DNA of 64,000 nt, from contig JAJXZT010000028.1 in the NCBI GenBank assembly GCA_021779935.1, positions 1 through 64,000 on the forward strand. Reading direction: 5' to 3'. The notes below the pieces were generated by a model that was given only the letters and a program-made list of their open reading frames with translations, was not told the origin of the DNA and made no database searches. Position numbers and translations under genes: made by a program. Origin of the DNA: Acidobacteriota bacterium (lineage in GTDB: Bacteria; Acidobacteriota; Terriglobia; Terriglobales; Acidobacteriaceae). Shown in pieces: positions 1 through 64,000 of the stretch (positions are counted from its first letter, which is position 1; each line of letters opens with the position of its first letter).

Positions 1-712
1 AAACCAGGTGCTCGAGTTGCGACGTCAGTTTCGTCCCGGCTATCAGATCGCGCGCCTGACCGAGCTCAGTCCGGCAACTGTCAGCAGAATCCTGCAGCGC
101 GCTCGTCTCAGCCGATGGCGGGATCTGGAACCGAAGCCTCCGGTGGTGCGCTACGAGCGTGCTCAACCCGGAGAGCTGATTCACCTCGACATCAAGTCTT
201 TACCCTGTTATCAGGAGGTTTTGTTGCGCGCCGATGGACGTCGACGCGGTCCCAAAAGGCGAGCCTCGCTCGGCAGCCTGGCTCTCCACGTCGCCGTCGA
301 CGATCACTCCCGCCTTGCCTTCACCCGACTCATGCCCGATCAGCAGTCCTGTCACGCCATCGACTTCCTGCAACAGGCCGTCGCCTTCTATGCCACCCAT
401 GGCATCCGCGTCCGTGCCCTGCTTACTGACAATGGCAGCTGCTACCGCTCACGTCAGTTTCGCCAACACTGTCAGCGCCTCGGTATTCAGCACCTGTTCA
501 CTCGCCCCTACACTCCACGCACCAACGGTAAGGCCGAACGCTTCATTCAGACCCTCATGCGCGAATGGGTCTACGCTAAACACTGGACCGACTCCGAGGA
601 ACGCGACCGGCACCTGGCTCCCTGGACCGCCTACTACAACTACGCCCGTCCTCATGGTAGCCTCAACTACAACCCGCCCATCAGCCGAACCGACCCGGGT
701 ACAACGTCTTGA
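1..712 (+). mobile_element. Left-truncated IS481-type insertion sequence
   Basis: The window opens inside an insertion sequence; only the transposase and its 3' end are visible. No terminal inverted repeat can be confirmed because the left end lies outside the window. It sits just upstream of other transposase remnants, so 1-1.8 kb looks like an insertion-prone patch next to the rpsP operon. Confidence 0.6.
8..712 (+). CDS. IS481-family transposase (DDE integrase core), 5' end probably cut by the window
   Basis: Transposase of the DDE/RNase H-fold superfamily that would cut and join the ends of its own element. The visible 234 residues begin in a helix-turn-helix-like stretch (about 15-40). 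They then run through the catalytic core: Asp61 in HLDIK, Asp141 in LLTDNGSCY and Glu177 in GKAERFIQTL, giving the DD(35)E spacing. The Arg/Lys-rich loop and the C-terminal YNYARPHGSLNYNPP motif are typical of IS481/IS3-like enzymes. Full IS481 transposases are longer at the N-terminus, so the Met at position 8 is probably internal. All three acidic residues are present, so nothing in the visible part shows inactivation. Confidence 0.85.
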   Translation: MLELRRQFRPGYQIARLTELSPATVSRILQRARLSRWRDLEPKPPVVRYERAQPGELIHLDIKSLPCYQEVLLRADGRRRGPKRRASLGSLALHVAVDDHSRLAFTRLMPDQQSCHAIDFLQQAVAFYATHGIRVRALLTDNGSCYRSRQFRQHCQRLGIQHLFTRPYTPRTNGKAERFIQTLMREWVYAKHWTDSEERDRHLAPWTAYYNYARPHGSLNYNPPISRTDPGTTS

Positions 713-735
713 GCATCTACAGGCACCCGGCAGCG

Positions 736-798
736 ATGGCAGCCAGAATCGCGGATCACGTTTGGTCGCTCGAAGAAATAGCTCTGCTGCCCCGATAG
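736..798 (+). pseudogene. Transposase C-terminal remnant, copy 1
   Basis: In this frame the DNA reads MAARIADHVWSLEEIALLPR then stop. The tail DHVWSLEEIA followed by a stop resembles the extreme C-terminus of some bacterial transposases (the family assignment is from memory and uncertain). The rest of the gene is missing. A second copy of the same tail lies at 1037-1078. The following gene's ribosome binding site starts directly after this stop. Confidence 0.4.
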
Positions 799-815
799 GA
801 TTGGAGGCTGAGTTT

Positions 816-1022
816 ATGCAGAAGAACAAGATCGAAGTTTCCAAGGAAGGAACCGGCAAAACACTGTACATCCCGCTCTGTGTTTTTAAGGCCGGAAAGG
901 ATGGCTACACGATTTCCTGCTCTGACCCGGAGCATTTGTTTAAGTCCGGCACCTCGCCAGAGCAGTTACAAAAGTTCAGAGCTTGGATTGTGGACACGTT
1001 CGAGAAGCTCGTGAAAAATTGA
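816..1022 (+). CDS. Small hypothetical protein (68 aa)
   Basis: I do not recognise a family. The ATG at 816 follows a GGAGG at 803-807, which fixes the start; a longer reading of the same frame only overlaps the transposase. The 68-residue product begins MQKNKIEVSKEGTGK, has no membrane segment and has mixed charge. It contains a compact stretch with Cys near KDGYTISCSDPEH and ends in an amphipathic helix (FRAWIVDTFEKLVKN). Codon use and a good Shine-Dalgarno support a real gene. It lies between two copies of a transposase tail, so it may have moved with them. Confidence 0.55.
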   Translation: MQKNKIEVSKEGTGKTLYIPLCVFKAGKDGYTISCSDPEHLFKSGTSPEQLQKFRAWIVDTFEKLVKN

Positions 1023-1036
1023 AACTGAGACACTAC

Positions 1037-1078
1037 CATCACGTCTGGAGCCTTGAAGAAATCGCATCTCTGGCATAG
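1037..1078 (+). pseudogene. Transposase C-terminal remnant, copy 2
   Basis: Reads HHVWSLEEIASLA then stop, matching HVWSLEEIA of the remnant at 736-798. Just upstream, at 1022-1037, is a 16-nt motif (AAACTGAGACACTACC) that recurs with one mismatch at 1374-1389 after the next gene, so the units look like repeated cassette-like debris. Confidence 0.4.
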
Positions 1079-1108
1079 TCTGTTGCGAAAATCAGGAGGA
1101 GCACTCTG

Positions 1109-1378
1109 ATGATTTGGGCGGCTGCAGTCCTACTCTTTGTCGCTGCATTTCTGTACTCCTGGTGCGGCGGACAGTCAAATCCGAGAAATCGTTTCGTTCT
1201 AGGTGTGCTCTTCGTTGCTATCGCGCTCTGGTTGACCGGAACAACATTGCTGTGGATTGCGAAAGGATTTCTTTGGGCAGTCGCGGGAGCTATCGGTGCT
1301 TTTGTACTGTCAGTGACATTGCCCGTACTGCTTCTCCTCTTGGTATCCATTCTTTTTGGCAGAAAGAACCCAAACTGA
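1109..1378 (+). CDS. Small two- to three-helix membrane protein (89 aa)
   Basis: No family recognised. The start at 1109 has a strong AGGAGGAG Shine-Dalgarno about 7 nt upstream. Residues 1-18 (MIWAAAVLLFVAAFLYSW) form a membrane helix. A short Gly/Asn/Arg-rich cytoplasmic-looking loop follows, then two more hydrophobic segments at about 30-50 and 55-83, ending FGRKNPN. It probably sits in the inner membrane. The antisense frame also has a long ORF, but it has no start signal and a low-complexity basic composition, so the plus strand is preferred. Confidence 0.55.
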   Translation: MIWAAAVLLFVAAFLYSWCGGQSNPRNRFVLGVLFVAIALWLTGTTLLWIAKGFLWAVAGAIGAFVLSVTLPVLLLLLVSILFGRKNPN

Positions 1379-1794
1379 GGCACTACCGGGGCTCGCCTTG
1401 TCAATTCCGTCAACTTCCGGGATAATAAATGTTTGCCACCTCTGTCAGCCGGGGCGCTATGCCTTTGGCCCAGCCTGTGGTAAGTCCCGAGGCCTCGGCG
1501 GTTTCCATCAGAGACGAAAGTCTGGATTGAGCTGCGCCAGTTGGGCGAGCGGGACACGCGGTGCTCGAATTCCGTCGGCAAAGCCGTTTGGGATTTCCGG
1601 TTCCCGGGCAACACAGTGACCGGGGATGTCGGGTGCCGATTTTAGCGGCAGATTCCGGAGACGATGTACCCCAGGGGCTGAAGCCCCCGCTTCGGCGGGT
1701 GCTAGGAACGCCGGGCTGAAGCCCGGCTCTACCAAAGAGCGACGTGGGAGACATCGATCAAAGGAACTGCTCAAACGATGAAAGGAAGACTACT
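1379..1794. other. Gap of 416 bp with REP-like palindromes
   Basis: I see no gene here. The left part begins with the repeated motif described with the transposase remnants. The right part (1674-1727) holds three closely spaced perfect hairpins. The rpsP promoter must lie in or upstream of this stretch, but no convincing -35/-10 pair stands out. Confidence 0.6.
1674..1727. repeat. Cluster of REP-like palindromes
   Basis: Three hairpins in 54 bp. GGGGCT-GA-AGCCCC is at 1674-1687. CCCGC-TTCG-GCGGG, with a UUCG tetraloop, is at 1686-1699. GCCGGGCT-GA-AGCCCGGC is at 1710-1727. The shared GGCTGAAGCC core in the first and third units suggests two copies of one extragenic palindrome. The unit is not associated with a T-run, so it is unlikely to be an ordinary terminator. 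Confidence 0.6.
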
Positions 1795-2052
1795 GTGCTG
1801 ATGATTCGTCTCTCGCGCCGCGGCGCGCGCAAACAGCCCATCTACCGTATTGTTGTGATCGAGAAGGACCGCGCACGTGACGGCCGCTCGATCGAAGTCG
1901 TGGGACTCTATAACCCGCGCACCTCTCCGGCCACCGTCGACCTGAAGCGCGACCGCATTGAATACTGGGTCGCGAAGGGCGCGCAGATGTCCACAATCGT
2001 TAACAAGCTGTTCTCCAAGGCTCCGGCAGCAGCGCCGGAAACGACCGCATAG
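1795..2052 (+). CDS. rpsP: 30S ribosomal protein S16
   Basis: Small-subunit ribosomal protein S16, about 85 residues, the normal length. The body begins MIRLSRRGARKQPIYRIVV and contains the conserved DGRSIEVVGLYNPR stretch; the C-terminus is a short Ala/Pro tail. Two starts are possible: GTG 1795, giving MLMIRL, or ATG 1801. GGAAG at 1784-1788 is 6 nt from the GTG and 12 nt from the ATG, and acidobacterial S16 often begins MLMIRL, so I chose the GTG. It is the first gene of the standard rpsP-KH-rimM-trmD-rplS block; the ffh gene often found upstream is not here. Confidence 0.96.
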   Translation: MLMIRLSRRGARKQPIYRIVVIEKDRARDGRSIEVVGLYNPRTSPATVDLKRDRIEYWVAKGAQMSTIVNKLFSKAPAAAPETTA

Positions 2053-2108
2053 CTGAGCCTTGTCCGGTGCTCCGGGGCGCGCGACGCCACGGAGGAGAGG
2101 AGCGTGGA

Positions 2109-2363
2109 ATGGCGACAAACCACCAAGCGGATGTACGTGCACTGGCCGAAGCAATGGCCCGGATGCTGGTTGAGGCTCCCGAAGAGGTCGAAGTGACCGC
2201 CGAGGAGAGCAGCCACGGCATTGAGCTGGAACTGTATGTGGCCGAAAGCGACATGGGCCGCATCATTGGCCGGTCAGGACGTACGGCGCGCTGCCTTCGC
2301 AACATCCTTTCCGCGGCGGCCGACAAGCAGGGCAAACGCTGCTCGCTGGATATTGTGGAGTAA
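2109..2363 (+). CDS. khpA: KH-domain RNA-binding protein KhpA
   Basis: A single-domain KH protein of 84 residues that binds RNA and, in studied bacteria, works with KhpB/Jag in post-transcriptional control. The KH signature IIGRSGRTARCLRNIL (G-x-x-G loop GRSG) is at about residues 51-66, before the final beta strand CSLDIVE. A purine-rich Shine-Dalgarno (GGAGAGGAG) precedes the ATG at 2109. Its place between rpsP and rimM is the classical one. The stop is 4 nt from the rimM start, so translation is probably coupled. Confidence 0.92.
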   Translation: MATNHQADVRALAEAMARMLVEAPEEVEVTAEESSHGIELELYVAESDMGRIIGRSGRTARCLRNILSAAADKQGKRCSLDIVE

Positions 2364-2367
2364 GGCG

Positions 2368-2955
2368 ATGAGCGATGCGTTCATCACCATCGCTCGCGTG
2401 GTAAAGACGCAGGGCCTTCGCGGCGAAGTAGCGGCAGAGTTGTTTACGGATTTTCCCGAACGATTCGCGGAACGCCGGCGGTTGACGGCGTGGCTGAAGA
2501 ACGGCGAACGGCGGGACGTGGAACTGGAAGATTTCTGGCCGCATAAGGGCGGCATGGTTCTGAAGTTCGCGGGCGTCGACTCGATTGAAGACGCGGAAAA
2601 GCTGAAAGGCGCGGAGATACAGATTCCGAGCGAACAGCGGGCCGAACTGGAAGATGGCGCGGTATACGTCAGCGACCTGATAGGTTGCGCGGTGAGCGCC
2701 ACGAGCGGTAACCAGCCGGAGAAAGAACTCGGCGAAGTGGCCGATGTGATCTTTGGAGCCGGTGAAGCGCCGCTGTTGCAGGTGAAGCAAGGCGCAAAGG
2801 AATACCTGATCCCCTGGGTGGAACGCTTCGTAAGGAAGCAGGACCTGAAGGCCAGGCGGATCGAGATGGAACTGCCGGAAGGCATGCTGGAGCTGGACGC
2901 CCCGCTGAGTCGCAAGGAAAAAGACGCGGCGCAAAGGGGCGAGAAGGGCGAGTGA
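2368..2955 (+). CDS. rimM: 16S rRNA processing protein RimM
   Basis: Assembly factor for the 30S head; it binds S19 and acts in 16S rRNA maturation. The 195-residue protein starts at ATG 2368, which gives MSDAFITIARVVKTQGLRGEV, the conserved RimM N-terminal barrel motif (GLRGEV). The PRC-barrel half follows from about residue 105 (VYVSDLIGCAV), with the conserved AKEYLIPWVERFV segment near residue 150. The C-terminal 20 residues are a charged tail. Upstream in-frame codons back to 2221 overlap khpA and are not conserved sequence. Confidence 0.95.
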   Translation: MSDAFITIARVVKTQGLRGEVAAELFTDFPERFAERRRLTAWLKNGERRDVELEDFWPHKGGMVLKFAGVDSIEDAEKLKGAEIQIPSEQRAELEDGAVYVSDLIGCAVSATSGNQPEKELGEVADVIFGAGEAPLLQVKQGAKEYLIPWVERFVRKQDLKARRIEMELPEGMLELDAPLSRKEKDAAQRGEKGE

Positions 2956-2979
2956 GTTTCGCCCGTCCGAGGAACGGAA

Positions 2980-3804
2980 ATGAAGTTCGAGATCGTCACG
3001 ATTTTTCCCGACTTCTTTCAAGGACCTCTGGATTACGGCATTGTGCGCAAGGCGCGCGAAGCCAAGATCATTGAGATTGCGATCCACGACCTGAGGGTCT
3101 ACACGCATGATCGCCACAAGACGGTGGATGACCGTCCGTTTGGCGGCGGTGAAGGCATGGTTCTGAAACCGGAGCCGGTCTTTGAGTGCGTGGAGGGGCT
3201 TGGCATGTCGTCGCGCGAGGCTCGCGTGAACGATACGACGCGGGAGACGATCATCGTGCTCTCAGCCGCCGGAGAGAAGTTTACGCAGGCCATGGCGCAG
3301 GAGCTGGCGCAGATGGATCGCGTGCTGCTGCTGTGCGGACGCTACGAGGGAGTGGACGAGCGCGTGACGGAGAACCTGGCAGACCGGGAAGTTTCCGTCG
3401 GCAACTTTGTGATGAGCGGCGGAGAACTTGGCGCCGCGCTGATCGTGGATTGCGTCACACGGCTGCTGCCCGGCGCGCTGGGCAACGAGGCTTCTTCGAA
3501 GACGGAGAGCTTCAGCGCAGTGACGGCGGAACCAAAGTACGACGAGCGCGGAAGGCTTGAGCCGGATTCGACAAATGCGTCCGGCGGATTGCTGGATTAT
3601 CCGCACTACACGCGTCCCGCGGAATTTCGCGGGATGGCGGTTCCCGAAGTGCTGATGAACGGGAACCATGACGAGATTCGGCGCTGGCGGCATCGCCGCG
3701 CGCTGGAAAAAACGCTGAGGAACCGGCCGGATCTTCTGGACGAAGCCGCACTCAGCAAGGAAGACCGGGCCTTGATCGAAAAGATCAGGCGCGAAAAAGA
3801 TTAG
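2980..3804 (+). CDS. trmD: tRNA (guanine-N1-)-methyltransferase TrmD
   Basis: SPOUT-class enzyme that methylates G37 at N1 in tRNAs reading CNN and related codons, preventing +1 frameshifts. It starts [13 protein letters not shown]. The trefoil-knot cofactor motifs are visible: [13 protein letters not shown] near residue 50, [12 protein letters not shown] near 115 and [12 protein letters not shown] near 140. The C-terminal domain carries [12 protein letters not shown] and the [10 protein letters not shown] helix. The 274-residue length is slightly above usual because of an insert around residues 72-85. It lies 24 nt after rimM. Confidence 0.96.
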
Positions 3805-3868
3805 ATTTCACCGGGTAGACCCGGCCACAAGCTGCGCCTGGCTCCCGAGCAAAGAAGAGGAACTAGTT

Positions 3869-4213
3869 ATGGCATCTCCGATCATTACCAAACTGCTCGC
3901 CAAGGCGCAGCGTACGGACATCCCCAACTTCCAGCCGGGCGACACCGTCCGTGTTCACGTCAAGATCAAGGAAGGCGACAAGGAACGCCTCCAGGCATTC
4001 GAAGGCGTGGTCATCAAGAAGGCGAACGGGCAGCAGCCCAGCTTCACGGTGCGCAAGATGAGCTTCGGCCAGGGCGTCGAGCGTATCTTCCCGACGCAGT
4101 CGCGCGTGATCGACAAGATTGAGATTGTGCGCTCGGCGAAGGTTCGCCGCGCCAAGCTCTATTACCTGCGCGCGCTCCGCGGCAAGGCCGCCCGCCTGAA
4201 GGAAGTCGATTAG
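3869..4213 (+). CDS. rplS: 50S ribosomal protein L19
   Basis: Large-subunit protein L19 at the 30S-50S interface. The 114-residue product has the classic N-terminal helix ([22 protein letters not shown]), the [11 protein letters not shown] loop and the [15 protein letters not shown] motif, then a basic [19 protein letters not shown] tail. Shine-Dalgarno AGAGGA lies 8 nt before the ATG. It is the last gene before a strong terminator. Confidence 0.97.
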
Positions 4214-4249
4214 TTCGGCGGCGCACTGGCGCCGGCATCACGGTTCCCG

Positions 4250-4287
4250 AGCCTCAGTGTGTTCATGCACACTGGGGCTTTCTTTTG
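4250..4287 (+). terminator. Rho-independent terminator of the rpsP-rplS operon
   Basis: AGCC-T-CAGTGTG (4250-4261) pairs with CACACTG-G-GGCT (4268-4279), a 12-bp stem with one wobble and a 6-nt loop, followed by TTTCTTTTG. It lies 36 bp after the rplS stop and before rnhB. Confidence 0.85.
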
Positions 4288-4321
4288 CCTGCGCAACTCG
4301 CTAAGCTGAACGCGAACATCC

Positions 4322-5053
4322 ATGTCCCGGAAAACAGTTTCGCAGATCGCGGAAGAGCGCGGCATATCGCCGTCAGCGGCGAAGCTGCGTCTGCTGAAGG
4401 GACTGAAGTGCACAACGAAGTTCGAACGCGCGGCATGGGACGCGGGCGCAAGGCTGGTCGCAGGGGTGGACGAGGTCGGGCGCGGATCGCTGTTCGGGCC
4501 GGTAGTCGCTGCCGCCGTCATACTCGATCCCGCGCATCGCATACAAGGACTGCGCGACTCGAAGCTGCTGCCGGAAGCGCGGCGCGAAGAACTGGCGGAT
4601 CGCATCCGGCAACACGCCATCGCGTTTGCCATCGCCGCCATTGATGCAGCACGCATCGACCAGGTCAACATCTACCAGGCATCGAAGCTGGCCATGACGG
4701 AGGCGATACGCATGCTGCCCTCGCCGCCGGATCATCTCCTGGTGGATGCGATGCGACTCGACATTGCATGCGCACAGACGCCGATCATCCACGGGGACGC
4801 GCTCTCGGCGTCGATTGCAGCGGCCAGCATTCTGGCCAAGGTGGAGCGCGACGCGATGATGCGCCTCTGGGACCCGGTGTATCCGGTCTACGGACTTGCC
4901 TCAAACAAAGGCTACAGCACGCAAAGGCACGTCAGCGCATTGCGCGAACATGGGCCTTCTCCGCTGCACCGCCTCTCATTCTCTTCCGCGTGGACCACTC
5001 CGGCAGAGCAGGACGTGATGGAATTTATGCGTGAAGACGCGGCGAGCGACTAA
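4322..5053 (+). CDS. rnhB: Ribonuclease HII
   Basis: Endonuclease that removes ribonucleotides and RNA primers from DNA-RNA hybrids, including single misincorporated ribonucleotides. The catalytic Asp-Glu pair is in VAGVDEVGRGSLFGPVVAA, the third acidic residue in DSKLLP and the last in LLVDAMRLD. SNKGYSTQRHVSAL is also typical. The protein is 243 residues, about 45 longer at the N-terminus than the catalytic domain; this extension (AEERGISPSAAKLRLLKG) looks like a small helical DNA-binding element. It follows the rplS terminator, so it likely has its own promoter. Confidence 0.94.
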   Translation: MSRKTVSQIAEERGISPSAAKLRLLKGLKCTTKFERAAWDAGARLVAGVDEVGRGSLFGPVVAAAVILDPAHRIQGLRDSKLLPEARREELADRIRQHAIAFAIAAIDAARIDQVNIYQASKLAMTEAIRMLPSPPDHLLVDAMRLDIACAQTPIIHGDALSASIAAASILAKVERDAMMRLWDPVYPVYGLASNKGYSTQRHVSALREHGPSPLHRLSFSSAWTTPAEQDVMEFMREDAASD

Positions 5054-5136
5054 GGCGACGCGGGACTTTCGGACCTTCCAACGGAGATTGACTTGGTGTT
5101 AGATAGAAGAAGAGCGCGCTTTCTTCAAGGAGACTG

Positions 5137-5877
5137 ATGTTGCGATTATTGGTGGTAACGGCCCATCCTGACGACGAAGCTGCCGGATTTGGCGGCACCC
5201 TGCTTCTCTCCCACGAACGCGGCGTGGAAACCTACGTGATCTGCCTGACGGCGGGACAAGCGGCGACACATCGCGGCGGCGCGAAGTCCGACGAGGAACT
5301 GGCGGCGATGCGGCGCGAGGAATTTGCCGCGGCGTGCGAACATCTGCACGTGACGCGCGGAGAAGTGGTTGGCTATCCCGACGGAAAACTCGACCGGCAG
5401 GATTTCCACGAGGTGGCGGGAGAGTTGACGCGGCGAGTACGCGAGATTTGTCCGCACGTGATGTTGACGTTCGGCACGGAAGGTGGAATTACGGCGCACC
5501 CCGACCACTCGATGGCGTCGATCTACGCGACGATGGCGTTCCAGTGGGCTCCGCGCACGAATCGCTACAAGGAACAGCTTGCATCCGGCATCGAGCCGTG
5601 GCGTCCGCAGAAACTTTACTACTCGGCGTCGCCATTCCAGTTGACCGACCGGCAACCAATCGCCCCGGCGCCGTGCACGGTGTCCATCGATATTCATCAA
5701 TATTTACAGCGCAAGATCGAAGCCTTCCGCAAGCACACAACACAGGCTCCGCTCTTCGATCTCTTCGAGAGGCACCTGAAGCAGCACGATGGCAAAGAGC
5801 GCTTTCATCTTGCCGCACGTTCCGTGGCCGGCGACTCCGTCCGCGAAGAGGACATCTTTTCAGGCGTCATCGAATAG
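5137..5877 (+). CDS. bshB1: PIG-L family deacetylase, BshB1-like
   Basis: Zinc N-acetylglucosaminyl deacetylase. In the bacillithiol pathway BshB1 removes acetate from GlcNAc-malate. The N-terminal metal site AHPDDE (residues 9-14) is intact and is followed by ICLTAGQAATHRG. A second ligand is expected in GGITAHPDHSMAS (near residue 125). Length 246 fits the family. Shine-Dalgarno AAGGAG lies 6 nt before the ATG. The exact substrate is inferred from similarity to BshB1 in Acidobacteria and Bacilli; other LmbE-type deacetylases share these motifs. No bshA or bshC is in the window. Confidence 0.82.
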   Translation: MLRLLVVTAHPDDEAAGFGGTLLLSHERGVETYVICLTAGQAATHRGGAKSDEELAAMRREEFAAACEHLHVTRGEVVGYPDGKLDRQDFHEVAGELTRRVREICPHVMLTFGTEGGITAHPDHSMASIYATMAFQWAPRTNRYKEQLASGIEPWRPQKLYYSASPFQLTDRQPIAPAPCTVSIDIHQYLQRKIEAFRKHTTQAPLFDLFERHLKQHDGKERFHLAARSVAGDSVREEDIFSGVIE

Positions 5878-5902
5878 CGCTACGAATATCGTAAGCATAA
5901 AA

Positions 5903-5929
5903 AAGGCCGCCCGAGACAGGGGCGGCCTT
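5903..5929. terminator. Bidirectional terminator between bshB1 and the M61 peptidase
   Basis: A perfect 10-bp stem, AAGGCCGCCC (5903-5912) with GGGCGGCCTT (5920-5929), and a 7-nt loop. It lies between convergent genes. Read on the minus strand it runs into six or more Ts, so it is strongest for the M61 gene. Confidence 0.85.
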
Positions 5930-5947
5930 GCTGCTTGATGGCGGAAC

Positions 5948-7948
5948 CTACTGGATTTCCGCCTCGGGCTGGTGCTGGATGGGCGCGGAGGCCAACGGCT
6001 TGATGGTCTGATCGAGCAGATCCGGCATGGAGGTGTTGCGTACGAGGTGCGGATAGCGCGGGCCGTCGTGGTAGTCGATGGAGTACGTCTTGTAGTACTC
6101 GTCGCTTTCCACCAGCAGCTCGAGCGGCGTCTTGCTGGTCTTGCCAGCTTCCAGCGCCTCGTAGAGACGCTCTGGACTGTAGGCGCGGCCATTGACGGCG
6201 ACGATCTGCATGCCGGGTCCCATGCCGGCCTTGAAGGCGAGGCCGTCTTCCATGGTGTCGATGATGCGGCCATCGCGGCCGGCGATCAGCCCGATGGAAG
6301 CCGTACAGTTGATGCCGCCGCGTTCCCGCAGCCGGTCAATCTGGTTCGGCTTGTCGGTGTAGACGATCTTCCAACCGCCATCCTCGATACCCCCCAGAGG
6401 TGCGTTCGGCGCGACGTGATAGATGCGGTCGCGCAGGAACTTGCTCCAGTCATAGGGCGCAACTTCATTCAGCGTGTTCACTACATCATCAAACGTGTAA
6501 GGCTTCATGATGGGGCCGGTGCTGGCCGGACCATAGAAGATGTGGGCAAAGTCGTCGATCGATTTCTGATCGTGCGTGAGTTGCCGTATCTTGATGTCGG
6601 CTTCCAGCCAGATCAGCGCGCCTTCATCGTAGTAATCGACGCCGCGCCGCCAGTTGGCGAACCAGGGAGAGCCGCTGTAGAGCAGTTGCGCGGCGGTGGC
6701 GGTATCCACCAGCGGACGCCACTTGCGGCCGGGACGCCCGACGGAATACGTCATGGCGAGATCGGCGTAGGTGTCGCGCCACTGCTGCGGCGTCCACATG
6801 CCGGAGCGCGCCGTGAGCATGTAGCCGAAGTATTCGGTGAGGCCTTCGTAGACCCAGAGCAGATCGTCCTGCATCGGCTTGTCGTAATTATCGGTTGCGA
6901 GATCGTAGGGACGGCGATACTTGCCGTTCCACGAGTGGACGTATTCGTGCGGCAGCAGCGCGGCGCTGAGAATCCATCCCGAGGGATTGGTAAAGAACGA
7001 TTCGACCGTGCGGCTGTCGTCGGACTCGTGATGCTCGAGACCGAAGTGCGCCACGTGGTTGCTGAGGCTGAGCAGGAAGTGATAGTCGCGATAGTGGTGC
7101 GACTGGAAGAGCGCGTTGGCTTCCGCGACCAGGTTGTTGAAGCCTTGCTTCTGCTCGGGCGTCATCTGGAGCGCCGCGTCGCTGTCGGCGGCGATGTCCA
7201 TTTCATGCGAGGGCTTCAGGTTCTTGTCGAGAGGTACGACAAGCAGGTGCTCGCCCATGATGACGGGGGAATCCACCATGCGCGTCAAGGAAACATCGGC
7301 GAATTCGATGCTTCCGGTCTCCGGAGCCACGCCATGCGTGCCGGTTTCGGTTCCCTTCAGCGGAAGCGCGGTGCCGTAGTGCCAGCCCTGCGGAATCGTC
7401 AGGCTGGGAATTACGTGAATCTCGTGGTAGTTCCAGCCCTTGGGATACAGCACGAGCTGGTTCCAGCTCAGGACGGCCATCTTCGCGGTGGTGGAAGAAC
7501 CGGCACTGAAGCCACCGGGCATCTGCACGGGCGAGAGGTAATCCATGGTGGCTTCGACAGACTTCGCGTCCTTGGGAACATCGACGTGGTAGGCGAACAT
7601 GTCGAGCTTGTCGCGTTGCCAGTCGAGCGTCTTGCCGTCGGCGGTGAAGGTGATACCGGCGGTGTCGGCGATGGGACCGGAGGGCATGTGCTCGCCGGGA
7701 ATCCACTTCGGATAATAAAGCGTGAGTGGACCGCCGCTGACCGGGATGGTCTCGTGCATGTGAAAGACGTTCTGGGTGACGTGAGTGGCGTCAACATTCA
7801 GCACCAGCGTAGGCGCGGGCTCGGTGGCAGCGTGCGCTTCAGTGGACTGTGTAATGGGCTTGGCGGGATGTTTCGGTTCCGCGGCCAGGAGTTGGGGGAC
7901 TGCAATGACGACAGCAAGAAAAAGCAATGCGAATCGGAAGGAACGCAT
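5948..7948 (-). CDS. M61 family (glycyl) aminopeptidase with PDZ domain, exported
   Basis: Secreted zinc metallopeptidase. A signal peptide covers about residues 1-24 (hydrophobic core FALLFLAVVIAVPQLLAA). An N-terminal beta domain precedes the catalytic domain. The zinc motif HEYVH is at about residues 334-338 in LLPHEYVHSWNGKYRRP, and the third ligand is in WVYEGLTEYFG (about 368). A PDZ domain lies at about 545-640. M61 enzymes release N-terminal Gly/Ala in studied cases; the substrate here is unknown. ATG 7948 is preferred over GTG 7954 because an AGGAG sits 5 nt before the ATG and overlaps the GTG. The gene stands alone on the minus strand. Confidence 0.9.
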   Translation of the reverse strand: MRSFRFALLFLAVVIAVPQLLAAEPKHPAKPITQSTEAHAATEPAPTLVLNVDATHVTQNVFHMHETIPVSGGPLTLYYPKWIPGEHMPSGPIADTAGITFTADGKTLDWQRDKLDMFAYHVDVPKDAKSVEATMDYLSPVQMPGGFSAGSSTTAKMAVLSWNQLVLYPKGWNYHEIHVIPSLTIPQGWHYGTALPLKGTETGTHGVAPETGSIEFADVSLTRMVDSPVIMGEHLLVVPLDKNLKPSHEMDIAADSDAALQMTPEQKQGFNNLVAEANALFQSHHYRDYHFLLSLSNHVAHFGLEHHESDDSRTVESFFTNPSGWILSAALLPHEYVHSWNGKYRRPYDLATDNYDKPMQDDLLWVYEGLTEYFGYMLTARSGMWTPQQWRDTYADLAMTYSVGRPGRKWRPLVDTATAAQLLYSGSPWFANWRRGVDYYDEGALIWLEADIKIRQLTHDQKSIDDFAHIFYGPASTGPIMKPYTFDDVVNTLNEVAPYDWSKFLRDRIYHVAPNAPLGGIEDGGWKIVYTDKPNQIDRLRERGGINCTASIGLIAGRDGRIIDTMEDGLAFKAGMGPGMQIVAVNGRAYSPERLYEALEAGKTSKTPLELLVESDEYYKTYSIDYHDGPRYPHLVRNTSMPDLLDQTIKPLASAPIQHQPEAEIQ

Positions 7949-8025
7949 CGGCACTCCTGATAGCTGATTTTTTTAGATTGCCCCGAGGGCGGCTAAAGTA
8001 TCCAAACGTTTGGGATGATATCGCA

Positions 8026-8292
8026 CTACGATAGTTTCTTTTTCTTCTTTTCCTTCGGTGGCGCGTTGGTGCCAGACATCTGTCCGGTGACGCTGGCCAG
8101 CACTTTCTGGAATGCTTCTTCGGTCGTCATTTCCATTTTGCCGCTGCGGTTGTGGCGGTACTTGTGCTCCGTGTTGCAGGTACGGCAGAGCACCTTCACC
8201 GCCTCCTCGCCCGCCATCGCGGCGACGGAGTGATCGGTAGTACGTTTGCATTTCGTGCAGTAGTCGTCGATATCGTCACCGAGACGTGGCAT
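8026..8292 (-). CDS. Small zinc-ribbon-like protein (88 aa)
   Basis: Cytosolic-looking protein of 88 residues with two Cys-x2-Cys knuckles: YCTKCKR at residues 11-17 and CRTCNTEHKYRH at 36-47. They probably bind one zinc. The middle helix contains EEAFQKVLASV and the C-terminus is a run of Lys (KEKKKKKLS). The ATG at 8292 has a GAGGA 4 nt upstream. I do not know a function; the architecture suggests nucleic acid or protein binding. It is divergent from tmk. Confidence 0.65.
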   Translation of the reverse strand: MPRLGDDIDDYCTKCKRTTDHSVAAMAGEEAVKVLCRTCNTEHKYRHNRSGKMEMTTEEAFQKVLASVTGQMSGTNAPPKEKKKKKLS

Positions 8293-8442
8293 GGAGTCCT
8301 CGCAGGCAGAATTTGCGGCGAGTGTATCACGCGGAACCCGTCACTGGGCCTCACTGCGCGCGAATGGATTCTCCGAGCGCTCCAATTGTGGAAGATGCAT
8401 ATCTCACAGAGAAGCCGTCCGGGGAACTGGTATCATTTTGCC

Positions 8443-9108
8443 GTGGCATCGGGAAGACAACGCGGCAGGTTCATCACCTTTGAAGGGCTGGACGGATGCG
8501 GCAAGAGCACGCACCTGGAAAAGCTGAAGGCGGTGCTTCGCGACGAGGGTATTGAAACGGTGACCACGCGCGAGCCGGGCGGCACGGAAGTGGGAGAAAA
8601 AGTGCGCGCGGTGCTGCTCAACTCGCGGACGCGAGGACTGGCGCCGCTGGCCGAACTGGCGCTGATGTTCGCCTCGCGCGCGCAGCAGATTGCGGAAGTA
8701 ATCGAGCCGGCGCTGCAAGCTGGAAAATGGGTGCTGTGCGACCGCTTCACCGATTCGAGCGAGGCCTACCAGGGCGGCGGTCGACAACTCGGCAGCGAAG
8801 CCGTCCTCACCATGCATCGCGTACTCTGCGGACAGACGCAGCCCGATCTCACGATCCTGATGGACACCGACGTTGCCGCCAGCGTGGCACGAGCGCGCCG
8901 CCGCAACAAGGTGGCGACAGATAACGACGAGGCCGACGAAAACCGCTTCGAGCAGGAGAACCGCGAATTCTTTACGCGGGTGCACGAAGCCTACGTGGCG
9001 ATTGCCCGCCGCGAGCCGCAAAGGGTCTACGTGGTGGATGCGCGCAGAGCCATCGACGTCGTCCACGCCGACATCGTGAAGGAAGTCCGGCGAAAATTGC
9101 TGAAGTAA
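8443..9108 (+). CDS. tmk: Thymidylate kinase
   Basis: Phosphorylates dTMP to dTDP with ATP, a step in dTTP synthesis. The P-loop is FEGLDGCGKST (residues 13-23 from the chosen GTG). TREPGGTEVGEKVR is the DR(E/P)-type substrate loop, and DRFTDSSEAYQGGGR is the catalytic Asp-Arg motif. Length 221 is normal. The start is inferred: GTG 8443 gives VASGRQRGRFITFEG, the usual distance to the P-loop. The frame stays open upstream to 8152 but overlaps the divergent zinc-ribbon gene. holB follows 48 bp later, a common pairing. Confidence 0.93.
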   Translation: MASGRQRGRFITFEGLDGCGKSTHLEKLKAVLRDEGIETVTTREPGGTEVGEKVRAVLLNSRTRGLAPLAELALMFASRAQQIAEVIEPALQAGKWVLCDRFTDSSEAYQGGGRQLGSEAVLTMHRVLCGQTQPDLTILMDTDVAASVARARRRNKVATDNDEADENRFEQENREFFTRVHEAYVAIARREPQRVYVVDARRAIDVVHADIVKEVRRKLLK

Positions 9109-9156
9109 CGGACGTACGCCCGTTCGTCATTTGGAATTCATTGTTCGTACCTGCTT

Positions 9157-10248
9157 ATGGGATTTTCCGATTTCCACGGTAATGCCGAGACGGTGCATCG
9201 CCTGCGCGAGATGATCGCGCGCGACCGCTTTCCGCATGGCGTCATACTCGCCGGGCCGCGCGGCTCCGGCAAGTACACGCTGGCGCAGATGGTGGCGAAG
9301 GCGATGAACTGCTCCGAACATCCCATCAGCGACGGCCTGCCGGACTTCTGCGGCCGATGCACGGAGTGCACGCGCATTGCGCAGGCCGACGCCCTCGACC
9401 AGCGATTTGCCGAAGCCGTGGAAGCGCGCGAACAGTTGCGCGACACCGACAAGAAAGAAACGCGGATTTTCATCCAGACGCATCCGGACGTGATGGTGAT
9501 TCCGCCCGACCCGCCGCAGATGCTGGTGAAGGTGGACCAGGTGCGGCACGTCACCGCCACCATGTATTACCGTCCGACGGAAGGCGGTCACAAGGTCTAT
9601 ATCTTTTCCGAATCGTCGTTCATGAAAGAGGCCGCCAACGCACTGTTAAAGGTGCTGGAGGAACCTCCGGAATTCGCCACGCTGTTCCTGCTGGCGGAAA
9701 CCCCGTCGGCGCTGCTGCCCACCATCCGCTCGCGCTGCATCACGCTGACACTGGCGCCGATTCCAGTGGAGGAGATCGAACGCGACCTCGCCCAGAAACC
9801 GGAGTGGAACGCCCGGCAGAAGTCGCTTGTCGCGCGCCTGTCCGGCGGAGCCCTTGGACGCGCACGGGGCTTCGACATCAACGGATATTTGCAGGCGCGG
9901 CAGGACGCACTCATCATTCTGGCCACGGCCATCAGCGGCGGCGATCACTCGGCGCTCTTCCGCACCACGGAAAGTTACCGCGCCGGGGGCGAAGGCAAGG
10001 AAAAAACCGATCTGCTGATCGCGACATTGTTCTCGTTGCTGGAAGATATGCTGTTCGTGAAAGAAGGCACTCCAGAGCTGGTGCGGAACATCGACATCCA
10101 GCCGGACATCGTCAAGATGACCGGGGCGGTACCCTTCGACTGGATTGTCCGGGCGGCCGAACGGGTGGGCGAAGTACACGCCGGAATGCGCCGGAATCTA
10201 TTGCGTTCGCTCTCGCTCGACGCCCTGGAAGCCGCACTGGAAGCGTGA
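9157..10248 (+). CDS. holB: DNA polymerase III subunit delta'
   Basis: Part of the clamp loader that opens the beta clamp onto DNA. AAA+ protein of 363 residues. The P-loop-like GPRGSGKYT is at about 32-40. The zinc-binding Cys cluster has its visible part at NCSEHPISDGLPDFCGRCTEC (first and last Cys about 50 and 69). The sensor region KVYIFSESSFMKEAANALLKVLEEPP is followed by FLLAETPSALLPTIRSRC, the SRC motif shared by clamp-loader subunits. It is linked to tmk, as in many bacteria. Confidence 0.92.
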   Translation: MGFSDFHGNAETVHRLREMIARDRFPHGVILAGPRGSGKYTLAQMVAKAMNCSEHPISDGLPDFCGRCTECTRIAQADALDQRFAEAVEAREQLRDTDKKETRIFIQTHPDVMVIPPDPPQMLVKVDQVRHVTATMYYRPTEGGHKVYIFSESSFMKEAANALLKVLEEPPEFATLFLLAETPSALLPTIRSRCITLTLAPIPVEEIERDLAQKPEWNARQKSLVARLSGGALGRARGFDINGYLQARQDALIILATAISGGDHSALFRTTESYRAGGEGKEKTDLLIATLFSLLEDMLFVKEGTPELVRNIDIQPDIVKMTGAVPFDWIVRAAERVGEVHAGMRRNLLRSLSLDALEAALEA

Positions 10249-10503
10249 ATTTTTGCGTTCCTGAAGCCAACCTTAAACCGCTCCGGAACAAGAGAATCCC
10301 CAGTGAAATGAATAGAAATCTTGTGACGCCATCCATTGTCACCTTTGAGGGTGTGTGGTAGGGTATTCGAAAGTTCACCCCTAAGTTCCCTGGAAATAAG
10401 GGCCTCTACGGGCGTGTATTTCGCCGCCGCCTTCTCGCGGCCAGTGCGACTTTGGAAGGTCTGCAGACAGTTACGCAGTCGCACGCGACTCGGAGATGTA
10501 CAC

Positions 10504-10893
10504 ATGAAGAACGTAATGGATTCGGCGGCACTCAGCCGCTCCCCCGAACCGGAGGCGTACACGAATCGTAAGTTGATTCGGCCTTCGCTTACCCGCGAAC
10601 AGTCCCGGCCCCCCGAGGCTGTTCCTGACCGCCGCGAACGTCCCGAACGTCCCGGCGGAACCAAGAAAGTACCACCGCCGGAACAGACGCACGCCGAGAA
10701 TTTCTACTACCAGAAGCAGATGCAGAGCAAGACGCCGATGGTGGTGGTGATGAAAGACGGCGAACAACTCCACGGCGTGATTGAGTGGTACGACCGGAAC
10801 TGCATCAAGCTGAACCGCGTCGCCGGCGAATCGAACCTGATGATCTACAAGTCGTGCATCAAGTACATGTTCAAAGAGGGCGAGCAGGAGTAG
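10504..10893 (+). CDS. Hfq-like Sm-fold RNA chaperone with long N-terminal extension
   Basis: An Sm/Hfq-type core occupies about residues 65-129. The Sm1 part reads TPMVVVMKDGEQLHGVIEWYDRN and the Sm2 part IYKSCIKYMF, comparable with the Hfq YKHAIS motif. Hfq forms hexameric rings that pair small RNAs with mRNAs. This protein (129 residues) has an N-terminal extension of about 60 residues rich in Arg, Pro and Glu, probably disordered. Canonical Hfq is about 70-100 residues with any extension at the C-terminus. Shine-Dalgarno GGAG lies 8 nt before the ATG at 10504. The gene stands alone, not next to miaA/hflX. Function as a riboregulator is inferred from fold only. Confidence 0.75.
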   Translation: MKNVMDSAALSRSPEPEAYTNRKLIRPSLTREQSRPPEAVPDRRERPERPGGTKKVPPPEQTHAENFYYQKQMQSKTPMVVVMKDGEQLHGVIEWYDRNCIKLNRVAGESNLMIYKSCIKYMFKEGEQE

Positions 10894-10945
10894 TACGGCT
10901 TCGCAGGTTCTGACCTCTTATACCCTTGACGTGTGACGCTCTACA

Positions 10946-11983
10946 CTATCGTGCTGCCTTGCGCAGGCGGTCGCGGATCGCCAATCCCATGCCTTCTTCC
11001 GGCGGAATTGCGCAGAAAATAATCTCCACATCCTGTTCATCGAGCCGCCGCAGTCCGTCGTAGACACGTCGCGCAAGAGTCTCCAGATCGGCCCAGGCGC
11101 CCCAATCATAGGAAATGGAAGCGGCACGCGGATCGGCTCCCGCCAGCCATCCCAGCGGACGCATCACGCCCACGCGCTTTTTCTCCGCCAGGGCTTGCTG
11201 CAACTTCTCCGTCATCTCGGCTTCGTTGGCCACCAGCACCAGGGTGGCGCGCGGCGCATAATGACGAATCCCCAGCCCCGGTGAGGCAAGACTCTCGGGC
11301 GGAACGTCTTTTTCAATCTTCGGCTCGGCCACGGTCACCGGCCCAATCACGGACTCAATCTGTTCGCGCGTCACTCCCCCGGGACGGTAGATGACCGGAG
11401 GATCGGCCATGGGATCGATCACCGTGGATTCAACGCCCACGAGGCATGGCCCTGCGTCGAGAATCGCGTCGATGCGTCCGTCAAGATCGTGGAGCACGTG
11501 TCCGGCGGTGGTGGGACTGGTGTGTCCGAAACGGTTGGCGCTGGGCGCGGCAATCGGCACACCGGCAGCTTCAATCAATGCACTTGCCACGGGATGCGAA
11601 GGAATGCGCACGCCGACGGTGTCGCGCCCGGCGGTGCACTCGGAAGGAATCGCGGAATTCTTTGGAAGCAAAAGCGTGATGGGACCGGGCATGAAGCTGC
11701 GCGCCAATATATCGGCTTTTTGCGGCCACTCCCGCACCAACCCGCGCAACATTTCCAGCGACGACGCGTGCACGATGATGGGATCCCAGGCGGGCCGCTG
11801 CTTCGCTTCAAAGATGCGCAACACGGCTTCGTGGTCGAGCGCGTTCGCTCCGAGGCCATAGACGGTTTCCGTGGGAAACGCGACCAGTCCGCCGCGACGC
11901 ACGATGGCCGCGGCTTCGCGGATCGAGACCTGGTCGTGGTCGGGACTTCCCTCCACGCGGAAATGCAGCGTCACTCGCATCAT
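10946..11983 (-). CDS. sua5: L-threonylcarbamoyladenylate synthase, Sua5 type
   Basis: Makes threonylcarbamoyl-AMP from threonine, bicarbonate and ATP for t6A37 tRNA modification. The YrdC domain (about residues 15-205) shows FPTETVYGLGANA, KQRPAWDPIIVH and GVRIPSHPVASALIEAAGVPIAAPSANRF (only parts quoted as motif). The C-terminal Sua5 domain follows from about 235 (SPGLGIRHYAPRATLVLV). At 345 residues it is the long Sua5 form, not the short TsaC form. The start at 11983 gives MMRVTLHF; either Met could be used. Confidence 0.92.
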   Translation of the reverse strand: MMRVTLHFRVEGSPDHDQVSIREAAAIVRRGGLVAFPTETVYGLGANALDHEAVLRIFEAKQRPAWDPIIVHASSLEMLRGLVREWPQKADILARSFMPGPITLLLPKNSAIPSECTAGRDTVGVRIPSHPVASALIEAAGVPIAAPSANRFGHTSPTTAGHVLHDLDGRIDAILDAGPCLVGVESTVIDPMADPPVIYRPGGVTREQIESVIGPVTVAEPKIEKDVPPESLASPGLGIRHYAPRATLVLVANEAEMTEKLQQALAEKKRVGVMRPLGWLAGADPRAASISYDWGAWADLETLARRVYDGLRRLDEQDVEIIFCAIPPEEGMGLAIRDRLRKAAR

Positions 11984-12065
11984 GTCCAGTCTGCCTTACC
12001 GCGACACTTCGGCACAAGCGCGCACTGATGCAAGATTGCTTGAAGCTTAAAATTTGAAACAGTCT

Positions 12066-12620
12066 CTACAGCTTGGGAAGCACGATTCCCGTCTGCGACT
12101 GGTACTTGCCCTTCTTGTCCTTGTAGCTGGTTTCGCAGGGCTCGTCGGACTGGAAGAAAAGTATCTGGCAAAGTCCTTCGTTGGCGTAGATCTTGGCCGG
12201 GAGCGGCGTGGTGTTGGAAATCTCCAGCGTGACGAAGCCTTCCCACTCGGGCTCAAAGGGCGTGACGTTGACGATGATTCCGCAACGCGCGTAGGTCGAC
12301 TTGCCGACACAGATCGTGAGCACGTCGCGCGGAATCTTGAAGTACTCCACCGAACGCGCCAGCGCGAAGGAATTCGGAGGCACGATGCAGACTTCCGACT
12401 GGATGCTGACAAACGAGCGCTCGTCAAAGGATTTGGGATCGACGATGGCGGAATTTACGTTGGTAAAAATCTTGAACTCGTCGGCCACGCGCAGGTCGTA
12501 ACCGTAGGAAGAAAGTCCGTAGCTGATCACCCCCTGGCGCATCTGCTTTTCGGTGAAGGGGTTGATCATGTCGTGTTCCAGGGCCATCTTGCGGATCCAG
12601 CGGTCGCTCTTAATCGCCAT
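12066..12620 (-). CDS. dcd: dCTP deaminase
   Basis: Converts dCTP to dUTP (or, in bifunctional relatives, directly to dUMP) for thymidylate synthesis. The trimeric dUTPase-like fold is marked by [16 protein letters not shown], the catalytic region [25 protein letters not shown] and the C-terminal [23 protein letters not shown]. It is 184 residues long, the normal size. The start [13 protein letters not shown] matches the family's conserved opening, although the AAGGA lies unusually close to the ATG. The deaminase-only versus bifunctional question cannot be settled by eye. Confidence 0.92.
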
Positions 12621-13074
12621 TCCTTGTCTCGTGTCGCGTGACGCTTATAACCGTCGCGCGCCTCCCTCTTCAATCATTGAATTTGCATGGGAACGAAGCC
12701 CACAAAAAGTGAGCACATCTTATCATCCGTCACGATTGACCGTCCGATGGCACCGAGCCGGTTCTCCAGAATTGCAGGAAGCGGTCAAAAGATTGCCGTT
12801 TGAAACCGGCAAGAGCCCATGGAGGAATCAGGATTTTCGCCGAAGAGAGTATTCTGCTTTGTTTTCATGGACTTAGGTAGACAGTTGCCCGCAACTGGTT
12901 GATTCCAAAGAATTCTCCCGAAGACAGGGGGGTACCCAATTGGTTCTCACCACCTTCCAGTAACTTTCCCGGCTTTCGTTGACATTGGGCAGAAATGCCT
13001 TTAGCATCAGATGTTTAGCGCACGTTGTGTGGTCCACGGGGACCGGCGCCATCTTGCAAGCTCAGGAGCTTCGC
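12621..13074. other. Gap of 454 bp between dcd and the HU gene
   Basis: I see no gene. The left part must hold the dcd promoter on the minus strand; the right end holds a sigma70-like promoter for the HU gene (12979-13007). The rest is lower in GC than the neighbours, as expected for regulatory DNA. Confidence 0.6.
12979..13007 (+). promoter_or_regulatory. Sigma70-type promoter of the HU-family gene
   Basis: A perfect -35 TTGACA (12979-12984), a 17-bp spacer, then TAGCAT (13002-13007), four of six matches to TATAAT. It lies 67 bp before the GTG start of the HU gene. Confidence 0.65.
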
Positions 13075-13344
13075 GTGATTAAGCTCGACATAATCAACGA
13101 GGTGGTCAGCAAAACCGGGGTCACCAAGACAAAGGCTGAGCGCGCCGTGGAGACCGTTTTCGATTCCATGAAGACCGCCCTCGCCCGGGGAGACCGTATC
13201 GAGCTGCGCGGCTTTGGCGTCTTCAACGTCCGCCCGCGCAAGACCGGCATCGGTCGCAATCCGCGCACCGGGGCCGAGGTCAATATTCCTCCCGGCAAGG
13301 CTGTACGGTTCAAGCCGGGGAAGGAACTCCAGTCCATCGACTAA
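13075..13344 (+). CDS. HU/IHF-family DNA-binding protein
   Basis: Nucleoid protein that bends DNA as a dimer. The 89 residues include the helical dimerisation part (LDIINEVVSKTGVTKTKAERAVE, only part quoted) and the DNA-binding arm RKTGIGRNPRTGAEVNIP, whose Pro intercalates in known structures. GFGVFNVRPR matches the IHF/HU core. The start is GTG 13075, with AGGAG at 13064-13068, 6 nt upstream. The arm sequence RNPRTGAEVNIPP is more IHF-like than HU-like, so specific binding is possible. Single gene with its own promoter. Confidence 0.93.
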   Translation: MIKLDIINEVVSKTGVTKTKAERAVETVFDSMKTALARGDRIELRGFGVFNVRPRKTGIGRNPRTGAEVNIPPGKAVRFKPGKELQSID

Positions 13345-13450
13345 GCTGGCCCGAGGGTGAGGCCGCGCTTGCGTCGACGCCTTTCTGCCTGTATGCAGGC
13401 CCGGCTCAACGACTTCCTGCCGCGAGTGCGGCGATTCCGTAGAAATCAAG

Positions 13451-14515
13451 ATGTCCGATTCGCTGCCGCCGTCCCCGCTGCCCCTCGAACTCGAAGACCC
13501 TATCCCCGTCTACGTCGTGTGGAGACCGCGTGAGCGCTACCTTGTGCCCGTGCTCCTGCTGCTGGCCACACTGTTCACCACGCTCGTTGTAGGGGCGCGG
13601 CTTCAGGACAACTTCAATCGCGGACTCGCGGCCTTCTCGGCTTCAGACCAATCCCTGCCGCTGTTTCCCTTGACGTGGATACTGCATCATCCTTCGCGGC
13701 TGCTGATGGGTATACCGTTTGCGCTCGCACTGATGGGCATCCTGCTGGCGCACGAGATGGGGCACTATCTCTACTGCCGCTATTATCGCGTCAGCGCCAC
13801 TCCGCCGTATTTCATCCCGGCTCCAACGCTCATCGGAACACTCGGCGCATTCATCCGAATCCGCTCAATGTTTCCGTCGCGGCGCTCGCTGTTTGATATC
13901 GGCATCGCCGGACCGATCGCCGGATTCGTGCTGGCGGTGCCGGTCAGCATCGCCGGTTTGATGCTCTCGCGCCCGGTCGGCAGCGTGCCAGCCTCAGACA
14001 TCAACCTCGGTATGCCGCTCATCTTCCGCTGGATTCACGCAGTCGGCATCCATCGCTCCGTACCGTTTGATCACCTGCTGCTGCATCCGCTGGCGGTGGC
14101 GGGATGGGTGGGGATGTTTGCCACGTCACTGAATCTTTTGCCGGGCGGACAACTCGATGGCGGCCATATCGTCTTTTCTCTCTCGCCGCGCGCCCATCGC
14201 ACCGTGTCGCTGCTGGCCATTGCGGCGCTGCTGCCGCTGGCGTATTACGACTGGATCGGATGGCTGATCTGGGCGGTGCTGCTGGCCATGACCGGCCTGC
14301 GGCATCCGACAATCGTGCGCGGAGAACCGCTTGATACCAAGCGTAAACTGCTCGCTGTTTTCGCCGTCGTGATGCTGGCGCTCAGCATCATCCCCGCACC
14401 GTTCGCGGACTCCGGAATCGTCAGCATGAAAGGCGATCTGTTGCAGCTGGGAAGGTCGCTCTACGAATTGATTCGTCACGCACCGGACATCATTCGCTAC
14501 TACTTCCGGAAATAG
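13451..14515 (+). CDS. Site-2 protease family (M50) membrane metallopeptidase
   Basis: Intramembrane zinc protease homologue. The protein has 354 residues and about six to eight hydrophobic segments. The HEMGH zinc motif is at residues 101-105, inside a membrane helix (ILLAHEMGHYLYCRYYRV). The second metal motif is NLLPGGQLDGGHI, near residue 230-240, where Asp is the third ligand. S2P enzymes release membrane-bound regulators such as anti-sigma factors; no such partner is adjacent, though a RsbW-like kinase is convergent downstream. It begins 107 bp after the HU gene. Confidence 0.88.
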   Translation: MSDSLPPSPLPLELEDPIPVYVVWRPRERYLVPVLLLLATLFTTLVVGARLQDNFNRGLAAFSASDQSLPLFPLTWILHHPSRLLMGIPFALALMGILLAHEMGHYLYCRYYRVSATPPYFIPAPTLIGTLGAFIRIRSMFPSRRSLFDIGIAGPIAGFVLAVPVSIAGLMLSRPVGSVPASDINLGMPLIFRWIHAVGIHRSVPFDHLLLHPLAVAGWVGMFATSLNLLPGGQLDGGHIVFSLSPRAHRTVSLLAIAALLPLAYYDWIGWLIWAVLLAMTGLRHPTIVRGEPLDTKRKLLAVFAVVMLALSIIPAPFADSGIVSMKGDLLQLGRSLYELIRHAPDIIRYYFRK

Positions 14516-14529
14516 AAGAGGGGACGCGC

Positions 14530-15060
14530 TCAGTACTTGCGCATGTGGATTTCCGCGCCGTTGCGCTTGAACTGCACTTCATCCATCAGGCGATTAATGA
14601 GGAAAATTCCACGGCCGTGGTCATCGAAGAGATGATCGCTCCCGGTTGGATCAGGCAAGGCTGCGGGATCGAAGCCCGCACCGGGATCGCTCACGACCAG
14701 GAAAACGCTGCCCGCGGTTTCAAACGCCACCGAACACTGCACGTACTTTGAAGGATCGCCGCAGCAGCCATGCTTGATCGCATTGGCCAGGGCTTCGCGC
14801 AGCGCGGTTTCAATCTCCAGTTTCTTGCTTGAACCAATGCCCGTCTTGCGAACGACAAAAAGCACCGTTTCAACCAGCGGAGAAATGCACTCGATGTGTG
14901 CGGGGATCGTCAGGTCCATCTTGAGTACGAGATCGCCGTGCACTGGGCAGGGGCGTGGCGGGGCCTTGGCAGCCCGCTTTCTTACTCTGGAGCCCGACGA
15001 AGACTTAAGCTTTCGCAACCTCTGCGCTCCGATGACGTATTCGGGAGAGAGCAATCCCAT
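14530..15060 (-). CDS. RsbW-like serine kinase / anti-sigma ATP-binding protein
   Basis: HATPase_c_2 protein of the GHKL fold. The catalytic N-box is LREALANAIKHGCCGD and the G1 box is VSDPGAGFDPAALPD, followed by HGRGIFLINRLMDEV, the glycine-rich lid. This resembles RsbW/SpoIIAB kinases that hold a sigma factor or phosphorylate an STAS antagonist. The first 45 residues are a basic extension. No sigma or STAS gene is adjacent, so the partner is unknown. It overlaps no other gene and ends 15 bp from the S2P stop. Confidence 0.85.
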   Translation of the reverse strand: MGLLSPEYVIGAQRLRKLKSSSGSRVRKRAAKAPPRPCPVHGDLVLKMDLTIPAHIECISPLVETVLFVVRKTGIGSSKKLEIETALREALANAIKHGCCGDPSKYVQCSVAFETAGSVFLVVSDPGAGFDPAALPDPTGSDHLFDDHGRGIFLINRLMDEVQFKRNGAEIHMRKY

Positions 15061-15084
15061 TTTCTCAAACCAGATCGCTTCTGG

Positions 15085-17574
15085 CTAGAGCAAGGATTGC
15101 GCATCGACATCAACTATGATTCCAGTTCGGGGCACGCGGTTCGCCGTGGCGAATTGAACCATCTCCCGCAGCAGCGCGTTTAGCGCTTCCCGGCTCTTCG
15201 CCTTCAGCAAGAAGTGGTACCGGTAGTCACGCTTGAGCCGGACGATGGAAGCCGCGGCCGGCCCCATCACGCGCACACCTTCATGCCGCGTATTCTCAAA
15301 CCACCTGCCAAGGAGTCCGGAGTATGCCAGCGCCTCCTCGAGTTTGTCGCTGCGAATCAACACGTTGGCGAGCGCGGAAAATGGCGGGTAATGCATGTAG
15401 CTGCGGAACCGCAACTCCTTCTCGGCAAATCCCTGGAAGTCGTGGGCGGCGGCAAACTGCACGGCATAGTGATCGGGAAAATACGTTTGCAGGACGACCT
15501 TGCCAGGGGCATCGCCGCGACCGGCGCGACCGGCCACCTGTGTCAGCAATTGAAAAGTACGCTCGGCGGCACGAAAATCCGGCAAGCTGAGCGCCGTGTC
15601 CGCGCCAACAACTCCCACTAAAGTGACGCCGTGCACGTCATGCCCCTTGGCAATCATCTGCGTTCCGACAAGCAGATCGATTTCTCCCGCCTGGAACGCC
15701 GTAAGGATGCGCTCGAAATCGGCGTGTCCGCGTACCGTGTCGCGATCCATGCGTCCGATGCGCGCCTGGGGAAACGCCGAGCGCAGCATGTCCTCCAACT
15801 TCTCCGCGCCGGTGCCGAGGAACTGCACGTAGTCGCTGCCACACTTGGGGCAGACGTGCGGCACAGGCTGCTGGTATCCGCAGTAGTGGCACAGCAGCTT
15901 GTGTTGGCGCTTGTGGAACGTGAGGGCGATGGCGCAGTTGGCGCACTCGATGGAATCTCCGCAGGAGCGGCACATGACGAACGCCGAGTAGCCGCGCCGG
16001 TTCAGCAGGATCATCGCCTGCTCGCCGCGCTCCTGGCACGCTGTCACTTCCTCAATCAGTTTGCGCGAAAGGACATGCTCTTTCCCCGTGGCCTGAAATT
16101 CCTCGCGCATGTCGATCAACTCAACTTCGGGCAGCGGACGCTCGCGCACGCGGTCCGGCAACTCGATGAGCCGGTACTTCCCTTTTCGCGCGTTGTTGTA
16201 GGACTCCAGCGAAGGTGTCGCCGACCCAAGGACCACGGTCGCGCCCAGGGCCTTGGCCCGCACGGCAGCCACGTCGCGCGCATGATATCGAGGCGTCTCG
16301 TCCTGCTTGTAAGAGTGGTCGTGCTCCTCGTCGACAATGATCAGCGCAAGATTGTGCACCGGCGCGAACACGGCGCTGCGCGTCCCGACCGCAATGCGCG
16401 CTTCTCCGCGCCGTATGCGATGCCATTGCTCGGCGCGCTCGTCGTCCGAAAGTGATGAATGCAGAATCGCAACCTGCTCGCCGAAAATTCCGTGCAGATC
16501 GGCGGCGACACCGGGCGTCAGGCCTATCTCCGGGACCAGCAAAATCGCGCCGCGTCCGGCCTTGAGCACGGCCTGCATCGCCGCAAGATACACGGCTGTC
16601 TTTCCCGAGCCGGTCACGCCATGCAGCATCGTCACGGAAAATTTCTGCGACTCCACGGTCTCGTGAATGTGCTTCAGCGCCTGCTGCTGCGCCTCGGTAA
16701 ACAGGAACTCCAGGGTGGTGCGCGGCTTCATGGAAGGCACTGCGTTCTCCGCCGCTTCCTCCACGATCTCTATTGCGCCGTTGCGCACCAGCGTTTGCAA
16801 CGAACTCTGCGAAAGCTCCGGCCCCTTGAGATCGGCAAGACGCGCGCGTCCACCAGCCGAGCGGAGCGTTTCGATGACTTTCTTCTGCTTGTCGCTAAGT
16901 TTTTCCGGCGCTTCCTTCAACACCGCGAACTTTACGAACCGTCGCGCATCACGCACGCCGGAGAGGTCTTCGCGGACGATCCATTTCTTTGCCAGCAGAG
17001 TGCGCAACACTTCGCGCGTGGCGCCGGTTGCGCCCTTGACGGACGGCTCGCGCACCAGTTCTCCGTCGGCCATGTAGTCAAGCACGGCGTATTCCGCGAG
17101 CTGATGTTCTTCTCCCTTTTTCGCGCGCAGCGAAGACCCGGCGGTGGCGGATTCATAGAGCGCCTCACTGCCAAGCTCCGTGATGCGATAGCCGAAGGCT
17201 CGGCGGAACTCGGCCTGCAACGGCAGCATCGTCCGATAGACTTCCCCGATCGGCGCGAGGTAATACCCGGCAATCCACTTCCCCAACGCAAGCAGCTTTT
17301 CGTCGAGCACCGGCGCTGTGTCGAGCACCTGCGCCACGGCCTTCAGCTTGACGTTCGCGGCCGGAGGGTCGCTGTGCACGCGCGTCACGATGCCGCTCAG
17401 CTTCTTCTCCGAACCCTTGCCGAATGGGACGACGACGCGGCCTCCGGGGACCGGCGTCACGCTTTGTAACTTGTAGGTAAAAACGGCATCGAGCGGCACG
17501 GGGAGAGCAACATCGCAGTAGAGCGGTCCCTGCTGCGCCAGCAACTGCGGCTGCTCTGGAGCGGAGTTGGCCAT
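15085..17574 (-). CDS. priA: Primosomal protein N' (replication restart helicase PriA)
   Basis: 3'-5' superfamily 2 helicase that reloads the replisome at stalled forks. It has 829 residues. The N-terminal 3'-end binding domain starts YCDVALPVPLDAVFTYK. Walker A GVTGSGKT is at 319-326 and the DEEHD box at about 416. GSATPSLES is motif III. The zinc domain (about 533-575) has eight Cys in pairs: CRSC, CANC, CHYC and CPKC. GTQMIAKGHD and QVAGRAGRG are motifs V and VI. The start is 4 nt after the udg stop, so the two are co-transcribed. Confidence 0.96.
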   Translation of the reverse strand: MANSAPEQPQLLAQQGPLYCDVALPVPLDAVFTYKLQSVTPVPGGRVVVPFGKGSEKKLSGIVTRVHSDPPAANVKLKAVAQVLDTAPVLDEKLLALGKWIAGYYLAPIGEVYRTMLPLQAEFRRAFGYRITELGSEALYESATAGSSLRAKKGEEHQLAEYAVLDYMADGELVREPSVKGATGATREVLRTLLAKKWIVREDLSGVRDARRFVKFAVLKEAPEKLSDKQKKVIETLRSAGGRARLADLKGPELSQSSLQTLVRNGAIEIVEEAAENAVPSMKPRTTLEFLFTEAQQQALKHIHETVESQKFSVTMLHGVTGSGKTAVYLAAMQAVLKAGRGAILLVPEIGLTPGVAADLHGIFGEQVAILHSSLSDDERAEQWHRIRRGEARIAVGTRSAVFAPVHNLALIIVDEEHDHSYKQDETPRYHARDVAAVRAKALGATVVLGSATPSLESYNNARKGKYRLIELPDRVRERPLPEVELIDMREEFQATGKEHVLSRKLIEEVTACQERGEQAMILLNRRGYSAFVMCRSCGDSIECANCAIALTFHKRQHKLLCHYCGYQQPVPHVCPKCGSDYVQFLGTGAEKLEDMLRSAFPQARIGRMDRDTVRGHADFERILTAFQAGEIDLLVGTQMIAKGHDVHGVTLVGVVGADTALSLPDFRAAERTFQLLTQVAGRAGRGDAPGKVVLQTYFPDHYAVQFAAAHDFQGFAEKELRFRSYMHYPPFSALANVLIRSDKLEEALAYSGLLGRWFENTRHEGVRVMGPAAASIVRLKRDYRYHFLLKAKSREALNALLREMVQFATANRVPRTGIIVDVDAQSLL

Positions 17575-17578
17575 CGGC

Positions 17579-18439
17579 TTACTCGCCGGACTTCGTTGGA
17601 GTGGGCATACCCAGTTCGCGCATCACCATCTGCAAATCTTTCCACGCCTCTTTCTTCTGGCGAGGATCGCGCAGCAGGTACGCCGGGTGATAGGTGACCG
17701 CAAGCCGCGTGGAGATGGCGGAATCATATTCAGGCGCGGACTTCGAGAGCATGGGACGAAAGTCGTAGATGCGCCCGCGCAGGTTCGCCATCGAGTCATT
17801 CACGCCAAGCAGGTTCTTGGCCGCAACAGCGCCCAGCGCCACGATGATCTTTGGCCGGACGACCGCGATCTGCCGCATCAGGAACGGAGAACAGGTGTCG
17901 CACTCTTCGCGCTCCGGCGTGCGGTTCTGCGGGGGACGGCACTTGACCACGTTCGCAATGTAGACATCCTCACGCCGGATGCCCATGGCGGAAATCATGT
18001 TGTTGAGCAATTGTCCGGCGCGTCCCACGAACGGTTCGCCCTGCTCGTCCTCATCCGCGCCCGGCCCTTCGCCGACAAACATGATGTCGGCCCTGGGATT
18101 GCCTACACCGAAAACGATTTGCTTGCGTCCGAGCTTGTGCAGCGGGCAGCGAGTGCAATCACCGAGGTCTTCGCGAATAACACGCAGTGCGGCGATGCGG
18201 TCCGAGACAGTTGATTTACGAGGCATTTCGGCGGCTGACTCCGTTTCCGTGGCGGCAACCGGCAACGGCTGCGCAGGCTCTTCCATCACCGCTGCGGCTT
18301 GTTCTTCACTCGCAGCCAGGCGTTCCAGCAGTTCCGGCGGAACCTCGCGCCGGTAGAAATCGTAGACTCCCATCTCGCGAAAAAAACGCAGGCGTTCGGC
18401 GGCGGCGGCGCGCGTGCGGGCATCCAGCGTCTTCGCCAT
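17579..18439 (-). CDS. Uracil-DNA glycosylase, family 4 (iron-sulfur)
   Basis: Removes uracil from DNA, starting base excision repair. Motifs: [22 protein letters not shown] in the active site, [13 protein letters not shown], and [14 protein letters not shown] at the C-terminus. Four Cys for the 4Fe-4S cluster include CTRCPL near residue 100 and the pair around CDTC. The first 80 residues are an extra, partly helical segment before the domain. Length 286. Between coaBC (4 bp upstream) and priA (4 bp downstream). Confidence 0.93.
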
Positions 18440-18442
18440 CGG

Positions 18443-19675
18443 TCAGGCCTTCACGGAAACTGGAGTCGGGGTAAGCGAGCGGGTACGGCGCAGGCGCACC
18501 AGCACGTCGAGCACGCGCTGCGCCACCTCAAACTTCGAGCTCTCGGGAATTTCCAGCGCCTCGTCCCCGGTGATGATGGTGACCGCGTTGTTATCCGCGT
18601 TGAAGCCAATGCCGGCCTTCGAGACATCGTTGACCACGATTGCATCCACGCGCTTCGATTCCAGTTTCTTGCGCGCGTTTTCGATGATGTTCTCGGTCTC
18701 CGCGGCAAAGCCAATCAGTACGTGGCGGTCAAAACGCCGTGCGCCAAGTTCCCGCAGGATATCGCTGGTAGGTTCCAGTTCGAGTGCGACTCCCTGCTCG
18801 CGCTTGATCTTCTGCGAGGCAACGTTCTTCGGCTTGTAGTCGGAAATGGCTGCGGCCATGATGACCGATGTGGCGTCGGGATAGCGCAGCAGGAGCGCAT
18901 CGCGCATCTCCGCCACGGTCTCCACCGGAACAAATTCGCGCACCGTCGGCGGTATGAGCGAAGTGGGCCCGCTCACCAGCAGCACCTGCGCGCCACGACG
19001 CGCGGCCGCCTCCGCCAGCGCGTAACCCATCTTGCCACTGGAACGGTTGCCGATGAAGCGTACCGGGTCGATCGGCTCATACGTGGGACCGGCGCTGATA
19101 AGAACGGTTTCGTTCTTGAGGTCCTGGGTGACGCCGAGCGTTTCCATGACGGCATCGGCAATCGCTCCCACATCCGCCAGCCGCCCTTCTCCCACCATGC
19201 CACACGCGAGGTATCCCGTGCCCGGTTCCACGATGCGCACGCCTCGCTCGCGCAGTGTCTCCATGTTCTTGCGCGTCGCCGGATGTTGCCACATATTCAC
19301 GTTCATTGCCGGAGCGACCACCACCGGAGCCTTGGTGGCGAGATAAAGGGTGGAGAGAAAATCGTTGGCGAGACCGTTGGCAAATTTCGCGATGGTATCG
19401 GCCGTGGCGGGCACGACCACCAGGGCATCGATGGACTGGGCGACTGCAATGTGTTCCACCGCCGAGTCAAGGTTGGTATCGCCGGCGTTTTCGCCAAACA
19501 TGCCGGTGATGACCTTTTCTCCACTGAGCGCCGCAAATGTGAGCGGGCGGACGAACTCCTGCGCCGCGCTGGTCATCACGACCTGCACTCTTATTCCACG
19601 ATCCTGCAACTGGCGAACCAGTTCCGCGGCCTTATACGCCGCGATGCCGCCGGTTACGCCGAGCGCGATCTTCAT
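18443..19675 (-). CDS. coaBC: Bifunctional phosphopantothenoylcysteine decarboxylase/synthetase
   Basis: Two steps of coenzyme A synthesis: CoaB joins cysteine to phosphopantothenate, CoaC decarboxylates the product with FMN. The CoaC half (about 1-190) has the flavodoxin-like start ALGVTGGIAAYKAAEL, PAMNVNMW and the catalytic Cys loop GYLACGMVGEGR. The CoaB half begins ISAGPTYEPIDPVRFI with NRSSGKMGYALA. Length 410 is usual. Shine-Dalgarno AAGGA lies 6 nt before ATG. rpoZ lies upstream, 108 bp away. Confidence 0.96.
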   Translation of the reverse strand: MKIALGVTGGIAAYKAAELVRQLQDRGIRVQVVMTSAAQEFVRPLTFAALSGEKVITGMFGENAGDTNLDSAVEHIAVAQSIDALVVVPATADTIAKFANGLANDFLSTLYLATKAPVVVAPAMNVNMWQHPATRKNMETLRERGVRIVEPGTGYLACGMVGEGRLADVGAIADAVMETLGVTQDLKNETVLISAGPTYEPIDPVRFIGNRSSGKMGYALAEAAARRGAQVLLVSGPTSLIPPTVREFVPVETVAEMRDALLLRYPDATSVIMAAAISDYKPKNVASQKIKREQGVALELEPTSDILRELGARRFDRHVLIGFAAETENIIENARKKLESKRVDAIVVNDVSKAGIGFNADNNAVTIITGDEALEIPESSKFEVAQRVLDVLVRLRRTRSLTPTPVSVKA

Positions 19676-19783
19676 AACGATTCCTTCGGCGCATGTCGCC
19701 GGAATTCTCTACCCGATTGGATGCCGTGCGCACACAGAAGTGGCATGCGGCGCGCAAGTGCACGCCAACCGGCAGTTCCGAGC

Positions 19784-20017
19784 CTACTTTTGGGAGCCGG
19801 GTTCCGCGACCAATTCGGGCTGCTCCGATTCCGCAGCCTCCTTGCCGGGAATCAACCACTTGATCTTGTCGGCCTGGATTTCCTGTTCGGCGATGCGGCA
19901 CGGCTTGCGCGAACCCGTATCGACGAGCGGCAACGCTCCGGACTGAATCTGCCGGGCGCGGCGCGCGGCCACCAGGATGTAACGGTAATTGCTATCGAAG
20001 CCCTTATACAGTTCCAT
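19784..20017 (-). CDS. rpoZ: RNA polymerase omega subunit
   Basis: Small RNA polymerase subunit that chaperones beta'. The 77 residues include SNYRYILVAARRARQIQSGA, the conserved family core. The C-terminal half carries a longer Glu/Pro-rich tail than in E. coli. Position between gmk and coaBC is the standard arrangement gmk-rpoZ-coaBC. A GGGGGAAG sits right before the ATG. Confidence 0.9.
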   Translation of the reverse strand: MELYKGFDSNYRYILVAARRARQIQSGALPLVDTGSRKPCRIAEQEIQADKIKWLIPGKEAAESEQPELVAEPGSQK

Positions 20018-20025
20018 GCTTCCCC

Positions 20026-20733
20026 CTAATTCGAAACCACGGATGACTCCGAACCACGAAACGTCGCCAGGATCGACTGGATGCTGGCGCGCATGTTGGC
20101 GAGGCGGTATAGCTCCGCCAACCGAAACAGCTCTTGTTCCTCGACGGAAGGTTCCCGTCCGGTGGTGCGAATTCGCTCCGACAAGACGATGGCCTTCAGC
20201 GCGTCGATGGAATCCTCGAGCAGGTCATTCACGAGAATATAGTCATAATTCCCGTAATTCTCAATCTCCCGCGAGGCGGTTTGCAAGCGCCGAAGGATTA
20301 CGTCGTCCGGTACGTTCTCCGCCGAACTCCGCCTGCGAAGCCGTTTTTCCAGTTCAATGCGCGAGGGCGGCAGGATAAAAATACTGATCGCATCCGGCAG
20401 TTTTTTCTGCAATTGCGAGGCGCCCTGCACGTCGATATCGAGCAAAAGGTCGTGACCGCGTTTGCCGGCTTCGTCAAGGAAGCGCCGGGCCGTACCGTAG
20501 TAGTTGCCGAAGACGTCGGCGTATTCGAGGAAGGCATCGCGGCGGATCATCGCCTCGAACTCGTCACGTCCGATGTAGAAATACTCGCGCCCGTTGGTCT
20601 CGCTGCCGCGCGGCTTGCGCGTGGTATAGGAGACGGAGAAATCCATCTCTCCGACGGTCTGCCGGATTTCATTCACCAATGTCGACTTACCGGAGCCCGA
20701 TGGCGCCGAGATAATAAATACCAGCCCGCTCAT
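20026..20733 (-). CDS. gmk: Guanylate kinase
   Basis: Phosphorylates GMP to GDP. It has the P-loop SAPSGSGKSTL (residues 9-19), the GMP-binding TTRKPRGSETNGREYFYI and the lid Arg pair in RLRRRSSAENVPDD. LLDIDVQGASQL is the catalytic-strand motif. It has 235 residues with a C-terminal tail of about 30. Its ATG overlaps the yicC stop by 4 bp, so translation is coupled. Confidence 0.96.
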   Translation of the reverse strand: MSGLVFIISAPSGSGKSTLVNEIRQTVGEMDFSVSYTTRKPRGSETNGREYFYIGRDEFEAMIRRDAFLEYADVFGNYYGTARRFLDEAGKRGHDLLLDIDVQGASQLQKKLPDAISIFILPPSRIELEKRLRRRSSAENVPDDVILRRLQTASREIENYGNYDYILVNDLLEDSIDALKAIVLSERIRTTGREPSVEEQELFRLAELYRLANMRASIQSILATFRGSESSVVSN

Positions 20734-21617
20734 TCGATGTTCTGCACCTGTTCTCGCGACTTCTCGATATCCGATTTCAGCGCCAGCCCCAGCTCGGTGA
20801 TGCGCAGGGCTTCCCCGGCGACTCCCGAGGTTTTGGAAAGCATGGTGTTGGCCTCGCGACTCATCTCCTGCAAAAGGAAATCCAGTTTCTTCCCAACTTC
20901 ATCGCCATCACCCAGCAGGCCAAGGAAGTGGCTGATATGGGTCTTCATGCGAACAATCTCTTCCTGGATGTCGCTGCGTTCGGCCAGCATCGCGGCCTCC
21001 TGCAGGATGCGGTCCGGATCGGCCTGCGCGCCAAGAAGCTCCTGCATTCTCGACTGCACTTTTTCGAGATAGGCCTTCAACACGGCGCCGCGAAACTTCT
21101 CAATCTCGATGGTCGTGCGCTCCATTTGCTTCATGCGCTCGCGGAGTTCACGCGCCATGCCTTCGCCCTCGTGCGCGCGCATCGCGTTCAACAGCACAAT
21201 CGCCTCTTCCATCTTCGCCGAGAGAACGGCTTCCATCGCCTCACCCTGCGGCATTTCGACGGCCGCAACCAGCACGCCATTGATGCGGAAAATCGCGTTG
21301 AGATCGGGCTCGCCCGAAATCCCCAGTTCCTCCGCGGCACGGCGGAAGGCATGCACGTATCCGGCGACAAGTTCGCGGTTTACGCTGACCGCCGCGGCTT
21401 CGCTGCGCTCCAGCGTGAGCGTCAACTCAATGTGGCCGCGATGCAGGCGCTCCTTGAAAATGCGGCGCACCTTCTGTTCCAGTGCGTCGCTGTTGGACGG
21501 CATACGCAAGTGGAGATCAAGAAAGCGGTGGTTGACGGACTTCAGGGAGATGGTAAAGGCCGTATCGCCGTGCTGCCCCTTCACCTGCGCGTAACCCGTC
21601 ATGGACCGTATGCTCAT
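20730..21617 (-). CDS. yicC: YicC-family endoribonuclease
   Basis: YicC proteins are hexameric RNases; E. coli YicC trims or degrades certain small RNAs. The start IRSMTGYAQVKG and SLKSVNHRFLDLHLRMP are the family hallmarks. The C-terminal DUF1732 part shows DIQEEIVRMKTHISHF and KLDFLLQEMSREANTMLSK. Length 295 is typical. In many bacteria yicC precedes gmk, as here. Confidence 0.94.
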   Translation of the reverse strand: MSIRSMTGYAQVKGQHGDTAFTISLKSVNHRFLDLHLRMPSNSDALEQKVRRIFKERLHRGHIELTLTLERSEAAAVSVNRELVAGYVHAFRRAAEELGISGEPDLNAIFRINGVLVAAVEMPQGEAMEAVLSAKMEEAIVLLNAMRAHEGEGMARELRERMKQMERTTIEIEKFRGAVLKAYLEKVQSRMQELLGAQADPDRILQEAAMLAERSDIQEEIVRMKTHISHFLGLLGDGDEVGKKLDFLLQEMSREANTMLSKTSGVAGEALRITELGLALKSDIEKSREQVQNIE

Positions 21618-21621
21618 ATCT

Positions 21622-23475
21622 TTATTCCAATTCCAGGGAGCTCGCGGTTGACTTCGGCGACTCCAGATCTACAAACTGCAAATCATACAGGCGACGGTAA
21701 ATTCCAAGCCGCCCCATCAGGTCGTCGTGGGGGCCGATGTCGCTGATGGCGCCGTTTTCCAGCACGGCGATGCGGTCCGCGCGCCGGACAGTGGAAAGCC
21801 TGTGAGCAATCACCAGCACGGTCCGGCCAACCATAAGGTTCTGCAACGCGGCCTGCACCAGCGACTCCGATTCACTGTCGAGCGCCGAAGTCGCTTCGTC
21901 GAGAATCAGGATGGGCGCGTTCTTCAGCAGCGCGCGGGCAATGCTCAACCGCTGGCGCTGTCCGCCGGAGAGCCGGAAGCCGCGCTCGCCGATCACGGTG
22001 TCGTAGCCATCGGGCATTTCCAGGATGAACTCGTGCGCCAGGGCTGCGCGGGCCGCCTCTTCCACGGCTTTCAGGGAGACGTGCGGCTGTCCGTAGGCGA
22101 TGTTGTTGCGCACGGTGTCGTTGAACAGGATCGTATCCTGCGTGACGATTCCCACCTGCGAGCGCAGCGAATCCAGCGTCACGTCACGCACATCGTGGCC
22201 GTCAATGAGGATCTGGCCGCCGGTGACGTCGAAGAAGCGCGGGATGAGGTGGACGAGGGTGGACTTGCCCGAGCCGCTCGAACCGACAATCGCCAATACT
22301 TCGCCACGTCTCACTTCCAGGCTGATGCCGTTGAGCACTTCGCGCTGATCGTCGGTATCGGGATAAGAAAAGCGCACATCCTCGAAGCGGACACTGTCGT
22401 GGAAGGGCGGAAGTGCAACCGCGCGATGTTTCTCGCGTACTTCGTCTTCCGCGTCCATGAAGTCGAAGATGGAACTCGACGCGCCGACCGCCTGCTGGAA
22501 GTTGTTGTAGAAGCCGGCGAACTTGCGAACAGGATCGTAAAGTTTGATGACCGCGATGATAAACGCGAAGAAGACACCGAGCGTAAAGGCGCCATGGTTG
22601 ATGCGGTCGCGCCCGAGCAGCAGCAGGAAAGCCACCGCGACCGAGCCGAGGATGTCCATCAGCGGCGAGCTCACGGCCGCGGCGCTTACCGAGCGCAGGT
22701 TGGCACGGAACAACCGCTTGGCCGCGCCACGGAAGCGCATGATCTCCCACGCTTCGGTGACGAACGCCTTGACGATGCGGTTGCCGGTGATGGTCTCGTG
22801 CAGGATGTTCTGGATTTCGGCCAGCTTGTCCTGCCCCTTGCGCGTCGTCTTGCGCACCCGGCGACCGATGCGTCCGGCGGAGACGACAATGATCGGAATA
22901 AATATCAGCAGGACCCAGGCCAGTTTGCCGCCGAGGGCAATAACCACGCCGGCGATGAAAATGAGGGTGAAGAACTGCTGGAGAAAATCCGCCAGCACGC
23001 TCGACATCGCAAACTGTACCTTCTCGATGTCGTTAATGATGGCCGACACCAATTCGCCGGTCGGATGCTTCTGGAAAAACGCGGCCGAGCGGCGGAGAAC
23101 CGAACTGTAGACGTCATTGCGCAGGTCCGTGATCAGTCCCAGGCCGGCATAATTCACCAGGTAGGTCCCGGTAAAGTCGCAGATCCCCTTGAGCACCGTG
23201 GACATTACGAGGGCATAAGCCACGGCTGTCCAGGCGTTGTGAAAATGGGCGGGGACGAATGACTGAAGATAGACGGTGTGGTGGGTGATGGGCACGGTGA
23301 ACAACACGATGTCCTGCGACTGCGAGGCCGGAACGAGCACGCGGTCCACCATCGGACGAACCAGCAGGAGACGAAAGGCCTCAAACATCCCAACCAAAGC
23401 CATCAACACTACGGCGCTGAAAAGTTGAAGCCAGTAGGGCCGGACGTACCAGATCAGTCGGATCACACGGCGCAT
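21622..23475 (-). CDS. MsbA-like ABC exporter (fused permease and ATPase)
   Basis: Half-transporter with six membrane helices (about residues 1-310) and a C-terminal ATPase. Walker A is GSSGSGKSTL, the signature LSGGQRQRLSIARAL and Walker B ILILDEATSALD. It is closest in layout to lipid A/lipid flippases of the MsbA group, but many subfamilies share this form, so substrate is unproven. ATG 23475 was chosen because AGGAG lies 6 nt upstream; this gives 617 residues starting MRRVIRLIWYV. It is 4 bp downstream of the yicC coding frame, in the same minus-strand run. Confidence 0.88.
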   Translation of the reverse strand: MRRVIRLIWYVRPYWLQLFSAVVLMALVGMFEAFRLLLVRPMVDRVLVPASQSQDIVLFTVPITHHTVYLQSFVPAHFHNAWTAVAYALVMSTVLKGICDFTGTYLVNYAGLGLITDLRNDVYSSVLRRSAAFFQKHPTGELVSAIINDIEKVQFAMSSVLADFLQQFFTLIFIAGVVIALGGKLAWVLLIFIPIIVVSAGRIGRRVRKTTRKGQDKLAEIQNILHETITGNRIVKAFVTEAWEIMRFRGAAKRLFRANLRSVSAAAVSSPLMDILGSVAVAFLLLLGRDRINHGAFTLGVFFAFIIAVIKLYDPVRKFAGFYNNFQQAVGASSSIFDFMDAEDEVREKHRAVALPPFHDSVRFEDVRFSYPDTDDQREVLNGISLEVRRGEVLAIVGSSGSGKSTLVHLIPRFFDVTGGQILIDGHDVRDVTLDSLRSQVGIVTQDTILFNDTVRNNIAYGQPHVSLKAVEEAARAALAHEFILEMPDGYDTVIGERGFRLSGGQRQRLSIARALLKNAPILILDEATSALDSESESLVQAALQNLMVGRTVLVIAHRLSTVRRADRIAVLENGAISDIGPHDDLMGRLGIYRRLYDLQFVDLESPKSTASSLELE

Positions 23476-23630
23476 GATGCTCCTTTGCGGGAGCACTGCC
23501 GGCCAGAGGCAACGGGCGCGCGCCACCTGTGCGAGATGGAAACTCTACGAGACAAGGAACCTATTCTATCGGAGACGCCCGCGCGACGCACGGGCCCACA
23601 TCACATCAGGCAATTAGCGCAACGCACGTG

Positions 23631-24587
23631 TCAGCGCGGGCTGTCCCGGTGACTGCACTTTACCCGGTAACCCGCCTTTGTCAGCCGCTTCTTCACTTCC
23701 TCGGCAATCAGCACGGAACGGTGCTGTCCGCCGGTGCAGCCGAAGGCGATCGTCAGGTAACTCTTGCCCTCGGCAATGTAGTGCGGCAGCAGGTAAACCA
23801 GCAGGTCGGAAATGCGGTCGATGAATTCGCCGGTCTGCGGGAACGAGCGGATGTACTTGGCAACCTTCGGGTGTCTCCCGGTCAGCGGGCGGAATTGTGG
23901 AACGAAATGCGGGTTCGGAAGGAAGCGCACGTCAAAGACAAGGTCTGCTTCTTCCGGAATGCCGTTGCGGAAACCAAAACTCACGGTGGAAATAAGGATC
24001 GTCTTGGGACGCGGCGCATCGCCCTGGACAAGCTGGATGATGTGATCGCGCAACTCGTGGACGTTGAATTTCGACGTGTCGATGACGGTATCGGCCAGAG
24101 CGCGGATCGGAGCCAGACGGCGGCGCTCGTCGTCAATGGAGCGTTCCACGGAACTCTTTGCACCCAGCGGATGGGGCCGTCGCGTTTCACTGAACCGCCG
24201 CAGAAGCACGCTGTTGGAACTGTCCAGGTAGATCAGCGTGGTCGTGAGATGGCCCTTCATGTTCTCCAGGATCGACGGGATGCGGTCAAGCCGGCTGCCC
24301 TCGCGGATGTCCACCACCATCGCGGCGTTCAGTTCCTGCCGCGACTCCTGCAACAGCTCGCAGAAATTCGGGATCAGTTCAACCGGCAAGTTGTCGACGC
24401 AGTAATATCCAAGGTCCTCGAAGACCTTCAACGCGGAAAGCTTTCCCGAACCGCTGAGTCCGGTAATCATGACCAGCCGAGGGGAAGGGGTGTCGGGGGT
24501 ATGACGGACACCGGTCGCATTTTCGACGGGATCGAGGCCAGCGGCGATTTTCTTCCGCGATGCTGCCGTGTTGGGAGTCTTCCTCAT
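23631..24587 (-). CDS. rapZ: RapZ/YvcJ-family nucleotide-binding protein
   Basis: P-loop protein. In E. coli RapZ steers RNase E to the GlmZ small RNA; in other phyla (YvcJ) the role is unclear. It has 318 residues. ITGLSGSGKLSAL is the Walker A region, with Leu instead of Ser/Thr directly after Lys. GYYCVDNLPVELIP follows and is highly conserved. The C-terminal half ends GCTGGQHRSVLIAEEV, the family's second hallmark. The first 35 residues are an extra tail. No glmS or hpr-like PTS gene is adjacent, but hpf and rpoN are, a frequent neighbourhood. Confidence 0.88.
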   Translation of the reverse strand: MRKTPNTAASRKKIAAGLDPVENATGVRHTPDTPSPRLVMITGLSGSGKLSALKVFEDLGYYCVDNLPVELIPNFCELLQESRQELNAAMVVDIREGSRLDRIPSILENMKGHLTTTLIYLDSSNSVLLRRFSETRRPHPLGAKSSVERSIDDERRRLAPIRALADTVIDTSKFNVHELRDHIIQLVQGDAPRPKTILISTVSFGFRNGIPEEADLVFDVRFLPNPHFVPQFRPLTGRHPKVAKYIRSFPQTGEFIDRISDLLVYLLPHYIAEGKSYLTIAFGCTGGQHRSVLIAEEVKKRLTKAGYRVKCSHRDSPR

Positions 24588-24697
24588 AAGGCCTTGGCCC
24601 GTGCCCTTCTTAAACTAAAACACATTAGATTGTTGAGGGATTCGAACGTGAGCAGAAGATATCAGCTTCCCCTGTCCGGTGGAAACCAAAAAGCGGA

Positions 24698-24717
24698 AGG
24701 GGCGCCGCAGCGCCCCT
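24698..24717 (-). terminator. Terminator after hpf
   Basis: AGGGGCGC (24698-24705) pairs with GCGCCCCT (24710-24717) around a 4-nt loop. On the minus strand it is followed by TTCCGCTTTTTGG. It lies 12 bp after the hpf stop. Confidence 0.7.
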
Positions 24718-24728
24718 CTCCGGGCCCA

Positions 24729-25322
24729 TTATGGAGCTTCAATCAGCTCCAGCTTCCCATCCTTCGTCCGGTGGAGCACTCGCACCTTTCCCTTTGCGTC
24801 GCTGAAGACAAACACCTCGCGATCCCGGAATTCGCACTCCTTGATCGCCTCTTCAATCGTCATCGGACGCAGCGCGACAGAATCGTGGTTCTGCACCAGG
24901 TGCGCTTCCGTCGTCTTGGTTTGACGGGGGAATTTATGCACGACAACCGGAACGGCGGTATTCTGCGTAGCGCCCACCGCCATTTGCAGTTCTATGTCCG
25001 GCGCCTCCCTTTTCCACTTGGACTTGGTCACCCGCTTGGTATCCCGCTTGCGCCCGTTCAACTTCAGCGCCTGTTTTTCAATGTGATTGAGCGCCGCATT
25101 AATCGCGACGTTCATCTCACCCGCCTCCCCCAGTCCAACCAGGAGCTTTGTGCGGTGTGTAACGGCTATTTCCGCGATACGGCGCTGTTTTTCCGCCGTC
25201 AGGATGACCTTGGTCTTGAAGTTGTCGCCTAGGATTTTGTTTAACTTGGAAAGTCCGGATTCGACTTCCTTGCGGATTTTGGGAGTGATTTCAAACTGCC
25301 TGCCGGTGTATTCGACGTTCAT
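24729..25322 (-). CDS. hpf: Ribosome hibernation-promoting factor, long form
   Basis: Binds the 30S decoding region and dimerises 70S ribosomes to 100S in stationary phase. The N-terminal S30AE domain starts MNVEYTGRQFEITPKIRKEV. The C-terminal domain (about 135-195) carries KPMTIEEAIKE-like sequence (here LRPMTIEEAIKECEF) and VLHRTKDGKLELIE, the dimerisation module. Length 197 is the long type. AAGGAGGGG lies 5 nt before ATG 25322. Between rpoN and rapZ, a classical cluster (rpoN-hpf-rapZ). Confidence 0.93.
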   Translation of the reverse strand: MNVEYTGRQFEITPKIRKEVESGLSKLNKILGDNFKTKVILTAEKQRRIAEIAVTHRTKLLVGLGEAGEMNVAINAALNHIEKQALKLNGRKRDTKRVTKSKWKREAPDIELQMAVGATQNTAVPVVVHKFPRQTKTTEAHLVQNHDSVALRPMTIEEAIKECEFRDREVFVFSDAKGKVRVLHRTKDGKLELIEAP

Positions 25323-25623
25323 TGACTCCCCTCCTTGGTCCGGGGACCTGCCCAAACACGGGCAAAAAACCAGAACATTCTGCCACTCGGCACTGCGGCC
25401 CCGCGGTAGCGGCCGGTCTGCCGGACATCCAGCCCCGTAGATCGACCGTTAACGGCCGCTGCACCGCCCCGCCCGCCCCGAAACAGGCGCCGGGGGTTTC
25501 GTTATATCAGATGGCGGGAGAGTGAGCAAAAGTCGTGCACCTTCAGCGAACACTTTGGTCATCGTTTCATTCGGGTATGGGATCACGGCGAAATCAGGCA
25601 GCGAGCGGACGAAGAGATTGGCG
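25323..25623. other. Gap of 301 bp between rpoN and hpf
   Basis: No gene seen. It must hold the hpf promoter (minus strand) and the 3' end of the rpoN transcript. A CGAAAC/GTTTCG inverted pair with an internal GGCGCC is near 25480-25505. I found no convincing sigma54 -24/-12 element. Confidence 0.5.
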
Positions 25624-27282
25624 CTAGCTCTTGACGCGGCGCTGATGGGTGGAGGGAATCTTCATGTCTTCGCGATATTTCGCCACCGTCCGCCGCGTCA
25701 CCTGTATCCCCTGCGATTGCAGGATGCGGGTGATCTGTTCGTCGGTAAGCGGTCTGGCCGGGTCTTCTTCCTCGATCAATTTCTTCACGCGGCGCTTGAG
25801 GATCAACAACGACGTCCCGCCGCCTTCCGGGCCGTTGACGCTTTCACTGAAGAAGTAGCGCAGTTCGAAGACGCCCTGCGGCGTGTGAGCGTACTTGTTG
25901 GCGACCGCGCGGCTCACCGTCGAGGGATGCACGCCGATCTCTTCCGCCACATCCTTGATCATCATCGGTTTCAGGAAATCGATGCCGTGATCGAGGAATT
26001 CTTCCTGCCGTCCGACAATCGCATAGCAAACCTTCATGATCGTCTGCTTGCGCTGCTCGATGTTCTTGATGAGCTGGATTGCCGACTTGTAGCGTTCCTT
26101 GACGTAGTTGCGGACATCTTTCTCCGCGGCGTCGCGGCTCAGCAGTTTTTTATACGTCGGATTCAGGCGAAGCTGCGGCAAATCATCGTCGTTCATCACC
26201 ACCAGGTATTCGTCGCCCTGCTTGATGATCGCCACATCGGGCTCGATCAGCCGCGTCTCCGGCTTGTTGTAGCGCAGCCCAGGCTTGGGATCGAGCGTGC
26301 GAATGAAGCATACGCATTCCTGCACTCGCTCCGGCGTGCGATTAATTGCCTTGGCAATTTCCTTGATCTGCTTGTTCTGAAGGTGGTGCAGGTGCTGGTC
26401 GACGATGGCCATCGAGTCTTCCAGCAACTCGGGCATATTCACCTCGCCGCCGCGCTCTTCATGCTCGTTGCGCAGGTTTTCCAACTGCGACAACAGGCAC
26501 TCGCGCAAATCGCGCGATGCGGATCCCACCGGGTCCATCTGCCGCACCAGGTCAATCGCTTCATGCAGCGCATCGCGTCCGAAGAGAGAATGCGAGGGAT
26601 GTTCCGGCTTGCGCACCAGTTGCGGCCCCGCCTGCGACGCGGCGGACGCCTCACCCGTGCCTGCATCCACGCTGGGCTGCACCGGCAGCTCGGAACTTTC
26701 TTCCGCTTTCTCGCCCGCTTCGGGCTCCGCACCGGAGTATGTCTCTTCCGACGCCATCGCGAGCAGTTCTTCGTCCGATGCCAGCAGGTATCCGTCTTCG
26801 CTCAGGTTTCCGATGACCAGTTCGGCGGCGGCGCGCACGTCTTCTTTCACGTGCATGGCCCCAAGCTGCCACATCAGGTGATCGGTGAGCGTTGCCGGCT
26901 TGGAGAGGAAATTTTCAAACGAGGGTTTTTCGATCGACTCCATCTCGCTGGAACTGCGATAGCCGGGGTCGAGATATTCCTGGAAGAACGACCCAAAGTC
27001 GATTTCCTCGAACGGATCCTTTTCACCATCCGGGATCACCGAGGGCTCTTCCGCCGCGATGGTTTCGCGTTCGCGCTGTTCTTCGCGCGCGCCCACCTCG
27101 TCCAGCGTCGGAACCGACTCAAGGTACTCGTCGAGTACGGGGTTTTCCACCATTTCCTCGTTAATCATGTCCTTGAGCTCAAGTTTATTGAGCGCAAGCA
27201 CGCTGACCATCTGGACAAGTCCAGGAGTCAGGATCTGCTTCTGCGACACTTTGAGGTTCAGTCTAGGTTGCAGTAACACCAT
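25624..27282 (-). CDS. rpoN: RNA polymerase sigma-54 factor
   Basis: Alternative sigma factor that needs AAA+ activators and reads -24/-12 promoters. Region I is Gln/Leu-rich (SQKQILTPGLVQMVSVLALN). Region II is long and acidic (about residues 55-230), longer than in E. coli. The core-binding domain follows, and the RpoN box TRRTVAKYREDMKIP lies near the C-terminus. Length 552. LptB is the next gene downstream, which matches the common lptB-rpoN-hpf order seen in proteobacteria. Confidence 0.96.
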   Translation of the reverse strand: MVLLQPRLNLKVSQKQILTPGLVQMVSVLALNKLELKDMINEEMVENPVLDEYLESVPTLDEVGAREEQRERETIAAEEPSVIPDGEKDPFEEIDFGSFFQEYLDPGYRSSSEMESIEKPSFENFLSKPATLTDHLMWQLGAMHVKEDVRAAAELVIGNLSEDGYLLASDEELLAMASEETYSGAEPEAGEKAEESSELPVQPSVDAGTGEASAASQAGPQLVRKPEHPSHSLFGRDALHEAIDLVRQMDPVGSASRDLRECLLSQLENLRNEHEERGGEVNMPELLEDSMAIVDQHLHHLQNKQIKEIAKAINRTPERVQECVCFIRTLDPKPGLRYNKPETRLIEPDVAIIKQGDEYLVVMNDDDLPQLRLNPTYKKLLSRDAAEKDVRNYVKERYKSAIQLIKNIEQRKQTIMKVCYAIVGRQEEFLDHGIDFLKPMMIKDVAEEIGVHPSTVSRAVANKYAHTPQGVFELRYFFSESVNGPEGGGTSLLILKRRVKKLIEEEDPARPLTDEQITRILQSQGIQVTRRTVAKYREDMKIPSTHQRRVKS

Positions 27283-27475
27283 GATTGGCCAGAGAAACGA
27301 GGAAAATGTACGTCTCCATTCTAACTCACAAGAGCACGGTTGAGGCGATTCCAGTTCGCGGAAAATGCGGTCTCCGTCGCACCCGGACTTTCGTAACGGG
27401 ATTGTTGCACGAATGAAACTTTACGAAAGACGATTCGGCGCGATTGCTGCTGCCGCAATCTTGTGCATGCGTCGC

Positions 27476-28204
27476 TTATACCAGCGAGAAACTTTCGCCG
27501 AGATACACGCGCTTCACTTCCGGATCGTTGCCGAGCTGCTCGGGAGTTCCCGAACGGAAGATGCGGCCATCATTGATGATGTACGCGCGGTCCGTCACGG
27601 ACAGCGTTTCGCGCACGTTGTGGTCGGTGATGAGAACGCCGATCCCGTTCTGCTTCAGGCTGTGAATAATTTTCTGCAGATCCAGCACGGCGATTGGATC
27701 GATGCCCGCGAACGGTTCGTCGAGCAGGATAAAGCTCGGCGAAATGCAGAGACAGCGGGCGATCTCCACGCGCCGCCGTTCGCCGCCGGAGAGCGCATAG
27801 CCGCGATTGGTGCGGATGTGTCCGAGACCAAGCTGATCGATCAGCGTCTCCATCCGCTCGCGCCGCTCGTGCCACGACATCTGCTGCGCTTCCAGGATGG
27901 CGAGAATATTCTCTTCCACCGTCAGTTTGCGGAAGACCGAGGCTTCCTGCGGCAGATAGCTGATGCCGTAGTTGCGCGCCCGCAGATACATGGGCACGTC
28001 GGTAATGTCGTCCTTATCGGCCAGCACGCGCCCGGTGTCCGGAGGAGTGAGCCCGACGATCATGTAAAAGCTTGTCGTTTTGCCGGCGCCGTTCGGCCCA
28101 AGCAATCCCACAACTTCGCCACGGTTCACCGAAAGCGACACGCCGTTTACGACCCTGCGGCCCTTATACGATTTGCCGATCTCGTCTGTGTAAAGGGTTT
28201 GCAT
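27476..28204 (-). CDS. lptB: Lipopolysaccharide export ATPase LptB
   Basis: ATPase of the LptBFG exporter that pulls LPS from the inner membrane. Walker [10 protein letters not shown], signature [13 protein letters not shown] and Walker [14 protein letters not shown] are intact. [17 protein letters not shown] is a strong LptB marker. ATG 28204 ([15 protein letters not shown]) gives 242 residues, the family length; it lies 1 nt after the stop of the LptC/A-like gene, so the two are coupled. LptF/G are not in the window. Confidence 0.94.
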
Positions 28205-28205
28205 T

Positions 28206-30479
28206 CTATCGCTTGACTCTTGTCCGGGTGACCGTGCGCGAGGAACCGTTGCTTTCCACCACGACCCTATCATCGTGAGAATAGAAGGTCAACGAGTCGC
28301 CCCGCAGCGTGCCGCGATCCGGGTCAGTCACCGTGGGCGGTCCTCCGGTCAGCACGAACTTGCCGTCCGATGCGGTGTAGACCAGCTTCTCGCCGGTTGC
28401 GCGCCGCCCCGCTTCCTGGATGACCACGCGATTCTCCGCCACCATCCGCTCCAGTTGGCTCGGTCCGCCGCTTGCCAACGCACCGCGGGTGCTCGCCGGA
28501 TGGAGGTACACATCCACGTGGCCAGCGGTAATCATCAGGTCCGGCCCCTTGGCCAGAACTCCGCCGCTGAATCTCGCGCGCCGCTCGGCATCCACGTAGT
28601 TCAACGATGCCGCTGTCACCACCACGGGAGTCGTCTTGCCGCTCTTGTCCACCTGTACAAACACGCTCGACACCGCCTGAGTCGCGGTACCCTGCGCCAC
28701 CACGGAGCGCTGATCGCGATTGAACTCCAGCGTGGGCGCCTCCACGATATTCGCTCCCTGCCAGATGCGTGCGCCTCCCGTGTAACGCGCAATTCCCGAC
28801 TGCCGTTGCGCGTTCATCGCGCTCGCGGTTACGTGGACGGGATCGGCGGTGGCGAACAGCGCGCCATTCGGCTGCTGGCGCAGTTCGCTGTAGGTCGTCT
28901 TTACGTCGCCCTGCGCAAAAGCATCGCCCGTGCGGCGATTGACGCGCAGGCTTCGCGCCGTAATCGTCATGCCGCCATCGATAAAGCGCGGCGAACCGGT
29001 GAGCGTCAAAGTATCGTCGTCCGGTGTGTATCGAGCCTTGTCGGCATAAGCCGCACGCGCGCCCGGTTGCTTCGCACCCGGAACCTGCGGTTCGTGATAC
29101 TCGAAATTCCCTTCCTGCACGATGGAGGTGACTCCTCCGCCGGGAGCGAACTGCACATCCAGCGTACGGCTCATGGAAGTCCGGTCGGGCTGCCCGGGTG
29201 AGCTGGAGACCACGCGCACATCCGGTTCGCCGCGCACCAGCTTCAGCCGGTTACGCGCGTCGAAATCGGCGTGGAACTGCCCGGCTGTGATCACGGTGCG
29301 CTCCCCGCGATCTGGCCCGCTGGCCGGAGTCATGGTCATCCGCGCCGCGCCGGAAGTTTCCATGAACTCCACCTGCCGGCCGTTCTTCACCGTGGCGTTC
29401 AGCGCATCCGCCGCCAGCTCAACCGACTGCTGGTTTTTACCCTTGTCGCCCGGCTGCTGCATGAGCTTTACGTTGTCGGTCGCATAAATCGTGCGTACGC
29501 GATTGCCCTCGCCAAAATTCGCCGTTAACTTTCCGGCCACTCCGGAAATCGGATTCGCGCCCCGGTCGCCAAATTGCACGCCGCCGCTGAAGACGGCCAT
29601 GCGAACCTGGTTCTTCGGCCCCATCTGGAGATCGGCGCGCGGCGCCTGCACTTCAAACGGCTCGCGCCCTTCGCCTGACAGGCGCACATTGCCGAACGCC
29701 GCCACATGCGACACATCGTTCTGATCGTTGAAACTGACCAGCACGCTGTCCGCATCCAGCTTGCGCGCCGTCTGTTCCACATGCACGCCGCTGAGATGCA
29801 ACTCGCGCGGGTCCTTCGTCACCACGCCGTGCGCCGCGTGAATCACCGTCGGCGAACCGTTATCCGTGTTGATGTTTACGTTCGACTCGAGCGTGAGTTG
29901 ATTGGAATGCGAATCGTAGGTGACACCCACGGCCGATCCGCTCGCCGACGCAATGCGGAACTCGATCGGATTGTCCGTGTGCGCAATTCCCGTCTTCTGG
30001 TTGAAGACGAGTCCACTGGTTTTGAGGTGGATGGGATTCTTCAGTTCTTTCGGCAACGCCTGATCGGGAAGCAACGGCCCTTCTTCATTGCCCTCCAGGT
30101 CGATCTGCACTTCGCCTTTTGCGGAGATGGTGCCGGCCTGCGGATCGTAGTCGAAGTCGCTGCCGTGGATCTGGTCGAAGCGGTTCGCCTTGCGTCCATA
30201 GACAATAATGTCGACGCCCTTCAACTCCGCGCGTCCGCCCAGCTTGTACTGCACCGCCTTCGACGCACGAATTGTGAACAGCGTCCGGCCGCCTTCCGAC
30301 TTCGACAGCGAAAAGCCTTCCGTGCTCTGCTGGATTTCCACCCCGAGTTTCTGCGGGATTTCCTTCAAGGCCTGGCGCATCCGCAGCCGCGCATAGAAAT
30401 AGAATCCAGCGACTACAAGGATGACGGCCACGGCCAGCGCCGCAAACCAGATTCGCAAGCGGGGAATCGAAATCGGCAT
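28206..30479 (-). CDS. Large LptC/LptA-like LPS transport protein
   Basis: One-pass inner-membrane protein with a long periplasmic part. The N-terminal helix is about residues 9-30 ([20 protein letters not shown]). The rest, about 720 residues, is repeated beta-rich OstA/LptC-type sequence. Blocks such as [38 protein letters not shown]-like and [18 protein letters not shown] recur and would form a beta-jellyroll LPS bridge. Usual LptC is about 190 residues and LptA about 185, so this 757-residue form looks like LptC with several LptA-like units fused. Immediately upstream of lptB. Substrate inferred from family and context. Confidence 0.85.
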
Positions 30480-30600
30480 GCCAAGTACATATTACGCGAG
30501 GCGGAGCGCGGCCCAAAACTCCGCACCGGCCGGAACGCGCCCGGCTAGAACCGGAGACGGTTCGCACACGCCGGTATTAACTTGAAGGGAGTTGCTGCGC

Positions 30601-31152
30601 TTAGCGTTCGATCACCAGCGTGCCTGCGACCATGTCATGCAGCGCCTGCTTGCGCCGTGTGAAGGGAGCGATCAGGAATCCGACGAAGAGCGCGAACGTG
30701 GAAAGGAATTTTGCGAAGTGCCGCCCGCTGGCCTGTCCAAACGAGATCCGGTCCCCATCCAGCGTGGTGACCTTCAGGCCCATGCAGCGCTTGCCCAGTG
30801 TTGCCTGCATCTCGCCGCTGACCATGCGTGCGTTGTAATACCAGTCGGTGGTCAACCAGAGCACTACGGTCAGCATGCCCGCCAGGAACCGCGACGGTTC
30901 GGCCTCCAGTCCCAACTTCGTATGGAAGCCCTCGATCATCCAAAGCAGGATAAGCAGGGTTGGCAGCGCCACGGCATTCACCAGCGCAAGGTCAATGCAG
31001 GCCGCGACAAATCGCTTCCATACCTTTGCATAGCGCAACTGCGCTGTTCCTGGCGAACCGGCTTCAGACACGGATCCCGTCATATCAGTTCCGTCTGGCG
31101 TCGCACGGGAAGACCCCGCGTTTTGCATCGAATCAAGTGAAATAACGGACAC
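30601..31152 (-). CDS. RDD-family membrane protein
   Basis: 183-residue membrane protein with three helices. The motif RFVAACIDLALVNAV includes the Arg-Asp pair (R...D) of the family, and TLGKRCMGLKVTTLDGDRISFGQA is the conserved loop after helix two. The last helix is near residues 145-165. RDD proteins have mixed roles; some act in transport or as accessory factors. The first 40 residues are cytosolic and Ser/Thr-rich. Function not known here. Confidence 0.85.
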   Translation of the reverse strand: MSVISLDSMQNAGSSRATPDGTDMTGSVSEAGSPGTAQLRYAKVWKRFVAACIDLALVNAVALPTLLILLWMIEGFHTKLGLEAEPSRFLAGMLTVVLWLTTDWYYNARMVSGEMQATLGKRCMGLKVTTLDGDRISFGQASGRHFAKFLSTFALFVGFLIAPFTRRKQALHDMVAGTLVIER

Positions 31153-31193
31153 GGCGGTGAAATATAAACCGTCAGGCGGCGAGAGTAAAGCTG

Positions 31194-32966
31194 TTATGAA
31201 CGCCCGGTTGCTGATACAGGTACGGTGTAGTCGCTGAGGATCAACTGTAACGCGCCGCCGTATTCGGGGTGCTGGTTACGCTCCACGCGGAAGGCAATGT
31301 CCAGCAATGCTCCCGTCGACACTGGCTCCTGCGCGCATTTTTCCGCCATGCGCCATCCCAGGGCTTCCATCGTGGGCGCCTGGCGTCCGGCATCCGGCGA
31401 GCGCTGCAATCTCAGCTTCAGATGTTTTTCCTTCAACAACCTCGCTTCGGCGACGCTGCGCACTCCGCGCGCCACAAACACCGGCTCCGGGTTGCCCATG
31501 CCAAACGGCTCCAGTTGTTGCAGTCCGGCAAAGAATGCGCCGTCGACTTCGGCCAGTGAGACCTCGGCGTCGTAGTGCAGAGTTCTCTCGAAGTCTTTCT
31601 CTTCCAGCCGCGCCTTGGCGAATGTATTCATCCGTTCACGCAATTCCTCTATGCGCGACGAGGGCAAGGCAAAACCCACGGCGTGTGCGTGTCCGCCATA
31701 TCGAGTGAACAGTTCTCCGCACGACTCCAGGGCATTGAGCAGATGGAACGCCGCAATCGAGCGGCCCGAACCGTGTGCTTCTTCGCCGTCACGGCTGATG
31801 ACCAGCGCCGGGCGGCCATAGCGATCCACCACGCGCGAGGCGCATATTCCAATTACGCCGCGATGCCAGCCCTCTCCATCCAGCACCATGCAGAAAGCGT
31901 CGCGCAACTCCGGCGCCGCATCCACGCGCTGGTGAATCGCCGCCGTGATCCGCGCCTCTTCCTGCTGGCGATTGCCGTTCAGCCGGTCCAGGTGCTGCGC
32001 AATTTCGCGCGCCCGCGACGCATCCTTCATGGTAAAAAGTTCGATGACGTCCTTGGCCACGTCCATGCGTCCGGCGGCGTTCATCCTCGGAGCGATGCGG
32101 AACGCAACTTCCGTCGCCGTCACCGTGCGCCCATGCGTCAGTTCGCACACTTCCAGCAGTGCGCGTAATCCGGGGTTTACCGGACGGCGCAATTCCTGCA
32201 ATCCCAGCTTGGTAAAAACTCGATTCTCTTCCACCAGCGGCACGGCATCCGCGATGGTCGCGATGGCAACGATCTTCAGGAACGAAGGCACCAGCCGCTC
32301 GCGCCCATATTTTTCCAGCAACGCCTGCGCTACCTTGAAGGCCACGCCCGCGCCGCACAAATCCTTGCTCGGATACTCGCACCCATGCTGGTTCGGATTC
32401 AGCACGGCCAGTGCGTCCGGCACGCCGTGCTCCTGTGGCAGGTGATGATCGGTGACGATCAGGTCGAGCCCGAGTTTTTTCGCCGTCTCCGCCGCCGCGA
32501 AGGCGCGAATCCCCGTATCAACGCTGATGATGAGCCGTATGCCGTCCGCGCCTGCGCGTTCGATCACTTCGTCGCGCATCCCGTAGCCTTCCAGGATGCG
32601 GTGCGGGACGTGGAATTCGCAGCTCCCGCCGCAGATTTCAATCGCCGTCTTGAGAATCACCGTGGCCATCGTGCCGTCGACGTCGTAATCGCCGTAGATC
32701 AAGACGCGCTCGTGCCGCTCGATGGCCGCCGACAGGCGTTCCACGGCGGCGCGCATTCCATTCATCAGGTAAGGAGAATGCAGATCGGAAAGTTGGGGAT
32801 CGAGAAAGCGGCGTCCGGCATCCTCGTCCGCGATGCCGCGCTCGGCCAGCAGCCGCGCGATCAGCGGAGAAAGATTGCGGGCATGGGCCAGCCGCTCCGC
32901 GAATTCGCGCGCGGAAGTTTCGCTCGTCTCGTTCGTTTCTGGGGAATTCCGGGGAATCCAGCGCAC
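31194..32966 (-). CDS. recJ: Single-stranded-DNA exonuclease RecJ
   Basis: 5'-3' ssDNA exonuclease for recombination and mismatch repair. DHH phosphoesterase core: LIYGDYDVDGTMATVIL, then ISVDTGIRAFAAAE and VTDHHLPQEHGVPDA. The DHHA1 domain shows GRSIAAFHLLNALES and RYGGHAHAVGFAL. A C-terminal OB-like domain follows. Length 590. GTG start at 32966 is 1 nt after the stop of the upstream unknown gene. Confidence 0.95.
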   Translation of the reverse strand: MRWIPRNSPETNETSETSAREFAERLAHARNLSPLIARLLAERGIADEDAGRRFLDPQLSDLHSPYLMNGMRAAVERLSAAIERHERVLIYGDYDVDGTMATVILKTAIEICGGSCEFHVPHRILEGYGMRDEVIERAGADGIRLIISVDTGIRAFAAAETAKKLGLDLIVTDHHLPQEHGVPDALAVLNPNQHGCEYPSKDLCGAGVAFKVAQALLEKYGRERLVPSFLKIVAIATIADAVPLVEENRVFTKLGLQELRRPVNPGLRALLEVCELTHGRTVTATEVAFRIAPRMNAAGRMDVAKDVIELFTMKDASRAREIAQHLDRLNGNRQQEEARITAAIHQRVDAAPELRDAFCMVLDGEGWHRGVIGICASRVVDRYGRPALVISRDGEEAHGSGRSIAAFHLLNALESCGELFTRYGGHAHAVGFALPSSRIEELRERMNTFAKARLEEKDFERTLHYDAEVSLAEVDGAFFAGLQQLEPFGMGNPEPVFVARGVRSVAEARLLKEKHLKLRLQRSPDAGRQAPTMEALGWRMAEKCAQEPVSTGALLDIAFRVERNQHPEYGGALQLILSDYTVPVSATGRS

Positions 32967-32967
32967 G

Positions 32968-33432
32968 TCAGTGTTCGTCGTCCAGGTCGGACTCGCCGAA
33001 GGTTACGCCACCGAAGTCTTCCGCGAAATCGACCAGCCTTTGATAGCGCTCATACCACTCGCATGAAATTTCGCACAGGAACATTACGCCCTGGAAGGGG
33101 AACCCAAGTTGAATGAAGCCCGTCTTGCCGAGGTAGGTACGCAGCCAGCGCGCTTCCTCCACGTCCTCTTCGTTCATGTAGCTTGAGTTTTCCAGCCGCC
33201 GGATAAGGTCGTCGAGGTCGGTGCGCTCCAGCGATATCGCGTTCATCGTCAGGAACGGCGCGCCCGAGGATTTCGCCAGTTCGACGAAATCTTTCCAGCT
33301 CTCCGGGTTCTCTCCGCCCTCCCAGAGAATGCTCTGCATATCGTCCGGCACGTACCCGTGGAAGCGGTGCATTCCGTGCCCTTCCACGAAGGCGGTCATG
33401 TCGTCTTTCAGGGTGGCGAGATCGTCAGTCAT
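32968..33432 (-). CDS. Conserved-looking acidic protein of unknown function
   Basis: No family recognised. About 154 residues from the Met at 33432 (MTDDLATLKDDM), or 170 from the upstream Met at 33480; neither has a good Shine-Dalgarno. The protein is soluble and acidic. It shows WKDFVELAKSSGAPFLTMNAI and a C-terminal FQGVMFLCEISCEWYERYQRLVDFAEDFGG (part), ending SDLDDEH. Translational coupling to recJ (1-nt spacing) suggests a shared operon, but no role can be stated. Confidence 0.6.
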   Translation of the reverse strand: MTDDLATLKDDMTAFVEGHGMHRFHGYVPDDMQSILWEGGENPESWKDFVELAKSSGAPFLTMNAISLERTDLDDLIRRLENSSYMNEEDVEEARWLRTYLGKTGFIQLGFPFQGVMFLCEISCEWYERYQRLVDFAEDFGGVTFGESDLDDEH

Positions 33433-33586
33433 AAGAATGCTCGGCGTTCCGGCGGCAAAAGAAGCGGCTTGCGCAGCCACAATCCTCGCGCCACTCGTAA
33501 CGGCTCCATCATACTCCCCATTCGACTTCCCCGGTGGAGACCGTATGCTAAACTGTTATGTTTACAGGACCTAATTCACAATCACC

Positions 33587-33865
33587 ATGCTCTTCTCAAA
33601 AGAATATGTGGGCTACCTGGCCCGGCAACTTGTTGTGAGGCTCGAAAAGAACGGCATGATTGCGACCGAAAATGCCGCCGCCGTCAGCGAACGTGTCAAC
33701 GCCGCGCTGGTGGACGAATTGAGCCTCGAAGATCGCATCAACGATGAAGTGCGCATCATTCTGGAAGCCTACTCGGAAGAGATGCAGCGCAGCGGCGCCA
33801 ACTACCAGGAGATGTTCAAGAAGGTAAAGAACGAACTGGTGCGCAAATACAAGGCGGTGCTATGA
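33587..33865 (+). CDS. DUF507 family protein, first copy
   Basis: 92-residue helical protein of the DUF507 family, function unknown. It begins MLFSKEYVGYLARQLVVRL and has IINDEV-like RINDEVRIILEAYSEEM and a charged tail with YQEMFKKVKNELVRKYK. It overlaps the second DUF507 gene by 4 bp, so the two are almost surely made together, perhaps as a heteromer. It forms an operon upstream of the integrative element. Confidence 0.85.
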   Translation: MLFSKEYVGYLARQLVVRLEKNGMIATENAAAVSERVNAALVDELSLEDRINDEVRIILEAYSEEMQRSGANYQEMFKKVKNELVRKYKAVL

Positions 33866-34137
33866 GAATTACGCGCGACAAAGTCAATAAGCTCGCCGCC
33901 CTTTCCACCGAGGCACTGGCTAATTGCCCCGAGGTCGAGTTCAAGGAAGCCTACGACGACGTGCGCCAGGAACTGCGCCGCGTTCTCGAAGGCCTCTTCG
34001 TGGAAGAAGAAGCGCTCGACAAGGCCGCCCGCCAGAAGATCGAAAGCCAGCGCCGCATCATTACAGAAGGCACGCCCGAGTGGGACATCCTCTACCGCAA
34101 GTATTACGCCGAGGAAGTCAAAAAGCTGGGAATATAG
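33862..34137 (+). CDS. DUF507 family protein, second copy; integration target
   Basis: 91-residue paralogue of the gene just upstream. It starts MRITRDKVNKLAALSTEAL and ends EEVKKLGI. The last 33 bp including the TAG stop (34105-34137) are the left direct repeat of the integrative element, so the integration event leaves the reading frame complete. Function of DUF507 is unknown. Using the 3' end of a small protein gene, rather than a tRNA, is unusual for a tyrosine recombinase target. Confidence 0.85.
   Translation: MRITRDKVNKLAALSTEALANCPEVEFKEAYDDVRQELRRVLEGLFVEEEALDKAARQKIESQRRIITEGTPEWDILYRKYYAEEVKKLGI
34105..34137 (+). repeat. attL: left 33-bp direct repeat
   Basis: 33 bp identical to 36851-36883. 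It starts TACGCCGAGG and ends GGGAATATAG, including the DUF507 stop codon. Flanking bases differ on both sides (T versus C before; GGG versus TTC after), which defines the repeat exactly. Confidence 0.9.
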
Positions 34138-34158
34138 GGCCCGAAAGGGTTTAGCAGT

Positions 34159-34245
34159 GGTGTCCACTCAAGTGGATGTTCACTTTTAGCATAGGTGTCC
34201 ATGAACTGGACACCTATTTTCTTTGGTGTCCCTCGCATGGACACC
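34159..34245. promoter_or_regulatory. Cluster of GGTGTCC/GGACACC inverted repeats at the left end
   Basis: A single GGTGTCC lies at 34159-34165. TAGGTGTCC (34192-34200) pairs with GGACACCTA (34208-34216) around 7 nt, and GGTGTCC (34225-34231) pairs with GGACACC (34239-34245) around 7 nt. The two full repeats are centred 31 bp apart. Both are followed by TTTT runs on the plus strand. They could be recombinase arm sites, operators or terminators for the DUF507 operon. Confidence 0.6.
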
Positions 34246-34269
34246 TTTTCGTTCCGAAGCGGGAATTTC

Positions 34270-35009
34270 TCAAAGGCATACCAGCAGGGGAGGGGGGTGG
34301 GGTGGTATAGCTCAGAGTGAAGCAGTGGCGAGGGAGGGGCGCGGCCCGGAGCGGAAGTCAAAGGGGGAGCGACCCGCCGCGCCGGGCGCCCGGAGCGCGA
34401 ACAGCGCGGAGGGACGGCGCGGCGTGGGAGCGGAGGACATGGAGCGCAGGGCCGCGCCCCGGACGCACCACGGGCCACCACAGCACCTTCGCCGTTGCCT
34501 TTGGTGTTGCCGTTGCCGTTGCCTTTCCAGCTACCCTTTCCCAACCTACTCCCCCGCTCCGCACCCACGGCACCGGCAACACGCTGGACACCGCGCCCCG
34601 GAGCAACGGCCCCGCGTACATCTCAGCCGTTGCGTAGGGGCGCTTGTGGCGCGCCAGCGCCACCAACCAAAGGGGGTGCCGCAAGGCACCCCTATGGGTG
34701 CGCCGTGCGTGGGGGGACCCGGATGGCGTGGCCCGAAGGGGCGCGACAGAGGAGCGCCCGGCGCGGGCGGGGACCCGCGACGGCCCGCCAGACGGGAGGA
34801 CCCACGCGGAAGGCGCACGGTAAAGGGTGGGAAGCGGGGGAGCGGAGGGACGCAAGCGGCGAAGCCGCGTAAATGCGGCCCGACTTCCTTTTCGTTTTTG
34901 GTGTCCAGTGGCAGCGAGGGTGGCAGGGGCAAAAAGGTAGCCCCGGAAGCACGGCGCGTGACGCAGCAGTATCGCGGCGCGCGACGTGATCCGGGGCGGA
35001 CCCGCGCAA
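34270..35009 (+). ncRNA. Candidate large structured RNA, or structured non-coding DNA
   Basis: About 740 bp, very GC-rich, G-rich on the plus strand, with no credible gene; the open frames give Arg/Pro/Ala-rich low-complexity products. Perfect arms include 34278-34283 with 34303-34308, the palindrome CCGGGCGCCCGG (34382-34393), and GTGGCGC/GCGCCAC (34646-34663). GGGGTGCC-GCAA-GGCACCCC (34673-34692) is closed by a GNRA-type loop in the plus orientation. A long-range helix joins 34698-34713 with 34801-34818 (7+7 bp). Within it are GGGCGC/GCGCCC (34739-34759) and GCGGGC/GCCCGC (34763-34788). Strand and boundaries are inferred. Confidence 0.4.
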
Positions 35010-35171
35010 CTACGCAGGGTCGCTATGGGGTGGTGCAAACAGCGCCCCCTCTGGCGCGGGTGATTCAACTACAGCGGGGACCGGGAGCAAGTCTAACACC
35101 CGACGCAAGGCCGCAACATCGGCCTCCGCTTTGGCGAGCAACAGGGTGATGGCGATACGAGGATCATTCAC
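35010..35171 (-). CDS. Tiny ORF 4 of the integrative element (53 aa)
   Basis: GTG start at 35171 overlaps the previous stop by 4 bp (GTGA). The product reads as one hydrophobic helix region (ITLLLAKAEADVAALRRVLD) followed by a Pro/Ala-rich tail. No family recognised. It is supported only by the overlap pattern of the small-gene string and by a weak AAAGG upstream. It could be a chance frame. Confidence 0.35.
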   Translation of the reverse strand: MNDPRIAITLLLAKAEADVAALRRVLDLLPVPAVVESPAPEGALFAPPHSDPA

Positions 35172-35401
35172 CGGCGAACAACCTTTCTCCGCGACGTGGC
35201 GCGGCGTGAATAGCGAGCGTGAAGGGCAGAGAGTGTGCCACGAAGAGATTCCATGCACCAGCCCTTTTGCTGGAGCAGGGCGGTGCGAGTGGTGGAATCT
35301 CCGTCGAGCAAGCGTAGCTCCGAGTTCAAGGCCCGGAGCGTGGCGAGATCATCATGCAGAGCTTCCCGCAGGTTGCGAAGTGGAGCTTGAGAAGTGGACA
35401 C
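35168..35401 (-). CDS. Tiny ORF 3 of the integrative element (77 aa)
   Basis: GTG 35401 follows the previous TAG with no gap, and a GGAGG lies 9 nt upstream. The 77 residues include a helical stretch (LREALHDDLATLRALNSELRLL) and a basic C-terminus (RYSRRATSRRKVVRR), which would suit nucleic-acid binding. No family recognised. Its start region contains one GGACACC heptamer (35396-35402). Confidence 0.45.
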   Translation of the reverse strand: MSTSQAPLRNLREALHDDLATLRALNSELRLLDGDSTTRTALLQQKGWCMESLRGTLSALHARYSRRATSRRKVVRR

Positions 35402-35617
35402 CTAGCGAATCCTCCGTTCGGGTTGTGGTGGCTTACGGCGAGGCAACGGCGCGGCTTTCTTGAAGCTGCCCATCGCAATTTGTAGGCCGTAGAGCACCGT
35501 GTTGATTTCATCGGGGTACTGTCGCAGTTCCCCGCGTAGGTGAGCGTTCACCGCATCACGAGCGGCGCGGCGCACGTCATCCGGCGTGTCGAGTTCAGGC
35601 AGTTGGAATTCGCGCAT
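35402..35617 (-). CDS. Tiny ORF 2 of the integrative element (71 aa)
   Basis: ATG 35617 has a strong GGAGG 6 nt upstream, which selects this start over the longer TTG frame at 35749. The 71 residues begin MREFQLPELDTPDDVRRAAR and are mostly helical, ending in a Pro/Arg-rich basic tail (PRRKPPQPERRIR). It could be a recombination-directionality or DNA-binding factor, but that is a guess from size and position after the recombinase. Confidence 0.5.
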   Translation of the reverse strand: MREFQLPELDTPDDVRRAARDAVNAHLRGELRQYPDEINTVLYGLQIAMGSFKKAAPLPRRKPPQPERRIR

Positions 35618-35753
35618 CGTTGCCTCCAGAGAATGGCAAACGGCCAGCAGCTGCGAATTCGTTGCGGGCGTCAGCCTCAGCCTTCCACCGGGGGAGGCCC
35701 GCGTCGAATTCCTTGATGGCCGCACGTTCGTTGTATTCATAAGTGTCAATCAT
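35595..35753 (-). CDS. Tiny ORF 1 of the integrative element (52 aa)
   Basis: ATG 35753 overlaps the recombinase stop by 8 bp, so it could be translated by coupling. The 52 residues start MIDTYEYNERAAIKEFDAG and look like ordinary soluble protein (PRWKAEADARNEFAAAG). No family recognised. It overlaps ORF 2 by 23 bp in another frame. Confidence 0.45.
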   Translation of the reverse strand: MIDTYEYNERAAIKEFDAGLPRWKAEADARNEFAAAGRLPFSGGNDARIPTA

Positions 35754-36788
35754 TCGCGGCCCCAGTCGGCTCAAAGCGTTCGAGGACGGAAGCGGCATAC
35801 GCCTCCGCTCTGGAGGCCGTGCGGTCGAGAGCAGCAGCGATGGTTTCAGGGTTGAGTTTGTGCACGTCGCGTTCGAGGTAATTGAGCGTGACGCGCAGAC
35901 TGTCGTGACCGAGTAGGGCTTGGACGACGCGAAGGTCGTGCGTAGTGTCGTAAGTAGCCACAGCCATGGTGCGCCGCAGGTCGTGGAGACGGAGGCCCGG
36001 AGGCGCACCGACACGCTTGCAGAGTTCCACGAACTGCCGACGCAACGCGGCGTAGCCGAGTTCCCGACCGGCGAGCAGCGAGACAAGCGGGCCATCACCG
36101 GAGGGAACAAACATGAGCATGGCCGCGAGCCGACCGGAGGCCGGGACGGTCTGCACCTTGCCGTGTTTGCCGCGAATGCTGAGAACGCGATCCACGGGGT
36201 CGTATTCGCGGTGAGTGAGACTCAGCGCCGCTTTCGCGCGTAAGGCCGCGTCATGGCACAAGAGCAACATGAGTTGCAGATGTGCGGGCGCGGCGGCCAG
36301 CATCCGAGTGAAAAGCGGTGACGGCACCGTGACCGGGCGCGGCGATGGACGCGGCACGAACGGCACAAGCGTGTCGAGCCCGCGTGGAGCACCGGCCAAG
36401 TGCAGGTGACGCAGTAGCCGCCTCAGCGCGTGGTACGTCGCGTAACGGGTGTGCGCCGCCCAGCCTTTCGCGCCGAGCCTTTGGACGATGGCCGAGACAT
36501 CTTCCGCGCTGAGTTCTTCCGGGCACTTGGAGCCCGCCCGCGCAATGACCGCTTTAACGGCGACGTACCGTTGACGGGCGTGGCCGCGCGACGAACACGC
36601 CGATTCGGGGCCGAGCAGTCGCGCGATAGTGGTAGCCCCAAGGCTTTTTTTGACCGTTGCCTCTTTGCTTGTTGCTGGGAGGCCGCCTGAAATTCGGCGG
36701 CGGCTTCGGGAGTTGCAAAGGCGCGGCGATGGCGGTTGCCGTCTACGTCGCGCCAGTCAGCGAAGTATTTGTTGCCTCTCTGAAACAT
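35746..36788 (-). CDS. int: Tyrosine recombinase (integrase) read through a -1 frameshift
   Basis: Site-specific recombinase of the lambda-integrase family that should integrate and excise this element. Frame 1 from ATG 36788 gives 48 residues, an arm/N-terminal part MFQRGNKYFADWRDVDGN. At the A7 tract (36645-36651) a -1 shift joins the second frame, giving about 347 residues, the usual size. The core-binding helices follow (KCPEELSAEDVSAIVQRLGA). Catalytic residues are all present, in fused numbering: Arg184, Lys near 208-211, His269 and Arg272 (HDLRRTM), His295 (LLGHDS) and Tyr304 (LNYL). Either a programmed frameshift, or a frameshift mutation or sequence error. Confidence 0.75.
36645..36651 (-). 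promoter_or_regulatory. A7 slippery heptamer in the integrase
   Basis: On the minus strand the codons TCA AAA AAA GCC give A_AAA_AAA in the exact phase (X XXY YYZ) for a -1 ribosomal slip. Slipping one base back joins the N-terminal frame to the catalytic frame without a stop in either part. Confidence 0.55.
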
Positions 36789-36813
36789 GGTGTCCTTTCG
36801 TAAGGTGGACACC
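36789..36813 (-). promoter_or_regulatory. Inverted repeat over the integrase ribosome binding site
   Basis: GGTGTCC (36789-36795) and GGACACC (36807-36813) with 11 nt between. On the mRNA the second arm (GGACACC) directly precedes the integrase ATG and includes its AAAGGA ribosome-binding purines. A hairpin could hide the site, or a protein bound to the repeat could repress the gene. Confidence 0.5.
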
Positions 36814-36850
36814 CTGCTATTTTTCGGGCCTTTTTTGCTGGTTGACATCC

Positions 36851-36883
36851 TACGCCGAGGAAGTCAAAAAGCTGGGAATATAG
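36851..36883 (+). repeat. attR: right 33-bp direct repeat
   Basis: Exact copy of 34105-34137. It carries the last codons and stop of the DUF507 reading frame without the rest of the gene. Confidence 0.9.
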
Positions 36884-36905
36884 TTCGGCGGAAGTTTCCT
36901 CGACC

Positions 36906-36940
36906 GGCCCTGCCATTGCGGCGGGGCCTTCGTATTTCTG
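36906..36940 (+). terminator. Displaced terminator of the DUF507 operon
   Basis: GGCCCTGCC (36906-36914) pairs with GGCGGGGCC (36920-36928), nine pairs with one wobble, followed by TTCGTATTTCTG. It sits 23 bp after attR, where the end of the DUF507 operon would be in a strain without the element. Confidence 0.6.
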
Positions 36941-36994
36941 TAAAAGATTTTCGCTCCGCGCCTCTCGCCTTCGGATAACCTTTCACGGGACTTC

Positions 36995-38095
36995 ATGCAG
37001 CGCAGCAAGCTCGAACAATTCGTCAAGACGTCCGCCAGCGATCTCGGTTTCGATCTCGCGGGCATCGCTCCCGCTGGCCCTTTTCGCGAGCACGAATATT
37101 TTCCCCGGTGGATCGCCGATGGCCGTCACGGCGAAATGCGCTATCTGGAAAGTCGCGCGGAAAACCAGCAGCTCAAGCGCGCTTCCCTTGCGTCCGTGGC
37201 TCCGTGGGCGCGTTCCGTCATCGTTTGCGCCGTCAACTACAACAGTCGCGCGCCATATTCCACCGCCTGTCCCGACCCTTCGCGCGCTTGGATTTCGCGC
37301 TATGCGTGGGGCCGAGCCGATTATCACGACGTTTTGCTGCCACGGCTTCGCGAGCTCGAAGCGCGGCTGAAGGAACGGGTTTCCATCGCGGGCAGCGAAG
37401 CTCCCCGCACCTGGTGCTATGTCGACACCGGTCCACTCATCGAGCGTGTATTCGCCGAACATGCCGGCATCGGATGGATCGGCAAGAACACCTGCGTCAT
37501 CAATCAGCAAGTTGGCTCGTGGCTTTTTCTCGGCGTCATTCTCACGTCGCTGCCCTTGACGCCCGACCTGCCCGCACCCGACCGTTGCGGCTCCTGCACG
37601 CGCTGTCTTGATGCCTGCCCGACCAACGCATTCCCCGCCGCCTATCAGCTCGACGCTTCGCGATGCATTTCGTATCTCACGATTGAAAAGCGTGGCGATA
37701 TTCCAGAGGACCTCCGCGACGGCATTGGACGCCACATCTTCGGCTGCGACATCTGCCAGGATGTCTGCCCGTGGAACCGCAAGGCTCCCGTCTCTCCCTT
37801 GCCACAATTCGCTCCGCGAACCGAACTCGTCAATCCCTCACTCGACCGGATTTCAGGTATGAACGTGGAGGAGTTTCGCGAGGTCTTTCGCAGATCGCCC
37901 GTCAAGCGTACCAGGCATTCCGGCCTGTTGCGGAATGCGGCCGTCGCCATGGGCAACAGCGGCAACGCGCGATTCATTCCCGCGCTGCTCGGCCTCGCCA
38001 CTGGTGACGACCCGGTCGTTGCCGGGCACGCACGCTGGGCCCTGCGCAAGCTGGGAGCAGCAGAACCGGATCGCAAGGAGACCGGCACGCCATGA
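36995..38095 (+). CDS. queG: Epoxyqueuosine reductase
   Basis: Cobalamin- and iron-sulfur-dependent enzyme for the last step of queuosine synthesis in tRNA. 366 residues. LGFDLAGIAPAGPF opens the cobalamin-binding domain and GRYAWGRADYH-like RYAWGRADYHDVLLP follows. The two 4Fe-4S clusters use CGSCTRCLDACP and CDICQDVCPWN. A C-terminal HEAT-like part follows (GLLRNAAVAMGNSGN). The PilZ gene overlaps by 4 bp downstream. Confidence 0.95.
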   Translation: MQRSKLEQFVKTSASDLGFDLAGIAPAGPFREHEYFPRWIADGRHGEMRYLESRAENQQLKRASLASVAPWARSVIVCAVNYNSRAPYSTACPDPSRAWISRYAWGRADYHDVLLPRLRELEARLKERVSIAGSEAPRTWCYVDTGPLIERVFAEHAGIGWIGKNTCVINQQVGSWLFLGVILTSLPLTPDLPAPDRCGSCTRCLDACPTNAFPAAYQLDASRCISYLTIEKRGDIPEDLRDGIGRHIFGCDICQDVCPWNRKAPVSPLPQFAPRTELVNPSLDRISGMNVEEFREVFRRSPVKRTRHSGLLRNAAVAMGNSGNARFIPALLGLATGDDPVVAGHARWALRKLGAAEPDRKETGTP

Positions 38096-38436
38096 GCCCT
38101 GTAACCATCATTGCGCATGACACCAGCCGCCAGGCCCAACGCCGCCCGTTCGATTTCCGCATCAAGCTCGTCATTGGCAAACGCGGACACGAGCAGGTCG
38201 TTCACGGACGCTCCCACGATCTTTCCTATGGCGGCCTTGGCGCAACCCTCACCAGTGAAGTCCCTGCCGGCACGGTCGCCGAAATTCGTTTTGCCCTGCC
38301 GAATGTCCGGCGCGAATTCCGTTTTCCCGCCCGGCTCGTCCATCGCTCGGGCTTCCGCTGCGGACTGCGCTTTTCCGCTCTTTCGCCGGACCAGCGATTC
38401 CTCATTCAGCGTATTTGCCTTGCCCTGCCCCGCTAA
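38092..38436 (+). CDS. PilZ-domain protein
   Basis: Small single-domain protein of 114 residues. The PilZ fold binds cyclic di-GMP through an RxxxR and a DxSxxG motif. Here QRRPFDFR and SHDLSYGGLGA are close to those. RFALPNVRREFRFPARLVHRS is the beta-barrel part. Binding is likely but the motif spacing should be checked. The ATG overlaps queG by 4 bp, yet a functional link is not clear. Confidence 0.8.
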   Translation: MSPVTIIAHDTSRQAQRRPFDFRIKLVIGKRGHEQVVHGRSHDLSYGGLGATLTSEVPAGTVAEIRFALPNVRREFRFPARLVHRSGFRCGLRFSALSPDQRFLIQRICLALPR

Positions 38437-38529
38437 CTTTCTGCACAACCCGGGCGGGCGGTGCTAGCATCCTGCCCAGCAGGGATATTTACGGCCTTCG
38501 CCCGCCGCCATATCTCACCGGGGGACACC

Positions 38530-40356
38530 ATGCGATCCCAGATTGCCGCCCGCATTGTTCTTGGCGCCGCCGCTTTGCTCTGCGTTGCTCCCGCCAGCGC
38601 TCAGCAGTGGGCGCAGTGCGACGGCCCCAACGTCTCGGTCATCTCCGACGCCGGCCAGGGCAACGCTCGCGATCTCACACTCCGCTTTGAAAAAATGCGC
38701 GCCGCCTTTGGACAGATCTTCCACCGCCAGCACGTTTACAGTTCGCTGCCGGTCCGCATCATTGCCGTCCGCGACGTCGCCTCGCTTGCCATCAGCAAGC
38801 CGCTGGCCGCCGCCCAGCCGCTCAAGGACCGCTCCACCTGGATCCACGGCGATACCCGCGAATATCTGCTCTTTGAAAACGGCGGCCCGGAGGATTGGCA
38901 GGCCGCCATGCGCAACTACGCGCAGATCCTGCTGGCGGCCAACTATCCGCGCACGCAACCCTGGTTCGACGAAGGCTTCGCGCAGTATTTTTCCGCCATC
39001 GCGTTCGACAAGCAGGACATCATCTTCGGGCAGCCGCCCGTCAGTTGGTCCGCCGGCTCTTCGTGGATTCCAGTTGCCGAACTTTTCTCCATCCAGCACG
39101 CCTCGCAGATCGCCGCTCCGGCACGCGCCGACTTTGCCGCGGAGTCGTGGCTGATTGTGCAGTGGTTGCTCTCCAACTCGCGCCTCGGACAAGCCGGAAA
39201 CTACTTCGACCTGGTGATGAACCAGAACGTCGCCGTAAACGACGCTATCGTCCGCGCGTTTGGCGAAGACGCTTCCGACCTCGATCACGATTTGCAGGCT
39301 TATCGCGCGCAGGCCGCCACCAAAACTCTTCGTTATCCCGCTTCCTTCGACTCCGATCCGGTGAGCTTTGCCACCAAAAAGCTGCCTGACAACATCATGC
39401 GCATCATCCTCGACGATGTCGCACTTCTCTATCCGGACCAGGAACCAGCGGCCATGACCGAGTTGGGCGAGATCATGCAGCAGACCCCCGACATTCCCGA
39501 AGTGCAGCGCGCGCTCGCCTCCGGATATATCCGCCGCGACGATCTCGACAACGCCATTGAGCACATTCGAGATGCCATCAAGCTTCAGGACACCGATCCG
39601 CGCATGCAGTACTACATGGCCGTATGGGTCAATGGAGGCAATGAGAACTCGGTCGAACTGGAAAGCCCCGAGGCGCGTCTTGGGCCTGCCCTGAATTCCG
39701 CGCTTCGCATGGACCCGGATTTCGCGCCGGCATATGAACTGCTCGGCCTTGCGCAATTGAGCGCCAACAAGACCACTGAAGCTGTGCAGAATCTCGGGCG
39801 CGCCGCTGGACTCTGCCCGCGCAACGAGCGCTACCTGCTCCACCTTGCCGAGGGTCAATTGGCCAATGGCGACACCACACTGGCACATGCCCTGCTCGCC
39901 ACGCTTGCGCGCAGTTCGGACCCCAACATCGTTGCCGAGGCCGCCAAGGCGATGAACACGGTGCGCCGCGAAGGCCGCCAGATTGCCGACTGGAAAAGTC
40001 AGGGCCTGATGAACAGCGACCCCACGGCCCCGCAGTGGCGTCCCACGCCTGAACAGAAAAAGGCCATGCAGCGCGAAGAACAGGAGATGGGAGACAGGCT
40101 CGGCAAGCCCGACACTCGCAAAACGCAGTACATGCGCGGCACGCTGGTTTCCGTCGACTGCTCGCAGAGTCCGGCTGCGACCATCCGAATCAAGGGTGAT
40201 GGAAAACTCTGGGAGTTTCGCACCCCTGACCGCTCCAAGATGCTGCTCATCGGCGTCGACAGTTTTGATTGTGGGTGGAAGAACCGGAGAGCCCTGGTCA
40301 ACTTCAAGGCCAGCGGACCGAACTCGGGAGACCTGCTCTCATTGGAGATAGATTGA
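38530..40356 (+). CDS. Exported TPR protein with degenerate gluzincin-like domain
   Basis: 608 residues from ATG 38530, with a signal peptide (IAARIVLGAAALLCVAPASAQ, part). An N-terminal half resembles MA-clan peptidases: it has the Glu motif RTQPWFDEGFAQYFSAI. But the expected upstream HExxH is replaced by MRNYAQ (LL), so zinc binding is probably lost. The C-terminal half (about 300-490) consists of tetratricopeptide-like helices (YIRRDDLDNAIEHIRDAIKL). Likely periplasmic scaffold. Upstream Met codons overlap queG-linked genes and lack a signal peptide. Confidence 0.7.
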   Translation: MRSQIAARIVLGAAALLCVAPASAQQWAQCDGPNVSVISDAGQGNARDLTLRFEKMRAAFGQIFHRQHVYSSLPVRIIAVRDVASLAISKPLAAAQPLKDRSTWIHGDTREYLLFENGGPEDWQAAMRNYAQILLAANYPRTQPWFDEGFAQYFSAIAFDKQDIIFGQPPVSWSAGSSWIPVAELFSIQHASQIAAPARADFAAESWLIVQWLLSNSRLGQAGNYFDLVMNQNVAVNDAIVRAFGEDASDLDHDLQAYRAQAATKTLRYPASFDSDPVSFATKKLPDNIMRIILDDVALLYPDQEPAAMTELGEIMQQTPDIPEVQRALASGYIRRDDLDNAIEHIRDAIKLQDTDPRMQYYMAVWVNGGNENSVELESPEARLGPALNSALRMDPDFAPAYELLGLAQLSANKTTEAVQNLGRAAGLCPRNERYLLHLAEGQLANGDTTLAHALLATLARSSDPNIVAEAAKAMNTVRREGRQIADWKSQGLMNSDPTAPQWRPTPEQKKAMQREEQEMGDRLGKPDTRKTQYMRGTLVSVDCSQSPAATIRIKGDGKLWEFRTPDRSKMLLIGVDSFDCGWKNRRALVNFKASGPNSGDLLSLEID

Positions 40357-40373
40357 TGCCCCACGGACAGCAG

Positions 40374-40400
40374 AAAGGCCCACCACAGAGGAGGGCCTTT
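40374..40400. terminator. Hairpin between the TPR gene and the cold-shock gene
   Basis: AAAGGCCC (40374-40381) pairs with GGGCCTTT (40393-40400), with an 11-nt loop. Convergent genes flank it. The T-runs are short, so it may be a weak bidirectional terminator. Confidence 0.55.
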
Positions 40401-40429
40401 GAGAGTGCAAGTCTCTTATTTGTAGGACG

Positions 40430-40633
40430 TTAGCCGCGGCTTACGTTCTGCGCCTGGAGTCCCTTCGGACCCTTCACGCATTCGAATTCCACGGTCTCGC
40501 CCTCGTTCAGGGTGCGGTAGCCGGTTTCTTGTATGACCGAGTAGTGTACGAAGACGTCTTCTCCAGTACTACGCTGGATGAATCCGTAGCCCTTCGCGCC
40601 ATTGAACCACTTGACTGTTCCCTTCTCTCTCAC
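40430..40633 (-). CDS. Cold-shock protein, CspA family
   Basis: 67-residue OB-fold RNA/DNA chaperone. RNP1 is KGYGFIQ and RNP2 VFVHYSVIQ; the start [15 protein letters not shown] is the standard opening. GTG 40633 is 6 nt after AAAGGAG, better than the ATG at 40684, whose product would have an extra unconserved tail. Cold-shock genes usually carry a long 5' leader; the upstream 538 bp may contain it. Confidence 0.92.
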
Positions 40634-41171
40634 AACTAACTCCTTTCGACTCGTTGCTGCCGGAACTCTAAGTGAACGGTTCACCGTTACGATTCCGGAG
40701 GGGTGTTGCTATCGGATGAAGCATCGCGTGGTTGCCCACGTCGTCCTCATTCCGCTGTTCAGGCATCCGCTCCCGTCAAAACCATTTGCACAAAAAAATA
40801 CGGACCCCCGAGTTTTAGGCAACGCGTTGCGCGTGGTGCCCAAAGCTCCGGAGCCCGAACTTCTTCGCCAGATGGACTTCTGACCGAAACATCGAACCTG
40901 TTCTTCTGGCCCGTCACCAGACCCGCCGAACTTCCCGGCGAGCAATGAATGATGACAATTCGAATTGATTTTGGCAAGTTTTTATTTCACAGTGAGTTAC
41001 AGGGTTTCCGAATCGGGCGGCCCCAGAAAACAGGTAAATGTTCGCTATCTGACCACGATTTACCCTCAAGATTGACACACCACTTATAGGCTATTCAAAA
41101 CAAACGAAGGCACTTTGGGGACTTGCGCCTGCGTCATTCGGAACCGCTCTCTGCTACCATGGAGATTGGCG
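40634..41171. other. Gap of 538 bp between csp and yihY
   Basis: No reliable gene. The csp promoter and leader lie here on the minus strand. A 12-bp perfect palindrome GCAACGCGTTGC is at 40819-40830. Near 41072 there is TTGACA but no good -10 at the right distance. Confidence 0.5.
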
Positions 41172-42092
41172 ATGTCCTCCGCCTCCAATCCTCCGGATTC
41201 CGCCTCTGCAGACCAGGCCACCAGTGATGCAACCGGCAATTTGCCGGAAAATTCGGCTGCCCTGAACCTCGAAGAGGTAAAAACTTCCCTCATACGTCAG
41301 GTCTGGCCGACGCTCCGTTACCTGACCACGACCGAGGTTCACACTTACGCCTTCTCGGTTGCAGCCAACGCCATCCTTTCGCTTTTCCCAGCCATCATCC
41401 TCATGCTGGTGATTGCCCGCCGCGTCTTCCACTCAGAAACCATGGTCGATGTCATCCTCCAGATGCTCCGGCAATACATGCCGAGCAACCAGGATTTCAT
41501 CGCCAAGAACATGGACATTGCGGCGCAACACCGTCTCCAGTGGTTCCCCATCGCCATGCTCTTCATCAGCTCCACCGGCATTTTCCTGCCGCTGGAGGTC
41601 GCGCTGAACCGCATCTGGGGGATCAAGAAGAATCGCTCGTATCTCGGCAACCAGATTGTGGCGCTCGGCCTTGCATCCATGTGCGGCCTGCTTGCGCTGG
41701 CATCGGTTGGCGGCACCACCTTCATCGCCGGCGCCTACATCAGCAGCACGCACTGGTTCTGGTCAACGCTCGCCTTTATTGTCATCAATGCATTCACCAT
41801 CCCGGCATCCATCATCATGTTCTTCCTGATCTATTGGCTGCTTCCGAATGGCAAGGTTCCCGCTCGCGCCGTGATTCCATCGGCCATCATCACCGGACTG
41901 CTCTTTGAGATTTCCCGCCATCTCTACAAACTGGTGGTTCCGCATCTCAACTTCCGCGAGTCCTACGGTCCTTTCTACGTCTCGGTCACTCTGATCTTCT
42001 GGGCTTTTCTCTGCGGAATGCTGCTGCTCGGTGGCGCATATCTCTCCGCTGCCGAACACGTACAAGCCAATCTCCAGATCGAACCGGAATAG
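41172..42092 (+). CDS. YihY/virulence factor BrkB family membrane protein
   Basis: 306 residues with about six membrane helices. The N-terminus is a Ser/Ala/Asp-rich soluble part of about 45 residues, then AFSVAANAILSLFPAIILML and IFLPLEVALNRIWGIKKNR. PSAIITGLLFEISRHLY is another family motif. The family is often annotated as ribonuclease BN by error; function is unknown. ATG 41172 has GGAG 7 nt upstream. Confidence 0.88.
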   Translation: MSSASNPPDSASADQATSDATGNLPENSAALNLEEVKTSLIRQVWPTLRYLTTTEVHTYAFSVAANAILSLFPAIILMLVIARRVFHSETMVDVILQMLRQYMPSNQDFIAKNMDIAAQHRLQWFPIAMLFISSTGIFLPLEVALNRIWGIKKNRSYLGNQIVALGLASMCGLLALASVGGTTFIAGAYISSTHWFWSTLAFIVINAFTIPASIIMFFLIYWLLPNGKVPARAVIPSAIITGLLFEISRHLYKLVVPHLNFRESYGPFYVSVTLIFWAFLCGMLLLGGAYLSAAEHVQANLQIEPE

Positions 42093-42111
42093 CCTTCGCG
42101 CCATAAAAAAG

Positions 42112-42132
42112 GGCACGGACATTTGCCGTGCC
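42112..42132 (-). terminator. Terminator of the two-helix membrane gene
   Basis: GGCACGG (42112-42118) pairs with CCGTGCC (42126-42132). On the minus strand it is followed by TTTTTT. It lies 20 bp after the stop of the gene at 42152. Confidence 0.8.
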
Positions 42133-42151
42133 GATTACAGTGCGCGTCGCC

Positions 42152-42733
42152 TTACGCCGCGCGATCGCGCTCAATTACCTGCACATGCTTCGGTTCGCGA
42201 GGATCATAGAGGATCGTAACCAGTTGGTTCGGCTGTACTTTTTCTTCGAAGTCCGATGACAGACCGCTCAATTCCACCCACACAGTCCACGCTTCATTCG
42301 CGCTCCGCAGGCGTTCCAGGTCGCCTTCCACACCCGGCTCGGGAACATAACGCAGCAACAGCTTCGGGACCATGATCGCGCTGTCGTCCGAAAAGTGAAG
42401 CGTCTGCTTCTCCTCCACAACCAGCGCCGGCGTCACTGGCCCATGCAGCGCAAACTCTCGCCGCGCCTTGTGGCGGAAGTGCAGCACCGTGCTGATGACG
42501 CCAACCACGATCAGCAGCGGGACGATGAGGTATAGCTCGGCCCAGTCCTGCTCGCCTCTCCAGCGATAAGCGAGCGAAATCCCGAGGCTCACAAAGACGG
42601 TGAGAACGGCGATCAGCCCGTTCCGCACCATTTCGCCGACCCATTCGTCCCGTGCAAGTTGGTGGCGCACTTCCGGCGTCACTTCCTCGGGACGTATGTG
42701 GTTTCCGTAGGACAATTCAGGAGTGGTGGACAT
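42152..42733 (-). CDS. Two-helix membrane protein of unknown function
   Basis: No family recognised with confidence. Start ATG 42733 has GGAGG 5 nt upstream. 193 residues. Two helices at about 38-58 (GLIAVLTVFVSLGISLAY) and 67-86 (LIVPLLIVVGVISTVL), then a C-terminal domain with LSSDFEEKVQPNQLVTILYDPREPKHVQVIE. The last part resembles the DUF3592-type end (YDPxxP), which fits a periplasmic or cytosolic beta domain. Standing alone on the minus strand, opposite YihY. Confidence 0.65.
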   Translation of the reverse strand: MSTTPELSYGNHIRPEEVTPEVRHQLARDEWVGEMVRNGLIAVLTVFVSLGISLAYRWRGEQDWAELYLIVPLLIVVGVISTVLHFRHKARREFALHGPVTPALVVEEKQTLHFSDDSAIMVPKLLLRYVPEPGVEGDLERLRSANEAWTVWVELSGLSSDFEEKVQPNQLVTILYDPREPKHVQVIERDRAA

Positions 42734-42902
42734 AACGGCCTCCGCGAAAAGCATCCAGCGCCGGCGACTCCGGCGATCGAGCAAGGGTGCCGTAACGTCC
42801 TCCTTATATCCCCGTCTCCCGCTGCTGTCAGTGACGCATGATGCCGTTCACCTGTGACTCCGCAAAAAAGAGAAGGGAGCAAGCACTCAGCCCGCTCCCT
42901 TT

Positions 42903-42951
42903 ACCTTCTGCCTTTAACTTTCTACTTTTCCCTTTTTACTTTTTACTTTCC
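42903..42951 (-). repeat. Purine-rich repeat AAAGTAAAAAG after the S9 peptidase
   Basis: On the minus strand it reads GGAAAGTAAAAAGTAAAAAGG and continues GGAAAAGTAGAAAG (broken into two pieces here). It contains the last codons and stop of the S9 gene. The same sequence follows the stops of the genes at 57495 and 57778. Confidence 0.6.
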
Positions 42952-45086
42952 TTCGTCCACTGGTCCACCCAGCCGTTCACCGTCTTGTTCCAGAGCTGCG
43001 AGTTCTGCGGCTTCAGAACGAAGTGGCTTTCGTCGGGGAAGTACAGCATCTTGGACGGCACGCCCAGCCGTTGCAGCGTGGTAAAGAGCTCGAAGCCCTG
43101 GCTCACATCCAACCGGTAATCGTGTTGGCTGTGCACCACCAGCGTCGGTGTCTTGAAGTTCGCCGCCGACAGTTTCGGGTCCCACTTGCGATACATCTCG
43201 CGGTTCGTCCACGGAGTCCCCCGGAACTCCCACTCGGGGAACCACAATTCCTCGGTCGCGCCGTAGGCCGCTTCCGTGTCGTACATGCCATCGTGCGACA
43301 CCAGGCACTTGAAGCGATCCGTGTGGCCCAGAATCCAGTCGATCATGTATCCGCCGTAGCTCGCACCCAGCGCGCACTCGCGGTTCTTGTCGATATACGG
43401 CAGCGTCTTCTCGGCGTAATCGAGTCCGAGCATCAGGTCCTGGTACGGCCGTCCGCCCCAGTCTCCATTCACGTCGTCGATAAACTGCTGTCCGTAACCA
43501 GTCGAGCCGCGCGGGTTCACCATGATGACCACGTAGCCATCGGAGGCGAACAACTCGGGGTTCCAGCGATACGACCACTCATCACCCCACGCGCCTTGCG
43601 GGCCACCGTGGATGAGGAACTTCACCGGATACTTCTTGTTGGCGTCGAAGTTCGGCGGCTTCACCACGAAGCCCTCGACCTTGTGATTCACCGAACCGGT
43701 GAACCAGAAAGGCTCCAGCGGCTGCATCTGGACCTGTGACAGCACGCCTTCATTGATTTTCGTCAGCGGCGTTGCCTTGGCCAGCGCGCAGGCGGGCATG
43801 GTGTACTGCTCGCTCTTTTCCGCCGCCATCTGGCAAACCGGGTAATCCGTAGGAGCCGTGTATATCTCCGTGGGGAACTCCACCGACACGCGTGCGAAGA
43901 CCAGCGTCTTGCCGTCGGCCGTCGGTGTCGGCGCGCCGTTCGCTCCGGCCACCACTTCCTCCGGCCAGCCGTTGCCGTCAATCGCCAGCTTGTAGATCGG
44001 CGAATCGCCCGCGTTGTCCGTGGTGAAGTAGAGCGACTTGGAATCCGGCGCCCACGCCATGTCGTTCACCCAGCGGTCCCACTTCTCCGTCAGGTTGCGA
44101 ATCGCGCCTGTCTCCCGGTTGATCAGTTGCAGCCGGAAGCGGTCGCTCTCGTAGCCCGCGCGGAACTGCGAGCGGATCGCGATCCACTTGCCGTCCGGCG
44201 AGTACATCGGGTTGGAATCGCTGCCGTGGTTGGCCGCCGTCAGGTCCTTCGGCTTCGCATCCGGATCGGTCAGCGAGAGCACGAAGACATCATTGTTGGT
44301 CGAGGCCGCCGGCATGGCATCGTGGTTGCTCGTGTAAGCCACTTCCTTGCTGTCCGGCGAGAACGAGTAGTCGATCTGGCCTCCCAGTTGGAATGGCGGA
44401 GTGTCGTAGGCTCCCGGCGTCAGGTCACGTCCCGCGCACGCCTCGCCGGCCTTCGCGCCGTCGCAGTCCGAGGCCACCAGGAAGAGGTGCGAGAACTTGC
44501 CGTCGGTCCACGTACTCCAGTGGCGGAAGAACAAGTGCGTCCATATCTGCGCCTTCACCGGCGACTTCGCCTTCTCCTCGTCCCGGGCCTTGTTGCAGGC
44601 ATCGTCCGTGCAATCCGGATAGACGCTGCTGACGAACAGGATCGACTTGCCGTCCGGAGACCAGACCGCTCCGTCGGCGTCGGTCGAGATGTTGGTGACC
44701 TGGCGCGGCTCGCCCGTCAGCGTGCCGGTTTCCGGATCGAACGATTGCACCCATATTTGAGAGTTGCCGCCGCGCGCACTGATGAAGAGCAGCGACTTAC
44801 CATCAGGCGAGAACTGCGGCCCGGACTCCGTCGGACCGTTCGCGTCCGTCAAACGGCGTTCTTCGCCGCCCTTCAGCGGAACGACCCAGAGATGCGGACG
44901 TACGGTGTTTTTTGCCAGGCTGACGTCCGCCGCACTGAAGGCCACCCAGCGGCCATCGGGCGAAACCGTGAAATCGCCGATGCGCTTGAGCTGCATCATG
45001 TCTTCAAAAGTGAACGGACGCTTGACCTGCGCAAGCGAGAAAGAAGTAATCAGGAGAAACGAAAACAATAGGGCACGACGAATCAT
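42936..45086 (-). CDS. S9 family prolyl oligopeptidase-like peptidase, exported
   Basis: Serine peptidase with a signal peptide (ALLFSFLLITSFSLAQ), a seven-bladed beta-propeller (about 25-430) with repeated WSPDGKSILFVSS-type blades, and an alpha/beta hydrolase domain. The nucleophile is in CALGASYGGYMIDW, Asp in HSQHDYRLD and His in DESHFVLKPQN. Likely a dipeptidyl/acylaminoacyl peptidase in the periplasm. 716 residues. GGAGG lies 5-6 nt before the ATG. Confidence 0.92.
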   Translation of the reverse strand: MIRRALLFSFLLITSFSLAQVKRPFTFEDMMQLKRIGDFTVSPDGRWVAFSAADVSLAKNTVRPHLWVVPLKGGEERRLTDANGPTESGPQFSPDGKSLLFISARGGNSQIWVQSFDPETGTLTGEPRQVTNISTDADGAVWSPDGKSILFVSSVYPDCTDDACNKARDEEKAKSPVKAQIWTHLFFRHWSTWTDGKFSHLFLVASDCDGAKAGEACAGRDLTPGAYDTPPFQLGGQIDYSFSPDSKEVAYTSNHDAMPAASTNNDVFVLSLTDPDAKPKDLTAANHGSDSNPMYSPDGKWIAIRSQFRAGYESDRFRLQLINRETGAIRNLTEKWDRWVNDMAWAPDSKSLYFTTDNAGDSPIYKLAIDGNGWPEEVVAGANGAPTPTADGKTLVFARVSVEFPTEIYTAPTDYPVCQMAAEKSEQYTMPACALAKATPLTKINEGVLSQVQMQPLEPFWFTGSVNHKVEGFVVKPPNFDANKKYPVKFLIHGGPQGAWGDEWSYRWNPELFASDGYVVIMVNPRGSTGYGQQFIDDVNGDWGGRPYQDLMLGLDYAEKTLPYIDKNRECALGASYGGYMIDWILGHTDRFKCLVSHDGMYDTEAAYGATEELWFPEWEFRGTPWTNREMYRKWDPKLSAANFKTPTLVVHSQHDYRLDVSQGFELFTTLQRLGVPSKMLYFPDESHFVLKPQNSQLWNKTVNGWVDQWTKESKK

Positions 45087-45165
45087 GGCGCCTCCAAATC
45101 GACAGACGAAAACGTCCCAGTCTATAACGATCGGGCGTGAACGGAAACTATTGGGAGGAGGAGAA

Positions 45166-47211
45166 CTACTGAGCTTCGTTCGCCGGGCTTGCGGCTTCCA
45201 CCTGGGTTCGCGGCGTCTCGCGAGCCACCTGGAGTTCCATGGTCACGCCGGCGCCCCGCGGATAGACGTTCTGCGCGTAAACCTCGCCGCCATGCTGCTT
45301 TACGATTCCGTAGCAGATGCTCAGCCCGAGTCCCGGCCCGTGTCCCAGGCCCTTGGTGCTGAAGAACGGATCGAACGCCCGCGTTACGTCCTTGAAGCCC
45401 GGGCCTGAATCCAGCACGCTGATCAACACTCGCTCGCCCACCCGCCGCGCGTGTACGGAAATCCGTTTCTCGTCGGACAACTGCACCGCATCGCACGCGT
45501 TGCTCATCAGGTGAACCATCACCGTCTTGAGTTGCGCCTCGTCGATTACTACCGCCGGCAGGTCGCCGCCAATCTCGCGTTCGATGGTGATGCCTCCGCG
45601 TTGAAATTCGTACTCGCGCAATGCCACGGCATCCATCACTGCCTGTTCCACGCGCGCCGTCTTCGTCTCCGAGCGCGATTGCCGCGCGAAGCGCAGCAGG
45701 TTATCGATGATCGCGCGCATGCGCAGGGCCTCGCGCCGCATCGTCGAGAGCTCGCGCTGATAGCGGTGCTCCGTGTCCGCCTCTTCCATCAGCTCGCTGT
45801 ACCCGATCACTACCGTCAGTGGATTATTCAGTTCATGCGCCACGCCCGAAACCAGTTGTCCGATCGATGCCAGCTTCTCCTGCAGCATCACCTTCTGTTG
45901 CAGCGATGCCTTCTCGATGGCCACGCCCAGGTCGCCCGCAAGCATCTCCACCGCCGCTACCTCGTCCGCCATCACCGGGGCAGCCGCCGTCCGGTGCAGC
46001 AGCGAGATACATCCCACCATGTTTCCCTGCGGCGAGCGCAGCGGCACCAGCACCTGGTCTCCCGAGTTTCTCGGCTTCCCGTCGAAGCGCCCCGCCTGTC
46101 CACTGGCTATCCGGTAGTCCGCCGGACAGAGGAACGACTTCGCTCCCAGCGGATGCGCCATCGCACACTGTTGCTCCAGCGAACCGCAGTCCACGCCGGA
46201 AATCTGTTCGCGCAGTTCCTGTAGATCGGCGAGGTCCAGCCCCGCGTGGCCCGCCAGTCCGAGCCGTCCCAGCTCGTCGGCCAGCAACACAAGTGCGCTG
46301 CGGTAGTTGGAAACGTCCACCAGCGTCTCGGCCACTTCACCGCAGAAGGACCGTATCTCCACTCCGCCCAGCAGTCGCGACGTCAGGTCCGAAAATCTTC
46401 CCAGTTGCCGCGACAACGCGTGTTCGCGAACCTCGGCTTGTTGCGCCGCCAGCGAACGGTCTTCCAGTTCCATCAGGATCATGCCGAATGCCACGAAGAT
46501 TTTTGGCACGTTCCACAGTTCGCTGCTGACGCCCACTTTGTCCAGGATCGCCGGGGCCAGCATCGACATGCCCCACACCGCCGCCCATGAGAAAAATCCC
46601 ACCGAGGTCAACGCCACGCCGGGACTCAACCGCCGATAGCAGCGCACCACCAGTACGCCAGCCAGCGCATAAATTCCCAAGAGCATCGAGTAGTAGCCGC
46701 CACCAAAGTCCTGATGAACAATGCGCAGGATGGCATCCACCCCGAACGCGAGAACCAGCAATCCCATCAGCACTTCGTAGCCATGCACGCGGCGATGCCA
46801 GATGGCAAACATCACGCTGGTTGGCGCATAGACCGCAATCGCCAGCACAACATACGCTGCCGTTGCGCGCGACTCCCATGCCAGCAGCACCGAGTAGGCA
46901 ATAAACAGCGCGCTGAAACCGCCGAACAGTCCCCAGCGCCATCGCCGGTCTTTGTTAAGCTCCGCCACTGAAATCGCAAACGCCAGTCCGCACACCGCGA
47001 GCGCCGCCACCTGCGCCGCATCCATGGCCCGGTTCGCCCAATCCTGCGGGAACTGGAACATATCCAGCAGGAAGTGCAGGGTCATGATGACCCACCCAAT
47101 CAGCCAGAGGATCAGCCGGGGACTCTTGTTCCTGCCGCGCAGCGAGACAAAGATGCACACCAGCGCACCCAGCACCAGCACCAGCGGCAATTCTGTCAGG
47201 AAATCAGTCAT
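45166..47211 (-). CDS. Membrane sensor histidine kinase with GAF domain
   Basis: 681 residues. Residues 1-240 hold about seven membrane helices (VLGALVCIFVSLRG to SMLAPAILDKV). A GAF-type domain follows (about 270-420). The phospho-acceptor helix is VSGVAHELNNPLTVVIGYSEL. ATP-binding motifs: N-box VHLMSNACDAV, G1 DSGPGFKD, G2 GPGLGLSICYGIVKQHGG. No receiver or response regulator is adjacent, so it is an orphan kinase here. The signal is not known. Confidence 0.92.
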   Translation of the reverse strand: MTDFLTELPLVLVLGALVCIFVSLRGRNKSPRLILWLIGWVIMTLHFLLDMFQFPQDWANRAMDAAQVAALAVCGLAFAISVAELNKDRRWRWGLFGGFSALFIAYSVLLAWESRATAAYVVLAIAVYAPTSVMFAIWHRRVHGYEVLMGLLVLAFGVDAILRIVHQDFGGGYYSMLLGIYALAGVLVVRCYRRLSPGVALTSVGFFSWAAVWGMSMLAPAILDKVGVSSELWNVPKIFVAFGMILMELEDRSLAAQQAEVREHALSRQLGRFSDLTSRLLGGVEIRSFCGEVAETLVDVSNYRSALVLLADELGRLGLAGHAGLDLADLQELREQISGVDCGSLEQQCAMAHPLGAKSFLCPADYRIASGQAGRFDGKPRNSGDQVLVPLRSPQGNMVGCISLLHRTAAAPVMADEVAAVEMLAGDLGVAIEKASLQQKVMLQEKLASIGQLVSGVAHELNNPLTVVIGYSELMEEADTEHRYQRELSTMRREALRMRAIIDNLLRFARQSRSETKTARVEQAVMDAVALREYEFQRGGITIEREIGGDLPAVVIDEAQLKTVMVHLMSNACDAVQLSDEKRISVHARRVGERVLISVLDSGPGFKDVTRAFDPFFSTKGLGHGPGLGLSICYGIVKQHGGEVYAQNVYPRGAGVTMELQVARETPRTQVEAASPANEAQ

Positions 47212-47430
47212 GGTCTCGGAACACCCGGGAAAATGGTCTCATCATCGGCTAACTGCCCGTAAACGGCAAGCGGAAATGGCCCTCCAGTACCATTCTCTGT
47301 TGCCGTTTGCGCGACCTCTGTCCCAGTGTGCAACTGTGGCACATGCCCTGGGTTTGCATCTTTACTGGCGGCATCCCGGAGACTCCGCCAGCATCTATAC
47401 TGTTGTTATCGCCCCGGGACCACATTGCCT

Positions 47431-48279
47431 ATGAAAACCATGAAATTCGTTCGCTGCTTCCTCCTGCTCCTCGCCACGGTGCTCTTCGCCGGTTCGTTCG
47501 TCCTGGCGCAGGAAGGCCCGCTCCGCGACGAGCAGCCCAACGGCCTCACCGTCGACCAGGTCGTCCAGAAATTCGCCGCCAAGGAACAAGTTTTTCAGCA
47601 GGCCCGCCACCACTACACCTGGCACCAGACGATCATCGTGCAGACAATCGACGGCGGTCGCGTCGATGGCGAATATCACTCCGAAGAAGACGTCCTCTTT
47701 GACAATCAGGGGCATCGCATGGAGCGCGTCACCTACGCTCCGGAATCGACCCTCACGCGCATCATGATGACGCAGCAGGATTTCGAGGACATCGAACATC
47801 GCATGCCCTTCGTCCTCACCACCGATGAAATCCCGCTCTATAACATCAAGTACGTGGGCCAGCAGCAGGAAGACGAACTCAACACTTACGTCTTCGACAT
47901 CTCGCCCAAGACGATCGAAAAGAACCGTCGTTATTTCGACGGCCGCATCTGGGTCGACGATCACGACTTCCAGATCGTCAAGACCTATGGCAAGAGCGTG
48001 CCCGACATCGTCAAGAGCAAGAACAACGAGAACCTCTTCCCGCGCTTCACCACCTGGCGTCAGCAGATCGACGGCAAATACTGGTTCCCCGTTTACACAC
48101 GGGTCGATGACGTCCTGCACTTCTCCAACGGCGACGTTCACGTCCGGCAGATCGTGAAGTACACCGACTACCACTACTTCGGCGCCAACGTGAAGATCAC
48201 GTACGAGGGCAAGGAAGTCGAGAAGGCTCCGGACGCCAAGCAGACGCCGCCACAGGAGAATCCGCCACCAAAGAAGTAG
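47431..48279 (+). CDS. Exported LolA-like / outer-membrane lipoprotein-sorting type protein
   Basis: 282 residues with a signal peptide (RCFLLLLATVLFAGSFVLAQ). The mature part is beta-rich: YTWHQTIIVQTIDGGRVDGEY, then TYVFDISPKTIEK and a final YHYFGANVKITYEG. This resembles the LolA-type half-barrel proteins that are abundant in Acidobacteria, with no proven function. It ends in a Pro/Lys-rich tail (PPQENPPPKK). The start could also be the second Met, 9 nt downstream. Confidence 0.7.
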   Translation: MKTMKFVRCFLLLLATVLFAGSFVLAQEGPLRDEQPNGLTVDQVVQKFAAKEQVFQQARHHYTWHQTIIVQTIDGGRVDGEYHSEEDVLFDNQGHRMERVTYAPESTLTRIMMTQQDFEDIEHRMPFVLTTDEIPLYNIKYVGQQQEDELNTYVFDISPKTIEKNRRYFDGRIWVDDHDFQIVKTYGKSVPDIVKSKNNENLFPRFTTWRQQIDGKYWFPVYTRVDDVLHFSNGDVHVRQIVKYTDYHYFGANVKITYEGKEVEKAPDAKQTPPQENPPPKK

Positions 48280-48308
48280 CGGCATTCTCTCCGCGGCAAA
48301 AAATCAAA

Positions 48309-48337
48309 CGCCGTGCTCATCCGGGCACGGCGTTTTT
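48309..48337 (+). terminator. Rho-independent terminator
   Basis: CGCCGTGC (48309-48316) pairs with GCACGGCG (48325-48332), followed by TTTTTGTG. It ends the LolA-like gene. Confidence 0.88.
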
Positions 48338-48356
48338 GTGTCTTGGAATCGCGCGG

Positions 48357-48974
48357 CTAGTAGAACAGGTACTTCCGCCACTTCGCGTCCGAGCGCCCCA
48401 TCATGCGCATCAGGTGGCGGCTCGTATGCAGGCTGAACGGACGCGGCTCGCGCATCAGCTTCATGCTGCACTCGTGCGGCAGGCGGTTTCCTTTTTCGCG
48501 ATTGCAGGAGTGGCAGCACGCCACCAGGTTTTCCCACGTCGAGGCGCCACCGCGCGATCGCGGAATCACGTGGTCCAGCGTCAGTTCGCTCGAATGCAGC
48601 ACCACGCCGCAATACTGGCACGTATTGCGGTCGCGCAGCAGGATGTTCTTGCGCGAGAGGGCGCGCGTCTGGTGTGGAATCCGGCGATACTCCAGCAGTC
48701 TTATCACCGACGGCACGCGGATCGAGAGCCGCGTAGAGTGCAGGAAATGGCCGTTGATCTCTTCCGTCATGGCCACTCCCTTCAGTACCAGGACAATGGC
48801 CCGGCGGGCGGCGCAGACGTTGATCGGTTCATACGATGCGTTGAGTACGAGGACCGGCGCGTGCATCGGCGAGTATCCGGTCTCCGGCCCATGTTCCGCC
48901 GGAGCCAGGACGCCCACGCGCTGCGCGGCTTCAGCGTAGGTGCGGATCGATCTGTGACTCTCCAGTTTGCCCAT
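48357..48974 (-). CDS. HNH endonuclease
   Basis: 205 residues from ATG 48974, 5 nt after the ComF stop. An N-terminal portion has [21 protein letters not shown], the usual family opening. The HNH motif is [25 protein letters not shown] with [15 protein letters not shown], giving two Cys pairs for zinc and the H-N-H residues. This family is widespread as a housekeeping-like nuclease of unknown role. Translational coupling with comF is likely. Confidence 0.9.
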
Positions 48975-48979
48975 AGTCT

Positions 48980-50071
48980 TCACCCTGTACGCACCGGGCC
49001 GTCGCCAACCACGGCGGCTCGCTCCTCGCCCCGTGCCTCTGTTTCCACCGTCTTCAAACTCCCGAAGGAATCTCCCGTAACCGGGCGCCCGGCGCGTGCC
49101 GCCGTCGCCACCCAGATCGCCTTGGCGCCCGCCTTGCGCAGCACTCGCGCACATTCGGAAACCGTCGCTCCGGTCGTCAGCACGTCGTCCACCAGCAACA
49201 CTTCGCGTCCGCTGATCGCCTTCGCATCGTTCACGGCAAAAGCTCCGTGCAGATTCGTTTGCCGTTGCTCGCGCGTCAGCCCCACTTGCGACTCCGTGGC
49301 GCGACGCCGCTTCAACACGTCGCGGTTCAACTCAAAGCGCAGCGCCGAGCCTCTCTCCATCTGCTTCCATGCCGAGCGCGCAATCAGTTCCGATTGGTTG
49401 AAGCCGCGCTCTCGCAGTTTGCTCGCATGGAGCGGCACGGGAATCAACAGCGGATTTCGCGACGAAAATTCCGGGAGCACTTCGCCCGCCGCTTCCGCGG
49501 TCATGCGGCCCAGTACGCCAGCCGCCGGACGAACATGGTGATACTTCAGGAGGTGAACCAGTTCCCGCAGTCCACCCTCATACGCGCCGTAACTCGCGGC
49601 GCGCGCAAACAACGGGCGCGACTTCAGGCACTCGCCGCATAGCAACTCTCCCTCCCCTGCCGGGGAAGAAGTCTGCATCGACAGGCGCGACGGCATCACC
49701 ACTCCGCATACCGCGCAACGCGGCTGCCGGATGACGGTCATCTTTTCGAGACATTGGTTACAGACGGGAAGGCGGGAAACATTATCGAGCGGGAGCCCGC
49801 AGATGCGGCAGTCGGAAGGGAAAATGGCCGCGAAAATCCCCGCTGCGGCTTCACCAAGGAATCGGACAAAACTCCGTCCTTGAGTTGGCGCAGTTACACT
49901 ACTTCGATGCGCTCCGGGCAACTCTGCCGCCGGAGCGGTCCGAGTTCTGTCCTCGATACTGCTGAAGACTCGCCTCCTTCCCGGACTGGTCCGGGAACTG
50001 TCATAAGTATAAGCCCGATTTCTTCCCGGCGGCAATGCCGCGAACGTCTCGCACGCTGCCGAACCGTTCAA
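48980..50071 (-). CDS. comF: ComF family phosphoribosyltransferase-like protein
   Basis: ComF is needed for DNA uptake in transformable bacteria. Zinc-finger part: [17 protein letters not shown] and CGEC, with [18 protein letters not shown] after it. The phosphoribosyl-binding loop is [14 protein letters not shown]. The open frame is 363 residues, but the family core starts only about residue 70, so the first 70 may be untranslated. Starts there are TTG only (50071, 49921), none with a clear ribosome site, so the N-terminus is uncertain. Confidence 0.85.
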
Positions 50072-50274
50072 CCCTGAGCCGCAAAAACGTTCCCGCCCCG
50101 CCTTCGTTCCGTTTTTGTTTTCTTGCCTGTCTCGCTTCGGCTGGTACAGTAGTGCAGTCAGGCCCTCTATATCACTCCGCCTCCGTTTTGTTGTACTTGT
50201 GGAAACCCCTGCCCGCGTGCTAACTTGCGCGGTTCCTGCAACTTCGCAGTTTCACTGATCTAGAGGACTCACGC

Positions 50275-52338
50275 ATGAGCTCAAAACACCGACCGTACGT
50301 TCCCGCCGACATGCCGATGAAGGAATTCACCTTCCGCGCCATCTTCCTCGGCATGTTGATGACCGGCATCCTGGGTGCCGCCAACGCCTACCTGGGATTG
50401 AAGGCAGGCATGACCATTGCGGCTACCTATCCAGCCGCCGTGATCGGCATGTCAATCCTCCGCCTGATGAAGGGCTCCCTGCTGGAAGAGAACATGGCAC
50501 GTACCATCGGCTCCATCGGCGAGTCCGTGGCAGCCGGCGCCGTCTTCACCATCCCAGCCTTTGTCATTGCCGGCATTTGGCCGGGACTCGGCGGCCACTA
50601 CTGGCAGTCCGTCGCACTCATGATGATCGGCGGCACCCTCGGCATTCTCTTCGTCACCCTGCTGCGCCGCGTGATGGTCGAGGATCCCGAACTTCCCTTC
50701 CCTGAATCCGTCGCCGCCTCCGAAATTCATAAGGCCGGTCAACAGGGTTCCAAGGCCGCCAAGATCCTCTTCGCCAACATGGGCTTCGGCGCCTTCATGT
50801 ACTTCCTCTCCCAGATCAACATCTTCTGGTACGTGAAGACCATGCTGGTGAAGATTCCCGGCGTCCTCGGCGGCCTGAAGATCGGCGGCAGTGCGACTGC
50901 GCCCACGGTGGCAACCGGTGGAGCCGCAGCCGCTGGAGCTGCGTCCGGCACGGTAGTTCCGGCGTATAGCACCTTCAACTCTCCGGCCATCAGCCCCGCA
51001 TATCTCGGCGTGGGCTACATCATCGGCCCGCGCCTCGCTTCGCTGAACTTTGCCGGTGGCGTCATCGCCTGGGGCCTGCTGGTTCCACTCCTAACTTACT
51101 TCCTGGCTCCGCATCTCCCGGCCATGCCCGCCGGTGCGCACGCTATCGACTACTGGAGCGGCGTTGCCAACGGCATCTGGTTCTCCATCGTGCGTCCCAT
51201 CGCCGTCGGCGGCATGTTGGTCGGCGCCGGGTTCACCCTCTTCCGGATGCGCAAACAGCTTGGCGCCGGAATGTCCCGCGCCGTCTCCGACCTCAAGAAG
51301 TCGGCCGCCGCGCATGAAGTCAGCGATCGCACCGAGCGTGACCTGAACTCCAAGGTCGTCTTCGCCGGCGTCGGCATCGTCTTCATCGCGATGATCGCCC
51401 TCTACTACTTCTTCATTCACAATGCCGGCAACCTGACGCAGGGCAAGATCATCGGTGGCGCCATCGTTGCCGCTCTGGTCATGGTCGTCCTCGGCTTCTT
51501 CTTCGCCGCCGTCTCCGGAAACCTCGTCGGCATGATTGGTTCGTCCAACAACCCGGTCAGCGGCCTCACGCTCTGCACCCTGGTTGTCGCCGCACTGCTC
51601 ATGATTGCTCTCGGCGTCTCCGGCCCCGGAGGTGTTGCCGCCGTGCTCGGAGTCGCTGCCGTTGTCTGCGTCTCCTCGGCTGTTGCCGGTGAAATGTTGC
51701 AGGACCTCAAGGTCGGCCACATCCTCGGCGGCACGCCGTCGAAGATGCAGATCGGCGACATCTTCGGCATCATCGTCGCCTCGCTCGTCCTCTTCTTCCC
51801 GCTGATGATTCTCGACAAGGCCTACCACTTCGGAAGCGCCGCTCTCCCTGCCCCGCAGGCTGGCCTCATGGCCATGCTGGCAAAGGGCATCGTCGGCGGC
51901 ACCATGGCGTGGCCCCTGGTCATTGTCGGCATCCTGATGGGCTTCGCGCTCATCATGGTGGAGGTCAAGAGCCCCATGCTCTTCTCCGTCGGCATGTACC
52001 TGCCGCTGGAAACCACTTTCGCCATCTTCATCGGCGGCGTTATTCGCTGGGTCACCGACAAGTTGCGCGACCGCCGCGGCTACAACGACGCACAGAAAGC
52101 GCGCGTCGATAACGCCGGTGTGCTCACCGCATCCGGCCTCATCGCTGGCGAGGCGCTTTGCGGCCTCGTCGTCGCCGGTATCGTCGGTAGCGGTCACTCG
52201 CTGCCCGATCTCCACATCGGCTCGTTCTGGTTCTCCGGTCTTATCGGCCTTGCCGTCCTGGTCGCGGTCATGATCCGCGTCCCGCTCGCCAACGCCGGCC
52301 GTCCGGAAGATCCCGCTCCGCCGACCGCGATTATGTAA
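50275..52338 (+). CDS. OPT family oligopeptide transporter
   Basis: 687 residues and about 14-16 membrane helices. The first helix block has MKEFTFRAIFLGMLMTGILGAANAYLGLKAG (partly quoted), a strong OPT marker. Members move small peptides or metal chelates; the substrate here is unknown. Shine-Dalgarno is weak (AGAGGACTC). A terminator follows. Confidence 0.92.
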   Translation: MSSKHRPYVPADMPMKEFTFRAIFLGMLMTGILGAANAYLGLKAGMTIAATYPAAVIGMSILRLMKGSLLEENMARTIGSIGESVAAGAVFTIPAFVIAGIWPGLGGHYWQSVALMMIGGTLGILFVTLLRRVMVEDPELPFPESVAASEIHKAGQQGSKAAKILFANMGFGAFMYFLSQINIFWYVKTMLVKIPGVLGGLKIGGSATAPTVATGGAAAAGAASGTVVPAYSTFNSPAISPAYLGVGYIIGPRLASLNFAGGVIAWGLLVPLLTYFLAPHLPAMPAGAHAIDYWSGVANGIWFSIVRPIAVGGMLVGAGFTLFRMRKQLGAGMSRAVSDLKKSAAAHEVSDRTERDLNSKVVFAGVGIVFIAMIALYYFFIHNAGNLTQGKIIGGAIVAALVMVVLGFFFAAVSGNLVGMIGSSNNPVSGLTLCTLVVAALLMIALGVSGPGGVAAVLGVAAVVCVSSAVAGEMLQDLKVGHILGGTPSKMQIGDIFGIIVASLVLFFPLMILDKAYHFGSAALPAPQAGLMAMLAKGIVGGTMAWPLVIVGILMGFALIMVEVKSPMLFSVGMYLPLETTFAIFIGGVIRWVTDKLRDRRGYNDAQKARVDNAGVLTASGLIAGEALCGLVVAGIVGSGHSLPDLHIGSFWFSGLIGLAVLVAVMIRVPLANAGRPEDPAPPTAIM

Positions 52339-52354
52339 TCGCTGTTGATTCCTC

Positions 52355-52387
52355 AAAGGGCATCCGCAAGGGTGCCCTTTCTTTTTG
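52355..52387 (+). terminator. Rho-independent terminator after the OPT gene
   Basis: AAAGGGCATCC (52355-52365) pairs with GGGTGCCCTTT (52370-52380), 11 pairs with one wobble, GCAA loop, then CTTTTTG. Confidence 0.85.
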
Positions 52388-52437
52388 TCCTCCGATTCCT
52401 CTGCTGCCTCCGCGTCCTCTGCGTTAATCTTTTCTTC

Positions 52438-53139
52438 GTGTCGATTGCCGAAAACATCTCTGCCATTCGTGAGCGCATCTCCAGCGCCGCTCATCGCGCC
52501 GGACGCAATCCGGACTCCGTCGCGCTGATGGCCGTCTCCAAGACTCGTCCCGCCGAGGACATTCGCGCCGCTTACGAAGCCGGGCAGCGGCTCTTCGGCG
52601 AGAATCGCGTGCAGGAATTTGCCGCCAAATCCGGCGCCCTGCGCGATCTCTCCGCCGCCGAGTTCCACCTCATCGGACACCTGCAATCCAACAAGTCCGC
52701 GAAGGCCGCCGAGCTTTTCCACGCCGTCGACTCCCTCGATTCGCTCAAGCTCGCCGAGCGCCTCAATGCTGCCGCGCAATCGCTCAACGTGCGGCTCTCC
52801 GTCCTCATCGAGATCAACATTGGCGGTGAGGCGGCCAAAACCGGCCTCGCCCCTGACGCCGCGGAGCTCATCGACCTGCTCTCCGCCGCGCCGCGTCTCT
52901 CGTCGCTCGACTTCCGTGGCCTCATGACCGTGCCGCCCTTCACCGACGATCCTGAAGGAGCGCGCCCTTACTTCCGCACATTGCGCGAACTCCGCGACCG
53001 GCTTGCGATACAATTCCCGGCACTCACCCTGCGTGAGCTTTCCATGGGAATGTCCCACGATTTCGAAGTCGCCATCGAAGAGGGCTCCACCTGTGTACGG
53101 GTCGGTACGGCCATCTTCGGCGCCCGGAGCTATGCATGA
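52438..53139 (+). CDS. yggS: YggS-family PLP homeostasis protein
   Basis: Binds pyridoxal phosphate and keeps free PLP balanced. 233 residues. The Lys motif is LMAVSKTRPAEDIRAAY, and GENRVQEF and FHLIGHLQSNK follow. LSMGMSHDFEVAIEEG is the C-terminal phosphate-binding loop. GTG 52438 gives VSIAENISAIRERI, the family start, though it has no clear ribosome site. The next gene overlaps by 4 bp. Confidence 0.93.
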   Translation: MSIAENISAIRERISSAAHRAGRNPDSVALMAVSKTRPAEDIRAAYEAGQRLFGENRVQEFAAKSGALRDLSAAEFHLIGHLQSNKSAKAAELFHAVDSLDSLKLAERLNAAAQSLNVRLSVLIEINIGGEAAKTGLAPDAAELIDLLSAAPRLSSLDFRGLMTVPPFTDDPEGARPYFRTLRELRDRLAIQFPALTLRELSMGMSHDFEVAIEEGSTCVRVGTAIFGARSYA

Positions 53140-53477
53140 AAAAGTTTGACCTGGTTCTCGCCTGGCTGCTCGTCGCCCTTGGAGTCCTCCACTGCTGCGC
53201 CACGTTTGCGTTCTACAAGTCGCTTGTGCTCAATGCCGTCTGGTTTTTCGCCGCTGGCATTGCATTCCTCGCTGTCGGCTTCTGCAACATCGCCCGCATC
53301 CGCCACTCGTCGGACGCGCTTCTCCGCGTGCTTTCCGTCATTGCCAACGCGTTCAGCCTTCTCGTCTGCATCGCCTTCATCTGGATATTCGGACACGCCA
53401 TTGCCTCCGCGCCGCAGGCCATCGTTGTCGGCCTGGTCGTGCTGCTGGAATTGATCTTCTCGGCCACTGCCCGATGA
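53136..53477 (+). CDS. Four-helix membrane protein (113 aa)
   Basis: Four hydrophobic segments at about 5-27, 32-50, 64-82 and 88-108. No family recognised. It lies where YggT is found in other bacteria (yggS-yggT-yggU), but its helices and loops do not show the YggT pattern. Overlaps at both ends by 4 bp suggest co-translation. Confidence 0.65.
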   Translation: MKKFDLVLAWLLVALGVLHCCATFAFYKSLVLNAVWFFAAGIAFLAVGFCNIARIRHSSDALLRVLSVIANAFSLLVCIAFIWIFGHAIASAPQAIVVGLVVLLELIFSATAR

Positions 53478-53770
53478 TTCCCGTCCGCGACTCCGCCGCC
53501 GGCGCAACCTTCGCCGTAAAGGTGCACCCGCGCGCGAAGAAGGATGCCATCACCGGCGAAATTGGCGATGCGCTCAAGCTCGCTCTCACCGCGCCTCCCA
53601 TAGAGGGCCGCGCCAATGAAGCCTGCATCGAATTCTTCGCGAAAGTTTTGAGAGTACCGCGCTCGTCGGTTAGTATTGCGAGCGGCCAATCCAGCCGTGC
53701 CAAGGTCGTTCGCGTGCACGCGCTCTCGGCCTCGGAAGTCGAACAACGCTTGCGGGCGGCCATCGGTTAG
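53474..53770 (+). CDS. DUF167 (YggU) family protein
   Basis: 98 residues. The core reads VHPRAKKDAITGEIGDALKL and APPIEGRANEACIEFFAKVL, standard for DUF167. SIASGQSSRAKVVRV follows. Function unknown; often next to yggS and yggT. ATG overlaps the previous stop by 4 bp. Confidence 0.9.
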   Translation: MIPVRDSAAGATFAVKVHPRAKKDAITGEIGDALKLALTAPPIEGRANEACIEFFAKVLRVPRSSVSIASGQSSRAKVVRVHALSASEVEQRLRAAIG

Positions 53771-53801
53771 CTGCTGCAAGGCACACGCGGAGGAGAACAC
53801 T

Positions 53802-55085
53802 TTGAGCTTTGCGCAGCGCTGGGAAGACATTCGCACCGGTTTCGAGCGCCCCTTCTGGGTCGCCAACGTCAGTGAGCTTTTCGAGCGGCTCTCCTACTAC
53901 GCCGCCTTCTCGTCACTGGCGCTGTATCTCAGTGAAACCCTGAAATTCCCCATCAAGGAAGTCGGCACGCTCACCGGTCTCTTCGGCGGCATGGTCTGGT
54001 TCCTCGCCGCTTTCGGCGGCACACTGGCCGATCACCTTGGCTTCCGCCGCGCGCTTTCGCTCGCGTATTTCATCCTGAGCGTTTCCTACTTCCTCATCGG
54101 CTCCATCGGTTCTCCGTGGCTTGCGCCGGTGCGCAACGTGATGCCGCTGATCGTTCTCGTAACGGTCATCCTGATCCTGCCCGCCTTCGGCGTCGCGCTG
54201 GTGAAACCCTGCGTCGTCGGCACCACGGCCGATGCCTCGAAGGAAAACGTCCGCTCCATCGGCTACTCGATTTACTACACCATCGTCAACATCGGCGGCG
54301 CTGCCGGTCCGTTTGTCGCCTCCATCGTTCACCGGCATATGCGCGTGGAAGATGTCTTCCGTGTCGCGGCGCTCAGCGTCTTCCTTATGTTTTTTGCCGT
54401 GCTGCTGCTCTTCAAGCAGCCGAAGCGCAGGCATGCCGCGGCGTCCGGTGGACTTGGCCAGGCCGGAAAGAATTTCTGGACCGTCGTCACCAATCCGCGC
54501 TTCATGCTCTTCCTGCTGATCTTCTCCGGCTACTACATCGTCTACTGGCAGGAGTTCATCATCCTGCCGCTCTACGTCGTCAAGTTCATCAACCCGCATG
54601 CCGACACCGAACTGCTCCTGGTGACAGGTCCGTTGACCGTCATCGCCCTGCAGATGATCGTCGGATTCCTGACGCAGAAGGTCTCTTCGATTCGAGCCGT
54701 CGCCGCAGGAACCCTTGTTTCCGGAGTGGCGTGGGGAATCCTGTTGCTCCACCCCACGGTGCCGATGGTGGTCGTCACGCTGATCGCCATCTCCATCGGT
54801 GAAGTCATCATGTCGCCGCACTACTACGATTACATCTCGCGGCTCGCGCCTCCGGGACAACAGGGTACGTATATGGGCTTCGCCTTCATGCCCATCGGCA
54901 TCGGCTCGCTGGTCGGTGGATGGCTCGGCGGAACGCTCTTGTATCGCTACGGCCAGGTTTCACACCAGCCCCAGAAGATCTGGTACACCATCATCGCCAT
55001 TGGCGTCGCCACCGCGCTGCTCCTCTGGGCCTACGACCGCTTCCTGCAGCCGCGCCACGAAACATCGGAAGCCGCAGGCGACTAA
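53802..55085 (+). CDS. POT/MFS-type peptide transporter-like protein
   Basis: Start TTG 53802 is 6 nt after AGGAG (53791-53795), giving 427 residues. ERLSYYAAFSSLALYLSE is a POT-family motif (proton-coupled peptide transport). Twelve membrane helices are predicted. KPCVVGTTADASKE is in the first half. The substrate is inferred as peptides only. Confidence 0.82.
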   Translation: MSFAQRWEDIRTGFERPFWVANVSELFERLSYYAAFSSLALYLSETLKFPIKEVGTLTGLFGGMVWFLAAFGGTLADHLGFRRALSLAYFILSVSYFLIGSIGSPWLAPVRNVMPLIVLVTVILILPAFGVALVKPCVVGTTADASKENVRSIGYSIYYTIVNIGGAAGPFVASIVHRHMRVEDVFRVAALSVFLMFFAVLLLFKQPKRRHAAASGGLGQAGKNFWTVVTNPRFMLFLLIFSGYYIVYWQEFIILPLYVVKFINPHADTELLLVTGPLTVIALQMIVGFLTQKVSSIRAVAAGTLVSGVAWGILLLHPTVPMVVVTLIAISIGEVIMSPHYYDYISRLAPPGQQGTYMGFAFMPIGIGSLVGGWLGGTLLYRYGQVSHQPQKIWYTIIAIGVATALLLWAYDRFLQPRHETSEAAGD

Positions 55086-55099
55086 GGGCAAAGGCTCTT

Positions 55100-55852
55100 A
55101 TGCGTAAACCCGTTCGCTACATCGCCGATCACCTTCGCCAGGTGCTCAAGAACGGCGCCTCCGCTCCGCACACCGCCGAGGTCGAGTGGTTTTTCAAGAA
55201 CGTCATCACCTCGCGTGGCTGGTACACACCCGAGCTGCGCAAGCTCGCGCGCCGCTTTACCAAAATCATCAAGGGCGATCAGGGTCTCGACTACCTGGTC
55301 GCCGTCGCCAACGATCTCTTTCGCGGCAACGTGCTCGAAGAAAAAGTCCTCGCCGTTCTCCTGCTCGAAACCTCCACCAAGGAGTTCACCGCCGCGCACT
55401 TCCAGCTCTTCGAGTCATGGCTCAAGCGCGTTTCCACCTGGGCGGATCATGATGCGCTCGCCGGCTATCTCCTCGGCCCCATGATCGTGCTTGATCGCAA
55501 GCGCACGGCAGCGGTCCTTCACTGGGCGAAGTCGAAGGATCGCTGGCGCCGTCGTGCCGCGGCCGTCTCCCTCATTCGTGGTGTGCGCCTTGGCCTCTTC
55601 GAACGCGAAGCCGTCCGCGTTACCAACCTGCTTCGCGCCGACGAAGATGACATGGTGCGGAAGGGTCTCGGCTGGCTCCTGCGTGAGTCCGCCAAGTACA
55701 ACCGCGCCTTTACCCTTGCGTTCCTTCTCCGCTCGCGCGATAAGCTACCCCGCCTCGTGCTGCGCACCGCCTGCGAAACGCTTCCAGCCGCGGACAAGGC
55801 GCGTATTCTGAAGCCTTCAGCAAGCATCCCTCAAAACTTCCGCAACCGCTGA
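55100..55852 (+). CDS. DNA alkylation repair (AlkD-like) protein
   Basis: 250 residues of HEAT-like helices. Starts MRKPVRYIADHLRQVLK. FFKNVITSRGWYTPELRKLA and ESWLKRVSTWADHDALAGYLLGP (part) match AlkD-like glycosylases, with Trp/Asp residues positioned as in the family. Activity on alkylated bases is inferred. It follows the transporter by 14 bp. Confidence 0.8.
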   Translation: MRKPVRYIADHLRQVLKNGASAPHTAEVEWFFKNVITSRGWYTPELRKLARRFTKIIKGDQGLDYLVAVANDLFRGNVLEEKVLAVLLLETSTKEFTAAHFQLFESWLKRVSTWADHDALAGYLLGPMIVLDRKRTAAVLHWAKSKDRWRRRAAAVSLIRGVRLGLFEREAVRVTNLLRADEDDMVRKGLGWLLRESAKYNRAFTLAFLLRSRDKLPRLVLRTACETLPAADKARILKPSASIPQNFRNR

Positions 55853-55909
55853 AACCTCCCAAACTTGCTCTCTTTCAAACTTCCTTTCCAGCCTCTACAA
55901 TAGCCATCT

Positions 55910-57076
55910 ATGAACCTCACCGGCATTCAGGCTGCTCTGCGTGACCGCAACATAGACGCTTGGCTTTTCTACGATCATCACCACCGCGACGACATCGGCT
56001 ACAAGGTCCTTGGACTGCCCGGGAACCTCCATGTCACGCGCCGCTGGTTCTATCTCATCCCGGCGCAGGGCGAGCCGGTCAAGTTGAATCACCGCGTCGA
56101 GCCGGGACACCTGAAGTCTCTGCCGGGAACGCAGCTCCACTACGGTCCGTGGCCTGAGCTGCATCAGAAGCTCCGCGAAGTTCTCGCGCCCTACAAGCGC
56201 GTGGCCATGCAGTACTCGCCCAACAACAACATCATGTACGTTTCCATCGTGGATGGCGGCATGCTCGAACTCATCCGCAGCTTCGGCACCGAGGTCGTCA
56301 CCTCCGCCGATCTCGTCGCGATGTTCGAAGCAACGCTCACCGGCGAGCAGATCGCGTCGCACTTCACCGCCCGTGACGCCATGGACAAGATCATGGCCGC
56401 CGCCTTCCAGGAGGCTGGACATCGCGTGCGCAACGGCGGCTGGGACGAGTACGGCCTGCAACAGTGGATCGGCGAGGCTTTCAACCGCGAGCATCTCGTC
56501 ACCGACGATCTGCCCATCATCGGCGTCAACGCCAATGCCGGCAATCCGCACTACGCGCCGTCGCCGGAGACTTCGCTTCCCATTCGCGAGGGCGACTGGC
56601 TGCTCATCGATATGTGGGCCAAGACCGCCCAGCCCGACTCCGTTTACTACGACATTACGTGGACCGGTTTCGTCGGCAAGAATCCTTCCGAGCGGCACCA
56701 GGAGATCTTCCGCATCGTCCGCGACGCCCGCGACATCGGCGTCAAGACCGCGCAGGATGCCATCGGTTCAGGCCGCAAGATTCAAGGCTGGGAGGTCGAT
56801 GCCGCCGTCCGCGCGCACATCGAGAAGGCCGGCTACGGACAATATTTCGTCCATCGCACCGGTCACTCCATCGGCACCGAGGTTCACGGCAATGGCGCCA
56901 ACATGGACAACCTTGAAACCAAGGACGACCGCGAAATTCTGCCGAATACGTTATTCTCAGTAGAGCCGGGCATTTACCTGCCGGAGTTTGGCGTGCGCGC
57001 TGAAGTCGATGTTCTCGTGCGCCGCGGCTCCGCCGAGGTCACTGGCCGCATCCAGAAAGACATAGTGATCATCTGA
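55910..57076 (+). CDS. M24 family metallopeptidase (Xaa-Pro type)
   Basis: 388 residues. The creatinase-like N-terminal domain covers about 1-165. Metal ligands in the pita-bread domain are in LLIDMWAKTAQPDSVYYDITW (two Asp), HRTGHSIGTEVHGNG (His), VEPGIYLPEFG (Glu) and RAEVDVLV (Glu). Cleaves N-terminal Xaa-Pro in related enzymes. Its stop overlaps the next start (TGATG). Confidence 0.92.
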   Translation: MNLTGIQAALRDRNIDAWLFYDHHHRDDIGYKVLGLPGNLHVTRRWFYLIPAQGEPVKLNHRVEPGHLKSLPGTQLHYGPWPELHQKLREVLAPYKRVAMQYSPNNNIMYVSIVDGGMLELIRSFGTEVVTSADLVAMFEATLTGEQIASHFTARDAMDKIMAAAFQEAGHRVRNGGWDEYGLQQWIGEAFNREHLVTDDLPIIGVNANAGNPHYAPSPETSLPIREGDWLLIDMWAKTAQPDSVYYDITWTGFVGKNPSERHQEIFRIVRDARDIGVKTAQDAIGSGRKIQGWEVDAAVRAHIEKAGYGQYFVHRTGHSIGTEVHGNGANMDNLETKDDREILPNTLFSVEPGIYLPEFGVRAEVDVLVRRGSAEVTGRIQKDIVII

Positions 57077-57498
57077 TGGCGAACGGAAATAAACCGGCAG
57101 CCCAGGCTGCTTCTGCTCCCGAATATCCCCTCACCGGCATGGCCATTGCTGCGCTCGTCGTCGGTTGGGTCATCCCCGGCGCGGGACACCTCATCCAGCG
57201 CAAATGGATTCGCGGCATCCTGCTGCTCGCTGCTGTCTTCACCTTGTTCTTTTTTGGACTGGCGATGCAGGGCAAGATCTACTCGTTCAATACGGGTGAC
57301 CTGCTCGATGTCCTCGGGTTCTTCGGAGATATCGGCGCTGGCGGACTTTACATGACGGCTCGCCTGATGGGCTGGGGCCAGGAAGCCATCTTCCGCGCCA
57401 CCGCCGACTACGGCACCAAGTTCATGATCGTCGCCGGACTGCTCAACGTCGTTTGCGCCATCGACGCTTATCACATCGCCATTGGGAAGAAGAAATGA
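57076..57498 (+). CDS. Small membrane protein (140 aa)
   Basis: Two to four hydrophobic segments: GMAIAALVVGWVIPGAGHL, ILLLAAVFTLFFFGLAM, and one near the C-terminus (FMIVAGLLNVVCAIDAYHIA). Similar proteins are known as DUF6677-like, with no function. IPGAGHLIQRKWIRG resembles the TM2-domain loop. It sits in a three-gene overlap chain. Confidence 0.7.
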   Translation: MANGNKPAAQAASAPEYPLTGMAIAALVVGWVIPGAGHLIQRKWIRGILLLAAVFTLFFFGLAMQGKIYSFNTGDLLDVLGFFGDIGAGGLYMTARLMGWGQEAIFRATADYGTKFMIVAGLLNVVCAIDAYHIAIGKKK

Positions 57499-57677
57499 AC
57501 CTCGCACTCTCTCACTTCAGCGCCGCCCTGCTCTTCGCCGTCTGCGCCTCCGTCGTCTTCGGCATCACCCAGCGTGAGAACATGAAGGACATGGTGAAGT
57601 ACGGTGCCTATTGCTTCTCTCTTTTCATTGGAGGAGTGATCGTCGCCGGCTGGGCAATGTGGCTGATCAAAAGGTAA
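57495..57677 (+). CDS. Tiny membrane protein (60 aa)
   Basis: Overlaps the previous stop by 4 bp (ATGA). Two helices: LSHFSAALLFAVCASVVFG and YGAYCFSLFIGGVIVAGWAMW. No family known. The end of the gene runs into a purine-rich repeat. Confidence 0.6.
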   Translation: MNLALSHFSAALLFAVCASVVFGITQRENMKDMVKYGAYCFSLFIGGVIVAGWAMWLIKR

Positions 57678-57777
57678 AAGTAAAAAGGGAAAAGTAAAAA
57701 GTAAGACTTGCGTCCGCGAACCTTCGCTTCTGCATTGTTCTTACTTTTTCCTTTTCCCTTTCTACTTTCTACTTTCC
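57672..57777. repeat. Two purine-rich repeats in inverted orientation
   Basis: One copy follows the stop of the tiny gene in the sense direction (57672-57704), and another follows the GNAT stop (57741-57777) in the opposite direction. Each has the pattern AAAGTA-RAAAG with GGGAAAAG. Together they could pair as a long hairpin between convergent genes. Confidence 0.6.
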
Positions 57778-58722
57778 TCATCCTTCCCACACGAACGCAT
57801 CGAACACGTGCATCACTTCGAATCCCAGGCGCTTGTAGAGCGCCACGGCGCGCACGTTCGCTTCCGTCACCGTCAGCGTGAGCTTGTGGAAGTTCCGTCG
57901 CCGCAGCGCATTCCACGACGTCTCAATCAGTTGCTCGCCAATCCCCTGGTTGCGGAACTCCGGCCGCAGGCACACCTGCGTGATGTGTCCCACGTCGCTC
58001 TTCACCCGTGAGCACAGAATCATTCCAATATTCGACTTCGTCGGCTTATGCACCGCGACGAACGATCCTTCCACGTCGAACACTCCGCAGCCCGGAAAGC
58101 GCACGATATTGTTCAGGAAGCGCAGAGCCCCTGTGACTGTTCTGTACTGGTCGTTGATGTCCGCATCCACGTGGCCGTGGTAGGCCGCGGTAATCAGCGC
58201 TGCCGCCGGCTGGTAATCCTGTTCCTTCCAGCCGCGTATCTCCACTTCCGGAGGCAGCGGCGGCGCGGAGCTTTTCGGAGCATCGCCAATCGGCAGCAAC
58301 ATGAACAGCCGGGGATAGCGCGAAAATCCTTCTTCCAGGAACGGCCCGGCGGCCGCGCCCGGTTCGTGAACCAGCAGTTGCGCCTCGACGCGGTGTACTC
58401 CGGGAGACTGTTGCAGCGTGTCAATCACGCTTTGCAGCAACTCCGTCTCAATTGCCTCCCGTCGATCCGCCAGCTCGGGGTCCACAAAGAGATCGCCAAC
58501 GACGCCCTTCGCTCCTTCATAGACAAAGAAGCAGTAACCCAGCACACGTCCGCGTTCCACCGCCGCATATCCCGGCAGAATCTTCGCATCGATATATCGC
58601 AGGATCATTTCAGCGGCGCTGCCGTATTCCCACAACAACTTCCGCAGCCAGATCGCCGCCTCCTCCTCCAGCAGGGGGCGCAGGTCTGATGAACTGAAGT
58701 GCCGGAGATCGAGGATTTCCAC
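57778..58722 (-). CDS. Double GNAT-like N-acetyltransferase
   Basis: 314 residues; the C-terminal half has the acetyl-CoA loop motif VCLRPEFRNQGIGEQLI and ALYKRLGFEV. The N-terminal half has a weaker GNAT-like pattern (VVGDLFVDPELADRREAIETEL), so a tandem fold is likely. GTG 58722 is 6 nt after AAGGA. Substrate unknown. Confidence 0.8.
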   Translation of the reverse strand: MEILDLRHFSSSDLRPLLEEEAAIWLRKLLWEYGSAAEMILRYIDAKILPGYAAVERGRVLGYCFFVYEGAKGVVGDLFVDPELADRREAIETELLQSVIDTLQQSPGVHRVEAQLLVHEPGAAAGPFLEEGFSRYPRLFMLLPIGDAPKSSAPPLPPEVEIRGWKEQDYQPAAALITAAYHGHVDADINDQYRTVTGALRFLNNIVRFPGCGVFDVEGSFVAVHKPTKSNIGMILCSRVKSDVGHITQVCLRPEFRNQGIGEQLIETSWNALRRRNFHKLTLTVTEANVRAVALYKRLGFEVMHVFDAFVWEG

Positions 58723-58820
58723 GGTAGTTCCTTGGCGCCGTCATGCGCGCGCGTCTAAGTCAGCGTAGTGTAAGCTGCCCCTTGCCTTGGCGCAAAGCAT
58801 CGGGAACCGTATTGACAACG

Positions 58821-60494
58821 TCAGTTGGCGGGTGACACCTGGTAGAAGTCCAGCCGCTGCGGACGGAAAAATCCCAGTGGCCGCAACGTGCGTCCCGGCA
58901 GTAGATTCTGTAATTCGCCAATCGCCCCACGGCGAATTACCACCACGTGCTCTCCGGGCGGCACTTCCGCCGGCAGAGTATAGACATTTGGCGATATTTC
59001 CAGACCTTCGTAGGCCGTCACCGGACGATTCAGGTAAAACGTCAGCCCGTACGCCAGCTCTCGCTTCCCTTTGAATGTCGCCACATCCATCTGCGGCGAA
59101 ATCCCCGTTTCCCGTAGCACCTTCGCCACCGGACGAGCCGACTGCGAAATATTGATGACCGGCGATACCGAGCGCAACACAAAACCCACAAGGAGGATCA
59201 CCGGAACCAGCGTCGCAAACCGCATCAGGCCCCAGCCCCGCGTGAACAGCGCCAGCAGCATTCCTACCAGCACCACCGTTCCCACGATCCCCGCCATCAT
59301 CATGCTGGCAACCGAAGCCGGCACCTTCAGCAGCAGCGCCGGAGAGATCATGATCGCTCCTGCCAGCAGCGCCAGCAGCATCGCGTGGAATCCCGCCATC
59401 CAGAACGGCAGCCGTTTCCCCGCACCCGTGCAACGGTGCATGTAGTCCGCCGCCAGGATCAGGCACGGTGGAATCGCCGGCAGAATGTATCCCGGCAATT
59501 TCGAATGCGAAATCGAAAAGAACGCCACCGGCAGCGCAATCCACAGCAGCAGGAAGATGTTGAATCCGCCTTCGCTCGCCGCGCCTTCCGCCACGCGATC
59601 CTTCCACTTGCGCACGCCGTCCACAATTGCGGCCACAAAAATCACGGTCCACGGCATTGTCGCCAGCAGCAGCACCGGCACGTAATACCAGAACGGCTGC
59701 TTGTGGCGGAACAGGTTGCTCCCGAAGCGTTCCAGGTTATGTTCGAAAATGAAGATGTGAAAGAACTCCGGCAGCCTCATTTGGATCAGCACGAACCACG
59801 GCGCCACAATGGCCACGAAGAGCACGATTCCCGGCGCCCATAGTGTCTTCAGGACCGAGCGCCAGTCGCGCATCACCGCGCAGTAGCCCACAATCACCAG
59901 GATCGCCAGAAACGGCGCCACCGGCCCCTTGGCCAGCATCCCGATCCCCATGAATCCGTAGAACACCGCCAGCCACCAGCGGCCCCCCGTCATTCGCCAT
60001 CCGAACCACGCCAGCATCGCGATCGAAAAACTCGCCGCCAGCATCATGTCCGTCGAGGCCGCGCGCGCGAATCCTATGATCAGCACCGACGACGCCACCA
60101 TTAGCGCTGCATCCGCGCTCATCCGCATCTTCAGTTTTTTCAGGAATCCGTACGTGCACCACACCATCAGCGCCGCAAACAGCCCCGATGGCAGCCGCGC
60201 CGCCGCGTCGCTTACGCCGAAAATCTTGAAGGAGACGATCGCCGCCCAGTAGTAGCCCACCGGCTTTTCCAGCCAGGGTTTCCCGTAGAGGATGGGGGTG
60301 ATCCAGTCGTGGCGCGCCAGCATATCGCGCGCGATCTGCGCATAGCGCGGTTCATCCGCGCCAACCAGGCCAAACGCTCCCAGGCGGAACAGGAACAGGA
60401 ACGCCGCTACGCCCAGCACCAGCAGGACTTCCGTTCGAACTCCGCCCCAGCCTTGTGGGCCGGATTCGGGGGATGCCTCTTGTTGTGCGCTCAT
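58821..60494 (-). CDS. ArnT-like family 39 glycosyltransferase
   Basis: 557 residues with about 12 membrane helices. The conserved loop has FGLVGADEPRYAQIARDML and DWITPILYGKPWLEKPVGYYWA, the family 39 acidic catalytic motif. ArnT adds aminoarabinose to lipid A; related enzymes mannosylate proteins. The substrate cannot be told from sequence. The C-terminal half is periplasmic. Confidence 0.88.
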   Translation of the reverse strand: MSAQQEASPESGPQGWGGVRTEVLLVLGVAAFLFLFRLGAFGLVGADEPRYAQIARDMLARHDWITPILYGKPWLEKPVGYYWAAIVSFKIFGVSDAAARLPSGLFAALMVWCTYGFLKKLKMRMSADAALMVASSVLIIGFARAASTDMMLAASFSIAMLAWFGWRMTGGRWWLAVFYGFMGIGMLAKGPVAPFLAILVIVGYCAVMRDWRSVLKTLWAPGIVLFVAIVAPWFVLIQMRLPEFFHIFIFEHNLERFGSNLFRHKQPFWYYVPVLLLATMPWTVIFVAAIVDGVRKWKDRVAEGAASEGGFNIFLLLWIALPVAFFSISHSKLPGYILPAIPPCLILAADYMHRCTGAGKRLPFWMAGFHAMLLALLAGAIMISPALLLKVPASVASMMMAGIVGTVVLVGMLLALFTRGWGLMRFATLVPVILLVGFVLRSVSPVINISQSARPVAKVLRETGISPQMDVATFKGKRELAYGLTFYLNRPVTAYEGLEISPNVYTLPAEVPPGEHVVVIRRGAIGELQNLLPGRTLRPLGFFRPQRLDFYQVSPAN

Positions 60495-60515
60495 GCCGAA
60501 AGTCTAGCAGAACCC

Positions 60516-60767
60516 TTACGCCGCTTCCTCGCGCTTCAGCATTCCGTAGATGCTGACCAGCACCCAGGCAAACTCCAGGATGACAAAACCGAGCTTGAAG
60601 GGATGCAACGCCACGTAGCCGAGGATCGCCGACCCGATCGCGTTGAGAATGTTGTAGAGATTGCTGCGCGGATTCATCTTTCCAAGCTGTTGTCCCGCGT
60701 ATGCAACCAGGATCATCAATGCCCCGGCAAACGAAAAAAGTTGCAGGGGATCATGCAGCATATTCAT
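60516..60767 (-). CDS. CBU_0592-like small membrane protein
   Basis: 83 residues with three hydrophobic stretches (LFSFAGALMILVAYAG, AIGSAILGYVAL, LGFVILEFAWVLVSIYG). NPRSNLYNILNAIG fits the CBU_0592 family. Function unknown. It lies 21 bp upstream of the glycosyltransferase and may be co-transcribed. Confidence 0.75.
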   Translation of the reverse strand: MNMLHDPLQLFSFAGALMILVAYAGQQLGKMNPRSNLYNILNAIGSAILGYVALHPFKLGFVILEFAWVLVSIYGMLKREEAA

Positions 60768-60927
60768 CTGAAACTTCCCACTTCTTTCTGTGTACAGTCC
60801 GGGCCGTAGCCCAATTATTCAGTATAACAATTTTGGATGCAGCACGTTCGTGTAGGGACGCGGAAAATCCCCGTCCGGCGCGGTTTCCGCGTCGCATCTT
60901 CGGACTTGCAGGTAGGAATCGGGGTTG

Positions 60928-61902
60928 CTACTTGCCGTAGCCGTGTTTGTGCAGGCACCCCAGGATGGTCGCCGTCGCGGTCGCCAGCGGCCCCTCGATC
61001 GAAAATCCGCTGGCGCACTCATGTCCGCCGCCGCCGAATGTCTCCGCCACCGCCGCCACGTTCAGCGCGCCCTTGCTGCGCAGGCTCACGCGGAAGCGTC
61101 CCTCGGCAATCTCGCGCAGGAACACCGCCACCTCCACGCCCTCAATGCCGAGCGCGTAGTTCACCAGGCCCTCGCAATCTTCCTCGCGGGCCTCCGTGCG
61201 GAACATGTCTTCCCGCGTCACCCACATCCACGTCAGGTTGCCCTTGCGTTGCAGGTTGCTCAGCGCCGCGCCCAGCAGCCGCATCTTCGACGTGGGGTTC
61301 GCGAAGTACACCGCCTGCGCAATCTTCACCGGATCGGCGCCCAGGCCCACCAGCTCCTGCGCCAGCGCAAACGTCGTCACGTCCGTGCCCTTGTAGCAGA
61401 ACGATCCCGTATCCGTCAGCAGCGCCGTGTACAGACAGGTAGCCATCTCCGGCGTAATCTTCACGCCCGCGCCCTTCGCCAGCCTGAACACCATCTCCGC
61501 CGTTGCCGCTGCGTGGCTCTCAATCCAGTTCACGTTCGCGAAGTCGCGCGCGCTGGCATGGTGATCGATGCTGATGAGGAACAGCTTCTCCAGGCCTTCC
61601 AGCCGCGTGCGGCTCGTGCTGTCGCACTCCAGGATGATCGCCGCGTCGTAGTCGCCGTTTATGCTGCTGCATCGCAACACTTCGTTCGTGTGCGGCAGCG
61701 AGCGGTAAATCCGCGGCACGCCGTCATGCAGCACCGCGTCCGCTTTCTTCCCCATGGCGCGCAGCACCAGCGTGCATCCCAACACCGACCCAATGGCGTC
61801 GCCATCCGGCCGCGCGTGCGAGGTCACCAGCAGCCGCTCCCGGCTCTGTATCTCGCGCAGAACTTCTTCCAGCGTGTTTCCTTCTGTAATGGGCCTGTTC
61901 AC
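60928..61902 (-). CDS. nrnA: Bifunctional oligoribonuclease / PAP phosphatase (DHH family)
   Basis: 324 residues. DHH motifs: VTSHARPDGDAIGSV, ILECDSTSRTRL and SIDHHASAR. DHHA1 motif GGGGHECASGF near the C-terminus. NrnA degrades nanoRNA and removes phosphate from pAp. The start overlaps the rbfA stop by 4 bp, a common pairing (rbfA-nrnA). Confidence 0.93.
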   Translation of the reverse strand: MNRPITEGNTLEEVLREIQSRERLLVTSHARPDGDAIGSVLGCTLVLRAMGKKADAVLHDGVPRIYRSLPHTNEVLRCSSINGDYDAAIILECDSTSRTRLEGLEKLFLISIDHHASARDFANVNWIESHAAATAEMVFRLAKGAGVKITPEMATCLYTALLTDTGSFCYKGTDVTTFALAQELVGLGADPVKIAQAVYFANPTSKMRLLGAALSNLQRKGNLTWMWVTREDMFRTEAREEDCEGLVNYALGIEGVEVAVFLREIAEGRFRVSLRSKGALNVAAVAETFGGGGHECASGFSIEGPLATATATILGCLHKHGYGK

Positions 61903-62264
61903 TTTTTCTTTTTCTTGTTCACGCGATGTAACAACTCATCGATCCGCCCGGTAATCTCCTCCGAGCGGTCGATGTGAAACGAAATCTCCGGCGCCTGCCG
62001 CAACGACAGGTTCTCCGCCAGTTCGTGGCGAATGTATCCCTTCGCGGCGTTCAACCCGAGCAGGCTCTGCTCCACTTCTTCTTCCGTCCCCACTATCTGG
62101 ACGTACACGCGCATCGCCTTGCCGCCGGGAGCCATCACGATCTCCGAGACCGTCACCAGCCCTATCCGCGGATCGCCCAACTCGCCCGCCAGGATCGTCC
62201 CCAGCTCGTCGCGAAAGGCCAGAATCAGCCGCTCCCTGTGATGTTGTGAACCGCGATTCTCCAT
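61899..62264 (-). CDS. rbfA: Ribosome-binding factor A
   Basis: 121 residues from Met 62264 (MENRGSQHHRERL). RbfA helps 16S maturation. GDPRIGLVTVSEIVMAPGGKAMRVYV and IRHELAENLSLRQAPEISFHID are typical KH-like parts (both shortened here). The Lys-rich end is KKKKK. Upstream infB/nusA, which usually precede it, are not here; instead there is the GIY-YIG cassette. Confidence 0.92.
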   Translation of the reverse strand: MENRGSQHHRERLILAFRDELGTILAGELGDPRIGLVTVSEIVMAPGGKAMRVYVQIVGTEEEVEQSLLGLNAAKGYIRHELAENLSLRQAPEISFHIDRSEEITGRIDELLHRVNKKKKK

Positions 62265-62512
62265 AAATCTCTCTAGCCCCTGAGGGTGGCCCATGCAAGC
62301 CGCAGTTGCTTGCGTGGGTGCAACCGATAACGTGGGACCCGGCGCCCTATCCTGGGCGAAACGAGAAGTGGGAACCTCTACGACGCCCTCTATCGAGACC
62401 GGGTAAACCGTTTAATGTATCACGAATTGGGGGTTGAAGCGCGACATGAAGTGTCTTTGTAACAGCGGACCATGACGCTGCCCACAGAGGAATAAGGAAA
62501 TCTATAAGTATT
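62265..62512. other. Gap between rbfA and the GIY-YIG cassette
   Basis: Nothing gene-like seen. It holds the rbfA promoter on the minus strand. The next 72 bp belong to the palindromic cassette. Confidence 0.5.
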
Positions 62513-62996
62513 GTCATTCCGAGCGAGGATGCGCAATAGAATGCGGCGAAGCCGCAGACGCGCATCCGAGTCGAGGGACCTGCATTGCAACAGCAGAAAT
62601 CGTATTGCGTTTATGTGATGGCAAGCCGTTCCCGGACTCTCTACATCGGCTTCACAGGTCGCCTTCCCACCCGCGTTTGGCAGCACAAAACACACGCCTT
62701 CGACGGATTTTCCGCGAAATATCGCTGCGAACGGCTCGTGTACTACGAGCTCTATCAGGACGTTCAAAACGCAATTGCGCGAGAGAAGCAACTCAAGAAG
62801 TGGCCGCGAGCGACGAAGTTGAAGCTGATCGAGACCGCAAATCCAACATGGTTGGATCTTGCGGAAGATTGGTATAAGGACATGAATACCTCCGGTCAGT
62901 TGAGGATGCGGGGAGATTGACGCCGCGAAGAATGCAGGTCCCTCCACTTGAACCGGTTGTGCGCTACGCGCACGCTCGGTTCTCGGTCGGGATGAC
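62513..62996. mobile_element. Palindrome-flanked GIY-YIG cassette (484 bp)
   Basis: Outer inverted arms GTCATTCCGAGCG (62513-62525) and CGGTCGGGATGAC (62984-62996) match in 11 of 13 bases. Inner arms GAGGGACCTGCATT (62573-62586) and AATGCAGGTCCCTC (62931-62944) are perfect. Between the left arms is a nested hairpin: GATGCGC/GCGCATC around TGCGGC-GAA-GCCGCA. Between the right arms is GTGCGC-TAC-GCGCAC. The only gene is the GIY-YIG ORF, whose TTG start lies in the inner arm. Confidence 0.65.
62585..62920 (+). CDS. Small GIY-YIG nuclease domain protein
   Basis: 111 residues if TTG 62585 is used. The motif parts are YCVYVMASRS and LYIGFTGRLPTRVWQHK, with Glu in ELYQDVQNAIAREKQLKKW. The GIY is changed to CVY. 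Small GIY-YIG proteins of this kind are common and mostly uncharacterised. It is completely enclosed by the inverted repeats of the cassette. Confidence 0.85.
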   Translation: MQQQKSYCVYVMASRSRTLYIGFTGRLPTRVWQHKTHAFDGFSAKYRCERLVYYELYQDVQNAIAREKQLKKWPRATKLKLIETANPTWLDLAEDWYKDMNTSGQLRMRGD

Positions 62997-63050
62997 AAAA
63001 GCTTTGGTGTAGCGTTCTTTCAGTCGCCTCGGTTATCCTTTCCTCCCACA

Positions 63051-63386
63051 ATGGTCGACGTCACCCTTACGTTTCGGATTGGCCGTTGGATCCGCCACAA
63101 GGTGCTCCGGTACTTTCTTCTGCGGCGCGCCCGAACCTGGGTGTTCGCCGAGGCCACCATCAAGGGCCACCGTCTGGAGAACTCCATACGCGACTTCCCA
63201 TACGCCGCCTTCACGTACTTCTACGTCGTCGATCGCGTAGAGTACTCCGGCAAATTCCGGCATTACCTCCCGGTCTTTCGAAATCAGAAGCGCGCCGCTG
63301 AAAGATACTTCGCTCTCTTCCCCAGCGGCACGCGCATCGCCATCAAGTTCGATCCGCAACACCCGGAACGCTCGGTGAAGGAATAG
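63051..63386 (+). CDS. DUF3592-like protein
   Basis: 111 residues, soluble-looking, with AATF-like beta strands: TYFYVVDRVEYSGKFRHYLP and FPSGTRIAIKFDPQHPERSV, the DUF3592 ending. It lacks the usual flanking membrane helices, so it may be a truncated or short form. The ATG at 63051 is used; an AGGAT lies upstream only weakly. Confidence 0.6.
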   Translation: MVDVTLTFRIGRWIRHKVLRYFLLRRARTWVFAEATIKGHRLENSIRDFPYAAFTYFYVVDRVEYSGKFRHYLPVFRNQKRAAERYFALFPSGTRIAIKFDPQHPERSVKE

Positions 63387-63511
63387 CGAGCCGCCCACTC
63401 GTAGACCCTCGGTCAATTTCCAGACTAAACTTCCAATTTCTCTCGATGAAATGGACAACGTCTTGAAAGATCACAGGTGCCCCACTCCGGTCTTCATTCA
63501 TTTGATGGCGC

Positions 63512-63549
63512 CCCATATCTGCCAGCAGTTGGCAGATGTGGGTCTTTTT
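63512..63549 (+). terminator. Strong terminator with no gene directly upstream
   Basis: CCCATATCTGCCA (63512-63524) pairs with TGGCAGATGTGGG (63530-63542), 13 pairs with one wobble, 5-nt loop, then TCTTTTTG. The nearest upstream gene ends at 63386. Confidence 0.85.
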
Positions 63550-63890
63550 GCTTTCACTCAGCAATCCGTTCAAGCGCGAATGAATTTTCCTCTTCCATTC
63601 GCTCTCCGCCGTTCCGAAAATTCGACGTTCCCATCTCCCAATCGTCAATCAGAAATCAGCCATCGACAATTCCTCCGCCCCCAATCTTGTCTTTCCTCCG
63701 TGCTCCTTCGTGTCCTTCGTGGTTAGTCTTGCCTTCCGACACCTCCGAAACTTGTTGTTATCACGCGTCAAGATGTTCCTGGTTACACATTTCCCCCAGC
63801 TATTTCAAAACAAAGCAAATAGAGTTTCCATTTCGATGTCCCCTTTTCCCCCTCCGATATGTCAAACTAGATGTAGCGACAAAACACACG

Positions 63891-63918
63891 AGCCCGCCCC
63901 GCGCGGGCTTTGTCGTTT
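63891..63918 (+). terminator. Hairpin near the right edge
   Basis: AGCCCGC (63891-63897) pairs with GCGGGCT (63903-63909), followed by TTGTCGTTTTG. An outer GACAAA/TTTGTC pair frames it. Confidence 0.6.
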
Positions 63919-64000
63919 TGGCTAAAAGCCAAGAGCTAATAGCTCATCGCGCTTCGCTAAGTCTTTTCTTTTGAAATAGGAGACATTTAATCCATTTGTT

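Follow-up and report, generated by a model that had tools for sequence, protein, structure and literature searches.

The window, a 64,000-nt stretch of acidobacterial DNA, holds an integrative unit of 2746 bp that is delimited by a perfect 33-bp direct repeat and lies at the 3' end of a DUF507 gene. An earlier note on this DNA had proposed such a flanking repeat, with its left copy as the real 3' end of DUF507, the host gene kept whole and a tyrosine recombinase between the copies, and all of this is borne out. The left copy (34105-34137, plus strand) encodes the last residues and the stop codon of the intact target gene, whose C-terminal half spans 33862-34137 on the plus strand (Pfam PF04368, E=3e-14). 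The right copy, found by repeat search, lies at 36851-36883 (plus strand), which puts the two copies 2746 bp apart. When positions 34105-34165 were searched against the 4.49-Mb draft genome, the known copies were the only two matches with E<=0.001. Within the 4-kb region, the direct repeats next in length form families of 24 nt (71-75%) and 22 nt (77%). The arrangement found here, a direct-repeat pair of which one copy forms the end of the target gene, is that of a site-specific integrative element, and the two copies would be its attachment sites.

The recombinase ORF runs on the minus strand and is split over two frames. Its core-binding and catalytic domains occupy 35746-36645, of which 35746-36399 match Phage_integrase (PF00589, E=6e-14), and the recombinase profile matches XerA, XerC-like and XerD as well as phage integrase chains. 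Residues R, K, H..R, H and Y, at positions that we take to be catalytic, are invariant in 7/7 aligned members, which identifies these proteins as tyrosine recombinases. The N-domain, presumed by analogy to be arm-binding, is encoded at 36645-36788 (minus strand) in frame +1 relative to the catalytic domain and has a weak match to a PHROG integrase (E=0.024). From an ATG at 36788 this zero frame continues to a stop at 36423, and there is another in-frame ATG at 36848. At the junction lies a slippery heptamer, A_AAA_AAA followed by G (36645-36651, minus strand), and a -1 shift at TCA_AAA_AAA_G (36651) would join the two frames. The split frame is absent from the earlier note.

The remainder of the element consists of small ORFs, short repeated motifs and structured noncoding DNA, as had also been described. 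Two ORFs on the minus strand, of 77 aa (35168-35401; homologues in the related elements L109 and L110, 20.5 bits) and 71 aa (35402-35617; homologue in L110, 17.4 bits), were matched by phmmer against seven chosen ORFs. Another possible ORF of 53 aa with a GTG start (35010-35171, minus strand) resembles an L109/L110 ORF by eye only. Gene 2 is predicted to encode a four-helix protein (pLDDT 84) and had no fold match at E<=0.001. At E below 1e-3 its sequence matched two PDB entries, both designed repeat proteins aligned over some 40 residues, and we judged these matches to be composition-driven. The window ORFs gave no significant score with the gene 2 profile, and single-protein searches, which can find only close relatives, confirmed no match for L118 gene 2 in viral contigs; phage and plasmid records held none either. 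Among the proteins scanned, a sample of small ORFs, there was no Pfam or PHROG match to relaxase or conjugation genes, no match to packaging or helper-phage hijacking genes, and no structural or replication gene was recognised.

GGTGTCC/GGACACC occurs 19 times in the whole window and 10 times in the element, where 0.49 occurrences are expected. Five sites are clustered at the left end (34159-34245) as candidate arm sites, and two lie immediately 5' of the recombinase ATG (36789-36813) as candidate arm or operator sites; the repeats at the element ends and at the recombinase start look like sites of these kinds. Across the family, 16/29 loci carry the motif in the 130 nt that precede the N-domain. 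It is not universal, because 9 of the 15 elements with assigned ends have two or fewer sites. The GC-rich noncoding region contains a long imperfect inverted repeat (34325-34471), and parts of it match relatives: positions 34332-34454 align with noncoding DNA of L083 (67% over 124 columns) and 34948-35005 with that of L113 (80% over 65 columns). Neither the window nor any of six related loci had an Rfam match at the gathering score.

The analysis bears out the proposal of a small integrative element that uses the 3' end of DUF507 and may belong to a separate class. The recombinases of its family form one clade (support 0.83, with 37 family tips and 25 outgroups in the tree). In this analysis the members come from two host families within a single bacterial class. 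A flanking repeat pair could be assigned in 15/29 loci, giving bounded elements of 2.7-4.6 kb; L114, whose two repeats are spaced 4775 bp but lie some 200 bp away from the N-domain, was left out of this count. Of the 15 bounded elements, 8 sit at protein-gene 3' ends, but tRNA genes (3) and gene starts (2) are also used, and two sites are unassigned. The earlier note took absence of the 33-bp repeat from other insertions as a refutation. That test is too strict, since members insert at different targets and have repeats of their own. It is the conserved -1 frame break of the recombinase, rather than the target, that is the striking feature of the element. L042, the single match in GTDB contigs (27% over 63 residues), was excluded because we took it for a generic recombinase, and L049 and L050, XerC/D-like by eye and in one continuous frame, were dropped. 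Single-protein searches for close relatives confirmed none in viral contigs for the window, L111 or L117 integrases, and phage records (22) and plasmid records (3) gave distant integrases only, with less than 80% of the query covered in every case.

The earlier note had suggested that relatives should show the DUF507 locus without the insert. In 6/29 DUF507 loci, queG comes next after DUF507 at a distance of up to about 0.6 kb, as it would at an empty site, which agrees with this in gene order only; the other 23/29 have no queG match in 1.5 kb on either side, and the genomes drawn came from outside the window's genus. In L083, tandem identical copies share a common 21-bp core, and the assembly contains the junction expected of a circle, which is suggestive, but no more, of excision in that form. 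None of 29 trpG loci related to the L083 target holds the integrase; none shares L083's other neighbour either, so that these loci showed no joined empty site. For the tRNA-Met site, 61 of 62 genus genomes gave some match, mostly to tRNA sequence, and the flanks were too diverged for a join to be recognised.

The N-domain was found in 37/39 loci including the window, and in 36 of these 37 it lies in the same +1 frame. These counts include a second set of eight loci from the second host family, fetched once the frame pattern was known, with a frame break of the same sense in 8/8. In-phase slippery heptamers are present in 21/28 loci, compared with 7 and 3 in the other phases and with a mean of 4.0 and a maximum of 10 in 500 codon shuffles; the second set has one in 7/8 loci. 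A strict in-phase heptamer is missing in the remaining 7/28 loci and in 1/8 of the second set. The sites are often not long A-runs, with CCCAAAA, GGGAAAA and CCCAAAC among them. A conserved two-frame overlap with an in-phase slippery site is the pattern of a -1 frameshift gene. Over a stretch chosen post hoc, 5 to 45 nt past the heptamer, the predicted fold is stronger than in shuffles (mean z -1.61; 14/21 below -1) while three control stretches gave mean z of 0.02 to 0.15; a 60-nt stretch from 4 nt past the heptamer reduces the mean to -0.35 (n=22) and moving the stretch by 3 nt to 0.02. The window's own stretch is no stronger than shuffles (z -0.4), and the seven loci of the second set average -0.64, with 2/7 below -1. 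Downstream structure at -1 frameshift sites is generally spaced 5-8 nt away, according to PMC4066793. An SD-like motif lies 6-18 nt upstream of the heptamer in 14/21 loci, a count that stands without a control set.

Could the element be a dead relic, its recombinase a pseudogene or its frame break the product of an error in the assembly or in a homopolymer? The window genome is a draft assembly of 72 contigs, its frame break sits in a run of seven A, and 4/39 loci are otherwise broken or incomplete (an in-frame TGA in L120, the frame in L122, a contig beginning inside the gene in L123 and an in-frame TAG in L200). However, the same -1 relation recurs in many genomes, often without a long A-run, and the catalytic residues are unchanged across the aligned members, so that this explanation is strongly disfavoured and, in our estimate, extremely improbable. 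The seven-A run of the window, shared by several relatives, would also allow the frame to be restored by transcriptional slippage instead of by the ribosome. We consider this very unlikely given that the A-run is short in many members, where the site is CCCAAAA, and that a downstream fold and SD-like sequence of the kind seen at ribosomal sites are present in part of the loci.

It is also conceivable that the two frames are separate overlapping genes, one for a small DNA-binding, Xis-like protein and the other for a recombinase that lacks the N-domain and is started by reinitiation within the first gene. The zero-frame product alone does contain a complete small domain, 8/29 loci have some start codon ahead of the catalytic domain, and in L124 and L128 the catalytic frame has both start codons and SD-like sequence. 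Yet 21/29 loci have no ATG, GTG or TTG, the only starts counted, upstream of the catalytic domain in its frame, as is the case for 5/8 loci of the second set. Of these 21, seven have one within 30 codons past the start of the domain match and 14, the window included, have none there either. In-phase heptamers are also strongly enriched, and in 4/5 outgroup loci inspected by eye a similar N-domain is fused in a single frame. We consider two separate genes very unlikely.

We favour an IS-sized, site-specific integrative element whose tyrosine recombinase is made by -1 programmed ribosomal frameshifting, with a probability of roughly 0.83. Its boundaries, the family, the conserved frame break, the slippery sites and the site clusters are supported at the level of sequence. 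A lambda-type tyrosine recombinase would insert the element site-specifically at the 3' terminus of a host gene (DUF507 in this case) without disrupting that gene, and we infer that ribosomes shift by -1 between the N-domain and the core-binding and catalytic domains. Translation with no shift would yield a short basic protein with the N-domain only (121 aa from the ATG at 36788), while shifted ribosomes would produce the full integrase, which by our count has some 347 aa. The N-domain is likely to act on the GGTGTCC sites that lie at both ends and over the recombinase start, and the short product therefore probably represses the recombinase gene and/or competes at, or steers, recombination sites. 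Short products of IS1/IS3-type elements act in these ways. The element may still be mobile at present. More tentatively, and on balance doubtfully, it could represent a distinct class in which one frameshifted gene supplies both the integrase and a free arm-binding protein that is both repressor and directionality factor and replaces a separate Xis, together with a conserved hairpin-rich noncoding origin or transfer site.

Programmed frameshifting is a classical control of several insertion-sequence transposases. If it is conserved in a clade of tyrosine integrases, the same type of control would have emerged in another class of enzyme. The element offers a direct test of how integration is controlled in a very small element without a recognised excision factor. 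Annotation pipelines may call such integrases pseudogenes, and the elements are therefore easily overlooked. Among titles and the opening parts of abstracts, drawn mostly from outside subscription journals, we found no report of programmed frameshifting in a tyrosine integrase, and the word 'integrase' is absent from the main texts of PMC5009743 (first 300,000 characters), PMC3711429, PMC4066793 and PMC10885494 as far as these were accessible.

The element resembles lambda-type integrases and their elements (phages, ICEs and IMEs) in its tyrosine recombinase with conserved catalytic residues and an extra N-domain, in its direct-repeat attachment sites in gene ends and in the candidate arm sites at both ends. 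Unlike these, the members measure 2.7-4.6 kb, their integrase is split over two frames and no transfer, structural or replication genes were recognised among the proteins scanned. IS1/IS3-family elements are small and make a DNA-binding short product and a frameshifted full enzyme, as we predict for our element too. With those that use -1 programmed frameshifting the family shares the slippery heptamer, the upstream SD-like motif, the small size and perhaps the downstream structure (weak in the window and the second set), whereas its enzyme is a tyrosine recombinase instead of a DDE transposase and its integration is site-specific, with target-derived repeats. A programmed frameshift also controls an integrative element in the Mesorhizobium symbiosis ICE, where, according to PMC5882170, the regulator FseA is produced from msi172-msi171 by programmed frameshifting. 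In that system the frameshifted protein regulates transcription of the excision factor, whereas here it would be the integrase itself.

The recombinase of the window element is encoded in two frames, the N-domain starting at the ATG at 36788 and the catalytic domain, shifted by -1, extending to 35746, and the two frames overlap at the sequence A_AAA_AAA_G at 36651. Of 398 host-family genomes, 27 contain matches to a search profile built from seven catalytic domains, at 31 places in total. A class-wide draw of 399 genomes gave matches in 21, and eight genomes of a second family account for 9 of the matched places. Family members scored at least 135 bits (E<=1e-32 in the host-family and class searches), and the best non-family integrases in 396 genomes of the phylum reached about 105 bits. 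We examined the frame at 39 loci, namely 30 of the 31 host-family places (the second of two identical tandem copies was omitted), one second-family locus (L047) and 8 further loci of that family. The N-domain was detected at 37 of these and, taking the catalytic domain as reference, was in frame +1 at 36, one of which (L200) has an in-frame TAG within the catalytic part. The exception, L122, by eye has its N-domain in the profile-match frame and the intervening stretch in another. L120 (in-frame TGA, N-domain not found) and L123 (contig begins within the gene) were dropped.

The break is probably a site of programmed -1 frameshifting. In-phase X_XXY_YYZ heptamers, most frequently A_AAA_AAA and C_CCA_AAA, occur near the N-domain end in 21 of 28 loci, compared to 7 and 3 of 28 for the other two phases and to a codon-shuffle expectation with a mean of 4.0 and a maximum of 10 in 500; in the second-family set, 7 of 8 loci have such a heptamer. 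At 21 of 29 loci no ATG, GTG or TTG is present in the catalytic frame before or at the domain match; 7 of these have a start codon within 30 codons past the start of the match and 14, including the window, do not. Stimulatory structures are described as generally beginning 5-8 nt downstream (PMC4066793). The RNA 5-45 nt past the heptamer, a stretch chosen post hoc, folds better than shuffles with a mean z of -1.61 (n=21; -0.35 for a 60-nt stretch, n=22), unlike control stretches moved by 3 nt or taken upstream or further downstream. The second set does not clearly repeat this result (mean z -0.64, n=7), and the window's own fold is weak (z -0.4). An SD-like motif precedes 14 of the 21 heptamers, a figure without a control.

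The family recombinases form one clade (37 tips, 25 outgroups, support 0.83), and four of five outgroup loci viewed by eye (L056, L057, L058 and L060) show a similar N-domain read in one frame. In the simplest history, the frameshift would have arisen once and then been kept. Titles and abstract openings returned by our literature search mention no tyrosine integrase subject to programmed frameshifting; the closest case found is a regulator of ICE excision that is itself frameshifted (PMC5882170).

The perfect 33-bp repeat that the earlier note placed around the recombinase (34105-34137 and 36851-36883) does bound a unit of 2746 bp, and a genome search located its sequence in the draft genome at these two copies only. 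The left copy is the end of the second of two overlapping ORFs jointly matching DUF507. As the DUF507 3' coding end is recognisably alike among relatives, this copy is the original gene end, which agrees with the earlier reading. DUF507 at 33587-34137 is not one gene here: the two ORFs correspond to halves of the Pfam model and have an ATGA-type overlap. The right repeat is followed by queG, which also lies downstream of DUF507 in 6 of 29 DUF507 loci of related genomes, mostly at up to ~0.2 kb and in L025 at ~0.6 kb; the other 23 have no queG match in the flanks available for the search, up to 1.5 kb on each side. Gene order thus indicates that the DUF507-queG arrangement exists without the insert. 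The draw of 60 related genomes included none of the same genus, so that the insert-free locus, which the note had proposed to seek in relatives, is seen as gene order and not in a close relative.

Of the 29 loci with an N-domain among the first 31 examined (without the 8 further second-family loci), 15 could be given a pair of flanking repeats; these are 2746-4643 bp apart (median 3340), one copy lying 26-131 bp before the N-domain. Weak pairs are those of L081 (15 bp), L125 (17 bp), L047 and L048 (18 bp each) and L113 (39 bp with mismatches); no next-best alignment scores above 13, except for a third repeat copy in L083. A contig end accounts for some of the 14 loci without a pair. The targets comprise eight gene 3' ends (DUF507, rlmD, gyrB, prolyl oligopeptidase, a gamma-carbonic-anhydrase-like gene, pcrA/uvrD helicase, cydB and queC, the stop of the last lying 27 bp away from the repeat), two gene starts (trpG and PEP carboxylase) and three tRNA genes, with two unassigned (L048, L081). 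In all seven 3'-end cases checked the target gene retains an open end, and in five of them its last residues are supplied by the element and are not the ones that the joined flanks would encode. At the trpG start, two identical 3527-bp copies stand in tandem with a 21-bp core in common (L083:7201-14275), as expected from a circle integrating beside a resident copy, unless this is an assembly artefact.

Segments of the GC-rich noncoding region match between elements, including that of the window, although GC-rich sequence can inflate such matches. A GTCAAGG (or GTAAAGG)...CCTTGAC hairpin occurs in 6 of the 15 bounded elements; the window has the right arm alone. Long conserved copies of it lie at L081:4753-4861, L125:4835-4939, L126:5500-5612 and L113:5430-5543. 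In an alignment of four copies, selected partly by folding, 11 of 27 predicted pairs show two-sided changes.

In 21 of 26 loci a script biased to near starts selected an ORF whose start overlaps the recombinase stop with a shift of one base. One version of the post-recombinase ORF aligned across 17 loci, and searches of Pfam and PHROGs with one member gave no match. An unnamed family of ~120 aa with a predicted four-helix fold follows the recombinase at L118:6376-6759 and 16 other loci, with no convincing database match. Two small window ORFs match ORFs of L109/L110. L125 encodes a small protein (2096-2437 of the int-oriented element) with a weak match to sigma-70 region 4 (PF08281, E=1e-5, falling slightly short of the curated cut-off). 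None of the scanned proteins showed a recognisable transfer or packaging function, and viral, phage and plasmid collections yielded no near relatives.

The heptamer set noticed earlier proved real: the window element contains 10 copies of GGTGTCC/GGACACC, and five other elements contain 6, 6, 5, 5 and 3, compared to 0.4-0.7 expected, mostly at element ends; nine bounded elements have at most two sites. In 16 of 29 loci a site is present in the 130 nt preceding the N-domain, and in the window it abuts the recombinase ATG. Because of this location and by analogy with IS1/IS3 elements, the short zero-frame product may repress or steer recombination. Judged from its sequence, the window element appears to work like a lambda-type integrative element, and its expression control, with the putative frameshift, resembles that of IS1/IS3 elements.
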